This document shows, piece after piece, positions 1 through 64,000 of a DNA stretch of 64,000 nt. The position numbers and the translations under genes are program-made. The notes below the pieces were generated by a model. The model saw nothing but the letters and a program-made list of their open reading frames with translations. It did not search any database and was not told where the DNA came from. Source of the stretch: Halomonas denitrificans (GTDB lineage Bacteria > Pseudomonadota > Gammaproteobacteria > Xanthomonadales > Wenzhouxiangellaceae); the NCBI GenBank assembly GCA_019800895.1, contig JAHVKF010000002.1:930001-994000 (forward strand). The letters are read 5' to 3'. Position 1 is the first letter of the stretch, and every line of letters starts with the position of its first letter.

Positions 1-1018
1 ACTCTCGCGGGTAGTCGGCCGGGAAGAACACGTTGTGGTGGGCCAGCTCGAAGCCGGCCGGTCGGGCCAGCACCGACCAGGTCAGCGCCGAAAGCGAACG
101 GTCCGGCGTGGCCACACCGGGCACCGCGTCGGCCGCGGCCGCGCCCAGCAGGCCCCGCGCGATGGCGGCCCGGTCGCAGTTGGCGATCACCGCGTCGGTG
201 GGCACCCGCTCACCACTGTCCAGGACGACGCCGCAGGCGCGTTCGCGGTCGACGAGCACCTCGGCCACCGGCGTGTCGTAGGCGATGGTGCCGCCGCGCT
301 GGCGGACGAGCTCGGCGAGGGCTTCGGCCAGCCGCTGCATGCCGCCCTCGATCTGCCAGACGCCGAGCTGCTCGGCATGCGCGATGAGCATCAGCGTGGC
401 AGGAGCCTGTAGCGGGCTGGAGCCGCAATAGGTGGCGTAGCGCGCGAACAGTGCGCGCAGGCGCGGGTCGCGGAAACTCGCGCCCAGGTGGCGCCAGAGG
501 CTGTCGAAGGGCCGGATGCGCCAGAGGTCGATCAGGCCGCGCAGACCGGACGCCGCAACCAGGGAAAGCGGTCCCGGTCGCTGGCTGCGCATGAAGGGTT
601 CGTACAGCGTGTCGAAGACCTCGCGCGCCCGGCGGCAGAAGGCGCGGTAGCGCGCCGCCTCGGCTTCGCCGGCGAAGTCGGCGACGGCGGCGAACGATCG
701 GTCCGGGTCGGCGAACAGGTCCAGCCGCGAACCATCGGGCCAGGCATGGCGGGCGAGCAGGTCCGCGCGACGGATCGCGACGTGCTCGTCGAGCGCGCTG
801 CCCGCGTCGCGGAAGAGTTCCTCGAAGATCCAGGCCATCGTGAACACGGTGGGGCCGGAGTCGATGGGCCGGCCGTCGATCTCGATCTCGCGCATCTTCC
901 CGCCCGGTGCGCCCGCGCGCTCGAACACCGTCACGCGCAGCCCCCGGCGCGCCAGGTCCACGGCGGCGACCAGCCCGCCGATGCCGGCCCCGATGACGAC
1001 CGCGTGCCTCGCGCTCAC
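1..1018 (-). CDS. crtD: methoxyneurosporene/hydroxyneurosporene desaturase (partial, C-terminus off the left edge)
   Basis: FAD-dependent carotenoid desaturase of the CrtI/CrtD family, expected to introduce the C3,4 double bond in the spheroidene/spirilloxanthin branch. About 339 codons are visible. They start at a GTG (1018-1016) and open with the dinucleotide-binding motif GAGIGG (residues 9-14), followed by the family sequence FERAGAPGGK near residue 37. The remaining C-terminal third lies outside the window. It diverges from crtF across a 229-nt gap, and CrtF methylates hydroxylated intermediates of the same branch, which favours CrtD over the phytoene desaturase CrtI. The family (amine oxidase/phytoene desaturase) is clear; the exact substrate is inferred from the neighbour. 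Confidence 0.82.
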   Translation of the reverse strand, partial: MSARHAVVIGAGIGGLVAAVDLARRGLRVTVFERAGAPGGKMREIEIDGRPIDSGPTVFTMAWIFEELFRDAGSALDEHVAIRRADLLARHAWPDGSRLDLFADPDRSFAAVADFAGEAEAARYRAFCRRAREVFDTLYEPFMRSQRPGPLSLVAASGLRGLIDLWRIRPFDSLWRHLGASFRDPRLRALFARYATYCGSSPLQAPATLMLIAHAEQLGVWQIEGGMQRLAEALAELVRQRGGTIAYDTPVAEVLVDRERACGVVLDSGERVPTDAVIANCDRAAIARGLLGAAAADAVPGVATPDRSLSALTWSVLARPAGFELAHHNVFFPADYPRE

Positions 1019-1086
1019 GAACCTCGAGCAGCCGCGGCGCTGCCGGCATCGGCATGGAGGGCGATCGTCGAACGAGCTGGCAAGGA

Positions 1087-1116
1087 TTGACTCCCCGGGA
1101 ACCGCCTGCGTAGTCT
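1087..1116 (+). promoter_or_regulatory. candidate sigma70-type promoter for crtF
   Basis: TTGACT at 1087-1092, an 18-nt spacer, then TAGTCT at 1111-1116, lying between divergent crtD and crtF. Downstream at 1165-1175 is a perfect CACGA-A-TCGTG dyad that could be an operator. No canonical TGT-N12-ACA PpsR/CrtJ site was found here by eye. Inferred from sequence only. Confidence 0.35.
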
Positions 1117-1197
1117 ACATAAGCGGTGGCCGTGGCCGATTCGGCGCGTCCGGGCGACGCGTTCCACGAATCGTGACCGGGAGGAGAGATCGAGATC

Positions 1198-1251
1198 ATG
1201 GAGGTCGCCGAAGCCTGCAGGCCGCGGGGCCCGATCGAGGGCCGGCCTTGA
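1198..1251 (+). other. 17-codon leader ORF overlapping the crtF start
   Basis: An ATG at 1198 follows a GGGAGGAG Shine-Dalgarno-like stretch (1179-1186). It opens a 17-codon frame whose TGA (1249-1251) overlaps the TTG start proposed for crtF (1248). The arrangement suggests translational coupling of crtF to a short leader. The peptide resembles nothing I recognise and may have no function of its own. Confidence 0.35.
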
Positions 1252-2402
1252 GCCGCCGGGCGGCGTGGCTCGACGTGCTGCGGGCCCGGCGTGATCGCCT
1301 GCTGGCCGATCCGCGGTTCCAGCGATGGTCGCTGCGCCTGCCGATCGCTCGCTGGATCGCGCGACGCCGCATGCGCGCGCTGTTCGACCTGTGCAGCGGC
1401 TTCGTCTACTCGCAGGTTCTGCTCGCCTGCGTCCGCCTGGACCTCTTTCGACGGCTGGCCGACGGGCCGCGCACCCCTTCCGACCTGGCCGCCGCCACCG
1501 GCGTCCCGCGAGCCTCGCTCGATCGCCTGCTCGAAGCGGCGGCCTCGCTGCGGCTGGTCGAGACACGCAGGCCGGACCGTTACGGGCTCGGGCCGCTGGG
1601 CGCCGCGCTGCTCGGCAATCCCTCGGTCGCGATGATGATCGAGCACCACGATGCCCTGTATGCCGATCTGCACGACCCGGTCGCGCTGCTGCGCGGCGAG
1701 GTCGAGACCACGGAACTCGGCCGCTTCTGGGCCTATTCATGCCATGCGGGCGATACGGCCCTGGACGCCGAACAGACCGCCGCCTACAGCGACCTGATGG
1801 CCGCCTCCCAGCAGATGATCGCCGACCGGGTGCTCGCGGCCTATCCGCTGCGCGCGCATCGGCGCCTGCTCGACGTCGGCGGCGGCGCGGGCGCCTTTGC
1901 GGTGGCGGCGCTCGAGGCGAACCCGGACCTCCAGGCCACGGTCTTCGACCTGCCGTCGGTGGCCGAACGGGCGCGTCGGACCTTCGACGAGCACGGCCTG
2001 GCCGATCGCGCGCGAGCCTTCGGCGGCAGTTTTCTCGACGACCCCCTGCCCACGGGCCACGACGTGATCAGCCTGGTCCGCGTCCTGCACGACCACGACG
2101 ACGCGGCGGTGCTGCGCCTGCTTCGCGCCGCCCGGCGTGCCGTCACGGACGACGGGCGCGTGCTGGTCGCCGAACCGATGCGGCACACGCGAAGCGCCGA
2201 ACCGGTCACCGCGGCGTACTTCGGCTTCTATTTCCTGGCCATGGGGCAGGGGCGCGCGCGCAGCCCGCGCCGCTTGGAATCGCTGCTTCGACAGGCCGGC
2301 TTCACGGCGATCCGGATGCATCGAAGTGCTGCGCCGTTGCTCGTTCGGGTGCTCACTGCAAGGCCTTCCAGGACGGCCGATCCCGGCTCCGATCCGGGTT
2401 GA
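1248..2402 (+). CDS. crtF: demethylspheroidene/hydroxyneurosporene O-methyltransferase
   Basis: SAM-dependent methyltransferase that methylates the tertiary C1 hydroxyl in spheroidene/spirilloxanthin synthesis. An N-terminal winged-helix dimerisation region (about residues 55-125) precedes the SAM motif LLDVGGGAG (about 207-215). A conserved VRVLHDHDD segment follows later in the methyltransferase fold. I chose the TTG at 1248 because GAGGG (1237-1241) sits 6 nt upstream and the 384-aa product matches usual CrtF length. No in-frame ATG lies near the expected N-terminus. The frame stays open upstream but reads into the leader and the crtD-crtF gap. Transcribed away from crtD and toward bchC. 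Confidence 0.85.
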   Translation: MSRRAAWLDVLRARRDRLLADPRFQRWSLRLPIARWIARRRMRALFDLCSGFVYSQVLLACVRLDLFRRLADGPRTPSDLAAATGVPRASLDRLLEAAASLRLVETRRPDRYGLGPLGAALLGNPSVAMMIEHHDALYADLHDPVALLRGEVETTELGRFWAYSCHAGDTALDAEQTAAYSDLMAASQQMIADRVLAAYPLRAHRRLLDVGGGAGAFAVAALEANPDLQATVFDLPSVAERARRTFDEHGLADRARAFGGSFLDDPLPTGHDVISLVRVLHDHDDAAVLRLLRAARRAVTDDGRVLVAEPMRHTRSAEPVTAAYFGFYFLAMGQGRARSPRRLESLLRQAGFTAIRMHRSAAPLLVRVLTARPSRTADPGSDPG

Positions 2403-2467
2403 CGCGACGGCGCAACGCAGGCCGGACCGCCTGACGGCACCGCTGCCGCAGGGGCTCCCGGCGTTCC

Positions 2468-2495
2468 TTGACAAAACTTTCACACGGTGTATTGT
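2468..2495 (+). promoter_or_regulatory. candidate promoter of the bchCXYZ-puf superoperon
   Basis: A consensus TTGACA (2468-2473), 16-nt spacer and TATTGT (2490-2495) precede bchC by about 95 nt. The spacer contains the near-dyad ACACGGTGT (2482-2490), inside a sequence resembling the dyad between bchF and bchG. The only other element in the 187-nt gap after crtF is non-descript GC-rich DNA. Confidence 0.5.
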
Positions 2496-2589
2496 CGAGG
2501 GTGGGAGAGAAGTCGTCGTACGACGGCTTGAGTGAGGGAGATCAATTCGATGGATGGACCAGCGCACGAATCGATCGATTGTGTAGCGG

Positions 2590-3546
2590 GTGTCTGACCT
2601 GACCGCGCACGCAGTCGTCGTCGAAGCCCCCGAGCGTTCGGATTTCAGGAAGCTGGAATTGACGCCACCGGGCGACGAGGATGTCGTGGTCGAAATCGAC
2701 TTCAGCGGCATCAGCACCGGCACCGAACGGTTGCTATGGTGCGGAACGATGCCGCCCTTCCCGGGCATGGGGTATCCGCTGGTCCCGGGGTACGAATCCG
2801 TAGGTCGAATCCTTTCCGCTGGCCCGCTGTCGCAACGACAAGCGGGCCAGTTGGTTTTCGTGCCCGGCGCCCGGTGCTACGGCGAGGTGCACGGCCTGTT
2901 CGGCGGTGCGGCATCGCGCGTGGTGGTGCCGGGCGTGCGCACCGAACCGATCGACGAGAGCCTGGCCGAACGCGGCGTACTGCTGGCGCTCGCGGCGACC
3001 GCCTTCAATGCGATCCGGGCACCGGAGGGCGGCTACCGCATCCCCGAACTGATCATCGGTCACGGCGTGCTCGGCCGCTTGCTGGCACGCCTTGCGCTGG
3101 CCCTCGGTGACGCACCGCCGACGGTCTGGGAACTCGACGCCGCGCGCCGCGCGGGCGATCACGGCTACCCCGTGACTACTGCGGACGACGATGCGCGCGC
3201 CGACTACGGCGCGATCTACGACGTCAGCGGCGATTCGGGGCTCCTCGACACGCTGATCGCCCGACTGGCTCCCGGCGGCGAGGTCGCTCTCGCCGGCTTC
3301 TACAGCCAACCCCTTTCGTTTTCCTTTCCGCCGGCCTTCATGCGTCGCGCCCGCCTGCGCGTCGCGGCCGAGTGGCAGAAGGAAGACCTGGCCGCGGTCC
3401 ACCGGCTGGTGCTCGACGGCGAACTCTCGCTCGATGGATTGATCACGGATCGCAGGCCGGCCGACCAGGCCCAGGCCGCGTATCACACCGCGTTCAACGA
3501 TCCGGCGTGTCTGAAGATGATTCTGGATTGGAGATCCTTGCAATGA
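2590..3546 (+). CDS. bchC: 3-hydroxyethyl bacteriochlorophyllide a dehydrogenase
   Basis: Zinc-type alcohol dehydrogenase relative (MDR superfamily) that oxidises the C3 1-hydroxyethyl group to acetyl in bacteriochlorophyll a synthesis. The 318-aa protein starts at GTG 2590. It shows the GroES-like domain with SGISTGTE, the GYESVGRI segment near residue 75, and a Rossmann half with LIIGHGVLGRLLARLAL (about 155-171). Its last codon overlaps bchX in an ATGA (3543-3546). First gene of the bchCXYZ-puf superoperon and the usual neighbour of bchX in proteobacterial photosynthesis clusters. Confidence 0.95.
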   Translation: MSDLTAHAVVVEAPERSDFRKLELTPPGDEDVVVEIDFSGISTGTERLLWCGTMPPFPGMGYPLVPGYESVGRILSAGPLSQRQAGQLVFVPGARCYGEVHGLFGGAASRVVVPGVRTEPIDESLAERGVLLALAATAFNAIRAPEGGYRIPELIIGHGVLGRLLARLALALGDAPPTVWELDAARRAGDHGYPVTTADDDARADYGAIYDVSGDSGLLDTLIARLAPGGEVALAGFYSQPLSFSFPPAFMRRARLRVAAEWQKEDLAAVHRLVLDGELSLDGLITDRRPADQAQAAYHTAFNDPACLKMILDWRSLQ

Positions 3547-4571
3547 CCGATACTGCTCGAGCAGCATCCGCCACCGCCCCGGTCGATCGCCTCAAGGTGA
3601 CGCTGCGGGACGAGGCCGCGCAGGAACCCGATCCGGTTTCGACGTCGCCAGCGGCGAAGAAGACCCAGATCATCGCGATCTACGGGAAGGGCGGGATCGG
3701 CAAGAGCTTCACGCTCTCCAACCTGTCCTACATGATGGCCCAGCAAGGCAAGAAGGTCCTGCTCATCGGCTGCGATCCCAAGAGCGACACGACCTCGCTG
3801 CTGTTCGGTGGGCGCGCCTGTCCGCCGATCATCGCGACCAGCTCGGCCAAGAAGGCGGCCGGCGACCAGGTGACCATCAGCGACGTCTGCTTCAAGCGGG
3901 ACGGCGTCTATGCCATGGAACTCGGTGGCCCGGAAGTCGGTCGCGGCTGCGGCGGGCGCGGGATCATCCACGGCTTCGAGACGCTGGAGAACCTGGGCTT
4001 CCACGATTGGGATTTCGACTACGTCCTGCTGGACTTCCTCGGCGACGTGGTCTGCGGCGGCTTCGGTCTGCCGATCGCTCGCGACATGTGCCAGAAGGTG
4101 ATCGTCGTCGGATCGAACGACCTCCAGTCGCTGTACGTGGCCAACAACGTCTGCTCGGCGGTCGAATACTTCCGCAAGCTCGGCGGGAACGTCGGCGTCG
4201 CCGGCATGGTGATCAACAAGGACGAGGGCACCGGGGAGGCCCAGGCCTTTGCCAGGGCGGTGGGTATCCCGGTGCTGTCGTCGATCCCGGCCAATGACGA
4301 CATCCGTCGCAAGAGCGCCAACTACGAAATCATCGGCTTCCCCGGCGGCGAATGGGCGCCGATGTTCGACGAACTGGGCAGGAACGTGGCCGAGGCGCCG
4401 CCGGTCCAGCCCAGCCCGCTGTCGCAGGACGAATTGCTGAACCTGTTCGACGCCTCCGAGACCGGACGCGACGTCGAGCTGCAGCCGGCCACGATGGTCG
4501 ACATGTGCGGCTCGAACGCGGCCGCGCTGGAGAAGGAATCGCTCGAAGTCGTCTACGACGAAGACGTCTGA
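3543..4571 (+). CDS. bchX: chlorophyllide a reductase iron protein subunit X
   Basis: NifH-like ATPase that passes electrons from its 4Fe-4S cluster to BchYZ for reduction of the chlorin ring B double bond. The P-loop GKGGIGKS is at residues 48-55. The two cluster cysteines are C136 (GRGCGGRG) and C171 (GDVVCGGF), as in the family. An unconserved 40-residue N-terminal leader rich in Ala and charged residues precedes the domain. The 342-aa ATG start overlaps the bchC stop. The C-terminal tail ends with EVVYDEDV, and a close copy of that stretch occurs at the start of BchY. A 41-nt gap leads to bchY. Confidence 0.96.
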   Translation: MTDTARAASATAPVDRLKVTLRDEAAQEPDPVSTSPAAKKTQIIAIYGKGGIGKSFTLSNLSYMMAQQGKKVLLIGCDPKSDTTSLLFGGRACPPIIATSSAKKAAGDQVTISDVCFKRDGVYAMELGGPEVGRGCGGRGIIHGFETLENLGFHDWDFDYVLLDFLGDVVCGGFGLPIARDMCQKVIVVGSNDLQSLYVANNVCSAVEYFRKLGGNVGVAGMVINKDEGTGEAQAFARAVGIPVLSSIPANDDIRRKSANYEIIGFPGGEWAPMFDELGRNVAEAPPVQPSPLSQDELLNLFDASETGRDVELQPATMVDMCGSNAAALEKESLEVVYDEDV

Positions 4572-4612
4572 GCATCGAGAACAGGGGACCGGGAACCGAC
4601 CGAGGGAGCGCA

Positions 4613-6259
4613 TTGACCGATCGATCCGACAATTCGCTGGAAACGACCGAAGTCGTGTATGACGAAGCCGCGGCTGCGCCGATGGAGAACGACGGCGCGC
4701 AGGATGCGGATCGTGCTGCCGTGGACGCACGAGCAGCAGAGTCGATCCCCATGAACGTGGTCGCCGACGACGGCGACGCATCGGACGGCGGATGTCACGG
4801 CGGCAAGGCGCGGTTGGCCGAAGCGGCCCGTGCGGCCGGCAAGAGCGAAATCCTCGATCAGTACGCGAAGGACTACCCGACCGGACCGCATGATCAGCCG
4901 CAGGGCATGTGTCCCGCCTTCGGGTCGCTGCGGGTCGGGCTGCGGATGCGCCGTACGGCGACGATCCTGTCCGGGTCGGCCTGTTGCGTCTACGGCCTGA
5001 CCTTCACGTCGCATTTCTACGGCGCCCGCCGAACCGTCGGTTACGTGCCCTTCGATTCCGAGAGCCTGGTGACGGGCAAGCTGTTCGAGGACATCCGGGA
5101 GTCCGTGCACGACATGGCCGACCCGGACAAGTACGACGCCATCGTCATCATCAATCTGTGCGTGCCGACCGCGTCGGGTGTGCCGCTGAAGCTGCTGCCG
5201 GAGGAGATCCGGGGCGTGCGCATCATCGGGATCGACGTACCGGGTTTCGGGGTGCCGACGCATGCCGAAGCCAAGGACGTGCTGGCTGGCGCGATGCTGC
5301 GCTACGCCCGGCGCGAGGTCGAGAGCGGACCGGTCAGCGCGCCGCGCGAGGGCCGCTCCAGCGAACCGACGGTGACCCTGGTCGGCGAGATGTTCCCGGC
5401 CGACCCGATCGGTATCGGCGCGATGATCGAACTGATGGGGCTGGCCGTCGGGCCGGTCGTGCCGACGCGCGAATGGCGCGAACTCTATGCCGCGCTCGAC
5501 TGCAGCGCCGTGGCGGCGATCCATCCGCACTACACCTCGGCCTTCCGCGAGTTCGAGCGCGCCGGTCGGCCGATCGTGGGTTCGGCGCCGGTCGGCGTCG
5601 AGGGGACCGCCGCCTGGCTGCAGAACATCGGCGAGGCCTGCGGGGTCGAGCAGAAGCGCATCGACGAGGCAAGCAACAGGATCCTGCCCGCGATCCGCGG
5701 CGCCATGGCCAACAGCCCGATCAAGGGCCGGATCACGATGTCCGGCTACGAAGGTTCGGAACTGATCGTGGCCCGCCTGCTGGTGGAGAGCGGCGCCGAC
5801 CTGCGTTACGTCGGTACCGCCTGTCCGCGCACGCCGTGGTCGGACCCGGACCGCGAGTGGCTGGAAAGCAAGGGCGTTCAGGTGGTGTACCGCGCATCGC
5901 TGGAACAGGACGTCGCGGCGATTCACGAATACCAGCCCGACCTGGCGATCGGCACCACGCCGGTCGTGCAGAAAGCCAAGGAACTCGCGATTCCGGGCCT
6001 CTATTTCACCAACCTCATTTCGGCACGGCCGCTGATGGGCCCGGCCGGCGCCGCGTCGCTCGCCCAGGTCGTCACTACGGCGATCGAGAACCGCAGCCGC
6101 TTCGAATCGATGCGTGCGTTCTTCGACGGCGTCGGCGAAGGCTACGCCTCCGGCATCTGGGAGGGCGTTCCGCAGGACGAGCCGAAGTTCCGGGAGCGCC
6201 AGCGCAGGAAGCTGGAACGCATCCGGGCCAAGGCACAGGACACGCAGGATCTCGGCTGA
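4613..6259 (+). CDS. bchY: chlorophyllide a reductase subunit Y
   Basis: NifD/BchN-like subunit of the catalytic BchYZ heterotetramer that reduces chlorophyllide a to bacteriochlorophyllide. The conserved protein begins around GCHGGK and continues with [15 protein letters not shown] and [12 protein letters not shown], which carry cluster-ligand cysteines. I chose TTG 4613 because it has AGGGAG 5 nt upstream, giving 548 aa. In-frame ATGs at 4682 and 4751 have poor ribosome sites; the latter would give the usual roughly 500-aa length. The extra N-terminus is acidic and holds EVVYDEAA, which repeats the tail of BchX. Its TGA overlaps bchZ by one base (TGATG). Confidence 0.95.
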
Positions 6260-7713
6260 TGCTGGTACTCGATCACGACAGGGCAGGCGGTTACTGGGGC
6301 GCGGTGTACGTCTTCACCGCGGTCAAGGGCCTGCAGGTCGTGATCGACGGCCCGGTGGGCTGCGAGAACCTGCCGGTGACCTCGGTGCTGCACTACACCG
6401 ACGCCCTGCCGCCGCACGAACTGCCGATCGTCGTGACCGGCCTTTCGGAAGACGAACTGGGCGAGAAGGGCACCGAGGACGCGATGCGCCGCGCCCATGA
6501 GACGCTGGATCCGGACCTGCCGTCGGTGGTCGTGACCGGGTCGATCGCCGAGATGATCGGCGGCGGCGTCACGCCCGAAGGCACCGGCCTGAATCGCTTT
6601 CTGCCGCGCACGATCGACGAAGACCAGTGGCAGAGCGCCGACCGTGCCCTGAACTGGTTGTGGAAGGAGTTCGCGTCGAAGCGGCCGCGGCCGAAGAAGC
6701 GCCAGGACGGGGAGCCCCCGCGCGTCAACATCATCGGGCCGATCTACGGCACCTTCAACACGCCGTCGGATCTCGCCGAGATCCGCCGCCTGGTCGAAGG
6801 CATCGGCGCCGAAGTGAACATGGTGTTCCCGATGGGCAGTCACCTGGCCAACATCGACCGGCTCGTGGACGCGGACGTCAATGTCTGCATGTACCGGGAG
6901 TTCGGCCGGATGCTGTGCGAGGAACTCGATCGGCCCTACCTGCAGGCGCCGATCGGACTGCACAGCACGACGAAGTTCCTGCGCGCGCTGGGCCAGCTGC
7001 TCGACCTCGATCCGGAGCCGTTCATCGAGCGCGAGAAGCACAGCACGATCAAGCCGCTCTGGGACCTCTGGCGATCGGTGACCCAGGACTTCTTCGGCAC
7101 CGCGAGCTTCGCGATCGTGGCCAACGAGACCTACGCACGGGGCGTGCGCCATTTCCTCGAGGAGGAGATGGGCATGCCGTGCACCTTTTCCTTCGCCCGG
7201 CGCGCCGGCGTCAAGCCGGACAACCAGGAAGTCCGTCGCATGATCGCCGAGAAGCCGCCTCTGGTGATGTTCGGCAGCTACAACGAGCGAATGTACATGG
7301 CCGAGCTCGGCGCTCGCGCGATGTACATCCCGGCGTCGTTCCCCGGCGCGGTGATCCGCCGCCACACGGGAACGCCGTTCATGGGCTACGCGGGCGCGAC
7401 CTACCTGGTCCAGGAAATATGCAATGCGCTGTTCGATGCGCTGTTCCACGTCCTTCCGCTCGGCACCGAGCTCGACAAGGTGGACGCCACGCCGGCACGC
7501 CTGGCCGGCAGGGGCGAGCTGCCCTGGGATCGCGATGCCCAGCGTCACCTCGACCGCTACGTGGAACATCAGCCGGTGCTGGTCCGCATCTCCGCGGCCA
7601 AGCGCCTGCGCGACCGTGCCGAGCAGGCCGCGCGGGAAGCAGGCAAGGAGCGCGTTGCGCTGGAGCACGTCGAGTACGCGCAGAGCGTCCTGAAAGAGGA
7701 GCGGGCGGCATGA
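6259..7713 (+). CDS. bchZ: chlorophyllide a reductase subunit Z
   Basis: NifK/BchB-like partner of BchY. The 484-aa protein opens with the typical [17 protein letters not shown], contains [10 protein letters not shown] near residue 35 (conserved cysteine region) and GPIYGTFNT near 155. It ends in a charged helical tail similar to that of BchB-type subunits. It starts directly on the bchY stop, and its own stop overlaps a 40-codon ORF (7710). Length and neighbours are as expected for the family. Confidence 0.96.
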
Positions 7714-7832
7714 GCGCCGCGCCGCCGGAATCCGATACGCGTTGCCCCGGACGCCCCGGTGGCAGCCACGGCCCCCGAGATCATCGGGCCACGAGTGCAG
7801 CGACCGATCGCTGCGAGAGAGGAAAGCGATGA
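7710..7832 (+). CDS. 40-aa ORF linking bchZ and pufQ (unknown)
   Basis: A short frame that overlaps bchZ by ATGA (7710-7713) and pufQ by ATGA (7829-7832). AGAGGAG lies about 8 nt before its ATG. The product is rich in Pro, Gly, Arg and His with two Cys, has no membrane segment and resembles nothing I recognise. The double 4-nt overlap argues that it is translated, perhaps only to couple bchZ translation to pufQ. It could also be a chance frame in high-GC DNA. Confidence 0.4.
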
Positions 7833-8074
7833 ACCTGACCAAGCACGCCAGTGACCTTCCGTCCATCCGCGATCAACGGTTGCGCGTCGATCGACGGCAT
7901 TTCAACCTGATCTTCGCCGCCGCCTTTCCGTTCTATCTCGCGACCTACGGTATTGCGCGAGTGCTGCCGAAGAAGTGGCGCTCCAGCGTGTTCGCGGTGG
8001 AGCTCGACGACGGGGTCGTCGAGCAGGCACGGCTCCAGGCCAGGCTGATCGCGTCCTACGCGACGATGGTCTGA
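7829..8074 (+). CDS. pufQ: PufQ-like protein
   Basis: An 81-aa protein with one membrane segment (about residues 28-48, with FNLIFAAAFPFYLA resembling the PufQ core) and charged ends. PufQ in purple bacteria supports bacteriochlorophyll delivery to the antenna/reaction centre and lies between bchZ and pufB, exactly as here. GAGGAAAG precedes the ATG. Overall similarity to well-known PufQ sequences is weak outside the membrane segment, so the call relies on position, size and that segment. A 103-nt leader follows before pufB. Confidence 0.6.
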   Translation: MNLTKHASDLPSIRDQRLRVDRRHFNLIFAAAFPFYLATYGIARVLPKKWRSSVFAVELDDGVVEQARLQARLIASYATMV

Positions 8075-8093
8075 GGTCGCCCGGCGCAAGAAT

Positions 8094-8109
8094 TCGTCGA
8101 CGACATGTC
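8094..8109. promoter_or_regulatory. paired palindromes in the pufQ-pufB leader
   Basis: TCGTCGACGA (8094-8103) and the overlapping GACATGTC (8102-8109) are each perfect palindromes in the non-coding stretch just upstream of pufB. They could form a protein site or an RNA fold at the 5' end of a processed pufBA message. No promoter hexamers are evident next to them. Confidence 0.2.
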
Positions 8110-8177
8110 GAGAAAGCCCGCCGCGGGGCTGATGCGCGGCAACGTCCCGAGAGGGTCAATGTGAAGGAGAACGAAGT

Positions 8178-8402
8178 ATGGACAACCAAGACCACAAGCA
8201 GTCGATATCGGGTCTGAGCGAGAAGGAGGCGAAGGAGTTCCACAAGATCTTCGTGGTCAGCTTCCTCGTGTTCACCGCGATCGCGATCGTCGCCCACATC
8301 CTGGCCTGGCAGTGGCGGCCGTGGATCCCCGGCCCCGAAGGCTACGCAATGATCGATTCCGCGCGGGCCGTCGTGGGTTCCGTCGTTTCATCACTGAGCT
8401 AG
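8178..8402 (+). CDS. pufB: LH1 antenna beta subunit
   Basis: Core-antenna beta polypeptide of 74 aa. It has a polar N-terminus ([15 protein letters not shown]), one membrane helix (about residues 24-46), the bacteriochlorophyll-ligating histidine H40 (AHILAWQ) and the family WRPW motif (46-49). Most LH1 beta chains stop within a few residues of that motif. This one continues for about 25 residues with a Gly/Ser/Val-rich, partly hydrophobic tail. AAGGAG lies upstream of the ATG. Followed 10 nt later by pufA. Confidence 0.93.
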
Positions 8403-8412
8403 GAGAATCATC

Positions 8413-8610
8413 ATGTGGCGTATATGGCTTCTGTTCGATCCGCGGAGAGTGCTCGTCGCACTTTTCACGTTCCTGTTCGTGCTCGCACTGTTGATTCATT
8501 TCGTCCTGCTGAGTACCGACCGGTTCAACTGGCTGGAAGGCGCGGCCTCGACCGATTCGGGCGCCCCGCAGAGCGTCAGCGCAGTGCATTCCCCGGAACA
8601 CTGGGTGTAG
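8413..8610 (+). CDS. pufA: LH1 antenna alpha subunit
   Basis: Core-antenna alpha polypeptide of 65 aa. It has the [13 protein letters not shown]-terminus, one membrane helix (about 13-34), the bacteriochlorophyll ligand H29 (ALLIHFVLL) and the RFNW motif (37-40), all typical of LH1 alpha. A hydrophilic 25-residue C-terminal tail follows. AGGAG lies 7-8 nt upstream. The next gene, pufL, is separated by 91 nt holding two perfect stem-loops. Confidence 0.95.
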
Positions 8611-8620
8611 GACCCCGGCG

Positions 8621-8678
8621 CAGCGGGGGGCCCGGCTCCCCGCTGGACCGGCTGGCGGCGATCGGTGACGTCCGATCG
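8621..8678 (+). other. two intercistronic stem-loops between pufA and pufL
   Basis: First hairpin: CAGCGGGG (8621-8628), 9-nt loop, CCCCGCTG (8638-8645), perfect 8 bp. Second: CGATCGG (8659-8665), 6-nt loop, CCGATCG (8672-8678), perfect 7 bp. In other purple bacteria hairpins at this junction protect the pufBA message from 3' decay and so raise LH1 over reaction centre. The same role is likely here. No U-tract follows, so it is not a classical terminator. Confidence 0.65.
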
Positions 8679-8701
8679 GCAATGACTTAGGAGGCGCAAG
8701 C

Positions 8702-9526
8702 ATGTCGATGCTGAGCTATGAAAAGAAATACCGCATACGTGGCGGCACGCTGCTCGGGGGCGACCTGTTCGACTTCTGGGTCGGACCGTTCTACGTCGGC
8801 TTCTTCGGGGTCACGACGATCTTCTTCGCGGTCCTCGGTACCGCTCTGCTGGTCTACGGCGCGGCGATCGGCCCGACCTGGAATCTCTGGCAGATCAGTA
8901 TCGCGCCGCCGGACCTCAGCTACGGACTCGCCCTCGCGCCGCTCAAGGAAGGCGGGTTGTGGCAGATCGTCACGGTCTGCGCGATCGGGGCCTTCGTGTC
9001 CTGGGCGCTGCGCGAGGTCGAGATCTGTCGCAAGCTCGGCATGGGCTACCACGTGCCGATCGCCTTCGGCGCCGCGATCTTCGCCTACGTCAGCCTGGTC
9101 GTCATCCGACCGGTGCTGATGGGGGCCTGGGGCCACGGCTTCCCGTACGGCATCCTGAGTCATCTGGACTGGGTATCCAACGTCGGATACCAGTACCTGC
9201 ATTTCCATTACAACCCCGCCCACATGCTGGCCGTCACCTTCTTCTTCACGACGACGCTGGCGCTGGCGTTGCACGGCGGTGCGGTTCTGTCCGTGCTCAA
9301 CCCCGGCGAGGGCAAGCCGATCGGGACCGCCGAACAGATCAATACCTTCTTCCGGGACATCCAGGGCTACTCCATCGGTGAGCTCGGAATCCATCGGCTG
9401 GGTCTCTACCTGGCGATCGCCGCGGGCTTCTTCAGCGCGGTCTGCATCATCATCAGCGGCCCGTTCTGGACCCGGGGCTGGCCGGAATGGTGGAACTGGT
9501 GGCTCGAACTGCCGGTTTGGTCGTAA
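8702..9526 (+). CDS. pufL: photosynthetic reaction centre L subunit
   Basis: Integral membrane subunit (five helices) of the quinone-type reaction centre, 274 aa. Key ligands are all present: H154 and H174 for bacteriochlorophylls ([12 protein letters not shown]), and H191 and H231 for the non-haem iron. These match the classic L153/L173/L190/L230 positions once the initiator Met is removed. The N-terminus [25 protein letters not shown] is typical. TTAGGAGG precedes the ATG. pufM follows 21 nt downstream. Confidence 0.98.
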
Positions 9527-9547
9527 TCAGGACAGGGAGCAGCCATC

Positions 9548-10525
9548 ATGGTCGACAACACCAATCTCTACACGCAGGCCCAGGTCCACGGGCCGCTCGA
9601 TTACGGTTCGCCGCTACCGCAGGGAAGCTATCCGCGCGTCGGCAAACCGTTCCGCTCCTACTGGCTCGGCAAGCTGGGCGACGCCCAGGTCGGGCCCATC
9701 TACCTCGGCGGCTACGGCATCGCCTCGTTGATCTGCGGCTTCATCGCGATCGAGATCATCGGGTTGAACATGTGGGCCTCGGTGGGCTGGGATCCGATCG
9801 AGTTCGTCCGCCAGCTGCCGTGGCTCGCGCTCGAACCGCCTTCACCCGAATACGGCCTGAGCCTGCCGCCACTGAACGAGGGCGGCTGGTGGCTGCTGGC
9901 CGGATTCTTCCTGACCGCCTCGATCCTGCTGTGGTGGGTGCGCGTCTACACGAGGGCCCGGGCGCTCGGGCTCGGCACGCATGTCGCCTGGGCGTTCATG
10001 TCGGCGATCTGGCTCTACCTGGTGCTCGGCTTCATCCGGCCGCTGGCCATGGGCAGCTGGGGCGAGGCCGTCCCCTTCGGCATCTTCCCGCACCTCGACT
10101 GGACCGCGGCGTTCTCGATTCGCTACGGCAACCTGTTCTACAACCCGTTCCACATGCTGTCGATCGCGTTCCTCTACGGCTCGGTGCTGCTGTTTGCCAT
10201 GCACGGCGGCACGGTCATGGCGACCAGCCAGTTCGGCGCGGAGCGCGAGGTGGAGCAGGCCTTCGACCGCGGCACGGCCTTCGAACGCGGCGCGCTGTTC
10301 TGGCGCTGGACGATGGGCTTCTGCGCCAACGCCGAATCGATTCACCGCTGGGCCTGGTGGTTCGCGGTGCTGGTTCCGCTCACCGGCGGCATCGGCATCC
10401 TGCTGACCGGGACCGTGGTCGACAACTGGTACCTGTGGGGCATGAAGCACGGCCTGGTCCCGCCGTACCCGGAAACCGGCGTGGTTGATCCCGCCGCGGC
10501 GCCCGTGCAGGGAGGTGGCCAATGA
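9548..10525 (+). CDS. pufM: photosynthetic reaction centre M subunit
   Basis: Five-helix reaction-centre subunit pairing with PufL, 325 aa. Bacteriochlorophyll ligands H182 (FPHLDW) and H202 (NPFHML) and iron ligands H219, E234 and H266 sit at the classic residue numbers. The C-terminal extension ending PVQGGGQ lies on the periplasmic side and is of the type that contacts a bound cytochrome subunit. This agrees with pufC, whose ATG overlaps the pufM stop (10522-10525). Confidence 0.98.
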
Positions 10526-11670
10526 AGATCGTTGCCTGGTTCGTCGGACTCATCGCCCTGTTCCTGACCGGCTTCATGCTGTTCACGGCGGGCTGGGAGC
10601 GGCCGCCGGTGGAGTCCGAGCAGAGCGGCTATCGCGGCACGGGCATGGCGCAGATCATCAATCCGCGCGCCGATCCGCAGCGCCTCGAGGCGCAACTCGC
10701 CGACGTGCCCGAGGCGACCCCGATGGCCTCCGGTGCCGGCCCCCGCGCCGGCGACGTCTACCAGAACGTCCAGGTGCTCGACGACCTCTCGGTCGCGCAG
10801 TTCACCCGGGTCATGCAGGCGATCACGCAGTGGATCTATCCGGAGGAGGGCTGCGCGGGCTGCCACAACCTGAACAACCTGGCCGACGAGTCGATGTACC
10901 AGAAGGGGGTCTCGCGCCGCATGCTGCAGATGACCCGGCACATCAACGGCGAATGGGGCAGCCACGTCGGCAACGTCGGCGTGACCTGCTACACCTGTCA
11001 CCGGGGCAATGCCGTGCCGCAGTACACCTGGTTCAACGCCGATCCGGCGATTCACGATGGCGCTGGCATGGTCGGGTGGCGAAACGGCCAGAATCTTCCC
11101 GCCGATGCCGGAGGCCTGTCGTCGCTGCCCGAGGATCCGTTCTCGGCGCTCCTCGAGCAGTCCGGGCAGATCCGGGTGGCCGGCGACACCGCGCTCCCCG
11201 ACGGCGACGACGCGGCGAGCATCCAGGCCACCGAATGGACGTACTCGCTGATGATGCACATGTCCAACGCGCTGGACGTCAACTGCACCTACTGCCACAA
11301 CTCGCGCGCGTTCAGCGCCTGGGAGGAAAGCAGCCCCCAGCGCCAGACCGCGTGGCACGGCATCCGCATGGCCCAGAACGTCAATGCCGAATACGTGGCC
11401 TCGGTCAGCGGGATGCTCCCCGAAGACCGCCTCGGGCCGACGGGAGAAGGCCGGAAGGTGAACTGCGAGACCTGCCACCAGGGCGTCAACAAGCCGCTTG
11501 GCGGACTGGCGATGGCCGAGAACTATCCTTCCCTGTGGGGTGACGGCGGCGCACCGCAGATGTCCCTGGAGGACGTCGCTGCTGCGCATGAAGCGCTGGT
11601 GATCGCGGCCGAGGCGGAGGCATCGAACGAGCCGGTCGAAGCCGGAGAAGCGCCCCCCGCGGAACTCTAA
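10522..11670 (+). CDS. pufC: reaction centre tetraheme cytochrome c subunit
   Basis: Periplasmic electron donor to the special pair, 382 aa. It has four CxxCH haem sites at residues 111-115 (CAGCH), 156-160 (CYTCH), 255-259 (CTYCH) and 315-319 (CETCH), plus Met-containing helices such as RRMLQMTRH and [11 protein letters not shown] that fit axial ligation. The N-terminal hydrophobic segment (4-23) has no cysteine, so the diacylglycerol-cysteine anchor of Blastochloris-type PufC is absent. The segment probably stays as an uncleaved anchor. The acidic Ala/Glu-rich C-terminus is unremarkable. Last gene of the superoperon. Confidence 0.96.
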
Positions 11671-11724
11671 CGGCGTCTGCCCCAGGCGGCCGCGGAAGTT
11701 CGTGGAAGATCGCCGACGTTTCAC

Positions 11725-11755
11725 CCGGCCCTGTCGACCCGATCGCCAGGGCCGG
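11725..11755. terminator. hairpin between convergent pufC and hydrolase operons
   Basis: CCGGCCCTG (11725-11733), a 13-nt loop and CAGGGCCGG (11747-11755) form a perfect 9-bp stem in the 145-nt gap between two operons that converge. There is no U-run on either strand, so it may act as an mRNA 3'-end stabiliser or a weak bidirectional terminator. Confidence 0.5.
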
Positions 11756-11815
11756 TCTGCGTTCCGGGGTTCGAGTGCATCGTCAGCGGAGGGCGTCCGC
11801 CCGGTGGCGTCCGGC

Positions 11816-12796
11816 TTAGGCGTGCCGGTGCCGGTCCCCATCTTCGTGACCGTCCCGATCACCGGTCTTGTCGGTATCGGCTAGAAAGGCCCGGTAGTCG
11901 CGCACGAATTCGTCGGTGACCTCGAAGTACGGCAGGGCACCGGTCGGGTATTCGGTGATCCGCCAGTTCGGACGATCCCGGTAGTTCGACGCACGGGAGA
12001 AATCCGTGAAGTCTCCTCGCACGCCGTGCGACAACCAGACCGGCTGCTCGAGCTCGTCGTAGACCGCCGGAATGTTCGCGCTGAACAGGTAGCCCGAAAG
12101 GAAGTGGAACGGCGCGTAGCGGGCGTCGGGATGGCGGGTCATCCGCACCGACATGCGGAACAGTTCTTCATCGATGTCCTTTCGCCCGAAGGTCTTGCGC
12201 AGGAAGAAGCGCACGCTGAGGCGGGAGGTGAGTCCGCGGTACAGGGCCCGGCCGATGATCGGCAGGGTCAGGAAGCGGTAGACGGCGGCAACGCCGCGGT
12301 TGTCCTCCGGCGAGCCCCGGGTCCGGGTCTTGCGCGAAAAGCCGGTCGGGCTGACCAGCGCCACGCTCCGGATCGTCGCCGGGGCTTCCCGCGCCGCGCG
12401 AGCCAGGAACTCCGACGACAGGGAAGCGGCCAGCACGTCCACCGAGGCCACGCCGGTCTCGGCGCGAATGCGCTCCAGCAGTGCGTGGATCGCGTCGATC
12501 ATCAGGCGCGGCAGGTAGGGACGGTCGCTGCGGTCGGAATGCCCGTAGCCGGGCAGATCGATCGCGTAGGTTCGCCGGTCGCCCCGGAAGGCGTCGTACA
12601 GCGGGCGGACCTCGTGCGCCGAAGCGGCGGCATTGACCGAGTGGATCAACAGCAGCGGCCGCGGCGGGCCGGTCGTTCGATCCCGGCCGCCCTCGGGGCC
12701 GGCAACGTAATAGCTCACCCGGCCGACGGACGAGTCGACCAGTGCGAGCCGCTCGCCGGTGAGCGTCCGCGGCAGGTCGGACGTTGCAGCGGTCAC
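11816..12796 (-). CDS. alpha/beta hydrolase-fold protein in the puh-acsF operon, apparently lacking the catalytic His
   Basis: A 326-aa alpha/beta hydrolase-fold protein, last gene of the long bchF...puhE operon. It shows LLLIHSVNAAAS (oxyanion region, about 48-59), DLPGYGHSDR (80-89) and a nucleophile-elbow-like AASLS with S125. An acidic residue fits at D262 (HGVRGDF). Where the catalytic His normally occurs the sequence reads GALPYFE (286-292), with neither candidate position being His. The C-terminus is rich in Asp/His/Arg. Not BchO, which is separate at 34003. Position suggests a role in pigment or complex assembly; substrate unknown. Confidence 0.7.
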   Translation of the reverse strand: MTAATSDLPRTLTGERLALVDSSVGRVSYYVAGPEGGRDRTTGPPRPLLLIHSVNAAASAHEVRPLYDAFRGDRRTYAIDLPGYGHSDRSDRPYLPRLMIDAIHALLERIRAETGVASVDVLAASLSSEFLARAAREAPATIRSVALVSPTGFSRKTRTRGSPEDNRGVAAVYRFLTLPIIGRALYRGLTSRLSVRFFLRKTFGRKDIDEELFRMSVRMTRHPDARYAPFHFLSGYLFSANIPAVYDELEQPVWLSHGVRGDFTDFSRASNYRDRPNWRITEYPTGALPYFEVTDEFVRDYRAFLADTDKTGDRDGHEDGDRHRHA

Positions 12797-12850
12797 CGGC
12801 GCGGCCCGGCCGGCAGGATGTGCGGAATCAGGTCGTGCGCTGCAAAGGGT

Positions 12851-13753
12851 TCAGGCACTGGCCGAACCCACCGGTGATCGCAGCGCTGCGCGTTTCCCGG
12901 TGGGCGGCATTTCGGCGGCCCGGTTCGTGGCACCGGTTTCCGGTTCTGCCGGCAACGCGTCCGTGCCTTGACCCCCCGGCGCGTCGCCGGTCCCTGTCCG
13001 GTGCTTCAGGCTCCAGCGCCAGAGGGCGTCGGCCGGGATCGGCAGCACCATGAACCAGTGCTCCACGACGGCGAGTGCGACCAGGCTGGCGAGCAGGGTG
13101 AAGCCCGCGGTCGAGAAGGACGTGGCCTCCGCCGCGGCAGCGGAGTGCGCGAGCAGGATCGCCAGCGCGGTGCCGCCGGTGACCGAGAAGGGAAACAGCA
13201 GGTTCATCGGGCGCTCGCGGAAATAGCTGGTCAGGTACTGCAGTCGCTCGGGAATGAACTCCGCATTGAGGTTCCTGACGCCGAGGAACACGTTGAGCTT
13301 GGCGCTGACGTGCATCGCCCAGAGGGCCAGGAAGGTCCACAGCCCGAACCGGTTCGGCTGGCCCCAGGTCATGTAGAACAGGAGCGCCGCCGTGACGACT
13401 ATGGCGAGTTCGTGATGGATGCTGGTGGCCAGCGCGTGGACGAAACGCCGGCGGCCGCTGCAGCCCGCCGGGCAGCGCGCGCGGCGCGGGCCGGTCACCA
13501 CCCCCATGTAGTAGCTCATGGTGTGCCAGCCCCAGATCAGCAGGCCGCAGGAGAATGCCAGGAAGGCTGCGCCGACCGTTTCCTGTCCTGCCGTGGCCCA
13601 CAACCCGTAGACGGCGCCTGTGAGCACCAGCGTGCCACCGGCCATGCTCCAGGCGAAGGTCCGGGGCGACCTCGAGTTCAGGAAGAAGATGACGCCCGTG
13701 CTGAACCACCAGAGAAAGGTGGAAAAGGCGACGGCGGCGAGAACGAGGTGCAC
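12851..13753 (-). CDS. puhE: putative photosynthetic complex assembly protein PuhE
   Basis: Multi-spanning membrane protein of 300 aa with roughly seven or eight hydrophobic segments spread over residues 1-230. It contains the SCGLLIWGWHTMSYYMG and FLGVRNLNAEFIPERLQYL segments typical of PuhE (DUF3623). PuhE is linked to reaction-centre/LH1 assembly in purple bacteria. A hydrophilic, poorly conserved C-terminal tail of about 55 residues follows. It lies 17 nt downstream of acsF, the usual arrangement, with the hydrolase gene 54 nt further on. Confidence 0.9.
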   Translation of the reverse strand: MHLVLAAVAFSTFLWWFSTGVIFFLNSRSPRTFAWSMAGGTLVLTGAVYGLWATAGQETVGAAFLAFSCGLLIWGWHTMSYYMGVVTGPRRARCPAGCSGRRRFVHALATSIHHELAIVVTAALLFYMTWGQPNRFGLWTFLALWAMHVSAKLNVFLGVRNLNAEFIPERLQYLTSYFRERPMNLLFPFSVTGGTALAILLAHSAAAAEATSFSTAGFTLLASLVALAVVEHWFMVLPIPADALWRWSLKHRTGTGDAPGGQGTDALPAEPETGATNRAAEMPPTGKRAALRSPVGSASA

Positions 13754-13770
13754 GGTCGCGAACCGTCCGC

Positions 13771-14835
13771 TTACCAGACCGGCGCCATGCGAGCGCTTTC
13801 GGGCAGCTCGTGGCGCCTGGCGGGCAGCGTGTAGAGACGCAGCAGCGTCGCTCCGGCCGCCGCGGTCAACCCGACGCGTTGCAGGGCGCCGACGATGCCG
13901 CCGCGTTGCTTCGCCTCGTCGATCCGCACGGACAGGCGCCAGAGGCGGTCCATGCCCTTCTTGAATTTCGGGTGGTCGATGTCGAGCTGGAGCGGGAAGA
14001 CCTGGCGGGAAATCTCGTTGGTGATCCGGAACACTTCCATGTCGTAGTCGTCGGGGTGCACGTCGAGCGCCGCGTGGAAATGCGGACGGTTGTGATCACG
14101 CACGTACATCGTTGCGTAGACCGCGAGCAGGAAGAACCGCACCCAGAGCTTGTTGTGGCCCTTGAGCAGCTTCGGGTTGGCGCGCATCAGCAGCGCGAAG
14201 GCCTCGCCGTGACGGAACTCGTCGTTGCACCACGCCTCGAACCACTGGAAGATCGGATGGAAGCGAAGCTCCGGATTGCGCTCGAGCTGGCGGAAGATGG
14301 TGATGTAGCGCGCATAGCCGATCTTCTCGGACAGGTAGACCGCATAGAAGATGAACTTGGGCCGGAAATAGGTGTACTTCTTGGCCCTGGTCAGGAAGCC
14401 GAGATCCACGCCCAGGCCAAAATCCTTCAGCGAATCGTTGATGAAGCCGGCGTGCCGGGCTTCGTCGCGCGCCATGTGCGTGAACAGTTCCTTGATGTCG
14501 GGGTTGTTGATCCGCTTCTTGATCTCCGAATAGAGCACGCAGCCGGAAAACTCGGCGGTGACGGAGCTGACCAGGAAGTCGATGAACTCCTCGCGAAGTT
14601 CCGGCGGCAACTCGTCTGCGGCGTCCTTGAAATTGCCCTGGCGCTTGAAGTGGCCCTTGTTGCGGTCCTCGCGGAGGTCCTCGATCAACGCGTCCCACTC
14701 GCGACGCACGGGCCCGACGTCCAGTCGATCCATGGCCTTGAAGTCGGTGGTGTAGAAATGCGGGCTGAGCAGCGTGTCCTTGCGCGCCTGTTCGGTCGTG
14801 TCGATGCTGCGCGAGTCCATCACGGACGTGTTCAT
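13771..14835 (-). CDS. acsF: aerobic Mg-protoporphyrin IX monomethyl ester oxidative cyclase
   Basis: Di-iron, O2-dependent enzyme that closes ring E to make (divinyl) protochlorophyllide. The start at 14835 (MNTSV) gives 354 aa, the usual size. Di-iron residues lie in EFSGC (E95), DEARHAGF (E125, H128) and a later EFRHGEAF. The ATG overlaps the stop of the upstream 101-aa gene. No anaerobic cyclase bchE occurs in the window, so ring-E closure depends on oxygen, as in aerobic anoxygenic phototrophs. Confidence 0.97.
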
Positions 14836-15137
14836 GGTCGCCTCCTCGGCGTGAAGCTCAGATCGTAGAGTTCGTTGAATTCCAGCGCCCCGCGCCAGCG
14901 CGCCCACAGGCGGTCGAGCACGCCGCCCCGGATGACGGTGGCCGTGCGTCGGCAGCGTACCCGCTCGCCGAACGCGACCTCGGTGGGCGCTTCGTGGACC
15001 AGCACCTGGTCGCCGCCGTTGACCTCGACGCCGTCGAGTTCGACATGGGCTTCGAGCGTCTCGTTGCTGTGGACGATGGTGACCGTGCACGGCACCTCGT
15101 CGAAGCGTCGCCGGAAGATCGGGGACAGGCCGGTCAT
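14832..15137 (-). CDS. conserved small protein between puhC and acsF (unknown)
   Basis: A 101-aa soluble protein overlapping puhC (15134-15137) and acsF (14832-14835) by 4 nt each. The central part (residues 15-70) looks beta-rich and the C-terminal third is helical, with [24 protein letters not shown] small uncharacterised ORF sits at this exact place in other proteobacterial photosynthesis clusters, so I take it as that gene. No catalytic motif is visible. A helper role for AcsF or in assembly is a guess from coupling alone. Confidence 0.7.
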
Positions 15138-15628
15138 GACGGCGACTCGTGATCGACCAGCAACACCCGGAACGCCTCGATGTTGGTCGGTCCGAAGGCC
15201 TGGAGATCGATCCGCTGGCGGGTCTGCGGATCTTCGAGCAGCAGCGTGCCGCTGGGCTGCTGCCGCAGGATGAACGGGTGTTCGGGTCCGATGCCGCTGG
15301 CGGTGCGGGCACGCGCGAGGCTGCGCAGGATGCCGCGGATGAAACCGCCTTCGCCCGAATGGACCACGTGGATGACCCGGTCCGGGCCGTCGGGAACGGC
15401 GGCGTAGACCAGCACCGATCCATCGGCCCCGTCCTCGAAGCGGAGTTCGCGGCTCTGCACCGGCGGCTCCGCGGCCGGAATCCGGGCGCTGGGCTCCAGG
15501 CCGGCGATGCGGAATGCCGCGACCGCGGCGATGGTCAGGCCGATCAACAGGCCCGCGGCGATCAACGCCTGGCGCGGAACCTCGATCGAATGGCCGTGCG
15601 GGTGATCGTGGGGATGGGCGCTCATCAC
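15134..15628 (-). CDS. puhC: photosynthetic complex assembly protein PuhC
   Basis: A 164-aa protein with a His-rich cytoplasmic N-terminus ([10 protein letters not shown]), one membrane anchor (about residues 20-42) and a periplasmic domain ending with LLVDHESPS. The size, topology and place after puhB identify PuhC, which aids LH1/reaction-centre assembly in Rhodobacter-type bacteria. Two adjacent ATGs (15628 and 15625) can start it. The periplasmic part contains [15 protein letters not shown], a family-like segment. Confidence 0.88.
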
Positions 15629-15632
15629 AGGC

Positions 15633-16313
15633 TCACGAGGCCGCGGTCCGGCGCAGATCGGGCTTGAACGGCGCCGCAGCGGCGGCAGGTGTGTCTGCGG
15701 CCTGCTGGTGGGCGGCCAGGGCCCGGCCCAGAATCTCGCCGGCCTGGCGCGGGTTTTCCAGGGCGCGCAGCACCGGCACCGGGCGTTTCAGCCGGAACAA
15801 CCGGACGTTCGGCCACACCATGCTGTAGAGCAGGCGGGGGCCGTTCATCGGCAGCTCGATGTCGCCGGTGCCGTCGTCGAAACAGGCGAGGTCGGCGCGC
15901 GCAACGTTGACGAAGGGCAGGTTGACGGCGCTCGGCAGGGCCAGGCCCGACTGGATGATCACTCGCTTGTCGGTCACGGTGAAGACCGTCGTGCGGGCAT
16001 ACAGCCAGGCAAAGGCCGCAAGCAGTGCCAGCACGCCCAGCGCCGGCGGAACGGCCCAGACCAGCGCCCGGGCCACGGCGACCGCCTCCCCCGTGTCGAA
16101 ATAGGCCGAGGCCGCGACCCACGCGATGATCACGAGAAAATAGAGCGCGATCTTGCCCAGCTGGAAGACCCGGCGTCCGTAGGCCTTCCACTCCGGCACC
16201 TGCTGCCAGAGCACACGCTCTCCCTCGGGCAAGGGGCCCGGCAAGGGCTTGATCGGCCTGACCCGGATCCCGCCCGGAGCGTTTCCGCTCGCGTCGCTGG
16301 CTTCGTGGCTCAA
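15633..16313 (-). CDS. puhB: photosynthetic complex assembly protein PuhB
   Basis: A 226-aa membrane protein with two hydrophobic helices (about 45-65 and 80-100) followed by a PH-like soluble domain (FTVTDKRVIIQSGLALP). The start is the TTG at 16313, within the TTGA overlap with the puhA stop (16310-16312); no nearby ATG fits. Family features are the early PLPEGERVLWQ and the VNLPFVNVARADLACFDDGTGDIEL block. Functions in reaction-centre assembly. Confidence 0.92.
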   Translation of the reverse strand: MSHEASDASGNAPGGIRVRPIKPLPGPLPEGERVLWQQVPEWKAYGRRVFQLGKIALYFLVIIAWVAASAYFDTGEAVAVARALVWAVPPALGVLALLAAFAWLYARTTVFTVTDKRVIIQSGLALPSAVNLPFVNVARADLACFDDGTGDIELPMNGPRLLYSMVWPNVRLFRLKRPVPVLRALENPRQAGEILGRALAAHQQAADTPAAAAAPFKPDLRRTAAS

Positions 16314-17122
16314 ATCAGCGGCTCCTGCCGCTTCGGGTCGGCATAGAGATGGCCGCTGGAGAAGTAGGCCGTGATGCGGTCCTCTTCGAGCCGGGTGATC
16401 CGGTCGCCGCTGGCCGTGCGCGGCACGCCTTCGAACTGGTTCGACATGATCGAGGAGACCAGGATCCGGCCGGCACCGAAGCGGACGCGTGCGAAGCCGT
16501 AGGGAAGTAGCGGATTGTTGCGGGCCGCGACGTCGCGATCGGGCGTGTCCGAACCGGCAAGCGCCACTTCGAAATACAGCACCCGCGGCTCGGCCCGGTC
16601 GACCCACAGGTCCTTGACCGTGCCGACCGTGCGGCCGTCGGCGGCGACGACCGCCATGCCGCGCGGGTCGGGGTCTTCCGGCTCGACGATGAAGTTGTCG
16701 GCCACCCGCATCGGCACCACCTTGGGCACTCCGTCGATGGTCAGGTCCGGCAGGTCGTCGCGGTCGGCGTAGCTGGCCGGTCCCACGCCGTCACGCATCG
16801 GGTCGCCGGTGGGAACGAGCGGCGAGCCGTTCCACGGTGCGGTCGCGGTGGTCCCGGGGATCGGGCCCGGCGCCGGCTCGGCATGCGGTGCGAACTTGAC
16901 GCCCTGGTCGCCCGGCAACAGGAAGGTCTTCGGTTCGGGCGGACGCGGAAAGCCGACGACCTGGACGCGCGGTGCCCGGTCGCTGCGGTCGGACTCGAGC
17001 GGATAGCCCTCGCGCTTGTCCTCGCGGCGCAGGTAGATGATCAGCCCCGCGAAGAAGATCCAGAATGCGTACAGCACGAGCTGTGCGACATCGATATAGC
17101 CGGTAATAGCACCTGTGGACAT
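16310..17122 (-). CDS. puhA: photosynthetic reaction centre H subunit
   Basis: Single-span (residues 11-31) reaction-centre subunit with a large cytoplasmic PRC-barrel domain, 270 aa. It has YLRREDKREGYPLE after the helix, DNFIVEPEDPDPRGM near residue 145 and VKDLWVDRAEPRVLYFEV (about 171-188), all typical of PuhA. It caps L/M and tunes proton delivery to QB. Preceded by lhaA with a 27-nt gap and followed by puhB in TTGA overlap. Confidence 0.97.
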   Translation of the reverse strand: MSTGAITGYIDVAQLVLYAFWIFFAGLIIYLRREDKREGYPLESDRSDRAPRVQVVGFPRPPEPKTFLLPGDQGVKFAPHAEPAPGPIPGTTATAPWNGSPLVPTGDPMRDGVGPASYADRDDLPDLTIDGVPKVVPMRVADNFIVEPEDPDPRGMAVVAADGRTVGTVKDLWVDRAEPRVLYFEVALAGSDTPDRDVAARNNPLLPYGFARVRFGAGRILVSSIMSNQFEGVPRTASGDRITRLEEDRITAYFSSGHLYADPKRQEPLI

Positions 17123-17149
17123 GGCGAGTCCTCCCTCGAATGCGCCGGG

Positions 17150-18589
17150 TCAGCCCGGCATCTGGTCCAGGCCGAATCCCTTGTCGCGCACCGCGAGCGA
17201 GGCGCCGCGCCGCCAGGGATGGGCCAATGGACCGGCAATGGCCAGCGTGATGAATAGTAGGATGATCTCAAGCTGGTACACAAATCCGTAGCCGACCGCC
17301 GGGCCGGACAATGCCGCGCCGAGCTGGCCCTGCATGGCGAGCCCGTCGACGACGTCGCGCAGGCCGCCGCCGATGGCGATGCCGGCGCCGATCGCGGTGG
17401 CCTGCACCGCGCCCCAGGCCCCGAGAACGAGGCCGTGATCGCTCGTGCCCGCCATGCCCATCGCCGCGGTCAGCGTGCTGACCGCAAACAGGCCGCCGCC
17501 GAAGCCGATCAACGTCGTCCCGATGCGGAACATCCATTCCGATCCGGTCGGACCGGCCAGCAGGACGGTGGTGAAGGCGACGATGCCGACCAGCAGGCCG
17601 GCCGCCGCCAGGCGGTGCGGATCGCCGCCCCGGCCCAGGGCGCGGGCGGCCCAGGCGAACGCGCCGAGCGCGCCACCGGCCAGCAGGGCGGTGAGAATCG
17701 TGGTCTGGCTGACGCTCAGCCCCAGGACCTCGGCGCCGTAGGGTTCGAGCAGGATGTCCTGCATGCTGAACGCCGCGCTGCCGAGGCCGACGGCGAGCAG
17801 GAAGCGGTGCATGCCGCGCTGGCGCATCAGCATGCGCCAGGCCTCCGAGAAGGCGGGCCGCGGCCGATCGGCGGCGGTGCGCGCCGGATTCCGGGTTTCC
17901 TGCTTCCACAGCGCCACGCAGTTCAGGATCATGGTGGCCAGGGCAGCGCCCTGGATCACCCGGATCAGGCGCAGTTGACCGAAATCGGCGAGCGTGAGCG
18001 CGAAGATCACCGCGCTGCCGACCATGCCCAGCAGCAGCATCACGTACAGCAGGGCGATGACCCGCGGGCGCGAGGCTTCGGGCGCCAGGTCGCCGGCCAG
18101 CGCCAGGCCGGCGGTCTGGGCGGTGTGCATGCCGGCGCCGGTCAGCAGGAAGGCCAGGGCCGCGCCGGCCGCGCCGATCCAGGCCGGGCCGTGCCCGCCG
18201 CCGGACAGCACCAGCAGGGCGAAGGGCATGATCGCCAGGCCGCCGAACTGCATCAGGGTGCCGAACCAGATGAACGGGACCCTGCGCCAGCCGAGCACCG
18301 AGCGATGCGTATCGGAGCGAAAGCCGATCAGCGCGCGCAAGGGCGCGAACACCAGCGGCAGCGAGACCATTACGGCGATCAGCCAGGACGGGACGCCGAG
18401 TTCGACGATCATCACGCGGTTCAGCGTGCCGGTCAGCAGCACCACGGCCATGCCGACCGAGACCTGGAACAACGACAGTCGCAGCAGCCGCCCCAGTGGC
18501 AGCTCGTCGCTGGCGGCATCGGCGAACGGCAGCATGCCGGGACCGAACTGGGTCCAGGCCTGGGCCAGGCTGCCGGCGCGGCGCTTCAT
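17150..18589 (-). CDS. lhaA: light-harvesting 1 assembly protein (PucC/LhaA family MFS)
   Basis: A 479-aa, 12-span transporter-like protein of the PucC family. It has the characteristic TGTLNRVMIVELGVP near residue 54 and SDTHRSVLGWRRVPFIWFGT near 92. LhaA promotes LH1 assembly and is placed between bchM and puhA in many purple bacteria, as here. Its start overlaps the bchM stop by 4 nt. A second PucC-family gene (bch2) occurs at 28473 and shares STLNRVMIVE. Confidence 0.94.
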   Translation of the reverse strand: MKRRAGSLAQAWTQFGPGMLPFADAASDELPLGRLLRLSLFQVSVGMAVVLLTGTLNRVMIVELGVPSWLIAVMVSLPLVFAPLRALIGFRSDTHRSVLGWRRVPFIWFGTLMQFGGLAIMPFALLVLSGGGHGPAWIGAAGAALAFLLTGAGMHTAQTAGLALAGDLAPEASRPRVIALLYVMLLLGMVGSAVIFALTLADFGQLRLIRVIQGAALATMILNCVALWKQETRNPARTAADRPRPAFSEAWRMLMRQRGMHRFLLAVGLGSAAFSMQDILLEPYGAEVLGLSVSQTTILTALLAGGALGAFAWAARALGRGGDPHRLAAAGLLVGIVAFTTVLLAGPTGSEWMFRIGTTLIGFGGGLFAVSTLTAAMGMAGTSDHGLVLGAWGAVQATAIGAGIAIGGGLRDVVDGLAMQGQLGAALSGPAVGYGFVYQLEIILLFITLAIAGPLAHPWRRGASLAVRDKGFGLDQMPG

Positions 18590-19281
18590 CGGCGCAGCTC
18601 CATGGCCTGGGAAATGTAGAACGCGCTATGGACGCGTCGGGTGCGGGCGATGGACCAGTCGCGCAGGCCGGGGTTGCGTTCGATCATCGCGCACAGCCTG
18701 CGGTGTCGGACCGGCTCGATCATCGGTGCACGGTTACCGCGCGGGAACAGCTTGCCGGCCGCGTGCATCATGCTCAGCAGCACCGTGCGGGGGGCGAAGG
18801 TGAAAAGGATCGATCCGTCGACGCGCCGGCCGAGGTCGCCGAGTACGCGCACGCAGTCGTCGGGCTGGTAGTGGATCAGCGAGTCCATGGCGATCACCGC
18901 GTCGAAGCGGCCGAGCGCCGGGTCGAGGAGGTCGCCGACGCGGAAGTCGATCGTGCCGGGCAGATCGTCCGGGGCCCGGTCGGCCGCGAGTTCGACCAGC
19001 TTCGGGGCGATGTCCACGGCCAGTACGTCGGCGCCCCGACGCGCCAGCTCCACCGCGGTCGCGCCGGTGCCGCAGCCGGCGTCGAGCACCCGCTGGCCGC
19101 TGAGGTCCTCGGGCAGCCAGGCCAGCAGCGTTCGGCGCATTTCGTCCCGACCGGCCCGGACCGAGGCCCGGATCCGGCCGACCTCCTCGTCCGAGGTCAG
19201 GCGCCGCCAGGCATCGACCGCGGTGCGATCGAAGTAGGTCAGGAGCTGGCTGCGCTTGGCCTGGTAGGAGGTCGTGCTCAT
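18586..19281 (-). CDS. bchM: Mg-protoporphyrin IX methyltransferase
   Basis: SAM-dependent methyltransferase that makes the 13-propionate methyl ester, the substrate of AcsF; 231 aa. The N-terminus YFDRTAVDAWRRLTSDEEVGRIR is family-typical, and the SAM motif VLDAGCGTGA spans about 65-74. The C-terminal segment ends in FYISQAMELRR. Sits 4 nt after bchL and overlaps lhaA. Confidence 0.95.
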   Translation of the reverse strand: MSTTSYQAKRSQLLTYFDRTAVDAWRRLTSDEEVGRIRASVRAGRDEMRRTLLAWLPEDLSGQRVLDAGCGTGATAVELARRGADVLAVDIAPKLVELAADRAPDDLPGTIDFRVGDLLDPALGRFDAVIAMDSLIHYQPDDCVRVLGDLGRRVDGSILFTFAPRTVLLSMMHAAGKLFPRGNRAPMIEPVRHRRLCAMIERNPGLRDWSIARTRRVHSAFYISQAMELRR

Positions 19282-19285
19282 GGCG

Positions 19286-23926
<4,641 letters not shown>

Positions 23927-23952
<26 letters not shown>

Positions 23953-25486
23953 CGTAGAGTGTCTCCACGGTGATCCGCTCGAGGCCGCTTTCGGCCGCGT
24001 AGCGTTCGGTGTTCCGGCGCGCCTTTCCGCGCACGAAGAACGGGATCTTCTTGAGCTCCTGTTCGGCCTCCGGGTCCCAGCCGGGGCCCGCGTCGGGCGT
24101 CGTGGCCGCCGGGGCCTTGCGCTCGCCCTCCGCCGCGGCCGCGTGACCGAGGTGCGAGGGCGGTGCGTCGTCGTGGAATTCGAAGTCTTCCCGGAACATG
24201 CCGAGCAGGTGTTCTTCCAGGCCCATCGTGAGCGGATGGACCCAGGAATCGAAGATCACGTTCGCGCCCTCGAATCCCATCTGCGGCGAGTAGCGGGCGG
24301 GACAGTCCTGGACGTGGAACGGCGCCGAGATCACCGCGCAGCCGATCCCGAGGCGCTTGGCGATGTGGCGTTCCATCTGGGTGCCGAGCACCAGTTCGGG
24401 CTCGAGTGCGGCCACGTGGCGTTCGACCTCGAGGTAGTCGTCGGTGATCAGCGGCTCGACGCCGTGGCGATCCGCCGCGGCGCGCACCTCGCGCGCCAGT
24501 TCCCGGCTGTAGGTGCCGAGGCCGACGACCTCGAAGCCGAGCTCTTCGGCCGAGATCCGCGCCGCGGCGACCGCGTGGGTGGCGTCGCCGAAGATGAACA
24601 CCCGCTTGCCGGTGAAATAGGTCGAATCGACCGACCGCGAATACCAGGGCAGGCGCGAGGCGGCCTGCTGCTTCATCGGACCCACGTCGACGCCGGCCAG
24701 CTCGCCGACTTCGTCGAGGAACTCGCGGGTCGCCCCGACGCCGATCGGGACCGTTTTCACCCACGGCTGCTTGAAGCTGCGCTCCAGCCACTTGCAGGTC
24801 GTGCGTGCGACTTCCGGATACAGGCAGATATTGAAGTCGGCCTCGGGAATGCGCAGCAGGTCTTCCGGCGTGGCGCCTTCCGGGGCCACGACCAGCACAT
24901 CGACGCCGATCGACTCCAGCAGCCGGGAAATCTCGATGACGTCGTCGCGGCAATGGAAGCCCAGCGCCGACGGTCCGAGCAGGTTGGCGCGCGGCCGCCG
25001 GTCCGGGTCGCGTGCCGGGCGCTCGCTGCCCGGCGCCGGCACCTGGCCGGCGAGCAGGCCGCGAACCAGCTGGTAGAAGGTTTCCGACGCGCCCCAGTTC
25101 TCCTTGCGCGAATAGGCGGGCAGCTCCAGCGGCACCACCGGCACGGGCAGCCCCATGCCCTGGGCCATCGAGCCGGGCTGGTCCTGGATCAGTTCGGCGG
25201 TGCAGGATTCGCCGACCAGCATCGCGCGCGGCTTGAACCGTTCGTAAGCCTCGAGGACGGCGGTCCGGACCAGGTCGGCGGTATCGCCGCCCAGGTCGCG
25301 TGCCTGGAAGGTCGTGTAGGTGACCGGCGGACGCTTGTCGCGACGCTCGATCATCGTGAACAGCAGGTCGGCGTAGGTGTCGCCCTGGGGTGCGTGCAGG
25401 ACGTAGTGCAGGCCGTCCATCGACGTCGCCACGCGCATCGCGCCGACGTGCGGGGGGCCTTCGTAGGTCCAGAGCGTCAGCTGCAC
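23927..25486 (-). CDS. bchB: light-independent protochlorophyllide reductase subunit B
   Basis: NifK-like subunit of DPOR, 519 aa. The N-terminus [18 protein letters not shown] is diagnostic, and D36 ([10 protein letters not shown]) is the aspartate that acts as fourth ligand of the NB cluster. Also seen is [15 protein letters not shown] near residue 92. The C-terminal helical domain (after about 455) ends [13 protein letters not shown]. Starts 1 nt after the bchN stop. Confidence 0.97.
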
Positions 25487-25487
25487 G

Positions 25488-27331
<1,844 letters not shown>

Positions 27332-27407
27332 GCTCCCTCGCTCGGGAAGAAACGGCGGAATTCGCTCGGCGACGTGCCGGTGGAATCGCTCTGTCTCCCC
27401 ACTACCG

Positions 27408-27436
27408 ACCCTAATCCCCGGACACGGCCGTGTCAA
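27408..27436 (-). promoter_or_regulatory. promoter of the bchF...puh operon
   Basis: On the minus strand: TTGACA (27436-27431), 17-nt spacer, TAGGGT (27413-27408). Transcription would begin near 27401, about 70 nt before the bchF coding start. The -35 is adjacent to the large dyad at 27442-27466. Consensus -35 and ideal spacing make this one of the better promoter matches in the window. Confidence 0.55.
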
Positions 27437-27441
27437 TGTTG

Positions 27442-27466
27442 TTCACGCGACCTTCACACGCGTGAA
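27442..27466. promoter_or_regulatory. candidate operator dyad between bchF and bchG
   Basis: TTCACGCG (27442-27449) and CGCGTGAA (27459-27466) form a perfect 8-bp inverted repeat with a 9-nt spacer, inside which a second dyad TTCAC-N4-GTGAA (27453-27466) is nested. It lies just upstream of the bchF -35 box and about 70 nt upstream of the bchG promoter, a position suited to a regulator of both operons. It is not the PpsR/CrtJ consensus TGT-N12-ACA; the nearest TGT and ACA are 13 apart. Confidence 0.45.
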
Positions 27467-27538
27467 TCTAGGGGGGATCGCCGCAGCGGGTCTCCCGAAC
27501 ACGGTTCCGATCGCGATGGGGCCTGGATGTCGTCGCGG

Positions 27539-27567
27539 TTGACGCGGTGCGAGCGCGAGGCTAGTTT
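27539..27567 (+). promoter_or_regulatory. promoter of the bchG operon, probably giving a leaderless mRNA
   Basis: TTGACG (27539-27544), 17-nt spacer, TAGTTT (27562-27567). The expected start of transcription, 6-7 nt on, falls at the A of the bchG ATG (27574), and there is no Shine-Dalgarno sequence before that ATG. Confidence 0.45.
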
Positions 27568-27573
27568 CCACCG

Positions 27574-28476
27574 ATGCCCGAGTTCCCGTCACCGCGTTCC
27601 ACCCTCGAATTGCTCAAGCCGGTGACGTGGTTCGCGCCGATGTGGGCGTTCGCCTGCGGTGTGGTTTCCTCCGGCGTCGCGGTCCAGGATCGCGTCCTGT
27701 TCGTGATCGGTGGCGTGCTGCTGGCCGGTCCCCTGGTCTGTGGCACCAGCCAGGCGGTCAACGACTGGTTCGACCGCCACGTCGATGCGATCAACGAGCC
27801 CGGCCGCCCGATTCCCTCGGGGCGGATCCCCGGTCGGTGGGGCCTCTACATCGGTCTGATCTGGACCGCGCTCTCGCTGCTCGTCGCACTGCTGCTCGGC
27901 GTCTGGGTGCTGGTCGCGACCGCCGTGGCGCTGCTGCTCGCCTGGTTCTACAGCATGCCGCCGATCCGATTGAAGCAGAACGGGTGGTGGGGCAACGCTG
28001 CGGTCGGCATCAGCTACGAGGGGATCGCCTGGTTTACCGGCGCCGCGGCCATGCTCTCGGCGCTGCCGGGCTGGCCGATCCTCGCGCTGGCCGGCCTGTA
28101 CAGCCTCGGCGCCCACGGGATCATGACCTTGAACGACTTCAAGGCGGTCGACGGCGATCGGGCGATGGGCATCGCCTCGCTGCCGGTCCAGCTCGGCGTC
28201 GAGCGGGCCGCCCGCCTGGCCTGCGCGGTGATGGCCCTGCCGCAGGTCGTCGTGATCGGCCTGTTGCTTGCCTGGGACCGCCCCTACCATGCCGCCGCCA
28301 TCGTGCTGCTGCTGGCCTGGCAGGCAGTGCTGATGGTCCGCCTGATGGAGCGGCCGCGCGAGCGCGCCCCCTGGTACAACGCCACGGGCACGTCGTTGTA
28401 CGTGCTCGGCATGCTGGTCGCCGCCTTCGCGGTGCGTGACGTCGTGCCGCATCCCGCGGTACAGGTGGCCGGATGA
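27574..28476 (+). CDS. bchG: bacteriochlorophyll synthase (geranylgeranyl/phytyl transferase)
   Basis: UbiA-type membrane prenyltransferase, 300 aa, attaching geranylgeranyl or phytyl diphosphate to bacteriochlorophyllide a. The prenyl-diphosphate/Mg2+ motifs are NDWFDRHVDAINEPGRPIPSG (first Asp-rich motif, about 64-84) and NDFKAVDGDRAMG (about 187-199). Eight or nine hydrophobic helices surround them. The gene overlaps bch2 by 4 nt (28473-28476) and has no visible ribosome site. Confidence 0.96.
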   Translation: MPEFPSPRSTLELLKPVTWFAPMWAFACGVVSSGVAVQDRVLFVIGGVLLAGPLVCGTSQAVNDWFDRHVDAINEPGRPIPSGRIPGRWGLYIGLIWTALSLLVALLLGVWVLVATAVALLLAWFYSMPPIRLKQNGWWGNAAVGISYEGIAWFTGAAAMLSALPGWPILALAGLYSLGAHGIMTLNDFKAVDGDRAMGIASLPVQLGVERAARLACAVMALPQVVVIGLLLAWDRPYHAAAIVLLLAWQAVLMVRLMERPRERAPWYNATGTSLYVLGMLVAAFAVRDVVPHPAVQVAG

Positions 28477-29837
28477 GCGTCGGCGGCCTGGGCTGGTTCG
28501 GTATCTTCCGCCTCGGCCTGGTGCAGACCGCGCTGGGCGCGGTGGTGGTCCTGACCACGTCGACCCTGAACCGCGTGATGATCGTGGAATGGGCGCTGCC
28601 GGCGGTGCTGCCGGGCCTGCTGGTCGGACTGCACTACGCGGTGCAGATCCTGCGCCCTCGCTTCGGCTACGGTTCGGACGTGGCCGGACGGCGCACGAAC
28701 TGGATCATCGGCGGCATGTTCGTCCTTGCCAGCGGCGGCGTTCTCGCCGCCGTGGCGACCGCGTGGATGGCGACGCGGCCCGGCCCGGGCATCGCCCTGG
28801 CCTTCGCCGCATTCGTCCTGATCGGTCTCGGTGTGGGGGCCTCGGGCACGTCGCTGCTGGCGCTGCTGGCCAAGCAGGTCGATCCGGCCCGGCGCGCCGG
28901 CGCGGCCACGTTGGTCTGGCTGATGATGATCGTCGGCTTCGTGGTGACCGCCGGCGTCGCGGGCCAGTTCCTCGATCCGTTCTCGCCGCAACGGCTTGTC
29001 GTCGTCTGCGGCATCACGTCGGCGGCGGCCTTCGTCCTCGCGCTCGTCGCCGTGATTGGTGTCGAGCGGAGCGCGGGACCGGCAGCGCCAGCGACCGGCA
29101 CCGCGGCGCCGCGGGTCCGATCGCCCTTCATGACGGTGCTGCGGGAGGTCTGGTCCGAGACGCGAGCGCGCCGCTTCACGGTCTTCGTGTTCGTCTCGAT
29201 GCTGGCCTACAGCGCGCAGGACCTCATCCTCGAGCCCTTCGCCGGGATCGCGTTCGGTTTCACGCCCGGTGAGTCGACCCGCCTCGGTAGCGTGCAGTAC
29301 ATGGGTGTGCTGCTCGGCATGATCCTGGTGGGGGTGGTCGGCGGCCGCACCGGCAGGACCCGCTTCGGGTCGCTGCGCGCCTGGACCATCGCCGGCTGCG
29401 CAGCCTCGGCGCTGTCGCTGCTGTGCCTGACCGCGGCCGGACTGGCCGGTCCGCCCTGGCCCCTGCATGCCTCGGTCTTCGCGCTCGGTGCCGCCAACGG
29501 CGCCTTCGCGGTTTCCGCGATCGGCATGATGATGTCGCTGGCCGGAGAGGGGCGCCGCGGTCGCGAAGGCACGCGGATGGGCCTGTGGGGAGCGGCCCAG
29601 GCCTTCGCCTTCGGCCTCGGCGGGTTCCTCGGCGCGGCCGGCGTCGACGTCACGCGCATCCTCGTCGGTTCGCCGACGGCTGCCTACGCGGTGGTCTTCG
29701 CCCTGCAGGCCGCCCTGTTCGGATTCGCCGCCCGCCTGCTGATCGTGTTCGATCGACGCGACGACGACGCGGACCCGGAGGGTCAACTTGCGCCGGCCGG
29801 AACCGACGGCTATCTTGCCCATCCCAGGGAGCGCTAG
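28473..29837 (+). CDS. PucC-family MFS protein between bchG and bchP
   Basis: A 454-aa, roughly 12-span protein of the PucC/LhaA family, sometimes called Bch2 or ORF428 where it occurs between bchG and bchP. It has the family TTSTLNRVMIVEWALP (about 29-44) and RRTNWIIGGMFVLASGG (about 75-91). It probably handles pigment or assists antenna assembly, but the specific role is unproven in the family. A Pro/Ala-rich loop (about 195-215) separates the two halves. A 3-nt gap leads to bchP. Confidence 0.9.
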   Translation: MSVGGLGWFGIFRLGLVQTALGAVVVLTTSTLNRVMIVEWALPAVLPGLLVGLHYAVQILRPRFGYGSDVAGRRTNWIIGGMFVLASGGVLAAVATAWMATRPGPGIALAFAAFVLIGLGVGASGTSLLALLAKQVDPARRAGAATLVWLMMIVGFVVTAGVAGQFLDPFSPQRLVVVCGITSAAAFVLALVAVIGVERSAGPAAPATGTAAPRVRSPFMTVLREVWSETRARRFTVFVFVSMLAYSAQDLILEPFAGIAFGFTPGESTRLGSVQYMGVLLGMILVGVVGGRTGRTRFGSLRAWTIAGCAASALSLLCLTAAGLAGPPWPLHASVFALGAANGAFAVSAIGMMMSLAGEGRRGREGTRMGLWGAAQAFAFGLGGFLGAAGVDVTRILVGSPTAAYAVVFALQAALFGFAARLLIVFDRRDDDADPEGQLAPAGTDGYLAHPRER

Positions 29838-29840
29838 AGC

Positions 29841-31052
29841 GTGCAATCGAACCCGCAGGACCCACATTACGATGTCGTCGTGGTCGGGGGCGGGCCCTCC
29901 GGGGCCACCGCGGCGCATGAACTGGCTCGCCTCGGCCGTTCGGTACTGTTGCTCGACCGTGGCGGTCGCATCAAGCCCTGCGGGGGCGCCGTACCGCCTC
30001 GGCTGCTCGAGGAGTTCGACGTACCGGAATCGCTGCTGGTCGCTCGAGCGCACTGCGCGCGGATGATCTCGCCGTCGTCGAAGGAGGTCGACATGCCGAT
30101 CAACGGCTTCGTCGGCATGGTCGACCGCGAGGAGTTCGACGAGTGGCTGCGCGAGCGCGCGGGGCGTGCCGGTGCCGAGCGCCGCACCGGTCGCTTCGTT
30201 TCACTGGAGGACGGCGACGACGGCCGGGTCGTCGTGACCTACACCACCCGGGGCGAGGACGCCTCGGATCGTCGGTCCCACCAGGTCACCGCGGCCCTCG
30301 TGATCGGCGCTGACGGTGCGCGTTCCGAAGTGGCGCGCCAGTCGATCCCCGAGGCGCATTCGATTCCGTTCGTGGCGGCCTACCACGAGATCGTGCGCTC
30401 ACCGCCGCAGGGCGAGAAGGACTTCGACGGCACGCGCTGCGACGTCTACTACCAGGGCGAGCTGTCGCCTGACTTCTACGCCTGGGTGTTCCCGCACGGC
30501 GATTGCACCAGCGTCGGGGTGGGTACCGCGAACAAGGGCTTCTCGATGCGTGCGGCGATCACCCGCCTGCGCGAACGCACCGGCATGGGCGACCGCGAGA
30601 CGATCCGGCGCGAGGGCGCGCCGATTCCGCTGCGCACGCTGAAGCGCTGGGACAACGGACGCAACGTCCTGGTCACCGGCGATGCCGCCGGCGCGGTCGC
30701 GCCGTCGTCGGGCGAGGGCATCTACTACGCCATGTACAGCGGTCGCCTCGCGGCCGAGGCGGCCGACGCCTTCTGCGCCAGCGGTGACCCGAAGACCCTG
30801 CGATCGGCGCGCAAGCGGTTCCGCAAGGCGCACGGCCGGGTGTTCTGGATTCTCGGCATCATGCAGCGCTTCTGGTACTCCAGCGACAAGCGGCGCGAGC
30901 GCTTCGTGCGCATCTGCGACGACCCCGACGTCCAGCACCTGACCTGGGAGGCGTACATGCACAAGCGCCTGGTCAAGGCGCGTCCGCTGGCCCACGTCCG
31001 CATCTTCTTCAAGGACATGGCCCACCTGCTGGGCATCGCGCCGACCAAATGA
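29841..31052 (+). CDS. bchP: geranylgeranyl bacteriochlorophyll reductase
   Basis: FAD-dependent reductase converting the geranylgeranyl tail to phytyl, 403 aa from a GTG start. FAD site GGGPSGATAAHE at about 16-27, the CGGAVPPRLLEEF segment near 53, and GDAAGAVAPSSGEGIYYAM near 280 are typical of the ChlP/BchP family. Follows bch2 closely and is separated from bchI by 87 nt. Confidence 0.95.
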   Translation: MQSNPQDPHYDVVVVGGGPSGATAAHELARLGRSVLLLDRGGRIKPCGGAVPPRLLEEFDVPESLLVARAHCARMISPSSKEVDMPINGFVGMVDREEFDEWLRERAGRAGAERRTGRFVSLEDGDDGRVVVTYTTRGEDASDRRSHQVTAALVIGADGARSEVARQSIPEAHSIPFVAAYHEIVRSPPQGEKDFDGTRCDVYYQGELSPDFYAWVFPHGDCTSVGVGTANKGFSMRAAITRLRERTGMGDRETIRREGAPIPLRTLKRWDNGRNVLVTGDAAGAVAPSSGEGIYYAMYSGRLAAEAADAFCASGDPKTLRSARKRFRKAHGRVFWILGIMQRFWYSSDKRRERFVRICDDPDVQHLTWEAYMHKRLVKARPLAHVRIFFKDMAHLLGIAPTK

Positions 31053-31086
31053 TCCGCGCTTCGACAACCGCGCGCCGGGTTCCGGT

Positions 31087-31126
31087 GCCGGGCGGCGGCG
31101 CGCGAAGCGGGGACCCGGAATCCTGA
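31087..31126 (+). other. possible stem-loop in the bchP-bchI gap
   Basis: CCGGGTTCC-like sequence early in the gap can pair with GGGACCCGG near its end (8 canonical pairs plus one G-U) over a GC-rich loop of about 25 nt. Boundaries are approximate. It may separate expression of bchI from bchP. No T-run follows. Confidence 0.25.
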
Positions 31127-31139
31127 TGGAGAAGTCCGA

Positions 31140-32177
31140 ATGAGCCTAACGGAGCCGTTTCCGTTCAACGCAATCGTCGGCCAGGACGAAATGAAGCTGG
31201 CCCTGCTGATCACATCGATCGACCCGGGCGTCGGCGGCGTTCTCGTGTTCGGGGAGCGCGGCACGGGCAAGTCCACGGCGGTTCGTGCGCTGGCCAACCT
31301 GCTGCCGAAGATCCGCGTCGTGAAGAATTGCCCCTATCGCTGCGACCCCGACCCGGCCGCGCACGGCGCGCTGTGTGAGGCGTGTCGCGCGACGCTCGAG
31401 CACGGGGAGCTGCAGTCCGGGCTCACGCCGGTGCCGGTGGTCGACCTGCCGCTGGGCGCGAGCGAGGACCGCGTGGTCGGTGCACTGGATCTCGAACGCG
31501 CCCTGACCCGGGGCGAAAAAGCCTTCGAGCCCGGGCTGCTGGCCCGAGCGCATCGAGGCTACCTCTACATCGACGAGGTCAACCTGCTCGAGGACCACCT
31601 CGTCGACCTGTTGCTGGACGTCGCCGCCAGCGGCGAGAACGTGGTCGAGCGCGAAGGCCTGAGCATCCGCCATCCGGCCCGCTTCGTGCTGATCGGAACC
31701 GGCAACCCCGAGGAGGGCGAGCTTCGGCCCCAGCTGCTGGACCGCTTCGGCCTGGCCGTCGACGTCACCACGCCGACCGACGTCGCGACCCGGGTCGAGG
31801 TCGTGCAGCGGCGGATGGCCTACGAACAGGATCCGGCGTCCTTCGTGGCCGGCTACAAGCGCAAGGACGGCCGCTTGCGAACCAAGCTGAACAAGGGGCG
31901 GAAGCGCCTGGCCGAGGTCGAGGTCCCGGGCGCTGTGCTGGAATCCGCCGCGGCCCTGTGCATGCGCCTGGGCACGGACGGACTGCGCGGCGAACTGACC
32001 CTGGTCCGCGCCGCGCGGGCGCTGGCGGCCTTCGAAGGCGCCGAGGCGGTACGCGACGCACACCTGAAGCGTGTCGCGCCGCTGGCGCTCCGCCACCGCT
32101 TCCGCCGCGATCCGCTGGACGAAGCCGGATCGACCGTGCGCGTCGAACGCGCCTTGCGCGAACACTTCGGCGAATGA
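31140..32177 (+). CDS. bchI: magnesium chelatase ATPase subunit I
   Basis: AAA+ ATPase that drives Mg2+ insertion by BchH, 345 aa. Walker A GERGTGKS (38-45), Walker B LYIDEVNLLEDH (about 141-152) and sensor region GTGNPEEGELRPQLLDRFGL (about 189-208). A Cys-containing insert (NCPYRCDPD) after Walker A is normal for the family. GGAGAAG lies before the ATG. Its stop overlaps bchD (ATGA). Confidence 0.97.
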   Translation: MSLTEPFPFNAIVGQDEMKLALLITSIDPGVGGVLVFGERGTGKSTAVRALANLLPKIRVVKNCPYRCDPDPAAHGALCEACRATLEHGELQSGLTPVPVVDLPLGASEDRVVGALDLERALTRGEKAFEPGLLARAHRGYLYIDEVNLLEDHLVDLLLDVAASGENVVEREGLSIRHPARFVLIGTGNPEEGELRPQLLDRFGLAVDVTTPTDVATRVEVVQRRMAYEQDPASFVAGYKRKDGRLRTKLNKGRKRLAEVEVPGAVLESAAALCMRLGTDGLRGELTLVRAARALAAFEGAEAVRDAHLKRVAPLALRHRFRRDPLDEAGSTVRVERALREHFGE

Positions 32178-34006
32178 CCGTGACCCCGGGCGTGGCCGGA
32201 AGCGCCTGGGACGACGCGCTGCTTGCCGCGCAGCTGCTGGCGATCGACCCGAGCGGCCTCGGCGGTGTTCGCCTGCGGGCCCGCGCCGGCCCGGTCCGCG
32301 ACCGCTGGCTGGACGTCCTGCGATCGCTCGCGCCGGCCCTGCCCCGGGTCCGCCTTCCCGCGCACGCCGATGCCGACCGGCTCCGCGGCGGCCTGGACCT
32401 TGCCGCCACGCTGCGGGCGGGACGGCCGGTCGCCGAGCAGGGGCTGCTGGAGCGGGCCGGCGGCGGACTGCTGCTGATTCCCATGGCCGAACGCCTCGAG
32501 TCCGAACCGGCGGCCGTCATCGGCCTGGCAATGGATACGGGCCGCGTTCACAGCGCCGTCGAGGCAGGCGATCGAGGGCCGGCCAGTGCACGCTTCGGCG
32601 TGGTCGCGCTCGACGAGGGTGTCGATGTCGACGAGGCCGTCCCGGCCGGACTGGCCGACCGGCTCGCGCTCCATGTCGACCTTTCCGCTGTGACCGTGCG
32701 CGACCTGGCCGAGCCGGCGATCGATGTCGCCACGGTATCCGCGGCGCGCTCGATCCTGACCGAAGTCCGCCCCGGTGATGCAACGATCGAAGCCCTGTGC
32801 GCCGCGGCGCTGGCGCTCGGCATCGCCTCCCTGCGCGCCCCGCTGCTGGCCGCGCGCGCGGCCTGCGGGCTGGCGGCGCTGGACGGGCGCCGGAACGTGT
32901 CCGAAGACGACCTGGCCGCCGCGGTGCGGCTGGTGCTGGTGCCGAGGGCGACGAGCCTGCCGTCGGCCGAGGCGGAAGAGGACCTCGCCGACGATTCGAT
33001 GCAGGATTCGGCAGAGGATGCATCGGAGGACTCCGACGACGCATCACCGCCAGGCGAGCACCGGCACGACCAGAAAGGCCGGGACGAGTCGGACGACTCC
33101 CGGACGGACCTCGAGTCGATGGCCGATCGGGTGCTCGAGGCCGCGCTGGCGAGCATTCCGCCCGGGCTGCTCGAGGCGTCCCGCGCGGCGACGGCCGCCC
33201 GCTCGTCGGCCCGCAGCATGGGCCGGTCCGGCGCGCGCCAGGCCGCCGGACTACGGGGCCGACCGGCCGGCGTCCGGCGCGGCCGGCCCGGGCCGAACGC
33301 GCGCCTGAACCTGGTCGAGACCTTGCGTGCGGCGGCGCCCTGGCAACGGCTCAGGGCCTCGAACGATGCCGCCGATGCAGGGAGCGCGGGCGAGCATCGT
33401 GTGCAGGTCCGCCAGGACGATTTCCGCGTCCATCGCTTCAAGCAGCGCAAGCAGACCACCACCGTGTTCGTGGTCGATGCGTCGGGCTCGTCCGCGCTGC
33501 ATCGCCTGGCCGAGGCCAAGGGCGCGGTCGAGCTGCTCCTCGCGGACTGCTACGTCCGCCGCGACAGCGTCGCCTTGATCACCTTCCGCGGCACGGCCGC
33601 GGAGGTGCTGTTGCCGCCGACGCGCTCCCTGGTCCGGGCCAAGCGCCGGCTGGCCGATCTCCCCGGTGGCGGCGGGACGCCGGTGGCGTCGGGGATCACT
33701 GCCGCGCTGGAGCTTTGCCATGGCGTCCTGCGCCGCGGCGCCACCCCGGTGGTCGTGATGCTGACCGACGGTCGCGCCAACGTGGCCGCCGACGGTTCGC
33801 CGGGCCGCGAACGGGCGCGCGAGGATGCCTTGACCGCGGCCGCCGGTCTGCGCGCCTCGCGGCTGGTCGCCCTGCTGGTCGACACGTCGCCGCGGCCGCA
33901 GCCCCAGGCTCGCGAGCTGGCCGACGCCATGGGGGCGCGCTACATTCCCTTGCCGCACGCGGATGCCGCCGGGCTGTCGGCCGCGGTGCGGGCGGAGACC
34001 GGGTGA
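32174..34006 (+). CDS. bchD: magnesium chelatase subunit D
   Basis: Platform subunit of the BchI-BchD complex, 610 aa. It has a degenerate AAA+ domain without Walker A (1-260), an acidic Asp/Glu/Ser linker (about 265-312), a basic Arg/Gly stretch (340-375) and a VWA/integrin-I domain (430-600). Its metal site is DASGS (435-439) and a later MLTDGRANV. The start overlaps bchI and the stop overlaps bchO (GTGA). Confidence 0.96.
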   Translation: MTVTPGVAGSAWDDALLAAQLLAIDPSGLGGVRLRARAGPVRDRWLDVLRSLAPALPRVRLPAHADADRLRGGLDLAATLRAGRPVAEQGLLERAGGGLLLIPMAERLESEPAAVIGLAMDTGRVHSAVEAGDRGPASARFGVVALDEGVDVDEAVPAGLADRLALHVDLSAVTVRDLAEPAIDVATVSAARSILTEVRPGDATIEALCAAALALGIASLRAPLLAARAACGLAALDGRRNVSEDDLAAAVRLVLVPRATSLPSAEAEEDLADDSMQDSAEDASEDSDDASPPGEHRHDQKGRDESDDSRTDLESMADRVLEAALASIPPGLLEASRAATAARSSARSMGRSGARQAAGLRGRPAGVRRGRPGPNARLNLVETLRAAAPWQRLRASNDAADAGSAGEHRVQVRQDDFRVHRFKQRKQTTTVFVVDASGSSALHRLAEAKGAVELLLADCYVRRDSVALITFRGTAAEVLLPPTRSLVRAKRRLADLPGGGGTPVASGITAALELCHGVLRRGATPVVVMLTDGRANVAADGSPGRERAREDALTAAAGLRASRLVALLVDTSPRPQPQARELADAMGARYIPLPHADAAGLSAAVRAETG

Positions 34007-34881
34007 GCGCGTCGCTGGACTGGTCGCACGAGAAGGCCTCGTGGCCCCACGCCGAGGCCAGCGAGTTTCGTACCGTCGGTGCGCGTCGCTGGCATGTCCA
34101 GCGGATGGGCCGGGGGCCAGTCGCGCTGCTGGTCCATGGAACCGGCGCGTCGACGCACTCGTTCAGGACCCTCGCGCCCCGGCTGGCCCAACGGTACACG
34201 GTCGTGATGCCGGACCTGCCGGGCCACGGCTTCACCGAACGCCGCCGGCACGAAGGCCTTTCGCTGCCGAACATGGCTCGCGCGGTCGCCGAACTGGCCG
34301 ATGCGTTGGCGCTGGAGCCGACCCTGGTCGTGGGTCACTCCGCCGGCGCGGCAATCCTCCTGCGCTGCTGTCTCGACGGGACCCTCGCGCCCGAAGCGGC
34401 GGTCGCCATCAACGGTGCGCTGCTGCCGTTCCGCGGTGCGGCCGGCTTCCTGTTTCCGCCGCTGGCGAAGCTGTTGTTCCTGAACCCGCTGGTCCCGCGC
34501 GTGTTCGCCCGAAGTGCGCGGGATCGTGAACGGGTCGTTCGCCTGATCCGCGGCACCGGGTCGGTACTCGACGACAGCGGCATCGATCTCTACGCGCGAC
34601 TGTTCGCCAGCCCCCGCCACGTGGCCGCGACGCTAGGCATGATGGCCAACTGGAACCTGCACCGGCTGACCGCCGACCTTTCGACGCTGACCTTGCCGCT
34701 GCTGCTGGTGGTCGGCGAGGACGACGAAGCGGTCGATCCGGCGGACGCCGAACGGGTCCGCAGGCGCCTGCCCGCCGCGCGGATCGCGAGACTGCCCGGC
34801 CTGGGGCACCTGGCGCACGAGGAGGATGCCGATGCCGTCGCCGAGGCCGTTCTCGACTTCGCCTCGGGCGCCGGCGGATGA
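34003..34881 (+). CDS. bchO: BchO, alpha/beta hydrolase of the Mg-chelatase operon
   Basis: A 292-aa alpha/beta hydrolase from a GTG start overlapping bchD. Oxyanion motif LLVHGTGAS (42-50), nucleophile elbow GHSAGA with S113, acid in VVGEDDEAVD and catalytic His in GLGHLAHEE near the C-terminus are all intact, unlike the hydrolase at 11816. BchO is regularly co-encoded with bchID and is thought to be linked to Mg-chelatase activity; its substrate is not known to me. Confidence 0.93.
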   Translation: MSASLDWSHEKASWPHAEASEFRTVGARRWHVQRMGRGPVALLVHGTGASTHSFRTLAPRLAQRYTVVMPDLPGHGFTERRRHEGLSLPNMARAVAELADALALEPTLVVGHSAGAAILLRCCLDGTLAPEAAVAINGALLPFRGAAGFLFPPLAKLLFLNPLVPRVFARSARDRERVVRLIRGTGSVLDDSGIDLYARLFASPRHVAATLGMMANWNLHRLTADLSTLTLPLLLVVGEDDEAVDPADAERVRRRLPAARIARLPGLGHLAHEEDADAVAEAVLDFASGAGG

Positions 34882-34888
34882 CGCGTCG

Positions 34889-35182
34889 ATGATCGCCGGA
34901 CTGTTCGAGAGCGGTCGCGCTGCGGACCTGGTCCTGGTCGTGCTGGTGGTCGAGGCGGTGCTGGTCTGCGTCCTCGGCGCGGCGAGCCGCGTCCGGCGTA
35001 GCGGCGGACTGCCGGTGGCCGGCCTGCTGTTCAACCTCGCCGCCGGGGCCTGCCTGGTGCTGGCCCTGCGCGCGGTCCTGACCGGTGCCGACTGGCGGGT
35101 GGCCGGCGCATGGCTCGGCGCGGCCCTGGCCGCGCACGTCGGCGACGTGGTCCAGCGACTCCGCGCGGCGCCGCGCGACTAG
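34889..35182 (+). CDS. 97-aa membrane protein after bchO (unknown)
   Basis: The last gene of the bchG operon, 7 nt after bchO. Its product has three hydrophobic stretches (about 11-31, 40-62 and 67-85), a short basic loop and an Arg-rich tail; no family recognised. Its TAG shares the palindrome CTAG (35179-35182) with the stop of convergent bciA. The close spacing to bchO argues for a real gene connected with photosynthesis. Confidence 0.6.
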   Translation: MIAGLFESGRAADLVLVVLVVEAVLVCVLGAASRVRRSGGLPVAGLLFNLAAGACLVLALRAVLTGADWRVAGAWLGAALAAHVGDVVQRLRAAPRD

Positions 35183-36249
35183 TCGGCGCGGTCGGTCCGG
35201 TCGGCGCGAGCGGGCGGGACGGCCCGGAACAGGGCCTGGTCGCCGAGCGCCTGCCCGTCCAGCCCGTCGACGAGCACGCGGCGGTAGAAGTCGCGCAGCG
35301 TGCGGGTTCCGTACTCGGGCGTCGACCCGTCGTCGTATTCGCCGGTTTCAGGGTTTCGCACCAGCATCGGTTCGGTGGCGTAGTAGCGCCCGATCCGGGC
35401 GAACTCCGCCTTGTCCTCGAGCTTCGGCAGCCACCGGGCCGCGGTGCCGAAGATCGCTTCGGCGGCGCCGAAGATCGCCAGCGGCAGCCGCCGGAACTTC
35501 GCCGGCCGGCCGGCGAGTTCGAACAGCAACTCGCCGCGCTGGCGCGGCGTCATCGCCGGTCCGGGACCGCCCACCGGCAGAATCCGGTTGTCCGGCGCAC
35601 GCCGCTCGACCCGGTCGGCGATGAAGCCGGCCAGGTCGGCCTCGGCGATCGGCTTGCAGGCCGGCCCGTCGCCCGGGCCGAAGATCAGGAAGGGCTTGCC
35701 CGCCTTGATCCGCGGCACCTGGCCGGCCAGCGACTTGAAGAAGGCCGTGGGCCGCACGATCGACCACGGAAGGCCGGACCGCTCCAGCTCCGCCTCGAAG
35801 GCGAGCTTGGCGCGCTGGAAGGCCAGCATCGGATGCTGCACGCAGATGGCGGAGAGCAGCACGAATCGTCCGGCCCCGGTCCGGTCGGCGGCGGCGAGCA
35901 GGTTCGAGTTGCAGCGGTGATCGACGAGCTCGGCATCGCGGATGCCGCCGGTGCGCGAAGCGATGCAGGAAACCACCGCGTCGAAGGCCTCGCCCCGGAA
36001 CCCGTCACGGTCCAGGGAGACCGGGTCGGCCGGATCGCAGCGCCGCAATTCGGGCGTGGGCGATGGGCCATCGGTACCGCTGCGTTCCGGCGTCGCGAGA
36101 GGCGTTCGCACCAGGCCCACCACCTCGTGGCCGCGGGCGGCGAGCTCGGTGACCACGTGGCGGCCGATGTAGCCGCTGGCGCCGGCGACCAGGATCCGCC
36201 GGCGCGGCGCCCCGGCATGGGTCGGCTCAGGGCTCTCGATCTGCGCCAT
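35179..36249 (-). CDS. bciA: divinyl (proto)chlorophyllide 8-vinyl reductase, BciA type
   Basis: NADPH-dependent reductase of the NmrA-like short-chain family that reduces the C8 vinyl group, 356 aa. Rossmann motif GASGYIGRH (23-31), SCIASRTGGIRDAELVDH near residue 110, and FVLLSAICVQHP followed by FQRAKLAFE are diagnostic of BciA. The protein completes the pathway because no bchJ or bciB is seen. Its stop overlaps the preceding convergent gene and its start overlaps a small membrane-protein gene. Confidence 0.92.
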   Translation of the reverse strand: MAQIESPEPTHAGAPRRRILVAGASGYIGRHVVTELAARGHEVVGLVRTPLATPERSGTDGPSPTPELRRCDPADPVSLDRDGFRGEAFDAVVSCIASRTGGIRDAELVDHRCNSNLLAAADRTGAGRFVLLSAICVQHPMLAFQRAKLAFEAELERSGLPWSIVRPTAFFKSLAGQVPRIKAGKPFLIFGPGDGPACKPIAEADLAGFIADRVERRAPDNRILPVGGPGPAMTPRQRGELLFELAGRPAKFRRLPLAIFGAAEAIFGTAARWLPKLEDKAEFARIGRYYATEPMLVRNPETGEYDDGSTPEYGTRTLRDFYRRVLVDGLDGQALGDQALFRAVPPARADRTDRAD

Positions 36250-36388
36250 CGTGGTCCTGCGTACGCGGTCGATCCGGGGCTGCGTCGCGGTCCTTCTTCA
36301 GCTCGCGGTTGACGTCCCAGAGTTGCCACAACCCAAGGCCCAGCGCGACGACCACGACGAGGATCAGTTCCAGGAAGATCAGGTCCAT
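36227..36388 (-). CDS. 53-aa single-span membrane protein upstream of bciA (unknown)
   Basis: A 53-aa frame from ATG 36388 overlapping bciA by 23 nt. The N-terminal hydrophobic helix (residues 2-22) is followed by WDVNRELKKDRD and a very charged tail. Sequence character changes sharply from helix to tail, as in genuine small anchored proteins. No homolog recognised from memory. Co-transcription with bciA is likely. Confidence 0.5.
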   Translation of the reverse strand: MDLIFLELILVVVVALGLGLWQLWDVNRELKKDRDAAPDRPRTQDHDGADREP

Positions 36389-36580
36389 CCAGCGTGTTTC
36401 CCGCCCCGGAAGCCCGGTGCCGTTCGAGACGCTCCGGAGTCTAGCAGGCCGCTGCTTCACGAGCCTTCGAGCGGCCGGGCTCGCACGCGCCCGTCGCATG
36501 ACCTCTGGCGCATGAACGGCGGGGCGCGGCGCAGTAGCCTGTGCGAGTCCCCCACCCGCGCCCGGGAGCTCCTTGCCGCG

Positions 36581-38413
36581 ATGAAACGCTTGCTGAAATG
36601 GTCCGGTCTTGCGCTGGGCGTGCTGCTCCTGGTCGGCGGACTGCTGTTCGTCAACTTCTGGTTCTTCAAGCCCCTGTCGATCGACTGGTTCTACACCCGC
36701 GTGTTCGTCAAGTTCGCGCTGGAGCAGCCGGAGATGCTGACGTCCATGCGAATGCTCGAACCGATGGGCATCCGCGGCCACAACGCGAAGCTCAGCGACG
36801 CCTCGCCGCGGGCCGCCGAGGAACAGCTGGCCCGGTGGCGCGAGGAATACGAGGTGTTCCAGCGCTACGACCGCGAGGACTACGAAGGCCAGGATCGCCT
36901 GTCCTACGACGTGTTCGACTTCTTCATGGCCAATACGCTGGCCGAAGCCGATCGCTGGCGGCTGCACGACTTTCCGGTCAACCAGATGTTCGGCATCCAG
37001 AGCAGCCTGCCGAATTTCATGGCCCAGCAGCACGTCATCGAGGACGAACTGGGCGCCGAGCACTACATCGCGCGCCTGAACCAGTTCGACACCAAGTTCG
37101 ATCAGGTGATCGAGGGTCTGCGACTGCGTCGCGAGGCCGGCATCCACCCGCCGGCGTTCGCGGTCGACAAGGTCATCGAGCAGATCGACGGCTTCCTCGA
37201 GCCGGCGCCGGAAGATCATCTCCTGACCGCGAGCTTCGATGAGCGGGTCGCCGGGATCGACGAATCGGACCTGTCCGCCGAGCGCCGCGCCGAACTGCGC
37301 GCCGAGGTGGTCGACGCGGTCGCCACGGTGGTCTATCCGACCTACCGTGAGCTGCAGGCCTACCTCGTCGATCTGCGGTCGGAGGCGACCAGCAACGACG
37401 GCGTATGGCGTCTGCCGGACGGCGAGGCCTTCTACCAGGCCGCGATCACCCAGCACACCACGACCACGATGAGCGCCGACGAGATCCACGCCATGGGCCT
37501 GGCCGAGGTCGAGCGGATCAGCGCCGAGATGGACGCGATCCTGCGCGCCGAAGGCCTGAGCGAAGGAACGGTAGGCACGCGCGTTCGGCAGATCGCCGAG
37601 CGCCCGGACCAGCTCTATCCGGATACGGACGAAGGCCGCGAACGGATCCTGGCCGACTACCAGGCCATGATCGACGAGATCGACGCGGCCATGGACGACT
37701 ACTTCAACCTCCGCCCCGTGGTCGGCGTCGAAGTCGTCCGCGTTCCGGAGTTTTCCGAGGCCACCGCGCCGGGCGCGTACTACCAGTCGCCGTCGCTCGA
37801 CGGCTCGCGGCCGGGCCGCTTCTTCGCCAACCTGCGCGACGTGTCGGAGATTCCGAAATTCGGCATGCGGACCCTCGCCTACCACGAGGGCGTGCCGGGG
37901 CATCACTTCCAGAACGCCATCACCCAGCGGCTCGAAGGCCTGCCGATGTTCCGCCGGATGCTGCCGTTCACGGCCTACGGCGAAGGCTGGGCGTTGTACA
38001 CGGAGCGCCTGGCGTGGGAGATCGGCTTCCAGGACAACCCATTGGACAACCTCGGCCGGCTCCAGGCCGAGATGTTCCGCGCCGTGCGCCTGGTCGTCGA
38101 CACGGGCATGCACGCCAAGCGCTGGAGCCGCGAGCGGGCGATCGACTACATGATGGCCCACACCGGCATGGGCGAGACCGAGGTCACCGCAGAGATCGAA
38201 CGCTACCTCGTGTTTCCGGGACAGGCGCTGGCCTACAAGGTGGGCATGATGAAGATCCTCGAGCTGCGCGAGCGGGCGCGCCGTGAACTCGGCGCGGACT
38301 TCGACCTCAAGGCCTTCCATGACCAGGTGCTCGGCAACGGTGCGCTGCCGCTGGTGATTCTCGAGCGGGTGATCGACGACTGGATCGACGAGGTTCGCGG
38401 AAGCGCGGCCTGA
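36581..38413 (+). CDS. DUF885 family membrane-anchored putative metallopeptidase
   Basis: A 610-aa protein with an N-terminal membrane anchor or signal (6-26). The DUF885 signature YHEGVPGHHFQ lies around residues 433-443, where HExxPGHH resembles a gluzincin zinc site. Members of this family are mostly uncharacterised putative carboxypeptidases. The 192-nt gap before it, back to the bciA-side gene, contains no recognisable element. First gene of the flanking, non-photosynthetic region on this side. Confidence 0.85.
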   Translation: MKRLLKWSGLALGVLLLVGGLLFVNFWFFKPLSIDWFYTRVFVKFALEQPEMLTSMRMLEPMGIRGHNAKLSDASPRAAEEQLARWREEYEVFQRYDREDYEGQDRLSYDVFDFFMANTLAEADRWRLHDFPVNQMFGIQSSLPNFMAQQHVIEDELGAEHYIARLNQFDTKFDQVIEGLRLRREAGIHPPAFAVDKVIEQIDGFLEPAPEDHLLTASFDERVAGIDESDLSAERRAELRAEVVDAVATVVYPTYRELQAYLVDLRSEATSNDGVWRLPDGEAFYQAAITQHTTTTMSADEIHAMGLAEVERISAEMDAILRAEGLSEGTVGTRVRQIAERPDQLYPDTDEGRERILADYQAMIDEIDAAMDDYFNLRPVVGVEVVRVPEFSEATAPGAYYQSPSLDGSRPGRFFANLRDVSEIPKFGMRTLAYHEGVPGHHFQNAITQRLEGLPMFRRMLPFTAYGEGWALYTERLAWEIGFQDNPLDNLGRLQAEMFRAVRLVVDTGMHAKRWSRERAIDYMMAHTGMGETEVTAEIERYLVFPGQALAYKVGMMKILELRERARRELGADFDLKAFHDQVLGNGALPLVILERVIDDWIDEVRGSAA

Positions 38414-38419
38414 TCGATC

Positions 38420-38456
38420 CTGGCGGGTCGTGTGTGCGACAGGCGGGACCCGCCGG
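38420..38456 (+). terminator. hairpin after the DUF885 gene
   Basis: CTGGCGGGTC (38420-38429) pairs with GACCCGCCGG (38447-38456), 9 canonical pairs plus one G-U, with a 17-nt loop. It starts 7 nt after the stop codon. There is no U-tract. A GTG possible start for the next gene lies in its loop, which favours the ATG at 38458. Confidence 0.45.
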
Positions 38457-38457
38457 T

Positions 38458-39318
38458 ATGCTCGGGAGTCCGTACAGGCTGCCCCGGACCGACGTGCTGC
38501 CCAATTTCCTGATCATCGGCGCCGCGAAGAGCGGGACCACCAGTCTCTACGAGCAGCTTCGACGGCACCCCCAGGTGTGCATGCCGGCTCGGCGGTGGAA
38601 GGAGCCGACGTTCTTCTCCGAGCGCGCCCACGGCCGATGGGCCCGGGGCCTGGACTGGTACCGATCCCTGTTCTCGCACTACCGCGGGGAGGCGGCGGTC
38701 GGCGAGGCGTCGACCAGCTACACCAAGGCCCCGGTCTACGGTGACGCGGCCGGCAAGATCGCCGAGACCCTGCCCGGGGTGCGCCTGATCTACCTGGTCC
38801 GCGACCCGGTCGACCAGGTGATCTCCCATTACCGCCACATGGTCTTCCACGACGGGCTCCGGCTGCCGTTCGATCGAGCCCTCGACGAAAAGCCCTTTCT
38901 GGTCGATACGGCGCGCTACGCCTTCCAGCTCGCTCCCTATCGTCGCCGGTTCCCGCGCGACCGGATTCTCGTCGTGCCCTTCGAACGCTACGTCGCCGAC
39001 CCGGTGGCCGAGTGCAGGGAGATCTGCCGGTTCCTCGGCATCCACGATGGCCTGGAGATCGCGCTCGACCGACCGCGCAACGTGGGCTCGGCGCGCCGCC
39101 TGGTCCGGGGCATGCACTGGCCCCGGGCCTACCGGGCCTTCCAGCGGCTCGCGCCCGGTCCGGTGCGCCGCGCGTTCGATCGCCGGCTGACCCGCCCGCT
39201 GCCGCGGCCGAGCCGGGATTCAAGCGCAGCCCGCCGTCTGCGCGAGCGACTGCGGTCGGAGGTCGACGTGCTCGAGCAGGACTGTGGCATCGATTTTCGT
39301 CGCTGGTGGCGGTGTTGA
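38458..39318 (+). CDS. sulfotransferase family protein
   Basis: A 286-aa P-loop-like sulfotransferase from ATG 38458 (GTG 38434 would add 8 residues). The PAPS 5'-phosphosulfate loop is FLIIGAAKSGTTSLYEQL (about 18-35), and the 3'-phosphate region is VRDPVDQVISHYRHM (about 118-132). The fold resembles heparan-sulfate/NodH-type sulfotransferases that modify saccharides or lipids. The acceptor is unknown. No signal peptide. Confidence 0.85.
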   Translation: MLGSPYRLPRTDVLPNFLIIGAAKSGTTSLYEQLRRHPQVCMPARRWKEPTFFSERAHGRWARGLDWYRSLFSHYRGEAAVGEASTSYTKAPVYGDAAGKIAETLPGVRLIYLVRDPVDQVISHYRHMVFHDGLRLPFDRALDEKPFLVDTARYAFQLAPYRRRFPRDRILVVPFERYVADPVAECREICRFLGIHDGLEIALDRPRNVGSARRLVRGMHWPRAYRAFQRLAPGPVRRAFDRRLTRPLPRPSRDSSAARRLRERLRSEVDVLEQDCGIDFRRWWRC

Positions 39319-39363
39319 TGTACGCTTGCGCCCCCTCTTACACGCCTCGCAGGAGTTCCGCGC

Positions 39364-39717
39364 ATGAGCGACCGCCTCAAGCAGTTCACCGAGTACCGCC
39401 GGAAGATGAACGAGCGCCTGCTGTCGGAGGACAATCGCGTGATCAAGCGGATGTTCTCGCTGGACTCGTTGACCTTCAGCCAGGACAGCACGCTGGACCG
39501 CAAGACCAAGGAACTGCTGGGCCTGATCGCGTCCCTCGTGCTTCGCTGCGACGACTGCGTCAGTTACCACATCGCTTCCAGCGTGGAGGCCGGCGCGACC
39601 AAGGACGAGATCATGGAGACCATGAGCATCGGCCTGGTGGTCGGCGGCACGATCGTGATTCCGCATCTCCGGCGGGCCACCGAGTTTCTGGACGAAGTGA
39701 CCGGCGCGGACGCCTGA
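39364..39717 (+). CDS. carboxymuconolactone decarboxylase/AhpD-like protein
   Basis: A 117-aa all-helical protein with the AhpD-type CxxC motif in LRCDDCVSYH (Cys about 61 and 64, His about 68). Such proteins are peroxidase or thiol-disulfide partners, though many lack assigned substrates. CAGGAG precedes the ATG. Stands alone between the sulfotransferase and the aminotransferase; its stop codon is embedded in a hairpin. Confidence 0.85.
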   Translation: MSDRLKQFTEYRRKMNERLLSEDNRVIKRMFSLDSLTFSQDSTLDRKTKELLGLIASLVLRCDDCVSYHIASSVEAGATKDEIMETMSIGLVVGGTIVIPHLRRATEFLDEVTGADA

Positions 39718-39745
39718 CCCGCGGCGGCGGGTCGGCCGGTATGAT
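39716..39745 (+). promoter_or_regulatory. hairpin at the AhpD-like stop and -10 element for the aminotransferase
   Basis: GACCCGC (39716-39722), 4-nt loop, GCGGGTC (39727-39733), perfect 7 bp, overlaps the stop codon and probably ends the upstream message. It is followed by TATGAT (39740-39745), a good -10 hexamer 33 nt before the aminotransferase ATG. The best -35 candidate (CTGACC, 39714) is 20 nt away, so promoter strength is doubtful. Confidence 0.4.
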
Positions 39746-39777
39746 CGAGCGCTGACTACCAGCCCCCGGATTGGACG

Positions 39778-41136
39778 ATGGCCGATTCGCTCGAAGCGCT
39801 CGATCGCAGGTACCTGTTTCACCCCTCCAGCGATCTCCGCATGGTCCGCGACGGTGAGCCGTTGATCTGGACGCGGGGGCAGGGCATCCACGTCGAGGAC
39901 CAGCACGGCCAGCGCTACCTCGAGGGCATGGCCGGCCTGTGGTGCACGGCGCTGGGGTACGGAGAAAAGGAACTCGCCAAGGCGGCTGCCGAGCAGATGG
40001 AGACCTTCTGCTACGGGCCGCTGTTCGCCGCCCGGGCCAACGAGCCGTCGATCAAGCTGGCGGCGAAGCTGGCCGAGTGGGTGCCGATCGACGGCGCGCG
40101 TTTCCTGTTCGGCTGCTCGGGCTCGGACGCCAACGATACGCAGATCAAGCTGGCGCGCTACTACTTCAACGCGATCGGCAAACCGCACAAGAAGAAGATC
40201 CTGTCGCGGACCAGCGGCTACCACGGCACCACGCTTGCGACGGCGGCCCTGACCGGTCTCGGGCCGTTCCATGCGCACTTCGATGTCCCCGGCGAGGACG
40301 TGGTCCACCTGACCGAGCCGCACCATTTCCGCCAGGCGCGCGATGGCGAGAGCGAAGAGGCCTTCGCGACGCGCCTGGCCGAGGAGCTCGAGCAGGTGAT
40401 CGAGCGCGAGGGCGCCGACACGATCGCGGCGATGATCGTCGAGCCGCTGATGGGCGCCGGCGGCCTGATCATTCCGCCGAAGACCTACTACGAGAAGATC
40501 CAGCCGATCCTGTGCGAGCACGGGATCCTGTTGATCGACGACGAGGTGGTCTGTGCCTTCGGCCGCACGGGCAATCCCTTCGGCTGCCAGACCTTCGGCA
40601 TGCAGCCGGCCACGATGACGATGGCCAAGGCGCTGTCCTCGGCCTACCAGCCGATCTCGGCGGTGGCGATTCCGCCGTTCATGTACGAGGCGATCGAGCG
40701 TGCGGCCGGCGAGGTCGGGATGTTCGGCCACGGCCTGACCTATTCCGGCCACCCGGTCGCGGCCGCAGTCGCGCTGCGCACGCTGGAGCTCTACGAAGAG
40801 CGCGGCCTGATGGACCATGCCGCCAGGATGGGCGACGCCATGCAGGCGAAGCTGGCCCCGCTGGCCGATCATCCCCTGGTCGGCAACCTGCGCGGCGTCG
40901 GCCTGATCGCCGGCCTGGAGTTCGTTGCCGACAAGGCCTCGGGCGCGCGCTTCGACGCCTCGGAGAAGATCGCCTTCCAGGTCCAGAACGCCTGCCTGGA
41001 GGCCGGCCTGGTCGTCCGCGCGCTGCCCGGCGATACCTGCGCGATCTGCCCGCCGTTGATCATCGACGAAGCCGGCATCGACGAGCTGATCGAAAAACTC
41101 CTGCGTGGCCTGGACGCGGTGCAGGCGAAGCGCTAG
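39778..41136 (+). CDS. class III PLP-dependent aminotransferase
   Basis: A 452-aa omega-type aminotransferase. It has the N-terminal WTRGQGIHVEDQHGQRYLEG and the aspartate of LLIDDEVVCAFGRTG near 255. The PLP lysine K284 lies in MAKALSSAY, and SGHPVAAAVAL is the late family motif. Relatives use beta-alanine, GABA, putrescine or 2-aminoethyl compounds with pyruvate. The substrate cannot be told from sequence. Monocistronic. Confidence 0.88.
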   Translation: MADSLEALDRRYLFHPSSDLRMVRDGEPLIWTRGQGIHVEDQHGQRYLEGMAGLWCTALGYGEKELAKAAAEQMETFCYGPLFAARANEPSIKLAAKLAEWVPIDGARFLFGCSGSDANDTQIKLARYYFNAIGKPHKKKILSRTSGYHGTTLATAALTGLGPFHAHFDVPGEDVVHLTEPHHFRQARDGESEEAFATRLAEELEQVIEREGADTIAAMIVEPLMGAGGLIIPPKTYYEKIQPILCEHGILLIDDEVVCAFGRTGNPFGCQTFGMQPATMTMAKALSSAYQPISAVAIPPFMYEAIERAAGEVGMFGHGLTYSGHPVAAAVALRTLELYEERGLMDHAARMGDAMQAKLAPLADHPLVGNLRGVGLIAGLEFVADKASGARFDASEKIAFQVQNACLEAGLVVRALPGDTCAICPPLIIDEAGIDELIEKLLRGLDAVQAKR

Positions 41137-41225
41137 GCGCCGACGATCCGGCTCGGCTTCCCGGCCCCGCGTCTTGATCCGGGCCGCAGCCGCCCATCGA
41201 TGAAACCCACCGAAAAGGACGTCCC

Positions 41226-41933
41226 ATGCTCGGTGCGCTGATTCTGCTGCTTCTCAACCTGCTCGTCCTTCGACTCGCCGGCGCCGGACCGCGCGCGCTC
41301 GGCATCGATGCCCCGGTCCGTCGGTTGCTGGAGTTCACCGCCGGGGTGCTGCTGGCGGCCGGGTTCGCCGCGCTGCAACTCCTGGTGCTCGCGGGCCTCG
41401 CCGGCTTCGACTGGGTGCTGCGGCCGGGGTATGGCGTTTCGGACCTGCTCGGAGGACTGCGCTGGAACGTCGTATCGGTGCTGTTCGAGGAACTGATCTT
41501 CCGGGGTGCGCTGCTGTGGCTGGCGATCCGATGGCTGGGTCCGGTGCGGGCCTGCCTGCTGTCGGCCGCCGCCTTCGGGGTCTACCACTGGTTCTCCTAC
41601 GGCCTGTTCGGCGACCTCGTCACGATGGCCTACGTCTTCGTACTGACCGGTACCTTCGGCCTGATGCTGGCCGCGGCCTTCGCCTGGTCACGTTCGCTCG
41701 TCCTGCCGATCGCGCTGCACCTGGGCTGGAATCTGGTGAACAACGAGGTGTTCTCGAAGGGGCCGATGGGCGAACGCTGGCTGACGGCCTCGGTAGAGGA
41801 TGCCGCTCGACTCGGCGGGCTCGAACAGGTACTCGTCAGCATCGTCATCCCGCTGTCGATGCCTCTTCTGGTTCTGCTCGTGCTGAATCGGCTGCCGCAG
41901 GACGGGCCTCGCTCCGGGAGGATCGAGCAGTGA
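41226..41933 (+). CDS. CPBP family intramembrane metalloprotease
   Basis: A 235-aa, roughly seven-span protein of the CPBP/Rce1-type family. The motifs EELIFRG (88-94), YHWFSYG with H121, and HLGWNLVNN (165-173) give the conserved Glu-Glu/Arg, His and His/Asn set. Bacterial members are linked to peptide maturation or immunity, but many are of unknown role. GAC-rich upstream DNA shows no strong promoter. Confidence 0.85.
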   Translation: MLGALILLLLNLLVLRLAGAGPRALGIDAPVRRLLEFTAGVLLAAGFAALQLLVLAGLAGFDWVLRPGYGVSDLLGGLRWNVVSVLFEELIFRGALLWLAIRWLGPVRACLLSAAAFGVYHWFSYGLFGDLVTMAYVFVLTGTFGLMLAAAFAWSRSLVLPIALHLGWNLVNNEVFSKGPMGERWLTASVEDAARLGGLEQVLVSIVIPLSMPLLVLLVLNRLPQDGPRSGRIEQ

Positions 41934-41991
41934 TCCACATGCCTTCAGTCATTGCCACGAAGCATGATGTGTCTCGGCTATGCTCCGCTGA

Positions 41992-43068
41992 ATGACGAAC
42001 CGAATTCTTTCCCCGTTCCTTCCGCTTCTCCTGGTGGCGGCGACTGATGCCTGGTCCCAGCAGCCGGCGCCCGTGTCCGTGGCCGAGCCTGCGCTGGAGC
42101 CGGCGGTCGAGCAGGTCGAGCTGACCGGCTCGTTCAGGGCGCGCCGGGCGGCTTCGCTGTCGCCGCGCCTCGGCGGCCTGGTCGAGTCCATCGAATTCGA
42201 GGCCGGCGACCGGGTCGAGGCAGGCCAGCGATTGGTCCAGCTCGACGATCGGTTGGCCGAACTGGAGCTGGCCCAGGCCGAGGCGGACGTGACTCGAGCG
42301 CGGGCCGCCTACGACGAAGCGGTCCGCCTGCGCGACGAAGGCCAGCGCCTGGCCGAGGATCGCTTCCTGCCCGATACGGAAATCCGGGCCCGCGTGTCGG
42401 GCGCCGAGGTGGCGCGCGCCGAACTGGCGGTGGCCGAAGCGGCCCGCGACACCGCCGCCGAGCGGGTCGCCTTTCATCGGGTGCTTGCGCCCTTCGACGG
42501 CGTGGTGGCGCAGCGGATGATCGATGAAGGGGAGTGGGTCGAGACCGGCACGGCGGTCGGCGAGCTGGTGGCAATCGACGCGCTCTGGCTGGAGGTCCAG
42601 GCACCGCAGCGGCTGTGGCCCCGGCTGGGGCGCATCGACGGCGCCGAGGTGACCGTCGACGCGATCCCGGACCGCCGGTTTGCCGCCGAGCTCGTGGCCC
42701 GTGTCCCGGTCGGCGATCCCGACGCGCGCACCTTCCTGGTCCGGCTGGTGCTCACCGACGCCGATCCGGACATCACGCCGGGCATGTCGGCCCGGGCACG
42801 GTTCCGGCTGCTGTCGGATGGGGAGGTGCTGTTGGTCCCGCGCGATGCGCTGATTCGTTACCCGGACGGTACCGTCACGCTGTTCATCGTCGAGCGTTCC
42901 GTTTCGCCTCCGGTGGCGCGCCAGCGCGAGGTCGTGCTGGGCCGCGTCGACGGCGATCGCGCAGTGGTCGTGGAGGGGCTCGATCCCGACGCACCGGTCG
43001 TCGTGCGCGGCAACGAGACGCTGGTCGATGGGCAGCCGGTGCGCATCGTCGACCCGGCCGGGAGCTGA
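41992..43068 (+). CDS. RND efflux periplasmic adaptor (MFP) subunit
   Basis: A 358-aa membrane-fusion protein with a signal peptide (1-22, ending near DAWSQQ). A biotinyl-lipoyl half (LSPRLGGLVESIEFEAGDRVEAGQ, about 46-69) and a helical hairpin of Ala/Glu/Arg-rich sequence (about 85-145) follow. A beta-barrel and an MP domain with GMSARARFRLLSDG complete it. It forms the periplasmic bridge of a tripartite pump with the transporter 3 nt downstream. No outer-membrane factor gene is next to it. Confidence 0.92.
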   Translation: MTNRILSPFLPLLLVAATDAWSQQPAPVSVAEPALEPAVEQVELTGSFRARRAASLSPRLGGLVESIEFEAGDRVEAGQRLVQLDDRLAELELAQAEADVTRARAAYDEAVRLRDEGQRLAEDRFLPDTEIRARVSGAEVARAELAVAEAARDTAAERVAFHRVLAPFDGVVAQRMIDEGEWVETGTAVGELVAIDALWLEVQAPQRLWPRLGRIDGAEVTVDAIPDRRFAAELVARVPVGDPDARTFLVRLVLTDADPDITPGMSARARFRLLSDGEVLLVPRDALIRYPDGTVTLFIVERSVSPPVARQREVVLGRVDGDRAVVVEGLDPDAPVVVRGNETLVDGQPVRIVDPAGS

Positions 43069-43071
43069 GGC

Positions 43072-46000
43072 ATGTTCTCCGGCGTGATCCGCTACGGCAC
43101 CCTCCTCGCGGTCGTGGTGCTGATCGTCTGCGTACTCGGTGTTCTGGCCGCGCTGCGGATTCCGGTGCAGATGATTCCCGATCTGGAAGTCCGCGTGGTC
43201 AACGTCGAGACGCGGTGGCCGGGCGCAACACCGCAGGACGTCGAAAAGGAAATCCTGATCGAGCAGGAAGAGTACCTGCGCTCGCTGCCGAACCTCGAGC
43301 GGATGATTTCCTCCGCGTCCTACGGCCGCGCGCGGATCGACCTCGAGTTCCCCTTCGGCGTCGACATCAACGAGGCGCTGATCCGGGTCAACAATGCGTT
43401 GAGCCAGGTCCCCGACTACCCCGAGAACGTCGATGAGCCGAGCCTGGAGGCCAGTTCCTTCTCGCAGAATTCCTTCATGTATTTCTACGTCCGTCCGCTC
43501 GAGGGCAACCCCTTCGACCTGGACATGACCCTGATGCGCGACTTCGTCGACGACAACGTGCGCGTACGGATGGAGCGCGTTCCGGGCGTGTCGCGGGTCA
43601 ACGTGCGGGGGGGCGCCGAGCGGCAGGTCCGCGTGCTGGTCGATCCGGCCGCGGCCGCCGAGCGGGGCATCACGCTCGCGGAAATCCGCAGCGCGATCCG
43701 CGGGCGCAACCGCGACGTCTCGGGCGGCGACCTCGAGGCGGGCAAGCGACGCTACCTGCTGCGAACGGTTGGCCGCTACGACTCCGTGGAGCAGATCGAG
43801 GACACGATCGTCGCCGTGCGCGGCGATGCCATCACGCGGCTCGGCGACCTGGCCGCGGTGGAGCTTGGGCATTATGAATTGCGCGATCGCTCGGCGGTCG
43901 ACGGTCGAGAGAACCTGTCGCTGGCCGTCAATCGCGAGCCCGGGTCCAACGTCATCGACATCAAGCGCGCGATGCTGCCGGCGGTCGAGCAGATCAACGA
44001 AGAGCTGATGCGGCCCAACGGCATGGAGATCGGCCTGACCGCCGACGACACGGTCTACGTCGAGGCCTCGCTGGCCAACGTCTGGCAGAACCTGGCGCTC
44101 GGTGCGCTGCTGGCCACCGGCGTGATGTTCCTGTTCCTGCGCTCGGGCCAGGCCACGCTGGTCGGCGTCATCGGCGTTCCGATCTGCACCGTCGCCGCGT
44201 TCCTCGGGCTGGTCGCCGCCGGCCGGACGATCAACGTGATCTCCCTGGCCGGCGTCGCGTTCGCGATCGGCATGACGCTGGACAACAGCATCGTCGTGCT
44301 CGAGGCGATCGAGCGCAAGCGCCGCCAGGGCATCGAGAAGATGGAGGCGGCACTGGCCGGCGTGCGCCAGGTCTGGCCGGCGGTGCTGGCCTCTACGATG
44401 ACGACGGTGCTGGTGTTCGCGCCGATTTTCTTCATCAAGCAGGAGGCCGGTCAGCTCTATTCCGATGTCGCGGTCGCGATCTCGGCATCGATCCTGGCCA
44501 GCATGCTGGTTGCGATCACCGTCGTGCCGTCGCTGTCGGCGCGCCTGTCGTTCGGGCTGAAGAAGCATGCCGAGACCGGGACCGCGCTGCGCGAGCGCAT
44601 CGTCGCGGCGGTGAACTGGCTCATCGGCTCGGCGCCCCGACGACTGGCCACGATCGGGGCCACGTTGACGGGCGTCGTGCTGATTCTTTGGGCGCTGACG
44701 CCGCCGGCCGAGTACCTCCCCGAGGGCGAAGAGCCCAAGACCTTTGCGCGGATGATCGCGCCGCCGGGCTACAACCTGACGGAGATGACGCGGATCAGCG
44801 AGGAGCTGGAAGCGTATTTCCTGCCGTATCTCGACGGCGAGCCCGAGGCCTTCGAGCGCGGCGAGATCCCGGTTCCGCCGATGAAGTACTTCAACCTGTC
44901 CGTCGACCCCGGCGGCCTGCGGGTGATCACCGAAACCAAGGACCCGGACCAGCTCGGCGCGCTGATGGAGATCCTGACCGAGCGCTACGAGTCCTATCCG
45001 GGCATGCGCGCCTTCGCCAGTCGCGGGTCGATCATCTCGGGAAACGACGGCGGCACCCGCAGCGTCAACCTCGACATCACCGGCTCCGACCTCGCCGAGT
45101 TGTACCGCGTGGCCGAAACCGCGTATCGCTACGCCGAGGACGCGCTGGAGAATCCGCAGATCAATTCCTCGCCGGGCTCGCTGTCGCTGGACCAGCCGCT
45201 GGTCGAGATCCGGCCGGACTGGAACCGCGCCGCCGAGCTCGGCTTCAGCGCCGACAGCCTCGGCTTCGCGGTAGCGGCGCTGACCGACGGTGCCTTCGTC
45301 GACGAGTACTTCCGCGGTGACGACAAGATCGACGTATTCCTGTACTCCTCGGCCGGCAGCGACCGCGACCTCGCCGGGGTCGAGAACCTGCCCGTCTACA
45401 CCCCCTCCGGCGCCGTCGTGCCGCTGTCGGCGATCGCCGAGGTGGTCGAGACGGTGGACACCGACTCGGTGCGTCGCCTGAACGGTCGGCGGACGGTCAC
45501 GCTGAACATCATTCCGCCGCGCTCGATCGCGCTGGAGACCGCCGTCGGCATCGTGCGCAGCGAAGTCATCGATCGCATGCGCGCCGACGGCGAGCTGCCG
45601 CAGGCGGTATCGGTGGATATTTCGGGCGCGAGCGACCAATTGACCGAAACCCGCGCAGCGCTGGCCGACAACTACATCGTTGCCATCGTGCTGAGCTTCC
45701 TGGTGATGGTGGCGATCTTCAACCACTGGGGCTGGCCGCTGGTCATCCTGACCGCCGTGCCGCTGGGCGTTGCCGGGGGCATTGCCGGGCTGGCCGCACT
45801 CAACGCGGTCGGCGTGCGTCAACCCTTCGACATGATCACCATGCTCGGCTTCCTGATCCTGCTCGGCGTGGTCGTCAACAACCCGATCCTGATCGTCGAC
45901 CGCACGCTGAACAACCTGCGCGACGGCATGGACGACATCGTCGAAGCGGTGCGCGAAGCGGTCGAGTCGCGGATCCGGCCGATCCTGATGTCGATGATCA

Positions 46001-46182
46001 CCACGCTGTTCGGCCTCGCGCCGCTGGTGTTCATCCCCGGCGAGGGGACCGAACTCTACCGTGGGGTCGGGGTCGTGGTTCTTTCCGGCCTGCTGTTCGC
46101 GACGCTGGTCACGCTGACGTTTCTTCCGGCGCTTCTGGTCACCCTCCTCGGGTGGATTCCCCGTCGCACGGGGCCCGGCTGA
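43072..46182 (+). CDS. RND efflux transporter, inner membrane permease
   Basis: A 1036-aa AcrB-type proton-driven exporter with 12 spans and two large periplasmic loops. The N-terminus has PVQMIPDLEVRVVNVETRWPGATPQDVEKEI, and TM4 carries the acidic GMTLDNSIVVLEA. FNHWGWPLVILTAVPLGVAGG lies in the second half. The substrate is unknown; family members export drugs, detergents or lipids. The minus strand here also holds a long open frame, a shadow from high GC. A 45-nt gap separates it from the convergent protease gene. Confidence 0.95.
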   Translation: MFSGVIRYGTLLAVVVLIVCVLGVLAALRIPVQMIPDLEVRVVNVETRWPGATPQDVEKEILIEQEEYLRSLPNLERMISSASYGRARIDLEFPFGVDINEALIRVNNALSQVPDYPENVDEPSLEASSFSQNSFMYFYVRPLEGNPFDLDMTLMRDFVDDNVRVRMERVPGVSRVNVRGGAERQVRVLVDPAAAAERGITLAEIRSAIRGRNRDVSGGDLEAGKRRYLLRTVGRYDSVEQIEDTIVAVRGDAITRLGDLAAVELGHYELRDRSAVDGRENLSLAVNREPGSNVIDIKRAMLPAVEQINEELMRPNGMEIGLTADDTVYVEASLANVWQNLALGALLATGVMFLFLRSGQATLVGVIGVPICTVAAFLGLVAAGRTINVISLAGVAFAIGMTLDNSIVVLEAIERKRRQGIEKMEAALAGVRQVWPAVLASTMTTVLVFAPIFFIKQEAGQLYSDVAVAISASILASMLVAITVVPSLSARLSFGLKKHAETGTALRERIVAAVNWLIGSAPRRLATIGATLTGVVLILWALTPPAEYLPEGEEPKTFARMIAPPGYNLTEMTRISEELEAYFLPYLDGEPEAFERGEIPVPPMKYFNLSVDPGGLRVITETKDPDQLGALMEILTERYESYPGMRAFASRGSIISGNDGGTRSVNLDITGSDLAELYRVAETAYRYAEDALENPQINSSPGSLSLDQPLVEIRPDWNRAAELGFSADSLGFAVAALTDGAFVDEYFRGDDKIDVFLYSSAGSDRDLAGVENLPVYTPSGAVVPLSAIAEVVETVDTDSVRRLNGRRTVTLNIIPPRSIALETAVGIVRSEVIDRMRADGELPQAVSVDISGASDQLTETRAALADNYIVAIVLSFLVMVAIFNHWGWPLVILTAVPLGVAGGIAGLAALNAVGVRQPFDMITMLGFLILLGVVVNNPILIVDRTLNNLRDGMDDIVEAVREAVESRIRPILMSMITTLFGLAPLVFIPGEGTELYRGVGVVVLSGLLFATLVTLTFLPALLVTLLGWIPRRTGPG

Positions 46183-46227
46183 CGGGTCCGGGCAACCGCG
46201 CACTGCGGCATCGCGGGGTGCCGGAGG

Positions 46228-47643
46228 TCAGTCGGTCGTCCCCGACTCGAACCCGTCGCTGAGCATGGGCCCGTCCAGCGTCAGCGGCGTGGTCAGGCAG
46301 CCCGGGAAACTCGATTCGCGCTGGATCACGTGGCCGAGCATGCGATCGGGCACCCGCTGCGGGGCGTTGCCGTACTGGTGATCGAGACCGAGGGTCAGCG
46401 CGATGTTGGACATGCCGCCGGACTGCAGGTGGCAGTAACTCATCAGGGTTCCACTACCCTGGCCGGCCGGGCCGGGCAGCGACGCCGGGCCGGAATAGCA
46501 GCCGGCCTGCGCGCCGTAGCACTGGTCGATGTCGTTCGGGTTGCCGTCGATGCCCGCGTAGCAATGGGTGTGCGGCGAGCTGAAGTTGTGGCCGATCTCG
46601 TGCGACGTGGCCACGATGTCCCACACCGATTGCGGATTGGCCATGTCGAAGTTTCCTGCCAGGTTGCCGGTGACCCCGTAGTCGCCGCCGTAGAGGCCGC
46701 TGGGCGCCATCCCGGGGCAGCTGGCGCCGGTGTTGAACGCCCCCTGGCAGAGCACGCCGACCCAGGCAATGCCGCCGCCGAGATTTGCGCCGCTGAGAAA
46801 GTGGGCGAGGGTCCGATCGACGTCGTTGTTGTTCTCGTTCCAGTACGCACCGAACTCGCTGAGCCGGCAGCTGGCGCCGGTCTGCACCCATGGATCGTCG
46901 CCGGTCGTCCACAGGGACAGCGAAACGAGGCCCAGCGCCGTGTCGGCCTCGGCCTGGTAGATGGTGGAGGCGAATGCGATCAGGTCGGCGGCGTAGGCGG
47001 CAGCATCGTCGACGTTGCCGAACATCGAGTAGTACTCATGATCCGTTTCGAGTGCGACGCGGGCGGTGAAGCCTTCGATCGGCACGTCCTGCAGCACCGG
47101 CGTACCCTCGCGCTCGCCGGGCAGCGGGGGAGGCGTCAGGCTGGCGTCGTTGCCGCAGGAAAACGCGTTGCGCCGCGTATCCTCCGCGGCCGCCTGCATC
47201 GACAAGCCCCCTTCGGCAGTGCCGACCAGTGCGCGCAGGCCGTTCGCTCCGCGGACCAGTCCCCGCGTTGCGCCGTCCCTGCCGATGGCCAGGGTCACGC
47301 GGCTGCCGGGTTCGCCGACGATCCGACCGGTCAACCAGGTGCGATGCATGCGCAGCGGCACGGCATCGCCGCCGTCGATGATCAACGAGGCGTTGTCGGC
47401 GACCACCACCAACTTCGTCAACTCCAGCTCGGCCGGCGCGCGGTTCGAGCCGGACTGGCCAACGCCGGTCAGACGCAGGCTGGCGCCGAGCGGCAGGGCG
47501 TGGACGGTCGTGTGCCAGCCGTGCTCGGCAGCGTTCCGCTCGAAGGTGCTGGTGGCGTGGGCTTCGGAAACGTGGGCGAGCACCAGCACCAGGGTGGCGA
47601 ACAGCGTGGTGGCATTGGACGAAGGAAGCCGGTCGAACAGCAT
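46228..47643 (-). CDS. secreted reprolysin-like zinc metalloprotease with DGFES tail
   Basis: A 471-aa exported protein with an N-terminal signal peptide (about 1-30), a proregion-like beta-rich part and a metzincin active site HEIGHNFSSPHTH (about 346-358) of the M12/reprolysin type. Cys pairs are scattered through the mature domain. The C-terminus reads MLSDGFESGTTD. A DGFE(S/G)-type ending recurs in secreted proteins of Xanthomonadales-like bacteria, as I recall, and may be an export or anchoring signal. Transcribed alone from a promoter in the AT-richer 140-nt upstream gap. Confidence 0.85.
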   Translation of the reverse strand: MLFDRLPSSNATTLFATLVLVLAHVSEAHATSTFERNAAEHGWHTTVHALPLGASLRLTGVGQSGSNRAPAELELTKLVVVADNASLIIDGGDAVPLRMHRTWLTGRIVGEPGSRVTLAIGRDGATRGLVRGANGLRALVGTAEGGLSMQAAAEDTRRNAFSCGNDASLTPPPLPGEREGTPVLQDVPIEGFTARVALETDHEYYSMFGNVDDAAAYAADLIAFASTIYQAEADTALGLVSLSLWTTGDDPWVQTGASCRLSEFGAYWNENNNDVDRTLAHFLSGANLGGGIAWVGVLCQGAFNTGASCPGMAPSGLYGGDYGVTGNLAGNFDMANPQSVWDIVATSHEIGHNFSSPHTHCYAGIDGNPNDIDQCYGAQAGCYSGPASLPGPAGQGSGTLMSYCHLQSGGMSNIALTLGLDHQYGNAPQRVPDRMLGHVIQRESSFPGCLTTPLTLDGPMLSDGFESGTTD

Positions 47644-47770
47644 CGGAACGAACCCCTTGATTGAGCGTCGGGTTCGAGCATAGACCAGCTGAAAAAGGGC
47701 TCCCCGCAGGTTTGCCCGCGGTTCGGGAAACGTACCGCGCGTTCACGGTAAAACCTTGATTCAGTTCGCG

Positions 47771-47801
47771 AAAAAAATTTTCCGCTCAGGTCTCGAGGCG
47801 G
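47771..47801 (-). terminator. intrinsic terminator of the 196-aa gene
   Basis: On the minus strand CCGCCTC (47801-47795), loop, GAGCGG (47787-47782) forms a 6-bp stem with one bulge overlapping the stop codon. It is followed at once by AAAATTTTTTT (47781-47771), a rare A/T tract for this genome. This is the only candidate with a clear T-run in the window. Confidence 0.5.
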
Positions 47802-48376
47802 TCGAATTCGCGAATATTTATCAGCATTTCATGTAGATACGCCTCGAGCGCGTCGCGGTCCCGTGCCTCCGAAACGCGTCGGATGCTGTCGACGATGGCG
47901 ATCCACCAGTTCATGTGCGTCGCGCTGAGCTGCGCGGCGACGGCGACCAGGTCACGCGCCAGCGACAGGGTCTCGTCGGCCTCGCGCTTGAGGGCCACGA
48001 GGCTGTCGATGTCCGGGTGGCTCGCTTCCAGTCGCGCCAGCATCCGGTCGACGAGCTGGGGTTCGGTTTCCAGCTGCCGCGACGAGGCCGGCTCCGCGTC
48101 GGGTTCGAGGAACGCGACGTCGAGCAGCGACAGGAGGCTGCGGAACGAGCCGCGCAGGCTCAGCAGCAGTTCCTTGCGGCGCGCCGATTCCCGCGACCGC
48201 TGGACCAGGGTCAGCAGGCCGACCAGGATGAAGCCCTCGAGGGAAAACCCGATCAGCTCCGGCAGCAGCGAGTCGTGGAACACCCCGCCGCCTTCGGTCG
48301 CGTAGAGCATCCACAGCAGCACGAGGCCGATCAGGCCGAAGACCACCATCGGTGCGAGGAGGAAGAAGCGGCTCAT
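47786..48376 (-). CDS. 196-aa two-span membrane protein (unknown)
   Basis: Two hydrophobic helices near the N-terminus (about 5-25 and 40-60) are followed by a long cytoplasmic helical region (65-196) rich in Arg, Glu, Leu and Asp, probably partly coiled-coil. No recognised family. Its start overlaps the 198-aa gene upstream by 4 nt, so the two are translated together. Ends in an intrinsic terminator. Confidence 0.7.
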   Translation of the reverse strand: MSRFFLLAPMVVFGLIGLVLLWMLYATEGGGVFHDSLLPELIGFSLEGFILVGLLTLVQRSRESARRKELLLSLRGSFRSLLSLLDVAFLEPDAEPASSRQLETEPQLVDRMLARLEASHPDIDSLVALKREADETLSLARDLVAVAAQLSATHMNWWIAIVDSIRRVSEARDRDALEAYLHEMLINIREFDRLET

Positions 48377-48969
48377 GCGCGGTCGGATCCAGGAGCGGTG
48401 CGGGGCGCGTCACCGGCTCCATCGCTGCTGTCATCGGCAAAGGCGAGCACGATGCGCGCGATCTTCTGCGCTTCTGCCCGACTCAGGTCCAGCGGCAGGT
48501 TGTCGATGTAGACCACGTGGTCGTCGCGCACGGAAACCGGAACGATCCGGCTCGGGTTCTCGGTGGCCTCCAGGCGGATGCGCTCGGCCGCCTTCTGCTC
48601 CTCGTCCAGCGCCGGATCGGATTGCGTTCCGCGCGCGAAATTGCGGATCCGCTCGCGCGCGGAGGGCTTGAAGCGGGCCGGCGAATCCAGCCAGTTGAGG
48701 TAGTCGGCCAATCCCTTCTTCAACCGGTCGCCATAGACCTCCAGCGTCTCGGGCCGGATGCTGGAGCCTTCGAGCTTGTGGAACCGCGACACCAGGACGT
48801 CGACGTCGAGCTCGCGGACGTCGGCGCGTTCGGCCGCGGTCAGCTCCCCGGCCAGGTGCTCGAGCGCGTTGCGCCGGGCGCGTGCGGTGGCCGGGTTGAT
48901 CAGTCCTTCCATGCCGGCCTGCTTCAGGAACTGGCCCAGGGCCTCGGCGCTGTAGTCGGTTTCGCTCAT
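48373..48969 (-). CDS. 198-aa protein with recombinase-like N-domain (unknown)
   Basis: A soluble 198-aa protein starting at 48969. Residues about 20-100 (NPATARARRNALEHL..., SIRPETLEVYGDRLKKGLADYLNWL) look like the SAM-like core-binding domain of tyrosine recombinases. The catalytic domain with its R-H-R-Y residues is absent. A basic stretch (FKPSARERIRNFARG) and a 90-residue region with DDHVVYIDNLPLDLSRAEAQKIARIV follow. Pairs in an ATGA overlap with the 196-aa membrane protein gene. Function unknown. Confidence 0.7.
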   Translation of the reverse strand: MSETDYSAEALGQFLKQAGMEGLINPATARARRNALEHLAGELTAAERADVRELDVDVLVSRFHKLEGSSIRPETLEVYGDRLKKGLADYLNWLDSPARFKPSARERIRNFARGTQSDPALDEEQKAAERIRLEATENPSRIVPVSVRDDHVVYIDNLPLDLSRAEAQKIARIVLAFADDSSDGAGDAPRTAPGSDRA

Positions 48970-49030
48970 CGGTGTCGGGCGCGTCGATCGAGGGGCCTGC
49001 GAAGAATCATCCGTTCTGGGGCACGAACAA

Positions 49031-49831
49031 TCAAGGCCTCGCCGACGGCGCGTCGCAGCAGGCATGGATTCCGGCCATCGCTTCGCGCGCGCTCCACGGC
49101 GGGTTGACCAGCGCCATGCCGCAGCCGCTCATCCGACCGAGGCGCTGTTCGGGCCGGAACCGCACGCGCAGGTCGAGCCAGGCGTCCGGGGCCAGGCCGA
49201 GCCGGTCGGGCAGGGCATCCGGCGTCGTCGATCGGCCCTCGATCACCGGGTACCAGATCGCGTAGACGCCGTGACCGAACCGGCGCAGGGCCGCACTCAG
49301 CGCGACGACCAGGTCATCCAGCTCGCTCTTGAGTTCGAAGGGCGGGTCGATCAGGACCAGGCCGCGACCGGTTTCCGGCGTTCGCAATCCGGCCAGCGCC
49401 GCGTAGCCGTCGCCGGCGTGGATCTCGACCGCGCGGTCGCTTCCGAAGCGCGCGGCCAGCGCCTTCTGCTCGGTCGGGTGAAGCTCGCAAAGGGTCAGTC
49501 GGTCGACCGGGCGCAGCCGGTCGCGCAGCAGCTGGGACGATCCCGGGTAGCGCCGCAGGGTGCCGTCCGGGTTGTGCCGTCGCACCGCGTCCACGTAGCT
49601 CGCCAGTGCAGGCGGCGGGTCGGCCCAGACGGCGCCGATCCCGCGCTCGAACTCGCGATTCTTGCGCGCGAAGTCGTGGCCGAGGTCGTAGAGCGCGGGG
49701 CCGGCGTGGGTATCGAGAATCGAGATGCCTTTGGGCTTTCGCTGCATCGCGTCGACCACCGCCAGCAGCACCGCATGCTTGAAGACATCGGCGGGATTTC
49801 CTGCGTGGAAGCCGTGACGGTAGCTGAGCAT
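49031..49831 (-). CDS. rlmJ: 23S rRNA (adenine-2030-N6)-methyltransferase RlmJ
   Basis: A 266-aa N6-adenine methyltransferase. The N-terminus MLSYRHGFHAGNPADVFKH is diagnostic, the catalytic motif LIDPPFE lies near residue 163, and LDTHAGPALYDL is the SAM region near 38. Start 49831 is chosen because the family begins with MLSYRH. Modifies A2030 of 23S rRNA. A 61-nt gap separates it from the downstream 198-aa gene. Confidence 0.94.
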   Translation of the reverse strand: MLSYRHGFHAGNPADVFKHAVLLAVVDAMQRKPKGISILDTHAGPALYDLGHDFARKNREFERGIGAVWADPPPALASYVDAVRRHNPDGTLRRYPGSSQLLRDRLRPVDRLTLCELHPTEQKALAARFGSDRAVEIHAGDGYAALAGLRTPETGRGLVLIDPPFELKSELDDLVVALSAALRRFGHGVYAIWYPVIEGRSTTPDALPDRLGLAPDAWLDLRVRFRPEQRLGRMSGCGMALVNPPWSAREAMAGIHACCDAPSARP

Positions 49832-49974
49832 GACGATCCGGAGGCGGCGACGTGACCGCAGATTATCGTTCAGACCGACTCGTTCGTCCGAGCCGACGGT
49901 GCGCCGGGCGCCGGGGCATGGTCGCGGAACGAGCAAGTCCGCTATCCTGAGCCGTCCCTTCTCGACGCCCCGCG

Positions 49975-51363
49975 ATGCTCTCTTCCCTCGGCACCCTGTT
50001 TTCGACCCGTCTGCGGCGCTGGATTCCCGAACCCTTCGTGTTCGCGCTGGTGCTGACGGTGCTGGTCGGGGCGCTGGCCTGGAGCGCGACGGACCACTCC
50101 GTGGTCGAGCTGACCGGGCACTGGTACGACGGCTTCTGGATGCTGCTCGAGTTCGGCATGCAGATGGTGCTGATCCTGTCGACGGGCTTCGCGATCGCCC
50201 TGTCGCCGCTCGCCGCGCGCCTGATCGACCGGGTCGCCGGGCTCGCGCGGACGCCGGGCGCGGTCTACGTCCTGGTGCTCGTGGTCGGCGGCGTGTTCAG
50301 TCTCGTCAGCTGGGGCTGGGTGGTGCTCACGGCGGTGCTGGCGCGCGAGCTCGCGCGGCGCGTCGACGGCGTCGATTACGCCTATCTCGTCGCCTGCGTG
50401 TACATCTCGGGTCAGCCCTGGGTCGGCGGCCTGTCGAGTTCGATTCCCCTGCTGTTGAATACGGACGGCAACTTCCTGATCGAGAGCGGCGTGCTGGAAG
50501 CCACGATCGCTGCGTCATGGACGCTCGGCAGCGCATTGAACGCCGCGTACGTGGCGATGTACTTCCTGGTCGTTCCCGCGCTGATGTGGGTTCTGCGGCC
50601 TCGCGGCGAGCATGTCCGCCCGGTCGAAGAGCTCGCCGACGAGGGCGCGCGCGACGAGCTCGCGGTGGACGAGGAAGCCCGGTCGCTGCGCCTGGGCGGG
50701 GGCAGCCTGTCGGATCGCCTGAACAACGGCTTCGTCCTGCAGGCCGCGGTCGCGCTGCTCGCCCTGGCCTGGGTGGTGCGGCATTTCGCGGTCAACGGCT
50801 TCGACCTGGACCTGAACATCATGATCTTCGCGTTCTTCGCGATCGGCCTGCTCGTCCACCGCACGCCGATGCGCTACGGCCTGGCCATGAAGCGCGCCTG
50901 CGCGAACGTGTCCGGCATCGTGTTCCAGTACCCCTTCTACGCGGGGATCATGGGGCTGATGATGTTCTCCGGCCTGGGGGCGCTGGTGTCCGACGGGCTG
51001 GCCGGCGGCGCGACGATGGCGACGCTGCCGCTGATCGCGCAGTTCGCCGGCGCGGTCGTCAACTTCGCGATCCCGTCGGCCGGCGGCGAATGGGCCGTGA
51101 TCGGGCCTTCGCTGACCGAGGCCGCCCTGAACGTCTCGGCGCACCTCTCGCCCGACGAGCAGCAGGCCTTCGTCGCGAAGATCGCCATGGCCGTGGCCTA
51201 CGGCGAGACCTCGACCAACCTGCTGCAGCCGTTCTTCCTGCTGATCGTCCTGCCGGTGATGGGCGCCGGCGTCCTCATCCAGGCCCGTGACGTCATGGGC
51301 TACCTGGTGATCCCCTTCGTCGCGGTCTATGCGATGACCGCAGGTCTGTTGGCCATCGGGTGA
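49975..51363 (+). CDS. short-chain fatty acid transporter, AtoE family
   Basis: A 462-aa, roughly 12-span permease of the SCFA_trans/AtoE family. It has RWIPEPFVFALVLTVL near the N-terminus, SWGWVVLTAVLARELARR near 105, and IPSAGGEWAVIGPSLTEAA near 363. It probably imports short-chain fatty acids such as butyrate or acetoacetate. No thiolase or CoA-transferase genes are adjacent, so pathway context is missing. Confidence 0.9.
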   Translation: MLSSLGTLFSTRLRRWIPEPFVFALVLTVLVGALAWSATDHSVVELTGHWYDGFWMLLEFGMQMVLILSTGFAIALSPLAARLIDRVAGLARTPGAVYVLVLVVGGVFSLVSWGWVVLTAVLARELARRVDGVDYAYLVACVYISGQPWVGGLSSSIPLLLNTDGNFLIESGVLEATIAASWTLGSALNAAYVAMYFLVVPALMWVLRPRGEHVRPVEELADEGARDELAVDEEARSLRLGGGSLSDRLNNGFVLQAAVALLALAWVVRHFAVNGFDLDLNIMIFAFFAIGLLVHRTPMRYGLAMKRACANVSGIVFQYPFYAGIMGLMMFSGLGALVSDGLAGGATMATLPLIAQFAGAVVNFAIPSAGGEWAVIGPSLTEAALNVSAHLSPDEQQAFVAKIAMAVAYGETSTNLLQPFFLLIVLPVMGAGVLIQARDVMGYLVIPFVAVYAMTAGLLAIG

Positions 51364-51456
51364 TGCGATTCCGTCGAAACCGAGCGAGATCCACGCGCGG
51401 CCGAGGGGACGACGCCGTCGATCGTGGCCCGGGACGGCAGCCCGGGGCTGCGTCCA

Positions 51457-52551
51457 TCAACGCTGCGGCAGGTAGCGGTCCAGCGCGCGCTGCCAGCCGG
51501 GGCTGCGGGTGGTTTCGAGCAGTGCGCGGTTGATCGGCTCGCGCAGGGGGCTTCCCTCCGGCAGCACGAAGGCGTAGTCGAGCCGCTCGACGCGCTCCGG
51601 CAGCACCCGGAGCGACGATTCCTCCATGGCCCCGATCCGATCGATCAGCAGCGGTGCGTCATAGAGCACGGCGGGCACCTGCTCGGCGTCGACTGCCTGG
51701 AGCGCTTCGTCCAGGCTCGCGAACTCGACGGTTCGGAACCCGTTGTCGGCCAGCCATTCCGCGCTGGCCGATCCGGCCAGGGTGGCGATCCGGCGGCCTT
51801 CGAGGTCGTCGACGGACTCGATCGACGAGCCGAGTCGACTGACGGTCAGGCTGGTCGTGATCGCTGCGGTAAAGCCCGAGATCACGATGATCGCGGCGAA
51901 CATCCAGATCAGGGCCACGACGCGCCCGCCGAGCGAGCGGGGCGACTTGTCGCCGTAGCCGACCGTGGTCATCGTGACCGCCGCCCACCAGAAGCCGGCG
52001 CCGATGCCCGGCCCGACCCGGGCATCGAATTCCTCCGGGTTGACCCGGCGCTCGAACAGCCAGACCAGCACGCCGAAGATCAGCAGCAGTCCACCGAGCG
52101 ATGCAGCAACGGTCAGGAACTCCAGCGACAGGAAGCGCGACAGGACCGTCCACCAACCGCTCTCGGGGGCGCTGCGCACGGCCAGTCCCAGCCCCGAGGT
52201 ATAGAAGGGATGGCTGAAGTCGAGCGTGCGCTCCCGTTCCGCGGTCACGGTGAAGGCGCCGAGCCCGACGTCGAAGCGTCCGGTGCCGGTTCCTGCGAGG
52301 ACCGCGTCGAGCCCGGCCGGAACGTAGCGGTACGTCCAGTCGTTGCGCGCCGCCACGTCTTCCCAGGCGCGGATGCTCAGCCCGCGCCAGTCGTCGCCGT
52401 CGCGCAGGGAGAAGGGCGGCGCTTCGCGCACCCCGACCACGAGCTCCGGCCGCGTCTCGGCCTGCACTTCGCCGTCGCCGGACTGCGCGGCGGAATCGCT
52501 TGCCGTGAACAGGCCGCCGAAGGCGAGAACTGCAATCATCGCGATCCGCAT
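51457..52551 (-). CDS. glutamate-receptor-like potassium channel (GluR0-type)
   Basis: A 364-aa protein with a signal peptide (1-23) and the first lobe of a periplasmic solute-binding domain (35-125, with FSLRDGDDWRGLSI and RTLDFSHPFYTSGLGL). A membrane helix (about 145-165), pore loop with K+ filter TTVGYGD (195-201) and second helix (213-235) follow. The second binding lobe (245-335) and a charged tail end it. This inside-out layout is that of prokaryotic ionotropic glutamate receptors. The ligand is unknown, probably an amino acid. Start 52551 is chosen for the signal peptide. Confidence 0.88.
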   Translation of the reverse strand: MRIAMIAVLAFGGLFTASDSAAQSGDGEVQAETRPELVVGVREAPPFSLRDGDDWRGLSIRAWEDVAARNDWTYRYVPAGLDAVLAGTGTGRFDVGLGAFTVTAERERTLDFSHPFYTSGLGLAVRSAPESGWWTVLSRFLSLEFLTVAASLGGLLLIFGVLVWLFERRVNPEEFDARVGPGIGAGFWWAAVTMTTVGYGDKSPRSLGGRVVALIWMFAAIIVISGFTAAITTSLTVSRLGSSIESVDDLEGRRIATLAGSASAEWLADNGFRTVEFASLDEALQAVDAEQVPAVLYDAPLLIDRIGAMEESSLRVLPERVERLDYAFVLPEGSPLREPINRALLETTRSPGWQRALDRYLPQR

Positions 52552-52758
52552 GCTCGTTTCCCGATCTGGACAGGTCCGGGAACGTAGCACCCGGGTGGGA
52601 GCGTCCCGTGCAGGCGCGCGGCGACCCGAGGGCGAATACCGCGATCCGTCACGATCCGGCTTGATCCGGCGCGCCTCCTCGCGTCGGCCGATGTGCGGTT
52701 TGCTGGCCCGGCAGCATTGCTGCACCCATCGAGGGAACATCGACACGGGAGAATCGAA

Positions 52759-53691
52759 GTGCGAACGCGACGAGGGCTCGAACTGCGATTCATCCTCTCC
52801 ATGATTCCCGGCATCGTGCTGTTGTTCGGCATCTTCTTTCTGATGGCGGCCGCGGTGGAACGAAGCGACAGCGGGTGGGCCGTTGCAGTGGTCGTCGCCG
52901 GCGGGTTGTCGTTCGGCCTGGGTCTTCTCCTGCTGCGTGCCGTCGTCAGGGACTGGCGCAGCCTGCAGGGCATCCGGAGACACGGCTTCGCCCCGGGGGA
53001 GCGCCCGGTCGACGGGCAGCCCGTGGCAGTCGAAGGGCGATTGATCTGCGACGATCCGCTGCAGGCACCGATCTCCGGTGTCGCCTGCGCCGCGTTCTTC
53101 TTCCGCCTGTCTCAACGGAAGCTCCGCGGAACCGGCAGCGACGGAGGCTCACGCAGCGTGGTGACTGCGGCCGGGATCTCGGTCCGGTCGTGCCGCCTGC
53201 AGGGGGCCGCGGGGACCTTTCCGCTGGTCGGCTTGCCCGAACCGGACCTCGACATGCGATCCAGCGGCGACGGCTCGGCCTGTGCCGAGCGGATGGCCGC
53301 GCTGCTCGACCGCGTGGTGCGGCGAGCCGAACTGGATCGCGTCGAGGGCGTCGAGGAGGAGCGCCTGGCCCAGCGTGCCGGCGCATTCGTGCCGGTCGAC
53401 GATTGGCGCAGGCGCTTCGAGCATGCGCCGCCGGCCGATCGGGTGCGCTTCGAGGAGGAACTCGTTCCGATCGAGCGAACGCTCACCGTCCTCGCGGTCT
53501 ACGACCGGGACGCAGGCGCCCTCGCGCCTGGCCGTGGGCCGTTCGGGCGAGCCATTCACGCCTACTCCGGAACACGATCCGAAGTCATGGCCCGCCTGGC
53601 CGACGAGTTGCGCCGCTTCGGGTTTCCTGCCGTTGCAATGGTGCTGATCGGAACCGGGCTCCTGGCCGTTCCCTTCCTGCTCGGCGGTTGA
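52759..53691 (+). CDS. GIDE/BAM-like membrane protein (uncharacterised)
   Basis: A 310-aa protein from GTG 52759, which has GGGAGA 6 nt upstream. Two helices near the N-terminus (about 9-30 and 37-57) and one at the very C-terminus (288-307) flank a soluble domain. Its PVDGQPVAVEGRLI...DPLQAPISGVACAAFFFRL (about 75-115) resembles the GIDE/BAM module of MUL1-type membrane E3-ligase relatives found in bacteria. There is no RING domain. Function unknown. The assignment is from pattern memory. Confidence 0.6.
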   Translation: MRTRRGLELRFILSMIPGIVLLFGIFFLMAAAVERSDSGWAVAVVVAGGLSFGLGLLLLRAVVRDWRSLQGIRRHGFAPGERPVDGQPVAVEGRLICDDPLQAPISGVACAAFFFRLSQRKLRGTGSDGGSRSVVTAAGISVRSCRLQGAAGTFPLVGLPEPDLDMRSSGDGSACAERMAALLDRVVRRAELDRVEGVEEERLAQRAGAFVPVDDWRRRFEHAPPADRVRFEEELVPIERTLTVLAVYDRDAGALAPGRGPFGRAIHAYSGTRSEVMARLADELRRFGFPAVAMVLIGTGLLAVPFLLGG

Positions 53692-53873
53692 ATCCGCCGT
53701 GCGCATCGAACCCTCGAAAGCGGATGCGGAGGCCGATCATGGATACGGCTTGCGACCCCTGTCCGGCAAGGTAGGATAGGGGCGCCGGCCAACCGCGCTC
53801 CATCCTGCGAACTCGGCCGCCCGGCAGCTGTCCACGAACACGGCCGCGAATCGCGCTGACCCATCGCCTCTCC

Positions 53874-55307
53874 ATGAACGCACAACCCGTCGCGAAGCCG
53901 GTCTCCGGCATCGGTGTCCGATTCGGCCTGGCGATCGCGCTGGGTTGGGTGCTGCTGTACGCGATCGGACTGCTGGGCAGCCAGGCCGAACACGCCAGCC
54001 TGTGGTTCCCGCCGTCGGCCCTGAGCTTCGTCGCCCTGCTCGTCGTCGGCGCGCGCGCAGCGCCGTGGCTGCTGCTCGGGATCGTGCTGGTCACCCTATC
54101 CCCGCTGTCCTTCGAATCTTCGGAGGTCGACTGGCTGCCTGCGATCTCCTCCGCGTTCGTGTTCGGCGCGGCCCACCTGGCGAGCTACGGCGCATCCGCG
54201 CTGGTGCTGCGCCGCCTCGCGCGTCGTGCCGACCACAAGTTGCCGATGATCGTGATCGATTTCCTGCTGGTCGCGGTGTCGGGTTCGTTGCTGGCCAGCC
54301 TGGTCGGTCCGCTGGCCCTGATCGTCACCGGCCTGATGGAGCCCGCGGCCTTCCGGGGTACCTGGCTGGCGTTCTGGGTCGGCGACATGGTGGCCCTCGT
54401 GACCCTTGCGCCGGCGCTTGCCGCGTTCCTGCTGCGCAGAACGCCGGCCCCCCGATTCCGGATCGACCCGCTCGAGACCGATGCGAGTTCCCGGCGCACC
54501 CGGTTCCTGATCCGGCTGCTGACGAATGCGCTCGTCATCTCCGCCGCGATGATGCTGCCGGGCTGGCTCGGTACGCTGGAGAGCACCTTCGCGATCTTCG
54601 TGCTGCTCCTGCCGCAGATGTGGTTGACCTTCTCCGAGCACCCGCGGCGCACGGCGCAGGCCATGGCCTTCAACAGCCTGGTCATCGTCGGCTGGCTGTT
54701 CGTGCTGGATCTCGATCCCTACGTGTTCGTCTACCAGTTCGCGATCGCCATCATCGCCACCGTGGCCTACTTCGGCGTCGCGATCCCGCTGCTGGCCGAA
54801 GACAACGTCCGCCTGCGGGAAAGCGTGATGGTCGATCGCCTAACCGGCGCCGCCTCGCGCGAATTCCTCGAGCGCCAGGTCGCGCTGGAACTCCAGCGGG
54901 CCGAGCGCAGCGGATCGCCGCTCTGTCTGCTGGTCATCGATCTCGATCGCTTCAAGTCGATCAACGACGAGCTCGGGCACGCCCACGGCGACCGGGTGCT
55001 CGCCGACGTGAACACGGTGGTCCGTGACGTGCTTCGCTCCGGTGACGTGCTGGCGCGCTTCGGCGGCGACGAGTTCGTGGCCCTGCTCACCGGAACCGGC
55101 CCGCAGATCGGCGAGGAGGTCGCCGAGCGCATGCTCCGCGCCATCGCCGAGGTCCGGGTGGTCGATGGGCGCGAACTGACCGCCAGCATCGGCCTGACCG
55201 CCTACGTGCCGGGCGACGATTTCGCCGCGCTGTTCGAGCGCGCGGATCGCGCGCTCTACGACGCCAAGCGGTCGGGCCGCGAGACGCTGCGGGCCCGCTA
55301 CGCGTGA
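53874..55307 (+). CDS. MASE1-like membrane sensor diguanylate cyclase
   Basis: A 477-aa protein with an N-terminal array of about eight to nine helices resembling MASE1 (1-300; LGSQAEHASLWFPPSALSFVALLV is typical). A GGDEF domain (about 310-475) follows. The active-site FGGDEF is intact, and RxxD (RSGD) five residues before it forms the inhibitory I-site. It therefore should make c-di-GMP and be product-regulated. No EAL domain. The preceding 182-nt gap shows no gene. Confidence 0.9.
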   Translation: MNAQPVAKPVSGIGVRFGLAIALGWVLLYAIGLLGSQAEHASLWFPPSALSFVALLVVGARAAPWLLLGIVLVTLSPLSFESSEVDWLPAISSAFVFGAAHLASYGASALVLRRLARRADHKLPMIVIDFLLVAVSGSLLASLVGPLALIVTGLMEPAAFRGTWLAFWVGDMVALVTLAPALAAFLLRRTPAPRFRIDPLETDASSRRTRFLIRLLTNALVISAAMMLPGWLGTLESTFAIFVLLLPQMWLTFSEHPRRTAQAMAFNSLVIVGWLFVLDLDPYVFVYQFAIAIIATVAYFGVAIPLLAEDNVRLRESVMVDRLTGAASREFLERQVALELQRAERSGSPLCLLVIDLDRFKSINDELGHAHGDRVLADVNTVVRDVLRSGDVLARFGGDEFVALLTGTGPQIGEEVAERMLRAIAEVRVVDGRELTASIGLTAYVPGDDFAALFERADRALYDAKRSGRETLRARYA

Positions 55308-55311
55308 TCGA

Positions 55312-55827
55312 TTGTCGGCCTGCATCGAAGGACCGAGACAGGACGTGAGATCGGCCGTGAACTCCGGCGCCCGATTCAGTCGCTGTCGACGCTTCCGCTA
55401 CCTGCTGTGGCGCGAATGGGCCCCCGAGCGACCCTCGGTGATGATGATCGGGCTGAATCCGTCGACGGCCGACGCGCAGCGCGACGACCCCACGATTCGC
55501 CGCTGCATCGGCTTCGCCCGCGACTGGGGCTTCGGTGCCGTGAAGATGCTCAACCTGTTCGCGTTCCGCGCCACCTATCCACGGGACCTGAAGGCCGCCG
55601 CCGACCCGGTTGGACCGCGCAACGACCGCTGGCTGAAGAGCGTGGCCCGGGACAGCGCGCGCGTCGTGGCCTGCTGGGGCAACGACGGTCGTTTCATGGA
55701 CCGCTCCCGCCACGTGCGTTCCCTGCTCGGCAACCGGCTCGAGGTGATCCGGTTGAATGCGTCGGGTGAACCGGCGCACCCGCTCTATCTGCCGCGCGAA
55801 CTCCGGCCCGGGCCCTGGCGCCGCTGA
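55312..55827 (+). CDS. DUF1643 domain-containing protein
   Basis: A 171-aa soluble protein of the DUF1643 family, with RYLLWREW, VMMIGLNPSTADAQRDDPTIRRCIGFA (about 43-69) and HPLYLP near the C-terminus. Its function is unassigned. The TTG at 55312 opens the frame 4 nt after the GGDEF gene, and GTGs at 55345 or 55357 would equally fit the family N-terminus. Lies in the same direction as the cyclase and may be co-transcribed. Confidence 0.8.
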   Translation: MSACIEGPRQDVRSAVNSGARFSRCRRFRYLLWREWAPERPSVMMIGLNPSTADAQRDDPTIRRCIGFARDWGFGAVKMLNLFAFRATYPRDLKAAADPVGPRNDRWLKSVARDSARVVACWGNDGRFMDRSRHVRSLLGNRLEVIRLNASGEPAHPLYLPRELRPGPWRR

Positions 55828-55959
55828 CCTCTCGACCGCCCCGACGAGGTTCCGGTCTCACGTCGGTACGCAAGATGGCCGCACCGGACGCAGGGTGGCC
55901 GCCGTGCGCACCCACGAGGCACGCACGGCATGGGTCGTCGTGGAGTCCCGGGGGCAGGG

Positions 55960-56544
55960 TCAGTCGAAGTCGGCGATGAGGCTTCTGCGGACGTCGCCGG
56001 CGATCTCGGTCGGCTCGTGCGGGTATGCGTCGTGCCGTGCGCCGGCGAGAATCCTCGCGCCCTGTTTCATGGCGGCAATCATCTCCGGGCTGAACTCGAA
56101 GCGGGCGAAGTGGACCGCCGAGGTCTTGTCGTCGGTCGCGCGCTCGAGGTCCTCGTTGACGATCGCATAGACCGGGTCGAAGCCGTCGACGCGGATGTAG
56201 ATCGTGTTCTCGATGCCGTTGAGCTCCTGCAGCCGACGCCGCCGCTCCTCGATATCGACGTACTCGATCATGACCGTGGCCTTCCAGTTGCTTCCGTCGG
56301 GAATCAGCGGGTTGTAGGCGGCGAGTTCCTGCTCGATCTCAGCGGGCTCGAAGATTCTCTCGATGCGCAGCATTTCCTGCACCTGGTAGCGCATCGTGAT
56401 CGCGTCCTCGAAGTACAGCGCGAGGTGCTCGCCGATCGGTACGCGACGACGCTTCTTGTGCGCCATCACGGTCCGGCGAATGGCCGCGCGCTGTTCCGCG
56501 TAGCGTTCGAGCGAGAGCAGGTCCTGTCGTTTCAGCCTTGCCAT
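55960..56544 (-). CDS. DUF3501 family protein
   Basis: A 194-aa protein starting at 56544 (GGGGA upstream; a further ATG at 56559 is possible). It has ARLKRQDLLSLERYA, VMAHKKRRRVPIGEHLALYFED and YNPLIPDGSNWKATVMIEY, all typical of DUF3501. It follows the Fe-S oxidoreductase and rubrerythrin genes in the same direction, a conserved grouping in proteobacteria. It probably acts in an oxidative-stress or electron-transfer unit, but its biochemistry is unknown. Confidence 0.85.
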   Translation of the reverse strand: MARLKRQDLLSLERYAEQRAAIRRTVMAHKKRRRVPIGEHLALYFEDAITMRYQVQEMLRIERIFEPAEIEQELAAYNPLIPDGSNWKATVMIEYVDIEERRRRLQELNGIENTIYIRVDGFDPVYAIVNEDLERATDDKTSAVHFARFEFSPEMIAAMKQGARILAGARHDAYPHEPTEIAGDVRRSLIADFD

Positions 56545-56620
56545 GAGCGGGTTCCCCATCCGTGGCTCGAGCAGCCGCGGCGGGGGCCGGGCGCGCGGTC
56601 TCGATTACCGGTCTCGATCG

Positions 56621-58021
56621 TCAGATGCCGTAGGCGATCCTCAGCAGGGTGATCGGGTTCGTTTCGGGGTGCGGCAGTTCGAGGTCCTCGGCCAGGTGCG
56701 CGGCGGCCATCGGGCAGTCGCTGGCGAAGCGATCGAACTCGATGCGCTCGAGCCGGCGGAGGGTGCCGCGCGCGATCTTCTTCGATGCGGCGTAGCTCTC
56801 GACGCGCACGCCGTAGGTCCCGTCGTGGCCCGAACAGCGCTCGACCGGCGTGACCGTGGTGTCCGGCACCAGTTCGAGGATCTCGCGCGTCTTGCCGCCG
56901 ATGTTCTGCACCCGCTGGTGGCAGGCCGCGTGCCAGGCTACGCGGCCCAGCGAATGCTTGAAGTCGGTGTCGAGACCGCCCGCCCTGTGGCGGAGCGCCA
57001 GGTACTCGAAGGGATCGAAGATGTGAGCCTTGACCTTCTGCACGTCGGCGTCCTGCGGGTACATCAGGGGAAGCTCCTGCTTGAACATCAACACGCAGGA
57101 CGGGATCGCCGCGAGGATGTCGTAGCCCCGGTCGATCCGTTCGACCAGCTGCGGAATGTTGGTCCGGCGTGCCCGGTCGACCGCCTCGAGGTCGCCCTGC
57201 TCGTAGCGCGGCATGCCGCAGCAGGTTTCCCGGTCGACCAGGCGGACCGGAATCCCGTTGTGCCCCAGTACTCGCACCAGGTCCTCGGCGATGTCGGGCG
57301 CGTTGACCGAGCAGTAGCAGGTCGCGAACAGGGCCACCCGGCCGCGGGTCGGGGGAAGCGGTTCCGCCTCCATCTCCCTCCGCCTGCGCCTGTTCATCCG
57401 CTTCTTCAGCGTGTCGCTGTGGTACTCGGGCAGCCGGGCGTCGCGGTGCACGCCGAGGGTCTTCTCCAGCATCCGCCGCATCGACGGCGAGCGGTTCAGC
57501 GCATTGACCGTGCCGGCCACCACCGGGATGCTCGCCAGCCTGCCGACGGCCGTGGTCGCGCCCAGCACCCGCCGGCGCAGCGGCGGCTTCTTCCGCCGGA
57601 AGCGCACCGCCTTGGCGCGCAGCATCAGGTGCGGAAAGTCGACGTCCCATTCGTGCGGCGGCACGTAGGGGCACTTGGTCTGGAAGCACAAGTCGCACAG
57701 GTAGCACTGGTCGACCACCGCCCGATACTCGCTCGGATCAACGCCGTCGATCTCCAGGGTCGGGGATGCATCGACCAGGTCGAACAACGTCGGAAACGCC
57801 TCGCAGAGGCTGACGCATCGGCGACAGCCGTGGCAGATGTCGAAGACGCGTTCCAGTTCCTCGTCCAGCGATGCCTCGTCCCAGAAGGCACCGTCGGTCC
57901 AGTCCAGCGGATGCCGGGTCGGCGCGTCGAGGCTCCCCTCGCGCATGCGCCGGGAGGTGTTCGGTCCGGACGGCGAGCGGTCCGGGGACGGGCCATCGTT
58001 CGAGACGCGGTCAGACGGCAC
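56621..58021 (-). CDS. heterodisulfide reductase-like Fe-S oxidoreductase
   Basis: A 466-aa protein with two 4Fe-4S ferredoxin-type motifs: [11 protein letters not shown] (about 54-64) and [13 protein letters not shown] (about 101-113). Two CCG-type cysteine domains follow ([11 protein letters not shown] near 268, and CSGHDGTYG after a CHQRV). This is the GlpC/HdrD-like architecture, which passes electrons from a partner to an unknown acceptor. It sits 15 nt after rubrerythrin and before DUF3501, which suggests it reduces rubrerythrin or is protected by it. Confidence 0.88.
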
Positions 58022-58036
58022 GCGGATCCGCAGGCG

Positions 58037-58453
58037 TCATTCCAGTTCGTCCAGCGCCTTCTGGAAGCGATTGGCGTGCGAGCGCTCGGCCCGGGCCAGG
58101 GTCTCGAACCAGTCGGCGATCTCGTCGAAGCCCTCGTCGCGTGCGGTGCGCGCCATGCCCGGGTACATGTCCGTGTACTCGTGGGTTTCCCCGGCAATCG
58201 CGGCGGCCAGATTCTTGCGCGTGTCGCCGATCGGTTCGCCGGTCGCCGGGTCGCCGACCTGTTCGAGGTACTCGAGGTGGCCGTGGGCGTGGCCGGTCTC
58301 CCCCTCGGCGGTCGAACGGAACACGGTCGCCACGTCGTTGTAGCCTTCGACGTCCGCGCGCTGGGCGAAGTACAGATAGCGGCGATTGGCCTGCGATTCG
58401 CCGGAGAAGGCGTCCTTCAGGTTCTGCTCGGTCCTGCTTCCTTTGAGTTCCAT
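58037..58453 (-). CDS. rubrerythrin (di-iron domain only)
   Basis: A 138-aa ferritin-like protein with the paired iron motifs [21 protein letters not shown] and [13 protein letters not shown], and a last helix with ERSHANRF. The rubredoxin C-terminal domain of classic rubrerythrins is absent, so electrons must come from another protein, plausibly the downstream Fe-S oxidoreductase. GGAGGA precedes the ATG, and a TATATT -10-like element sits about 45 nt upstream (58501-58496). Likely a peroxide-scavenging enzyme. Confidence 0.9.
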
Positions 58454-58581
58454 CGTGGTCCTCCGGGTGGGGTGGAAGGGATCCAGGCTCCTTCGAATAT
58501 ACGCTGGCTTGCGCGGAGGATAGAAATTGACGGCATCGATGGCTGCAATAGCCGCAGCCTATCGGCGCTGCGAGATGGTGG

Positions 58582-58646
58582 CCTGAAATCGCGGTCCGGA
58601 ATCGCAGTCTGGAATCGCAGCCTCGAATCGCGGGCCGATGACGCGG
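58582..58646. repeat. 13-bp tandem repeat, five units
   Basis: Five consecutive 13-nt units: 58582-58594, 58595-58607, 58608-58620, 58621-58633 and 58634-58646. The core is (C/T)C(C/T)GGAATCGC(A/G)G; the last unit is divergent. They lie in the 328-nt gap between divergent rubrerythrin and an AhpD-like gene, which otherwise holds a weak hairpin (GGCTGC at 58541, GCAGCC at 58554) and no gene. Confidence 0.75.
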
Positions 58647-58781
58647 CCCGATCCCGTTTCCTGCGGCTCCGGCGCTCCTTCGGGCGATGTGGCCGGGGTC
58701 GGCATTCACGTGCGACCCGCACTATCGCTCTCCAGACCCGCGCCCCGGCGCGGACCGTACCCGAACCGAAAGGAAATCAGC

Positions 58782-59339
58782 ATGAAGATCGACGTACTGA
58801 ATCGCGACCAGGCCCCGGACGACTCCCGCCCCCTGCTCGAGCAGGCCGAGCGCTCGTTCGGCTTCGTGCCCAACATCCTGGGCACCATGGCCCACGCGCC
58901 GGCCCTGCTGGAGGGCTACATGACGCTGTCCGGAATCTTCGACAAGACGTCGTTCTCGACGACCGAGAAGCAGGTGGTGCTTCTGGCCGCAAGCGCCGAG
59001 AACGGCTGCAGCTATTGCACCGCGGCCCATTCGGCGGGAGCTCGCCGACAGGGGGTCGACGACGCCATCGTCGATGCGATCGAACAGGCGGCGGAGACCG
59101 GCGAGTCCCTGCCCGACGACCGCCTCGACCGCCTCTACCGCTTCACGAGGACCCTGGTCGAGACGCGGGGACGTCCATCGGACGACGATCTCGACGCGTT
59201 CCTGTCCGCCGGCTTCGAGCCTGCCCAGGTGCAGGAAGTGATCCTCGGGATCGGGCTGAAGACGCTTTCGAACTACAACAACCACGTGGCCGAACCGCCG
59301 GTCGATGACGCGTTCAAGGGCGTGGCGAGTTCCCGATAG
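58782..59339 (+). CDS. carboxymuconolactone decarboxylase/AhpD-like protein
   Basis: A 185-aa protein, larger than the one at 39364, of the AhpD/peroxidase-related CMD family. The redox motif is CSYCTAAHS (C-x-x-C then His, about 76-84), following EKQVVLLAASAENG. Its N-terminus (FGFVPNILGTMAHAP) resembles the uncharacterised peroxidase-related group. AAAGGAAAT precedes the ATG. The position opposite rubrerythrin suggests a role in oxidative-stress defence. Confidence 0.87.
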   Translation: MKIDVLNRDQAPDDSRPLLEQAERSFGFVPNILGTMAHAPALLEGYMTLSGIFDKTSFSTTEKQVVLLAASAENGCSYCTAAHSAGARRQGVDDAIVDAIEQAAETGESLPDDRLDRLYRFTRTLVETRGRPSDDDLDAFLSAGFEPAQVQEVILGIGLKTLSNYNNHVAEPPVDDAFKGVASSR

Positions 59340-59352
59340 CTCCGCGCAGCTG

Positions 59353-59371
59353 CTGTGGCGCGGTGCCACAG
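59353..59371. terminator. hairpin between convergent AhpD-like gene and dgkA
   Basis: CTGTGGC (59353-59359), 5-nt loop, GCCACAG (59365-59371), perfect 7-bp stem in a 51-nt gap between genes that converge. No U-run on either side. Likely a shared 3'-end structure. Confidence 0.45.
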
Positions 59372-59390
59372 GCGCCCCGGTGGCCGTGGC

Positions 59391-59768
59391 TCAGGCGCCG
59401 AGCCGGTCGGCGATCGTGGCTGCCCAGACCGTGACGGCCAGGAGCATCAGGGTCATGACCATTGCCGAGCCCGCGTCCTTGGCCTTGCCGGAGAGGTCGT
59501 GGACCTCGACGCCGATCCGGTCCACCACCGCCTCGATCGCCGAATTGCCGAGCTCGGCCGCCATGACCAGGCCCCAGACGAACAGCAGCCAGGCGAATTC
59601 CGACCAGCTTTCGGCCAACCACGCCGCGAGCGGCACCAGGCCGACCATCACCACGCTCTGGAAACGGAACGCTGCCTCGTCGCGCCAGACCCGGACGTAG
59701 CCTTTCAGCGAATTCCGGGTCGCGTAGACCAGGCGCTTGAACTCGTTCTTCGGCGTGCCCGGTTTCAT
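59391..59768 (-). CDS. dgkA: diacylglycerol kinase
   Basis: A 125-aa small three-span kinase that phosphorylates diacylglycerol to phosphatidate in lipid recycling. It has the family-specific RNSLKGYVRVWRDEAAFR near the N-terminus and ELGNSAIEAVVDR (catalytic helix, about 71-83). VHDLSGKAKDAGSAMV (about 88-103) follows. Its start overlaps the prlC stop by 4 nt. Confidence 0.94.
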   Translation of the reverse strand: MKPGTPKNEFKRLVYATRNSLKGYVRVWRDEAAFRFQSVVMVGLVPLAAWLAESWSEFAWLLFVWGLVMAAELGNSAIEAVVDRIGVEVHDLSGKAKDAGSAMVMTLMLLAVTVWAATIADRLGA

Positions 59769-61813
59769 GCCGCCACGCCGTACGCGTCGAGCAGCGGCTC
59801 GAGCGCGGCTTCCCGGCCGCGGAATGCCTGCCAGGACTCGGTCATCGTCCGGCTGCCGCCGACGGCGAGGATTTCTTCGCGCAGCAGGCGGCCGGTCCTG
59901 CTGTCGAGCAGGCCGCGTTCGCGAAACAGCTGGAATGCATCACGGGCCAGTCGCTCGGCCCAGAGGTAGCTGTAGTAGCCCGCCGCATAGCCGCCGTCGA
60001 ACAGGTGGCTGAAGCTCATCAGGTAGCGGTTGAATTCGGGCAGCGGCGTGACCGCCACCTCGTCGTGCACGCGGCGCATCGTGACCACCGGGTCGGCGGC
60101 GCCGCCGCGGTGGAGGGCCAGGTCGGTCAGCGCGAATTCCAGCTGGCGGGTCAGGGCGATCGCTCCCAGGAACTTGCGATCGTCGTTCAGCGCCTCGACC
60201 CAATCGGCCGGGAGCGCCTCTTCGGTCCGATGATGGCGGGCGAAGGCATTGAGGAACGCCGGCTCCCAGGTCCAGCCCTCGAGCAGCTGACTGGGCAGCT
60301 CGACGGCGTCCCACTCCACCCCCGAGATGCCGGCCAGCGGCGGCCAGTCGACCCGGGTCAGCAGGTGGTGCAGGCAGTGACCGAATTCATGGAACAGCGT
60401 GACCACGTCGTCGTGGCGCAGCAGGCTGGGCTGTCCCGACCTGGGCGCGCCGAAGTTGCAGGTCAGGTAGGCGACCGGCGCGCGGACCTCGTCGTCGAGG
60501 GCGCTCCGCTGCCGGCAGACGTCCATCCACGCACCACCCTGCTTCCCCGAGCGCGCGTAGAGGTCCAGGTACAGGCCGGCATCGGGCGAATTCGACCGGT
60601 CCCCGTCTTCGCCATCGACGGGGCGGACCCGGTAGAAGCGGACGTCCGGGTGCCAGCGGGCCACCTCGTCGTCGCGTTCGAAGCGGATGCCGAACAGCGT
60701 TTCGGCCAGCCCGAACAGTCCGGTCAGCGTGCGCTCGAGCTCGAAATAGGGCTTGAGCTTGTCCTGGTTCAGGCCCAGGGTCGCCTCGCGCATCTTCTCC
60801 GACCAGTAGGCGATGTCCCAGGGCTCCAGCGGGGCGGCAGCACCGTGGTCGACGGCGAACGCGGTCAGCTCCTTCAGCTGCGCTGCCGCCGTCGGCCGCG
60901 CACGGTCGGCCAGGTCGCGCAGGAAGCGCTCGACCGCCTCGGCGTCCGGGGCCATGCGACGCTCGAGCTTCAGCGAAGCGGCGTCGTCGTAGCCGAGGAG
61001 GCCGGCCTGTTCGCGACGCAGCGCCAGCATGGCCTCGACGACCGGCCCGTTGTCGTAGCGGCCGGCCTGCGGCCCTTCGCTCGATGCCCGCGTGGCGTGG
61101 GCGGTGTAGAACCGTTCCCGGAGCCCGCGGTCGTCGGCATAGGTCACGATCGCGTGGTAGCAGGGGTAGGAAAGATCGGCCAGGTACCCGTTCCGGCCGG
61201 CCGCCTCGGCGCGCGCGCTCAGCGTATCCAGTGCCGATTCGGGCAGGCCGGCCAGCGGTTCGGCGCCGTCGAAGTGCTCCGTGTAGCCCTCGGTGGCGTC
61301 GAGCACGTTGTTGCCGAAGCGATTGCCCAACCGGGACAGCTCGAGACTGATCTCCGCGAAGCGTTTGCGCGGTTCGTCGTCGAGGTCCACGCCCGAGAGT
61401 CGGAAGTCGGTCAGTTCCTCGGCGACCATCCGTCGGAAGGTCGCGGGCTGCCCGGCGAAATCGTCGCGCCGGCTCACGGCCTTCCAGCACGCGTACAGAT
61501 CGCGGTTGTGGCCGCGCGCGGTGTAGAACGCCGTGATCCGGTCCAGGCACTCGCTGTAGGCCTGTCGCCAGTCGGGCGTGTTGTTCACGGCGTGAAGGTG
61601 GCCGACCGTCGACCAGGCCATGGCCAGGGCGTCGTCGGCCCGGACTTCATCGGCGATCGTGTCCGGGGTGGGCGGCAACCGGCCTTGGCCGATCCCGTCG
61701 ATCAGGCGCTGGTAGTCGGCCAGCCGGGCCTCGATGGCCGGGAGGGCGTGGTCCGGTCGCACATCGTCGAAGCGCGGCAGCCCGGTGTCGAGCAGCGGAT
61801 TGTCGTCGGTCAT
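59765..61813 (-). CDS. prlC: oligopeptidase A (M3 family)
   Basis: A 682-aa cytoplasmic zinc peptidase. The active site FHEFGHCLHHLL is around residues 472-483 and the downstream EGWTWEP supplies the third zinc ligand. The N-terminus (NPLLDTGLPRFDDVRPDH) is typical of OpdA/PrlC. Degrades signal peptides and oligopeptides. The ATG at 61813 overlaps the transaminase stop, so the three genes alaA-like, prlC and dgkA form one operon. Confidence 0.94.
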   Translation of the reverse strand: MTDDNPLLDTGLPRFDDVRPDHALPAIEARLADYQRLIDGIGQGRLPPTPDTIADEVRADDALAMAWSTVGHLHAVNNTPDWRQAYSECLDRITAFYTARGHNRDLYACWKAVSRRDDFAGQPATFRRMVAEELTDFRLSGVDLDDEPRKRFAEISLELSRLGNRFGNNVLDATEGYTEHFDGAEPLAGLPESALDTLSARAEAAGRNGYLADLSYPCYHAIVTYADDRGLRERFYTAHATRASSEGPQAGRYDNGPVVEAMLALRREQAGLLGYDDAASLKLERRMAPDAEAVERFLRDLADRARPTAAAQLKELTAFAVDHGAAAPLEPWDIAYWSEKMREATLGLNQDKLKPYFELERTLTGLFGLAETLFGIRFERDDEVARWHPDVRFYRVRPVDGEDGDRSNSPDAGLYLDLYARSGKQGGAWMDVCRQRSALDDEVRAPVAYLTCNFGAPRSGQPSLLRHDDVVTLFHEFGHCLHHLLTRVDWPPLAGISGVEWDAVELPSQLLEGWTWEPAFLNAFARHHRTEEALPADWVEALNDDRKFLGAIALTRQLEFALTDLALHRGGAADPVVTMRRVHDEVAVTPLPEFNRYLMSFSHLFDGGYAAGYYSYLWAERLARDAFQLFRERGLLDSRTGRLLREEILAVGGSRTMTESWQAFRGREAALEPLLDAYGVAA

Positions 61814-63063
61814 GATTCGCGTCCTTCCCCGGATCGCTTGCCGAGCAGGTCGTCCAGCTGTTCGTCGATGGCCTCGATCGCGCGCGTCAGGCGCCGGGGC
61901 TCGGGCAGCAGGGTGATCCGGAAGTGGCGTGGGTCGGTGATATTGAAGCTCGTGCCCGGCACGACCAGGATGTGGTGGTGTTCCAGCAGGTCCCGGGCGA
62001 AGGCGTGATCGTCGAATCCCGTGTCGGTCCGGACCGACGGGAACGCGTACATCGCGCCGCCGGGGGCAACCAGATCGAGGTGGCGGGACGCGGCGACCGC
62101 GTCGATGACCGCGCGGCGGGCCTCGTACAGGCGGCCGCCCTCGTCGGTCAGTTCGTGGATCGACTGGTAGCCGCCCAGGGCGGTCTGGACGGCCCACTGG
62201 GTCGGGACGTTCGACGACAGCCGCAGCGCGGCCAGCTTCTCGACCGCCAGCCGGTAGGCTTCGGCGCGCTCGAGGTCACCGGTGAACACCAGCCACCCGA
62301 CGCGCCAGCCGCAGGCGCGGTAGACCTTGGACAGGCCGCCGAAGCTGACGCAGAGCGTGTCCTCGACCAGGGTCGCCATCGGCGTGAATGCCGCCCCGTC
62401 GTACAGGATGGCATCGTAGATTTCGTCGGAAAACAGCACCAGGCCGTGGCGCTCGGCGATCTCGGCCAGCTTCTCCAGCAGCGCCTTCGGATACACCGCG
62501 CCGGTCGGGTTGTTCGGGTTGATCACCACCAGCGCGCGCGTCCGTTCGGTGATCTGCGCCTCGATCGCCTCCGGGTCCGGCAGGAATCCGCTCGCGGCCG
62601 GGCAGGCGTAGTGGACGGCCCGGCCGCCATTGAGCACGACGGCGGCGGTCCACAGCGGGTAGTCCGGCGCCGGGACCAGCACCTCGTCGCCGGGCTCCAG
62701 CAGCGCTCGCAACGTCAGGTCGACCAGTTCCGACACGCCGTTGCCGATCAGCACCTGGTGGAACCGGGTGTCGACGAGGCCGCGTTCCTGGAACTGGATG
62801 GCGACGGCTTCGCGGGCCGGGAAGATTCCCGTCTGCGGGCCGTAGGCATCGCTGGACTTCAGGTTGCGGACGATCGCCTCGCGCATCGTTTCCGGGGCGT
62901 GCAGGCCGAACGCGCCGGGATTGCCGACGTTGAGGTGCAGCACTTCGTGGCCCTGGGCCTCGAGCTCGTGGGCACGGCGGGCCAGCGGGCCGCGGATTTC
63001 GTAGCGGACGTCGGCGACCCGGCTGGCAGTCTGGATCGGCCTGGATGGGGAGGATGAGGTCAT
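61810..63063 (-). CDS. pyridoxal-phosphate aminotransferase, alanine-synthesising AlaA type
   Basis: A 417-aa class I/II aminotransferase. It has YEIRGPLARRAHELEAQGHEVLHLNVGNPGAFG at about 21-53 and NPNNPTGAV (182-190). The PLP lysine K246 lies in GGLSKVYRACGWRVG. The sequence fits AlaA/AlaC-like enzymes that transfer amino groups to pyruvate; the exact substrate is not certain. The start 63063 is chosen because upstream sequence in the frame is not family-like. First gene of the operon with prlC and dgkA. Confidence 0.88.
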   Translation of the reverse strand: MTSSSPSRPIQTASRVADVRYEIRGPLARRAHELEAQGHEVLHLNVGNPGAFGLHAPETMREAIVRNLKSSDAYGPQTGIFPAREAVAIQFQERGLVDTRFHQVLIGNGVSELVDLTLRALLEPGDEVLVPAPDYPLWTAAVVLNGGRAVHYACPAASGFLPDPEAIEAQITERTRALVVINPNNPTGAVYPKALLEKLAEIAERHGLVLFSDEIYDAILYDGAAFTPMATLVEDTLCVSFGGLSKVYRACGWRVGWLVFTGDLERAEAYRLAVEKLAALRLSSNVPTQWAVQTALGGYQSIHELTDEGGRLYEARRAVIDAVAASRHLDLVAPGGAMYAFPSVRTDTGFDDHAFARDLLEHHHILVVPGTSFNITDPRHFRITLLPEPRRLTRAIEAIDEQLDDLLGKRSGEGRES

Positions 63064-63240
63064 GGCCGTATGATATCGCCCGCATCGGCCGCTCACGTCC
63101 TGCCCGTACCGGTGGGTGGAGCGCCACCGGCGGTCGCGATCGACGTCTTGATCGACACCAGGGTGCCCGCCGAGGCCGCCATCGACCCGACGTATTCGAA
63201 CGAACCCGATCGATCGGGCTCGATCAACGATAATGCGGCC

Positions 63241-63591
63241 ATGAGCGATCGAGATTCCGCACAAGAAGACGACTACGACCGGAACCCGCGGGCGGTCGTC
63301 GGCGATTCACCGATTCACGGCAAGGGCCTGTTCGCCCGGGTCGATCTTGCCGCCGACGACTACATCGGCACCTACGAAGGCCCGGAGACCCTCGAGGACG
63401 GCATGCATGTCCTGTGGCTATGGAACGAGGAGCGCGAGCGCTGGGAAGGCGTCGACGGCCGCAACGAGATGCGCTTTCTCAACCACGCACGTCCCGCCAA
63501 TGCCGAGTGGTACGACCTGGATCTCTACGCCCTGCGCGATATCGAGGCCGGCGAGGAGATCACCTTCGACTACGGCGAGGATTGGGATTGA
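63241..63591 (+). CDS. small SET-domain protein
   Basis: A 116-aa protein that is almost only a SET domain. It shows IHGKGLFARVDLAADDYIGTYEG at about 25-47, RFLNHARPANAEW (about 78-90) and a final EEITFDYGEDW. Residues for SAM binding and the NHxxxPN-type knot are largely present. Such stand-alone bacterial SET proteins are presumed protein lysine methyltransferases with unknown substrates. The 177-nt gap to the divergent transaminase gene holds the promoters. Confidence 0.85.
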   Translation: MSDRDSAQEDDYDRNPRAVVGDSPIHGKGLFARVDLAADDYIGTYEGPETLEDGMHVLWLWNEERERWEGVDGRNEMRFLNHARPANAEWYDLDLYALRDIEAGEEITFDYGEDWD

Positions 63592-63637
63592 GGTTCCTGT
63601 TCACCAACGACTGATGATCCGAGAAGCGCTCTCGCAG

Positions 63638-63780
63638 AGACGCGAAGACGCGAAGACGCGGAGCGAAGCGAGAAGAATGCGCGCCCATGCGCGGTTCCCA
63701 GATGTTCATCGGAGGATCCTCGGGCTCCTGATTTTCCTTGGATCTGCGTTCATCCGTATTCATCCGTGTTTATCTGCGGT
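63638..63780. repeat. intergenic repeat-like sequence between the SET gene and xthA
   Basis: Two short-period tracts: three copies of AGACGCGA-like 8-mers (63638-63661), and three 10-bp units TTCATCCGTA, TTCATCCGTG, TTTATCTGCG (63749-63778) next to GATCTGCG. This low-complexity style, less GC-rich than its surroundings, resembles dispersed intergenic repeats of some gammaproteobacteria. The 271-nt gap (63592-63862) contains no gene I can support. Confidence 0.5.
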
Positions 63781-63862
63781 AAATGCCTTTCGAATCACCG
63801 CCACCAGGTCTGACGCGGTTGCGCTACCCTCCTGATTGCGTTCAAGCCCCTGTAGACCACCC

Positions 63863-64000
63863 ATGAAAATCACTTCCTGGAACGTCAACTCGCTGAAGAT
63901 CCGGCTCGAGCAGGTGCTGGACTGGACAGAGGCGAACCGGCCCGACGTGCTCGGTCTGCAGGAAACCAAGCTGACCGACGACAAGTTCCCCGTCGAGGCG
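63863..64000 (+). CDS. xthA: exodeoxyribonuclease III (partial, C-terminus off the right edge)
   Basis: The first 46 codons of an AP endonuclease/exonuclease III. They open with [15 protein letters not shown] and include VLGLQETKL, where the Glu is the metal-binding catalytic residue of the EEP fold. The start is the ATG at 63863. The function, base-excision repair at abasic sites, is inferred from the family; the rest of the gene lies beyond the window. Confidence 0.9.

Follow-up and report, generated by a model that had tools for sequence, protein, structure and literature searches.

What controls bchF and bchG where the two genes face each other directly is the question raised by this locus, which lies in a window of 64,000 nucleotides (G000:C2:930001-994000). 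On the reverse strand bchF occupies 26774..27331 (BCHF match, E 4e-62), with an uncertain start for which we propose the TTG at 27331. On the forward strand, a bchG-type UbiA prenyltransferase gene at 27574..28476 stands where other loci have ppsR, with or without aerR, followed by bchG. Among 43 genomes of the family that were searched, bchF is present in 4: this genome (G000), G025, G028, and G009. The closest BchF among named records comes from L011, a Wenzhouxiangella metagenome assembly, which is the bchF locus of G028; G028 and this genome belong to one family, presumably Wenzhouxiangellaceae. The sister genomes G025 and G028 are both incomplete (93% and 84%), and a contig break interrupts the G025 bchF-bchG gap, so that the comparison of bchF promoters is one of two promoters, those of this genome and L011.

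The usual arrangement is different. Of 80 other bchF loci, 77 have ppsR divergent from bchF and within 4.2 kb of it (median spacing 1245 bp between match starts over the 77 loci), an aerR/ppaA-type gene often precedes ppsR, and bchG is found beyond ppsR on the same strand in every ppsR-adjacent locus that holds bchG (67/67). The exceptions are L011, L029, where a ppsR fragment lies 5 kb off, and L090, at a contig edge. In both this genome and L011, it is bchG that faces bchF directly.

We looked for PpsR elsewhere with the TIGR02040 profile at its family cut-off in 19 bchF-bearing genomes, made up of this genome, 7 relatives, and 11 reached through loci. PpsR exceeds the cut-off in 16 of these, and the same search finds none in this genome (3.21 Mb in 6 contigs, 99.98% complete), G025, or G028, a lineage that keeps its reaction-center and bacteriochlorophyll genes. 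The remaining family genome with bchF, G009, keeps ppsR. Weak TIGR02040 matches in this genome were dismissed: the best, identified by eye, is a short frame with a Fis-like helix-turn-helix, next to a purH-like gene, and in the five others the match covers PAS or helix-turn-helix parts of longer frames. A B12-binding domain adjoins ppsR in 10 of 13 PpsR-bearing genomes (one below cut-off) among 16 searched, with no AerR-type B12 protein beside ppsR in G009, G153, and G158. This genome has only two B12-binding matches, whose open frames are 1269 and 1157 aa long; G025 and G028 likewise have two each (943 and 1175 aa, 849 and 317 aa). AerR is probably absent from this genome as well, which is a weaker statement than the one for PpsR; aerR/ppaA forms without a B12-binding domain exist, as a passage in PMC10734443 indicates, and these would escape a domain search.

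The DNA sites expected of PpsR follow the same distribution. According to the relevant passages of PMC10890935, bchF and ppaA are divergent in Dinoroseobacter shibae, the PpsR site overlaps the bchF -35, and altered half-sites outside the bchF -35/-10 derepressed bchF-lacZ, raising it to the level of the ppsR mutant. We defined the bchF box as YGT-N12-ACA ending in the -35. It is found on the -35 in 71 of the 80 other loci where shuffles predict 0.3, and any YGT-N12-ACA upstream of bchF in 74 (10.9 expected); among the 77 ppsR-adjacent loci the corresponding numbers are 69 and 72, and the consensus at bchF is TGTCAA-N6-TTTACGTCAAG.T...TTGACA. Neither this genome (27200-27620) nor L011 (2872-3290) has a bchF box. 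The 260 bases before bchC hold a box in all 10 PpsR-bearing gammaproteobacteria, TGT-N12-ACA in 8 of them and CGT-N12-ACA in the other 2, the latter form having been reported for Rubrivivax crtI in a passage of PMC4452267 (cGT-N12-ACA). This genome, G025, and G028 have no box in the same 260 bases, and the bchC rows left out were G152 (no match) and G155 and G073 (weak matches). Fisher tests give P about 0.015 (45/3081) for bchF (69/77 versus 0/2) and 0.0035 for bchC (10/10 versus 0/3), values whose weight is overstated by the relatedness of the genomes. The box as we define it is missing from 8 ppsR-adjacent loci too, so its absence alone is not diagnostic. Running counter to the pattern is one CGT-N12-ACA in a different intergenic part of the cluster region (36313), which does not lie on a TTGACA. 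The bchF promoter of this genome resembles the box model no better than shuffles do (P 0.85, or 0.23 with one gap allowed), and we set aside the idea that a box decayed at its old position there. The original prediction, that the regulator here may not be PpsR/CrtJ, thus agrees both with the lack of a PpsR over the cut-off and with the lack of a box in the bchF-bchG gap and the bchC promoter.

From the absence of PpsR, the gene order, and the distribution of boxes we infer that PpsR has been lost and that no PpsR-type repression acts on expression. In the reading that we favor, at a probability of roughly 0.7, a PpsR module once stood in the bchF-bchG gap and was lost, and the box-less bchF and bchC promoters have escaped its repression. 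The starting point would be the arrangement of nearly all other loci, in which bchF faces ppsR (in many cases preceded by an aerR/ppaA-type gene), bchG follows ppsR, and a box covers the bchF -35. In the cluster lineage that unites this genome with G025 and G028, the repressor module would have been lost from the gap, leaving bchG to face bchF; bchF and bchC would have lost their boxes, with the TTGACA half staying behind as -35, and sigma-70-type promoters would drive the operons with no repression by PpsR. In a BchG tree of 69 rows, which left out rows with <221 aligned residues and L038 (the same locus as G009), this genome, G025, and G028 form one clade with support of 100/99, and G009 is placed elsewhere, in a poorly resolved part. 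A single PpsR loss in the cluster lineage of these three genomes is the simplest reading, though not a proven one. Within this PpsR-less lineage the cluster has also been rearranged, lhaA and puhA standing directly after bchF in G028 (L181:3291-6151) and G025 (L182), unlike in the cluster of this genome.

The promoters that would remain can be recognized in part. On the reverse strand, the bchF -35 TTGACA (27431..27436), putatively the retained half of the former PpsR box, fits in 6/6 positions and is followed at a spacing of 17 bases by the -10-like TAGGGT (27408..27413). The arrangement TTGACA/17/TAGGGT had been described as a consensus promoter, which is accurate for the -35 and generous for a -10 that fits in 3/6 positions. 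A promoter scan of 27280-27640 called no promoter, the bchF and bchG candidates included. L011 has TACTAT at the position of TAGGGT, and CATTGACA and GATTA before the -10 are common to both promoters. A possible bchG promoter on the forward strand, TTGACG-17-TAGTTT (27539..27567), ends 6 bases before the ATG (TAGTTT through ATG, 27562-27576); in L011 the equivalent TACACT is 8 bases before the ATG, and from this spacing the mRNA of bchG may lack a leader. The bchF -35 is also spanned by a perfect palindrome of 14 bp, GACACGGCCGTGTC (27421..27434, unstranded), which had been overlooked in the original prediction. It has a P of 0.029 (2.9% of gap shuffles) and is not found in the L011 gap. As a motif we rejected it: it has 52 sites with ≤2 mismatches versus 28 for the control, and the sites among those listed are scattered over the contigs.

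Upstream of the bchF -35 lie the two elements on which the original prediction centered, and both are present as it described them: a perfect inverted repeat, TTCACGCG-N9-CGCGTGAA (27442..27466), and nested within it TTCAC-N4-GTGAA (TTCACACGCGTGAA, 27453..27466), a candidate operator; both are unstranded. One alternative, which we consider improbable, is that the dyad is the site of another lineage-specific regulator, a repressor or an activator. Its position just upstream of the -35 and its perfect 8-bp arms would suit such a role, as would a cluster of three TTCAC/GTGAA pentamers within 30 bp, a criterion devised after the site was seen, which occurs only here in the window, in 1/3000 shuffles, in 0/80 other bchF upstreams, and in 5/29 promoters of the regulator gene considered below. 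Against this, an inverted repeat with arms ≥8 and loop ≤16 arises in 11% of 2000 dinucleotide shuffles of the 239-bp gap (P = 0.11; the 14-bp palindrome and the word shared with the bchC promoter were tested with the same number), so the dyad is not beyond chance. The exact dyad is unique genome-wide, and with ≤3 mismatches it has 14 sites compared with 17 for a reversed control pattern, so it is no repeated motif and was rejected as one. The frequency check proposed for the dyad therefore shows no excess, and the conservation check found it absent from L011, the only close relative with a readable bchF-bchG gap. As a new control site the dyad at 27442-27466 is thus at best tentative: it may be sequence under no selection or else an operator particular to this lineage.

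The nested motif leads to a more specific alternative. TTCAC-N4-GTGAA has 2 perfect sites in 3.21 Mb, and with ≤1 mismatch there are 50 sites versus 15 for the reversed control, an excess behind which coding bias may lie. The perfect site outside the bchF gap (G000:C3:795536-795549; L144:1501-1514) is 72 bp before the ATG of a gene (G000:C3:794779-795477) for a 233-aa OmpR-family response regulator, which follows an FPP-synthase gene and scores 193.5 bits, below the PhoB equivalog cut-off of 296.2. We searched 43 genomes for this regulator and read the upstream regions of the best 30 family matches (L149-L178): 16 have a perfect site, 10 have one with one mismatch, and 4 have neither, the contig starting at the locus in 1 of the 4. 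The perfect site is found in this genome and in 4/4 readable congeners, and TTCACA-NN-TGTGAA before the regulator is kept in most of the best 30 family genomes read, non-phototrophs included. Because the right arm overlaps the ribosome-binding site at several of these loci, though not in this genome and its congeners, part of the conservation may be driven by ribosome binding. Judged from its sequence conservation, TTCACA-NN-TGTGAA is probably a real, autoregulatory operator of this family.

It is conceivable, if unlikely, that the nested site in the bchF gap is an operator of the same regulator, which in this lineage would control its own gene, bchF, and perhaps bchG; from a site upstream of the -35 it could activate bchF. 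The coincidence that one of only two perfect sites in the genome lies in the promoter of a regulator with a site so widely kept before it invites this idea, and the bchF site fits TTCACA-NN-TGTGAA in 11/12 letters, second only to the site of the regulator itself among those listed. When the gap is aligned with the regulator promoters, the mean of the ten best alignments has P 0.016 (equalled by 4/80 other bchF upstreams and 2/200 random windows of this genome), but the best single alignment has P 0.22, its score being equalled by 16/80 and 43/200, respectively. The center of the bchF site, ACGC, does not match the A/T-rich center of the family sites, and with a matrix of the regulator sites it scores a weak 7.0 versus 29.5 bits, ranking 4 in 123,040 bases of this genome. 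The nested site is also missing from the L011 gap, and the search is partly circular, having started from the bchF motif. A perfect TTCAC-N4-GTGAA in G025 (L112:2678) was set aside, as it falls within the final part of the crtF match. We regard a switch of bchF control to this regulator as having a low to moderate probability and the regulator as a candidate replacement for PpsR. The full scenario, in which the lineage discarded PpsR and rewired bchF-bchG control to a house-keeping OmpR-family regulator through the TTCAC-N4-GTGAA operator, is slightly less probable again.

A third alternative, that one motif shared by the bchF, bchC, and crtF promoters is bound by a common regulator other than PpsR, was the core of the original prediction, and we find it very improbable. 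All three promoters do lack canonical PpsR sites, and the elements named are real: the CACGA-A-TCGTG dyad is present in the crtF leader at 1165-1175, and the run TTCACACGGTGTAT in the bchC promoter is correct in sequence, although it lies one base to the left of the 2480-2493 given, at 2479-2492. What they share is expected by chance, the longest word common to the gap and the bchC promoter being 8 bases (P = 0.87, 2000 shuffles) and, for the crtD/crtF gap, a dyad of 5 bp with a loop of 0-1 having P = 0.62 (1000 shuffles). Nor are the elements conserved. The bchC promoter, TTGACA-16-TATTGT (2468..2495, forward strand), has no PpsR box and a core conserved with G025 as TTGACAAAA-YYTTCA-N3-GGTGTATTGT, in which the TTCACAC of this genome is TTCATGT in G025; in G028 the spacer is wholly different. 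The crtD/crtF promoter core resembles the sequence before G025 crtE, which lacks CACGA-A-TCGTG, and neither G025 nor G028 has the dyad in its corresponding crtE promoter region (all judged by eye). Since the shared words are at chance level, the bchC and crtF elements are unconserved in the relatives, and the dyad is absent from L011, the three-operon motif was rejected. The original observations thus survive for the dyad, the nested motif, the -35, and the crtF dyad and in part for the bchC coordinates and the "consensus" promoter; of the interpretation, the departure from PpsR survives and the common regulator of three operons does not.

Also in the crtF leader, ATGGAGGTCGCCGAA at 1200-1214 resembles the start of crtE (MMVAERIE in G025). 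In G025 and G028 crtE sits between crtD and crtF, and it may have been deleted in this genome with its start left behind.

To our knowledge, PpsR has been called universal in purple bacteria. In titles and abstract openings we found no description of a PpsR loss such as the one favored here, and our literature search found no paper with the operator letters. A lineage that retains its photosynthesis genes and in which neither PpsR nor its boxes were found is a natural experiment: either aerobic or light repression of pigment synthesis is dispensable in it or PpsR has been replaced by something.

Among known systems, the OmpR/PhoB family offers a likeness in the nested element, which is similar to the one kept upstream of a single gene of this type in the family, although that regulator, with its predicted binding site, falls below the PhoB equivalog cut-off. 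The bchC promoter shares the TTGACA -35 and the crtF-bchC order with the PpsR-regulated bchC promoters of gammaproteobacterial phototrophs, but this genome, G025, and G028 lack the box, and this genome and G025 have the conserved core instead. Compared with the control of bchF by PpsR/CrtJ and AerR/PpaA in Dinoroseobacter shibae and Rhodobacter, the locus retains the TTGACA -35 and a divergent neighbor, whereas the genome has no detected PpsR, the outer half of the box is missing, and bchG takes the place of (aerR-)ppsR.
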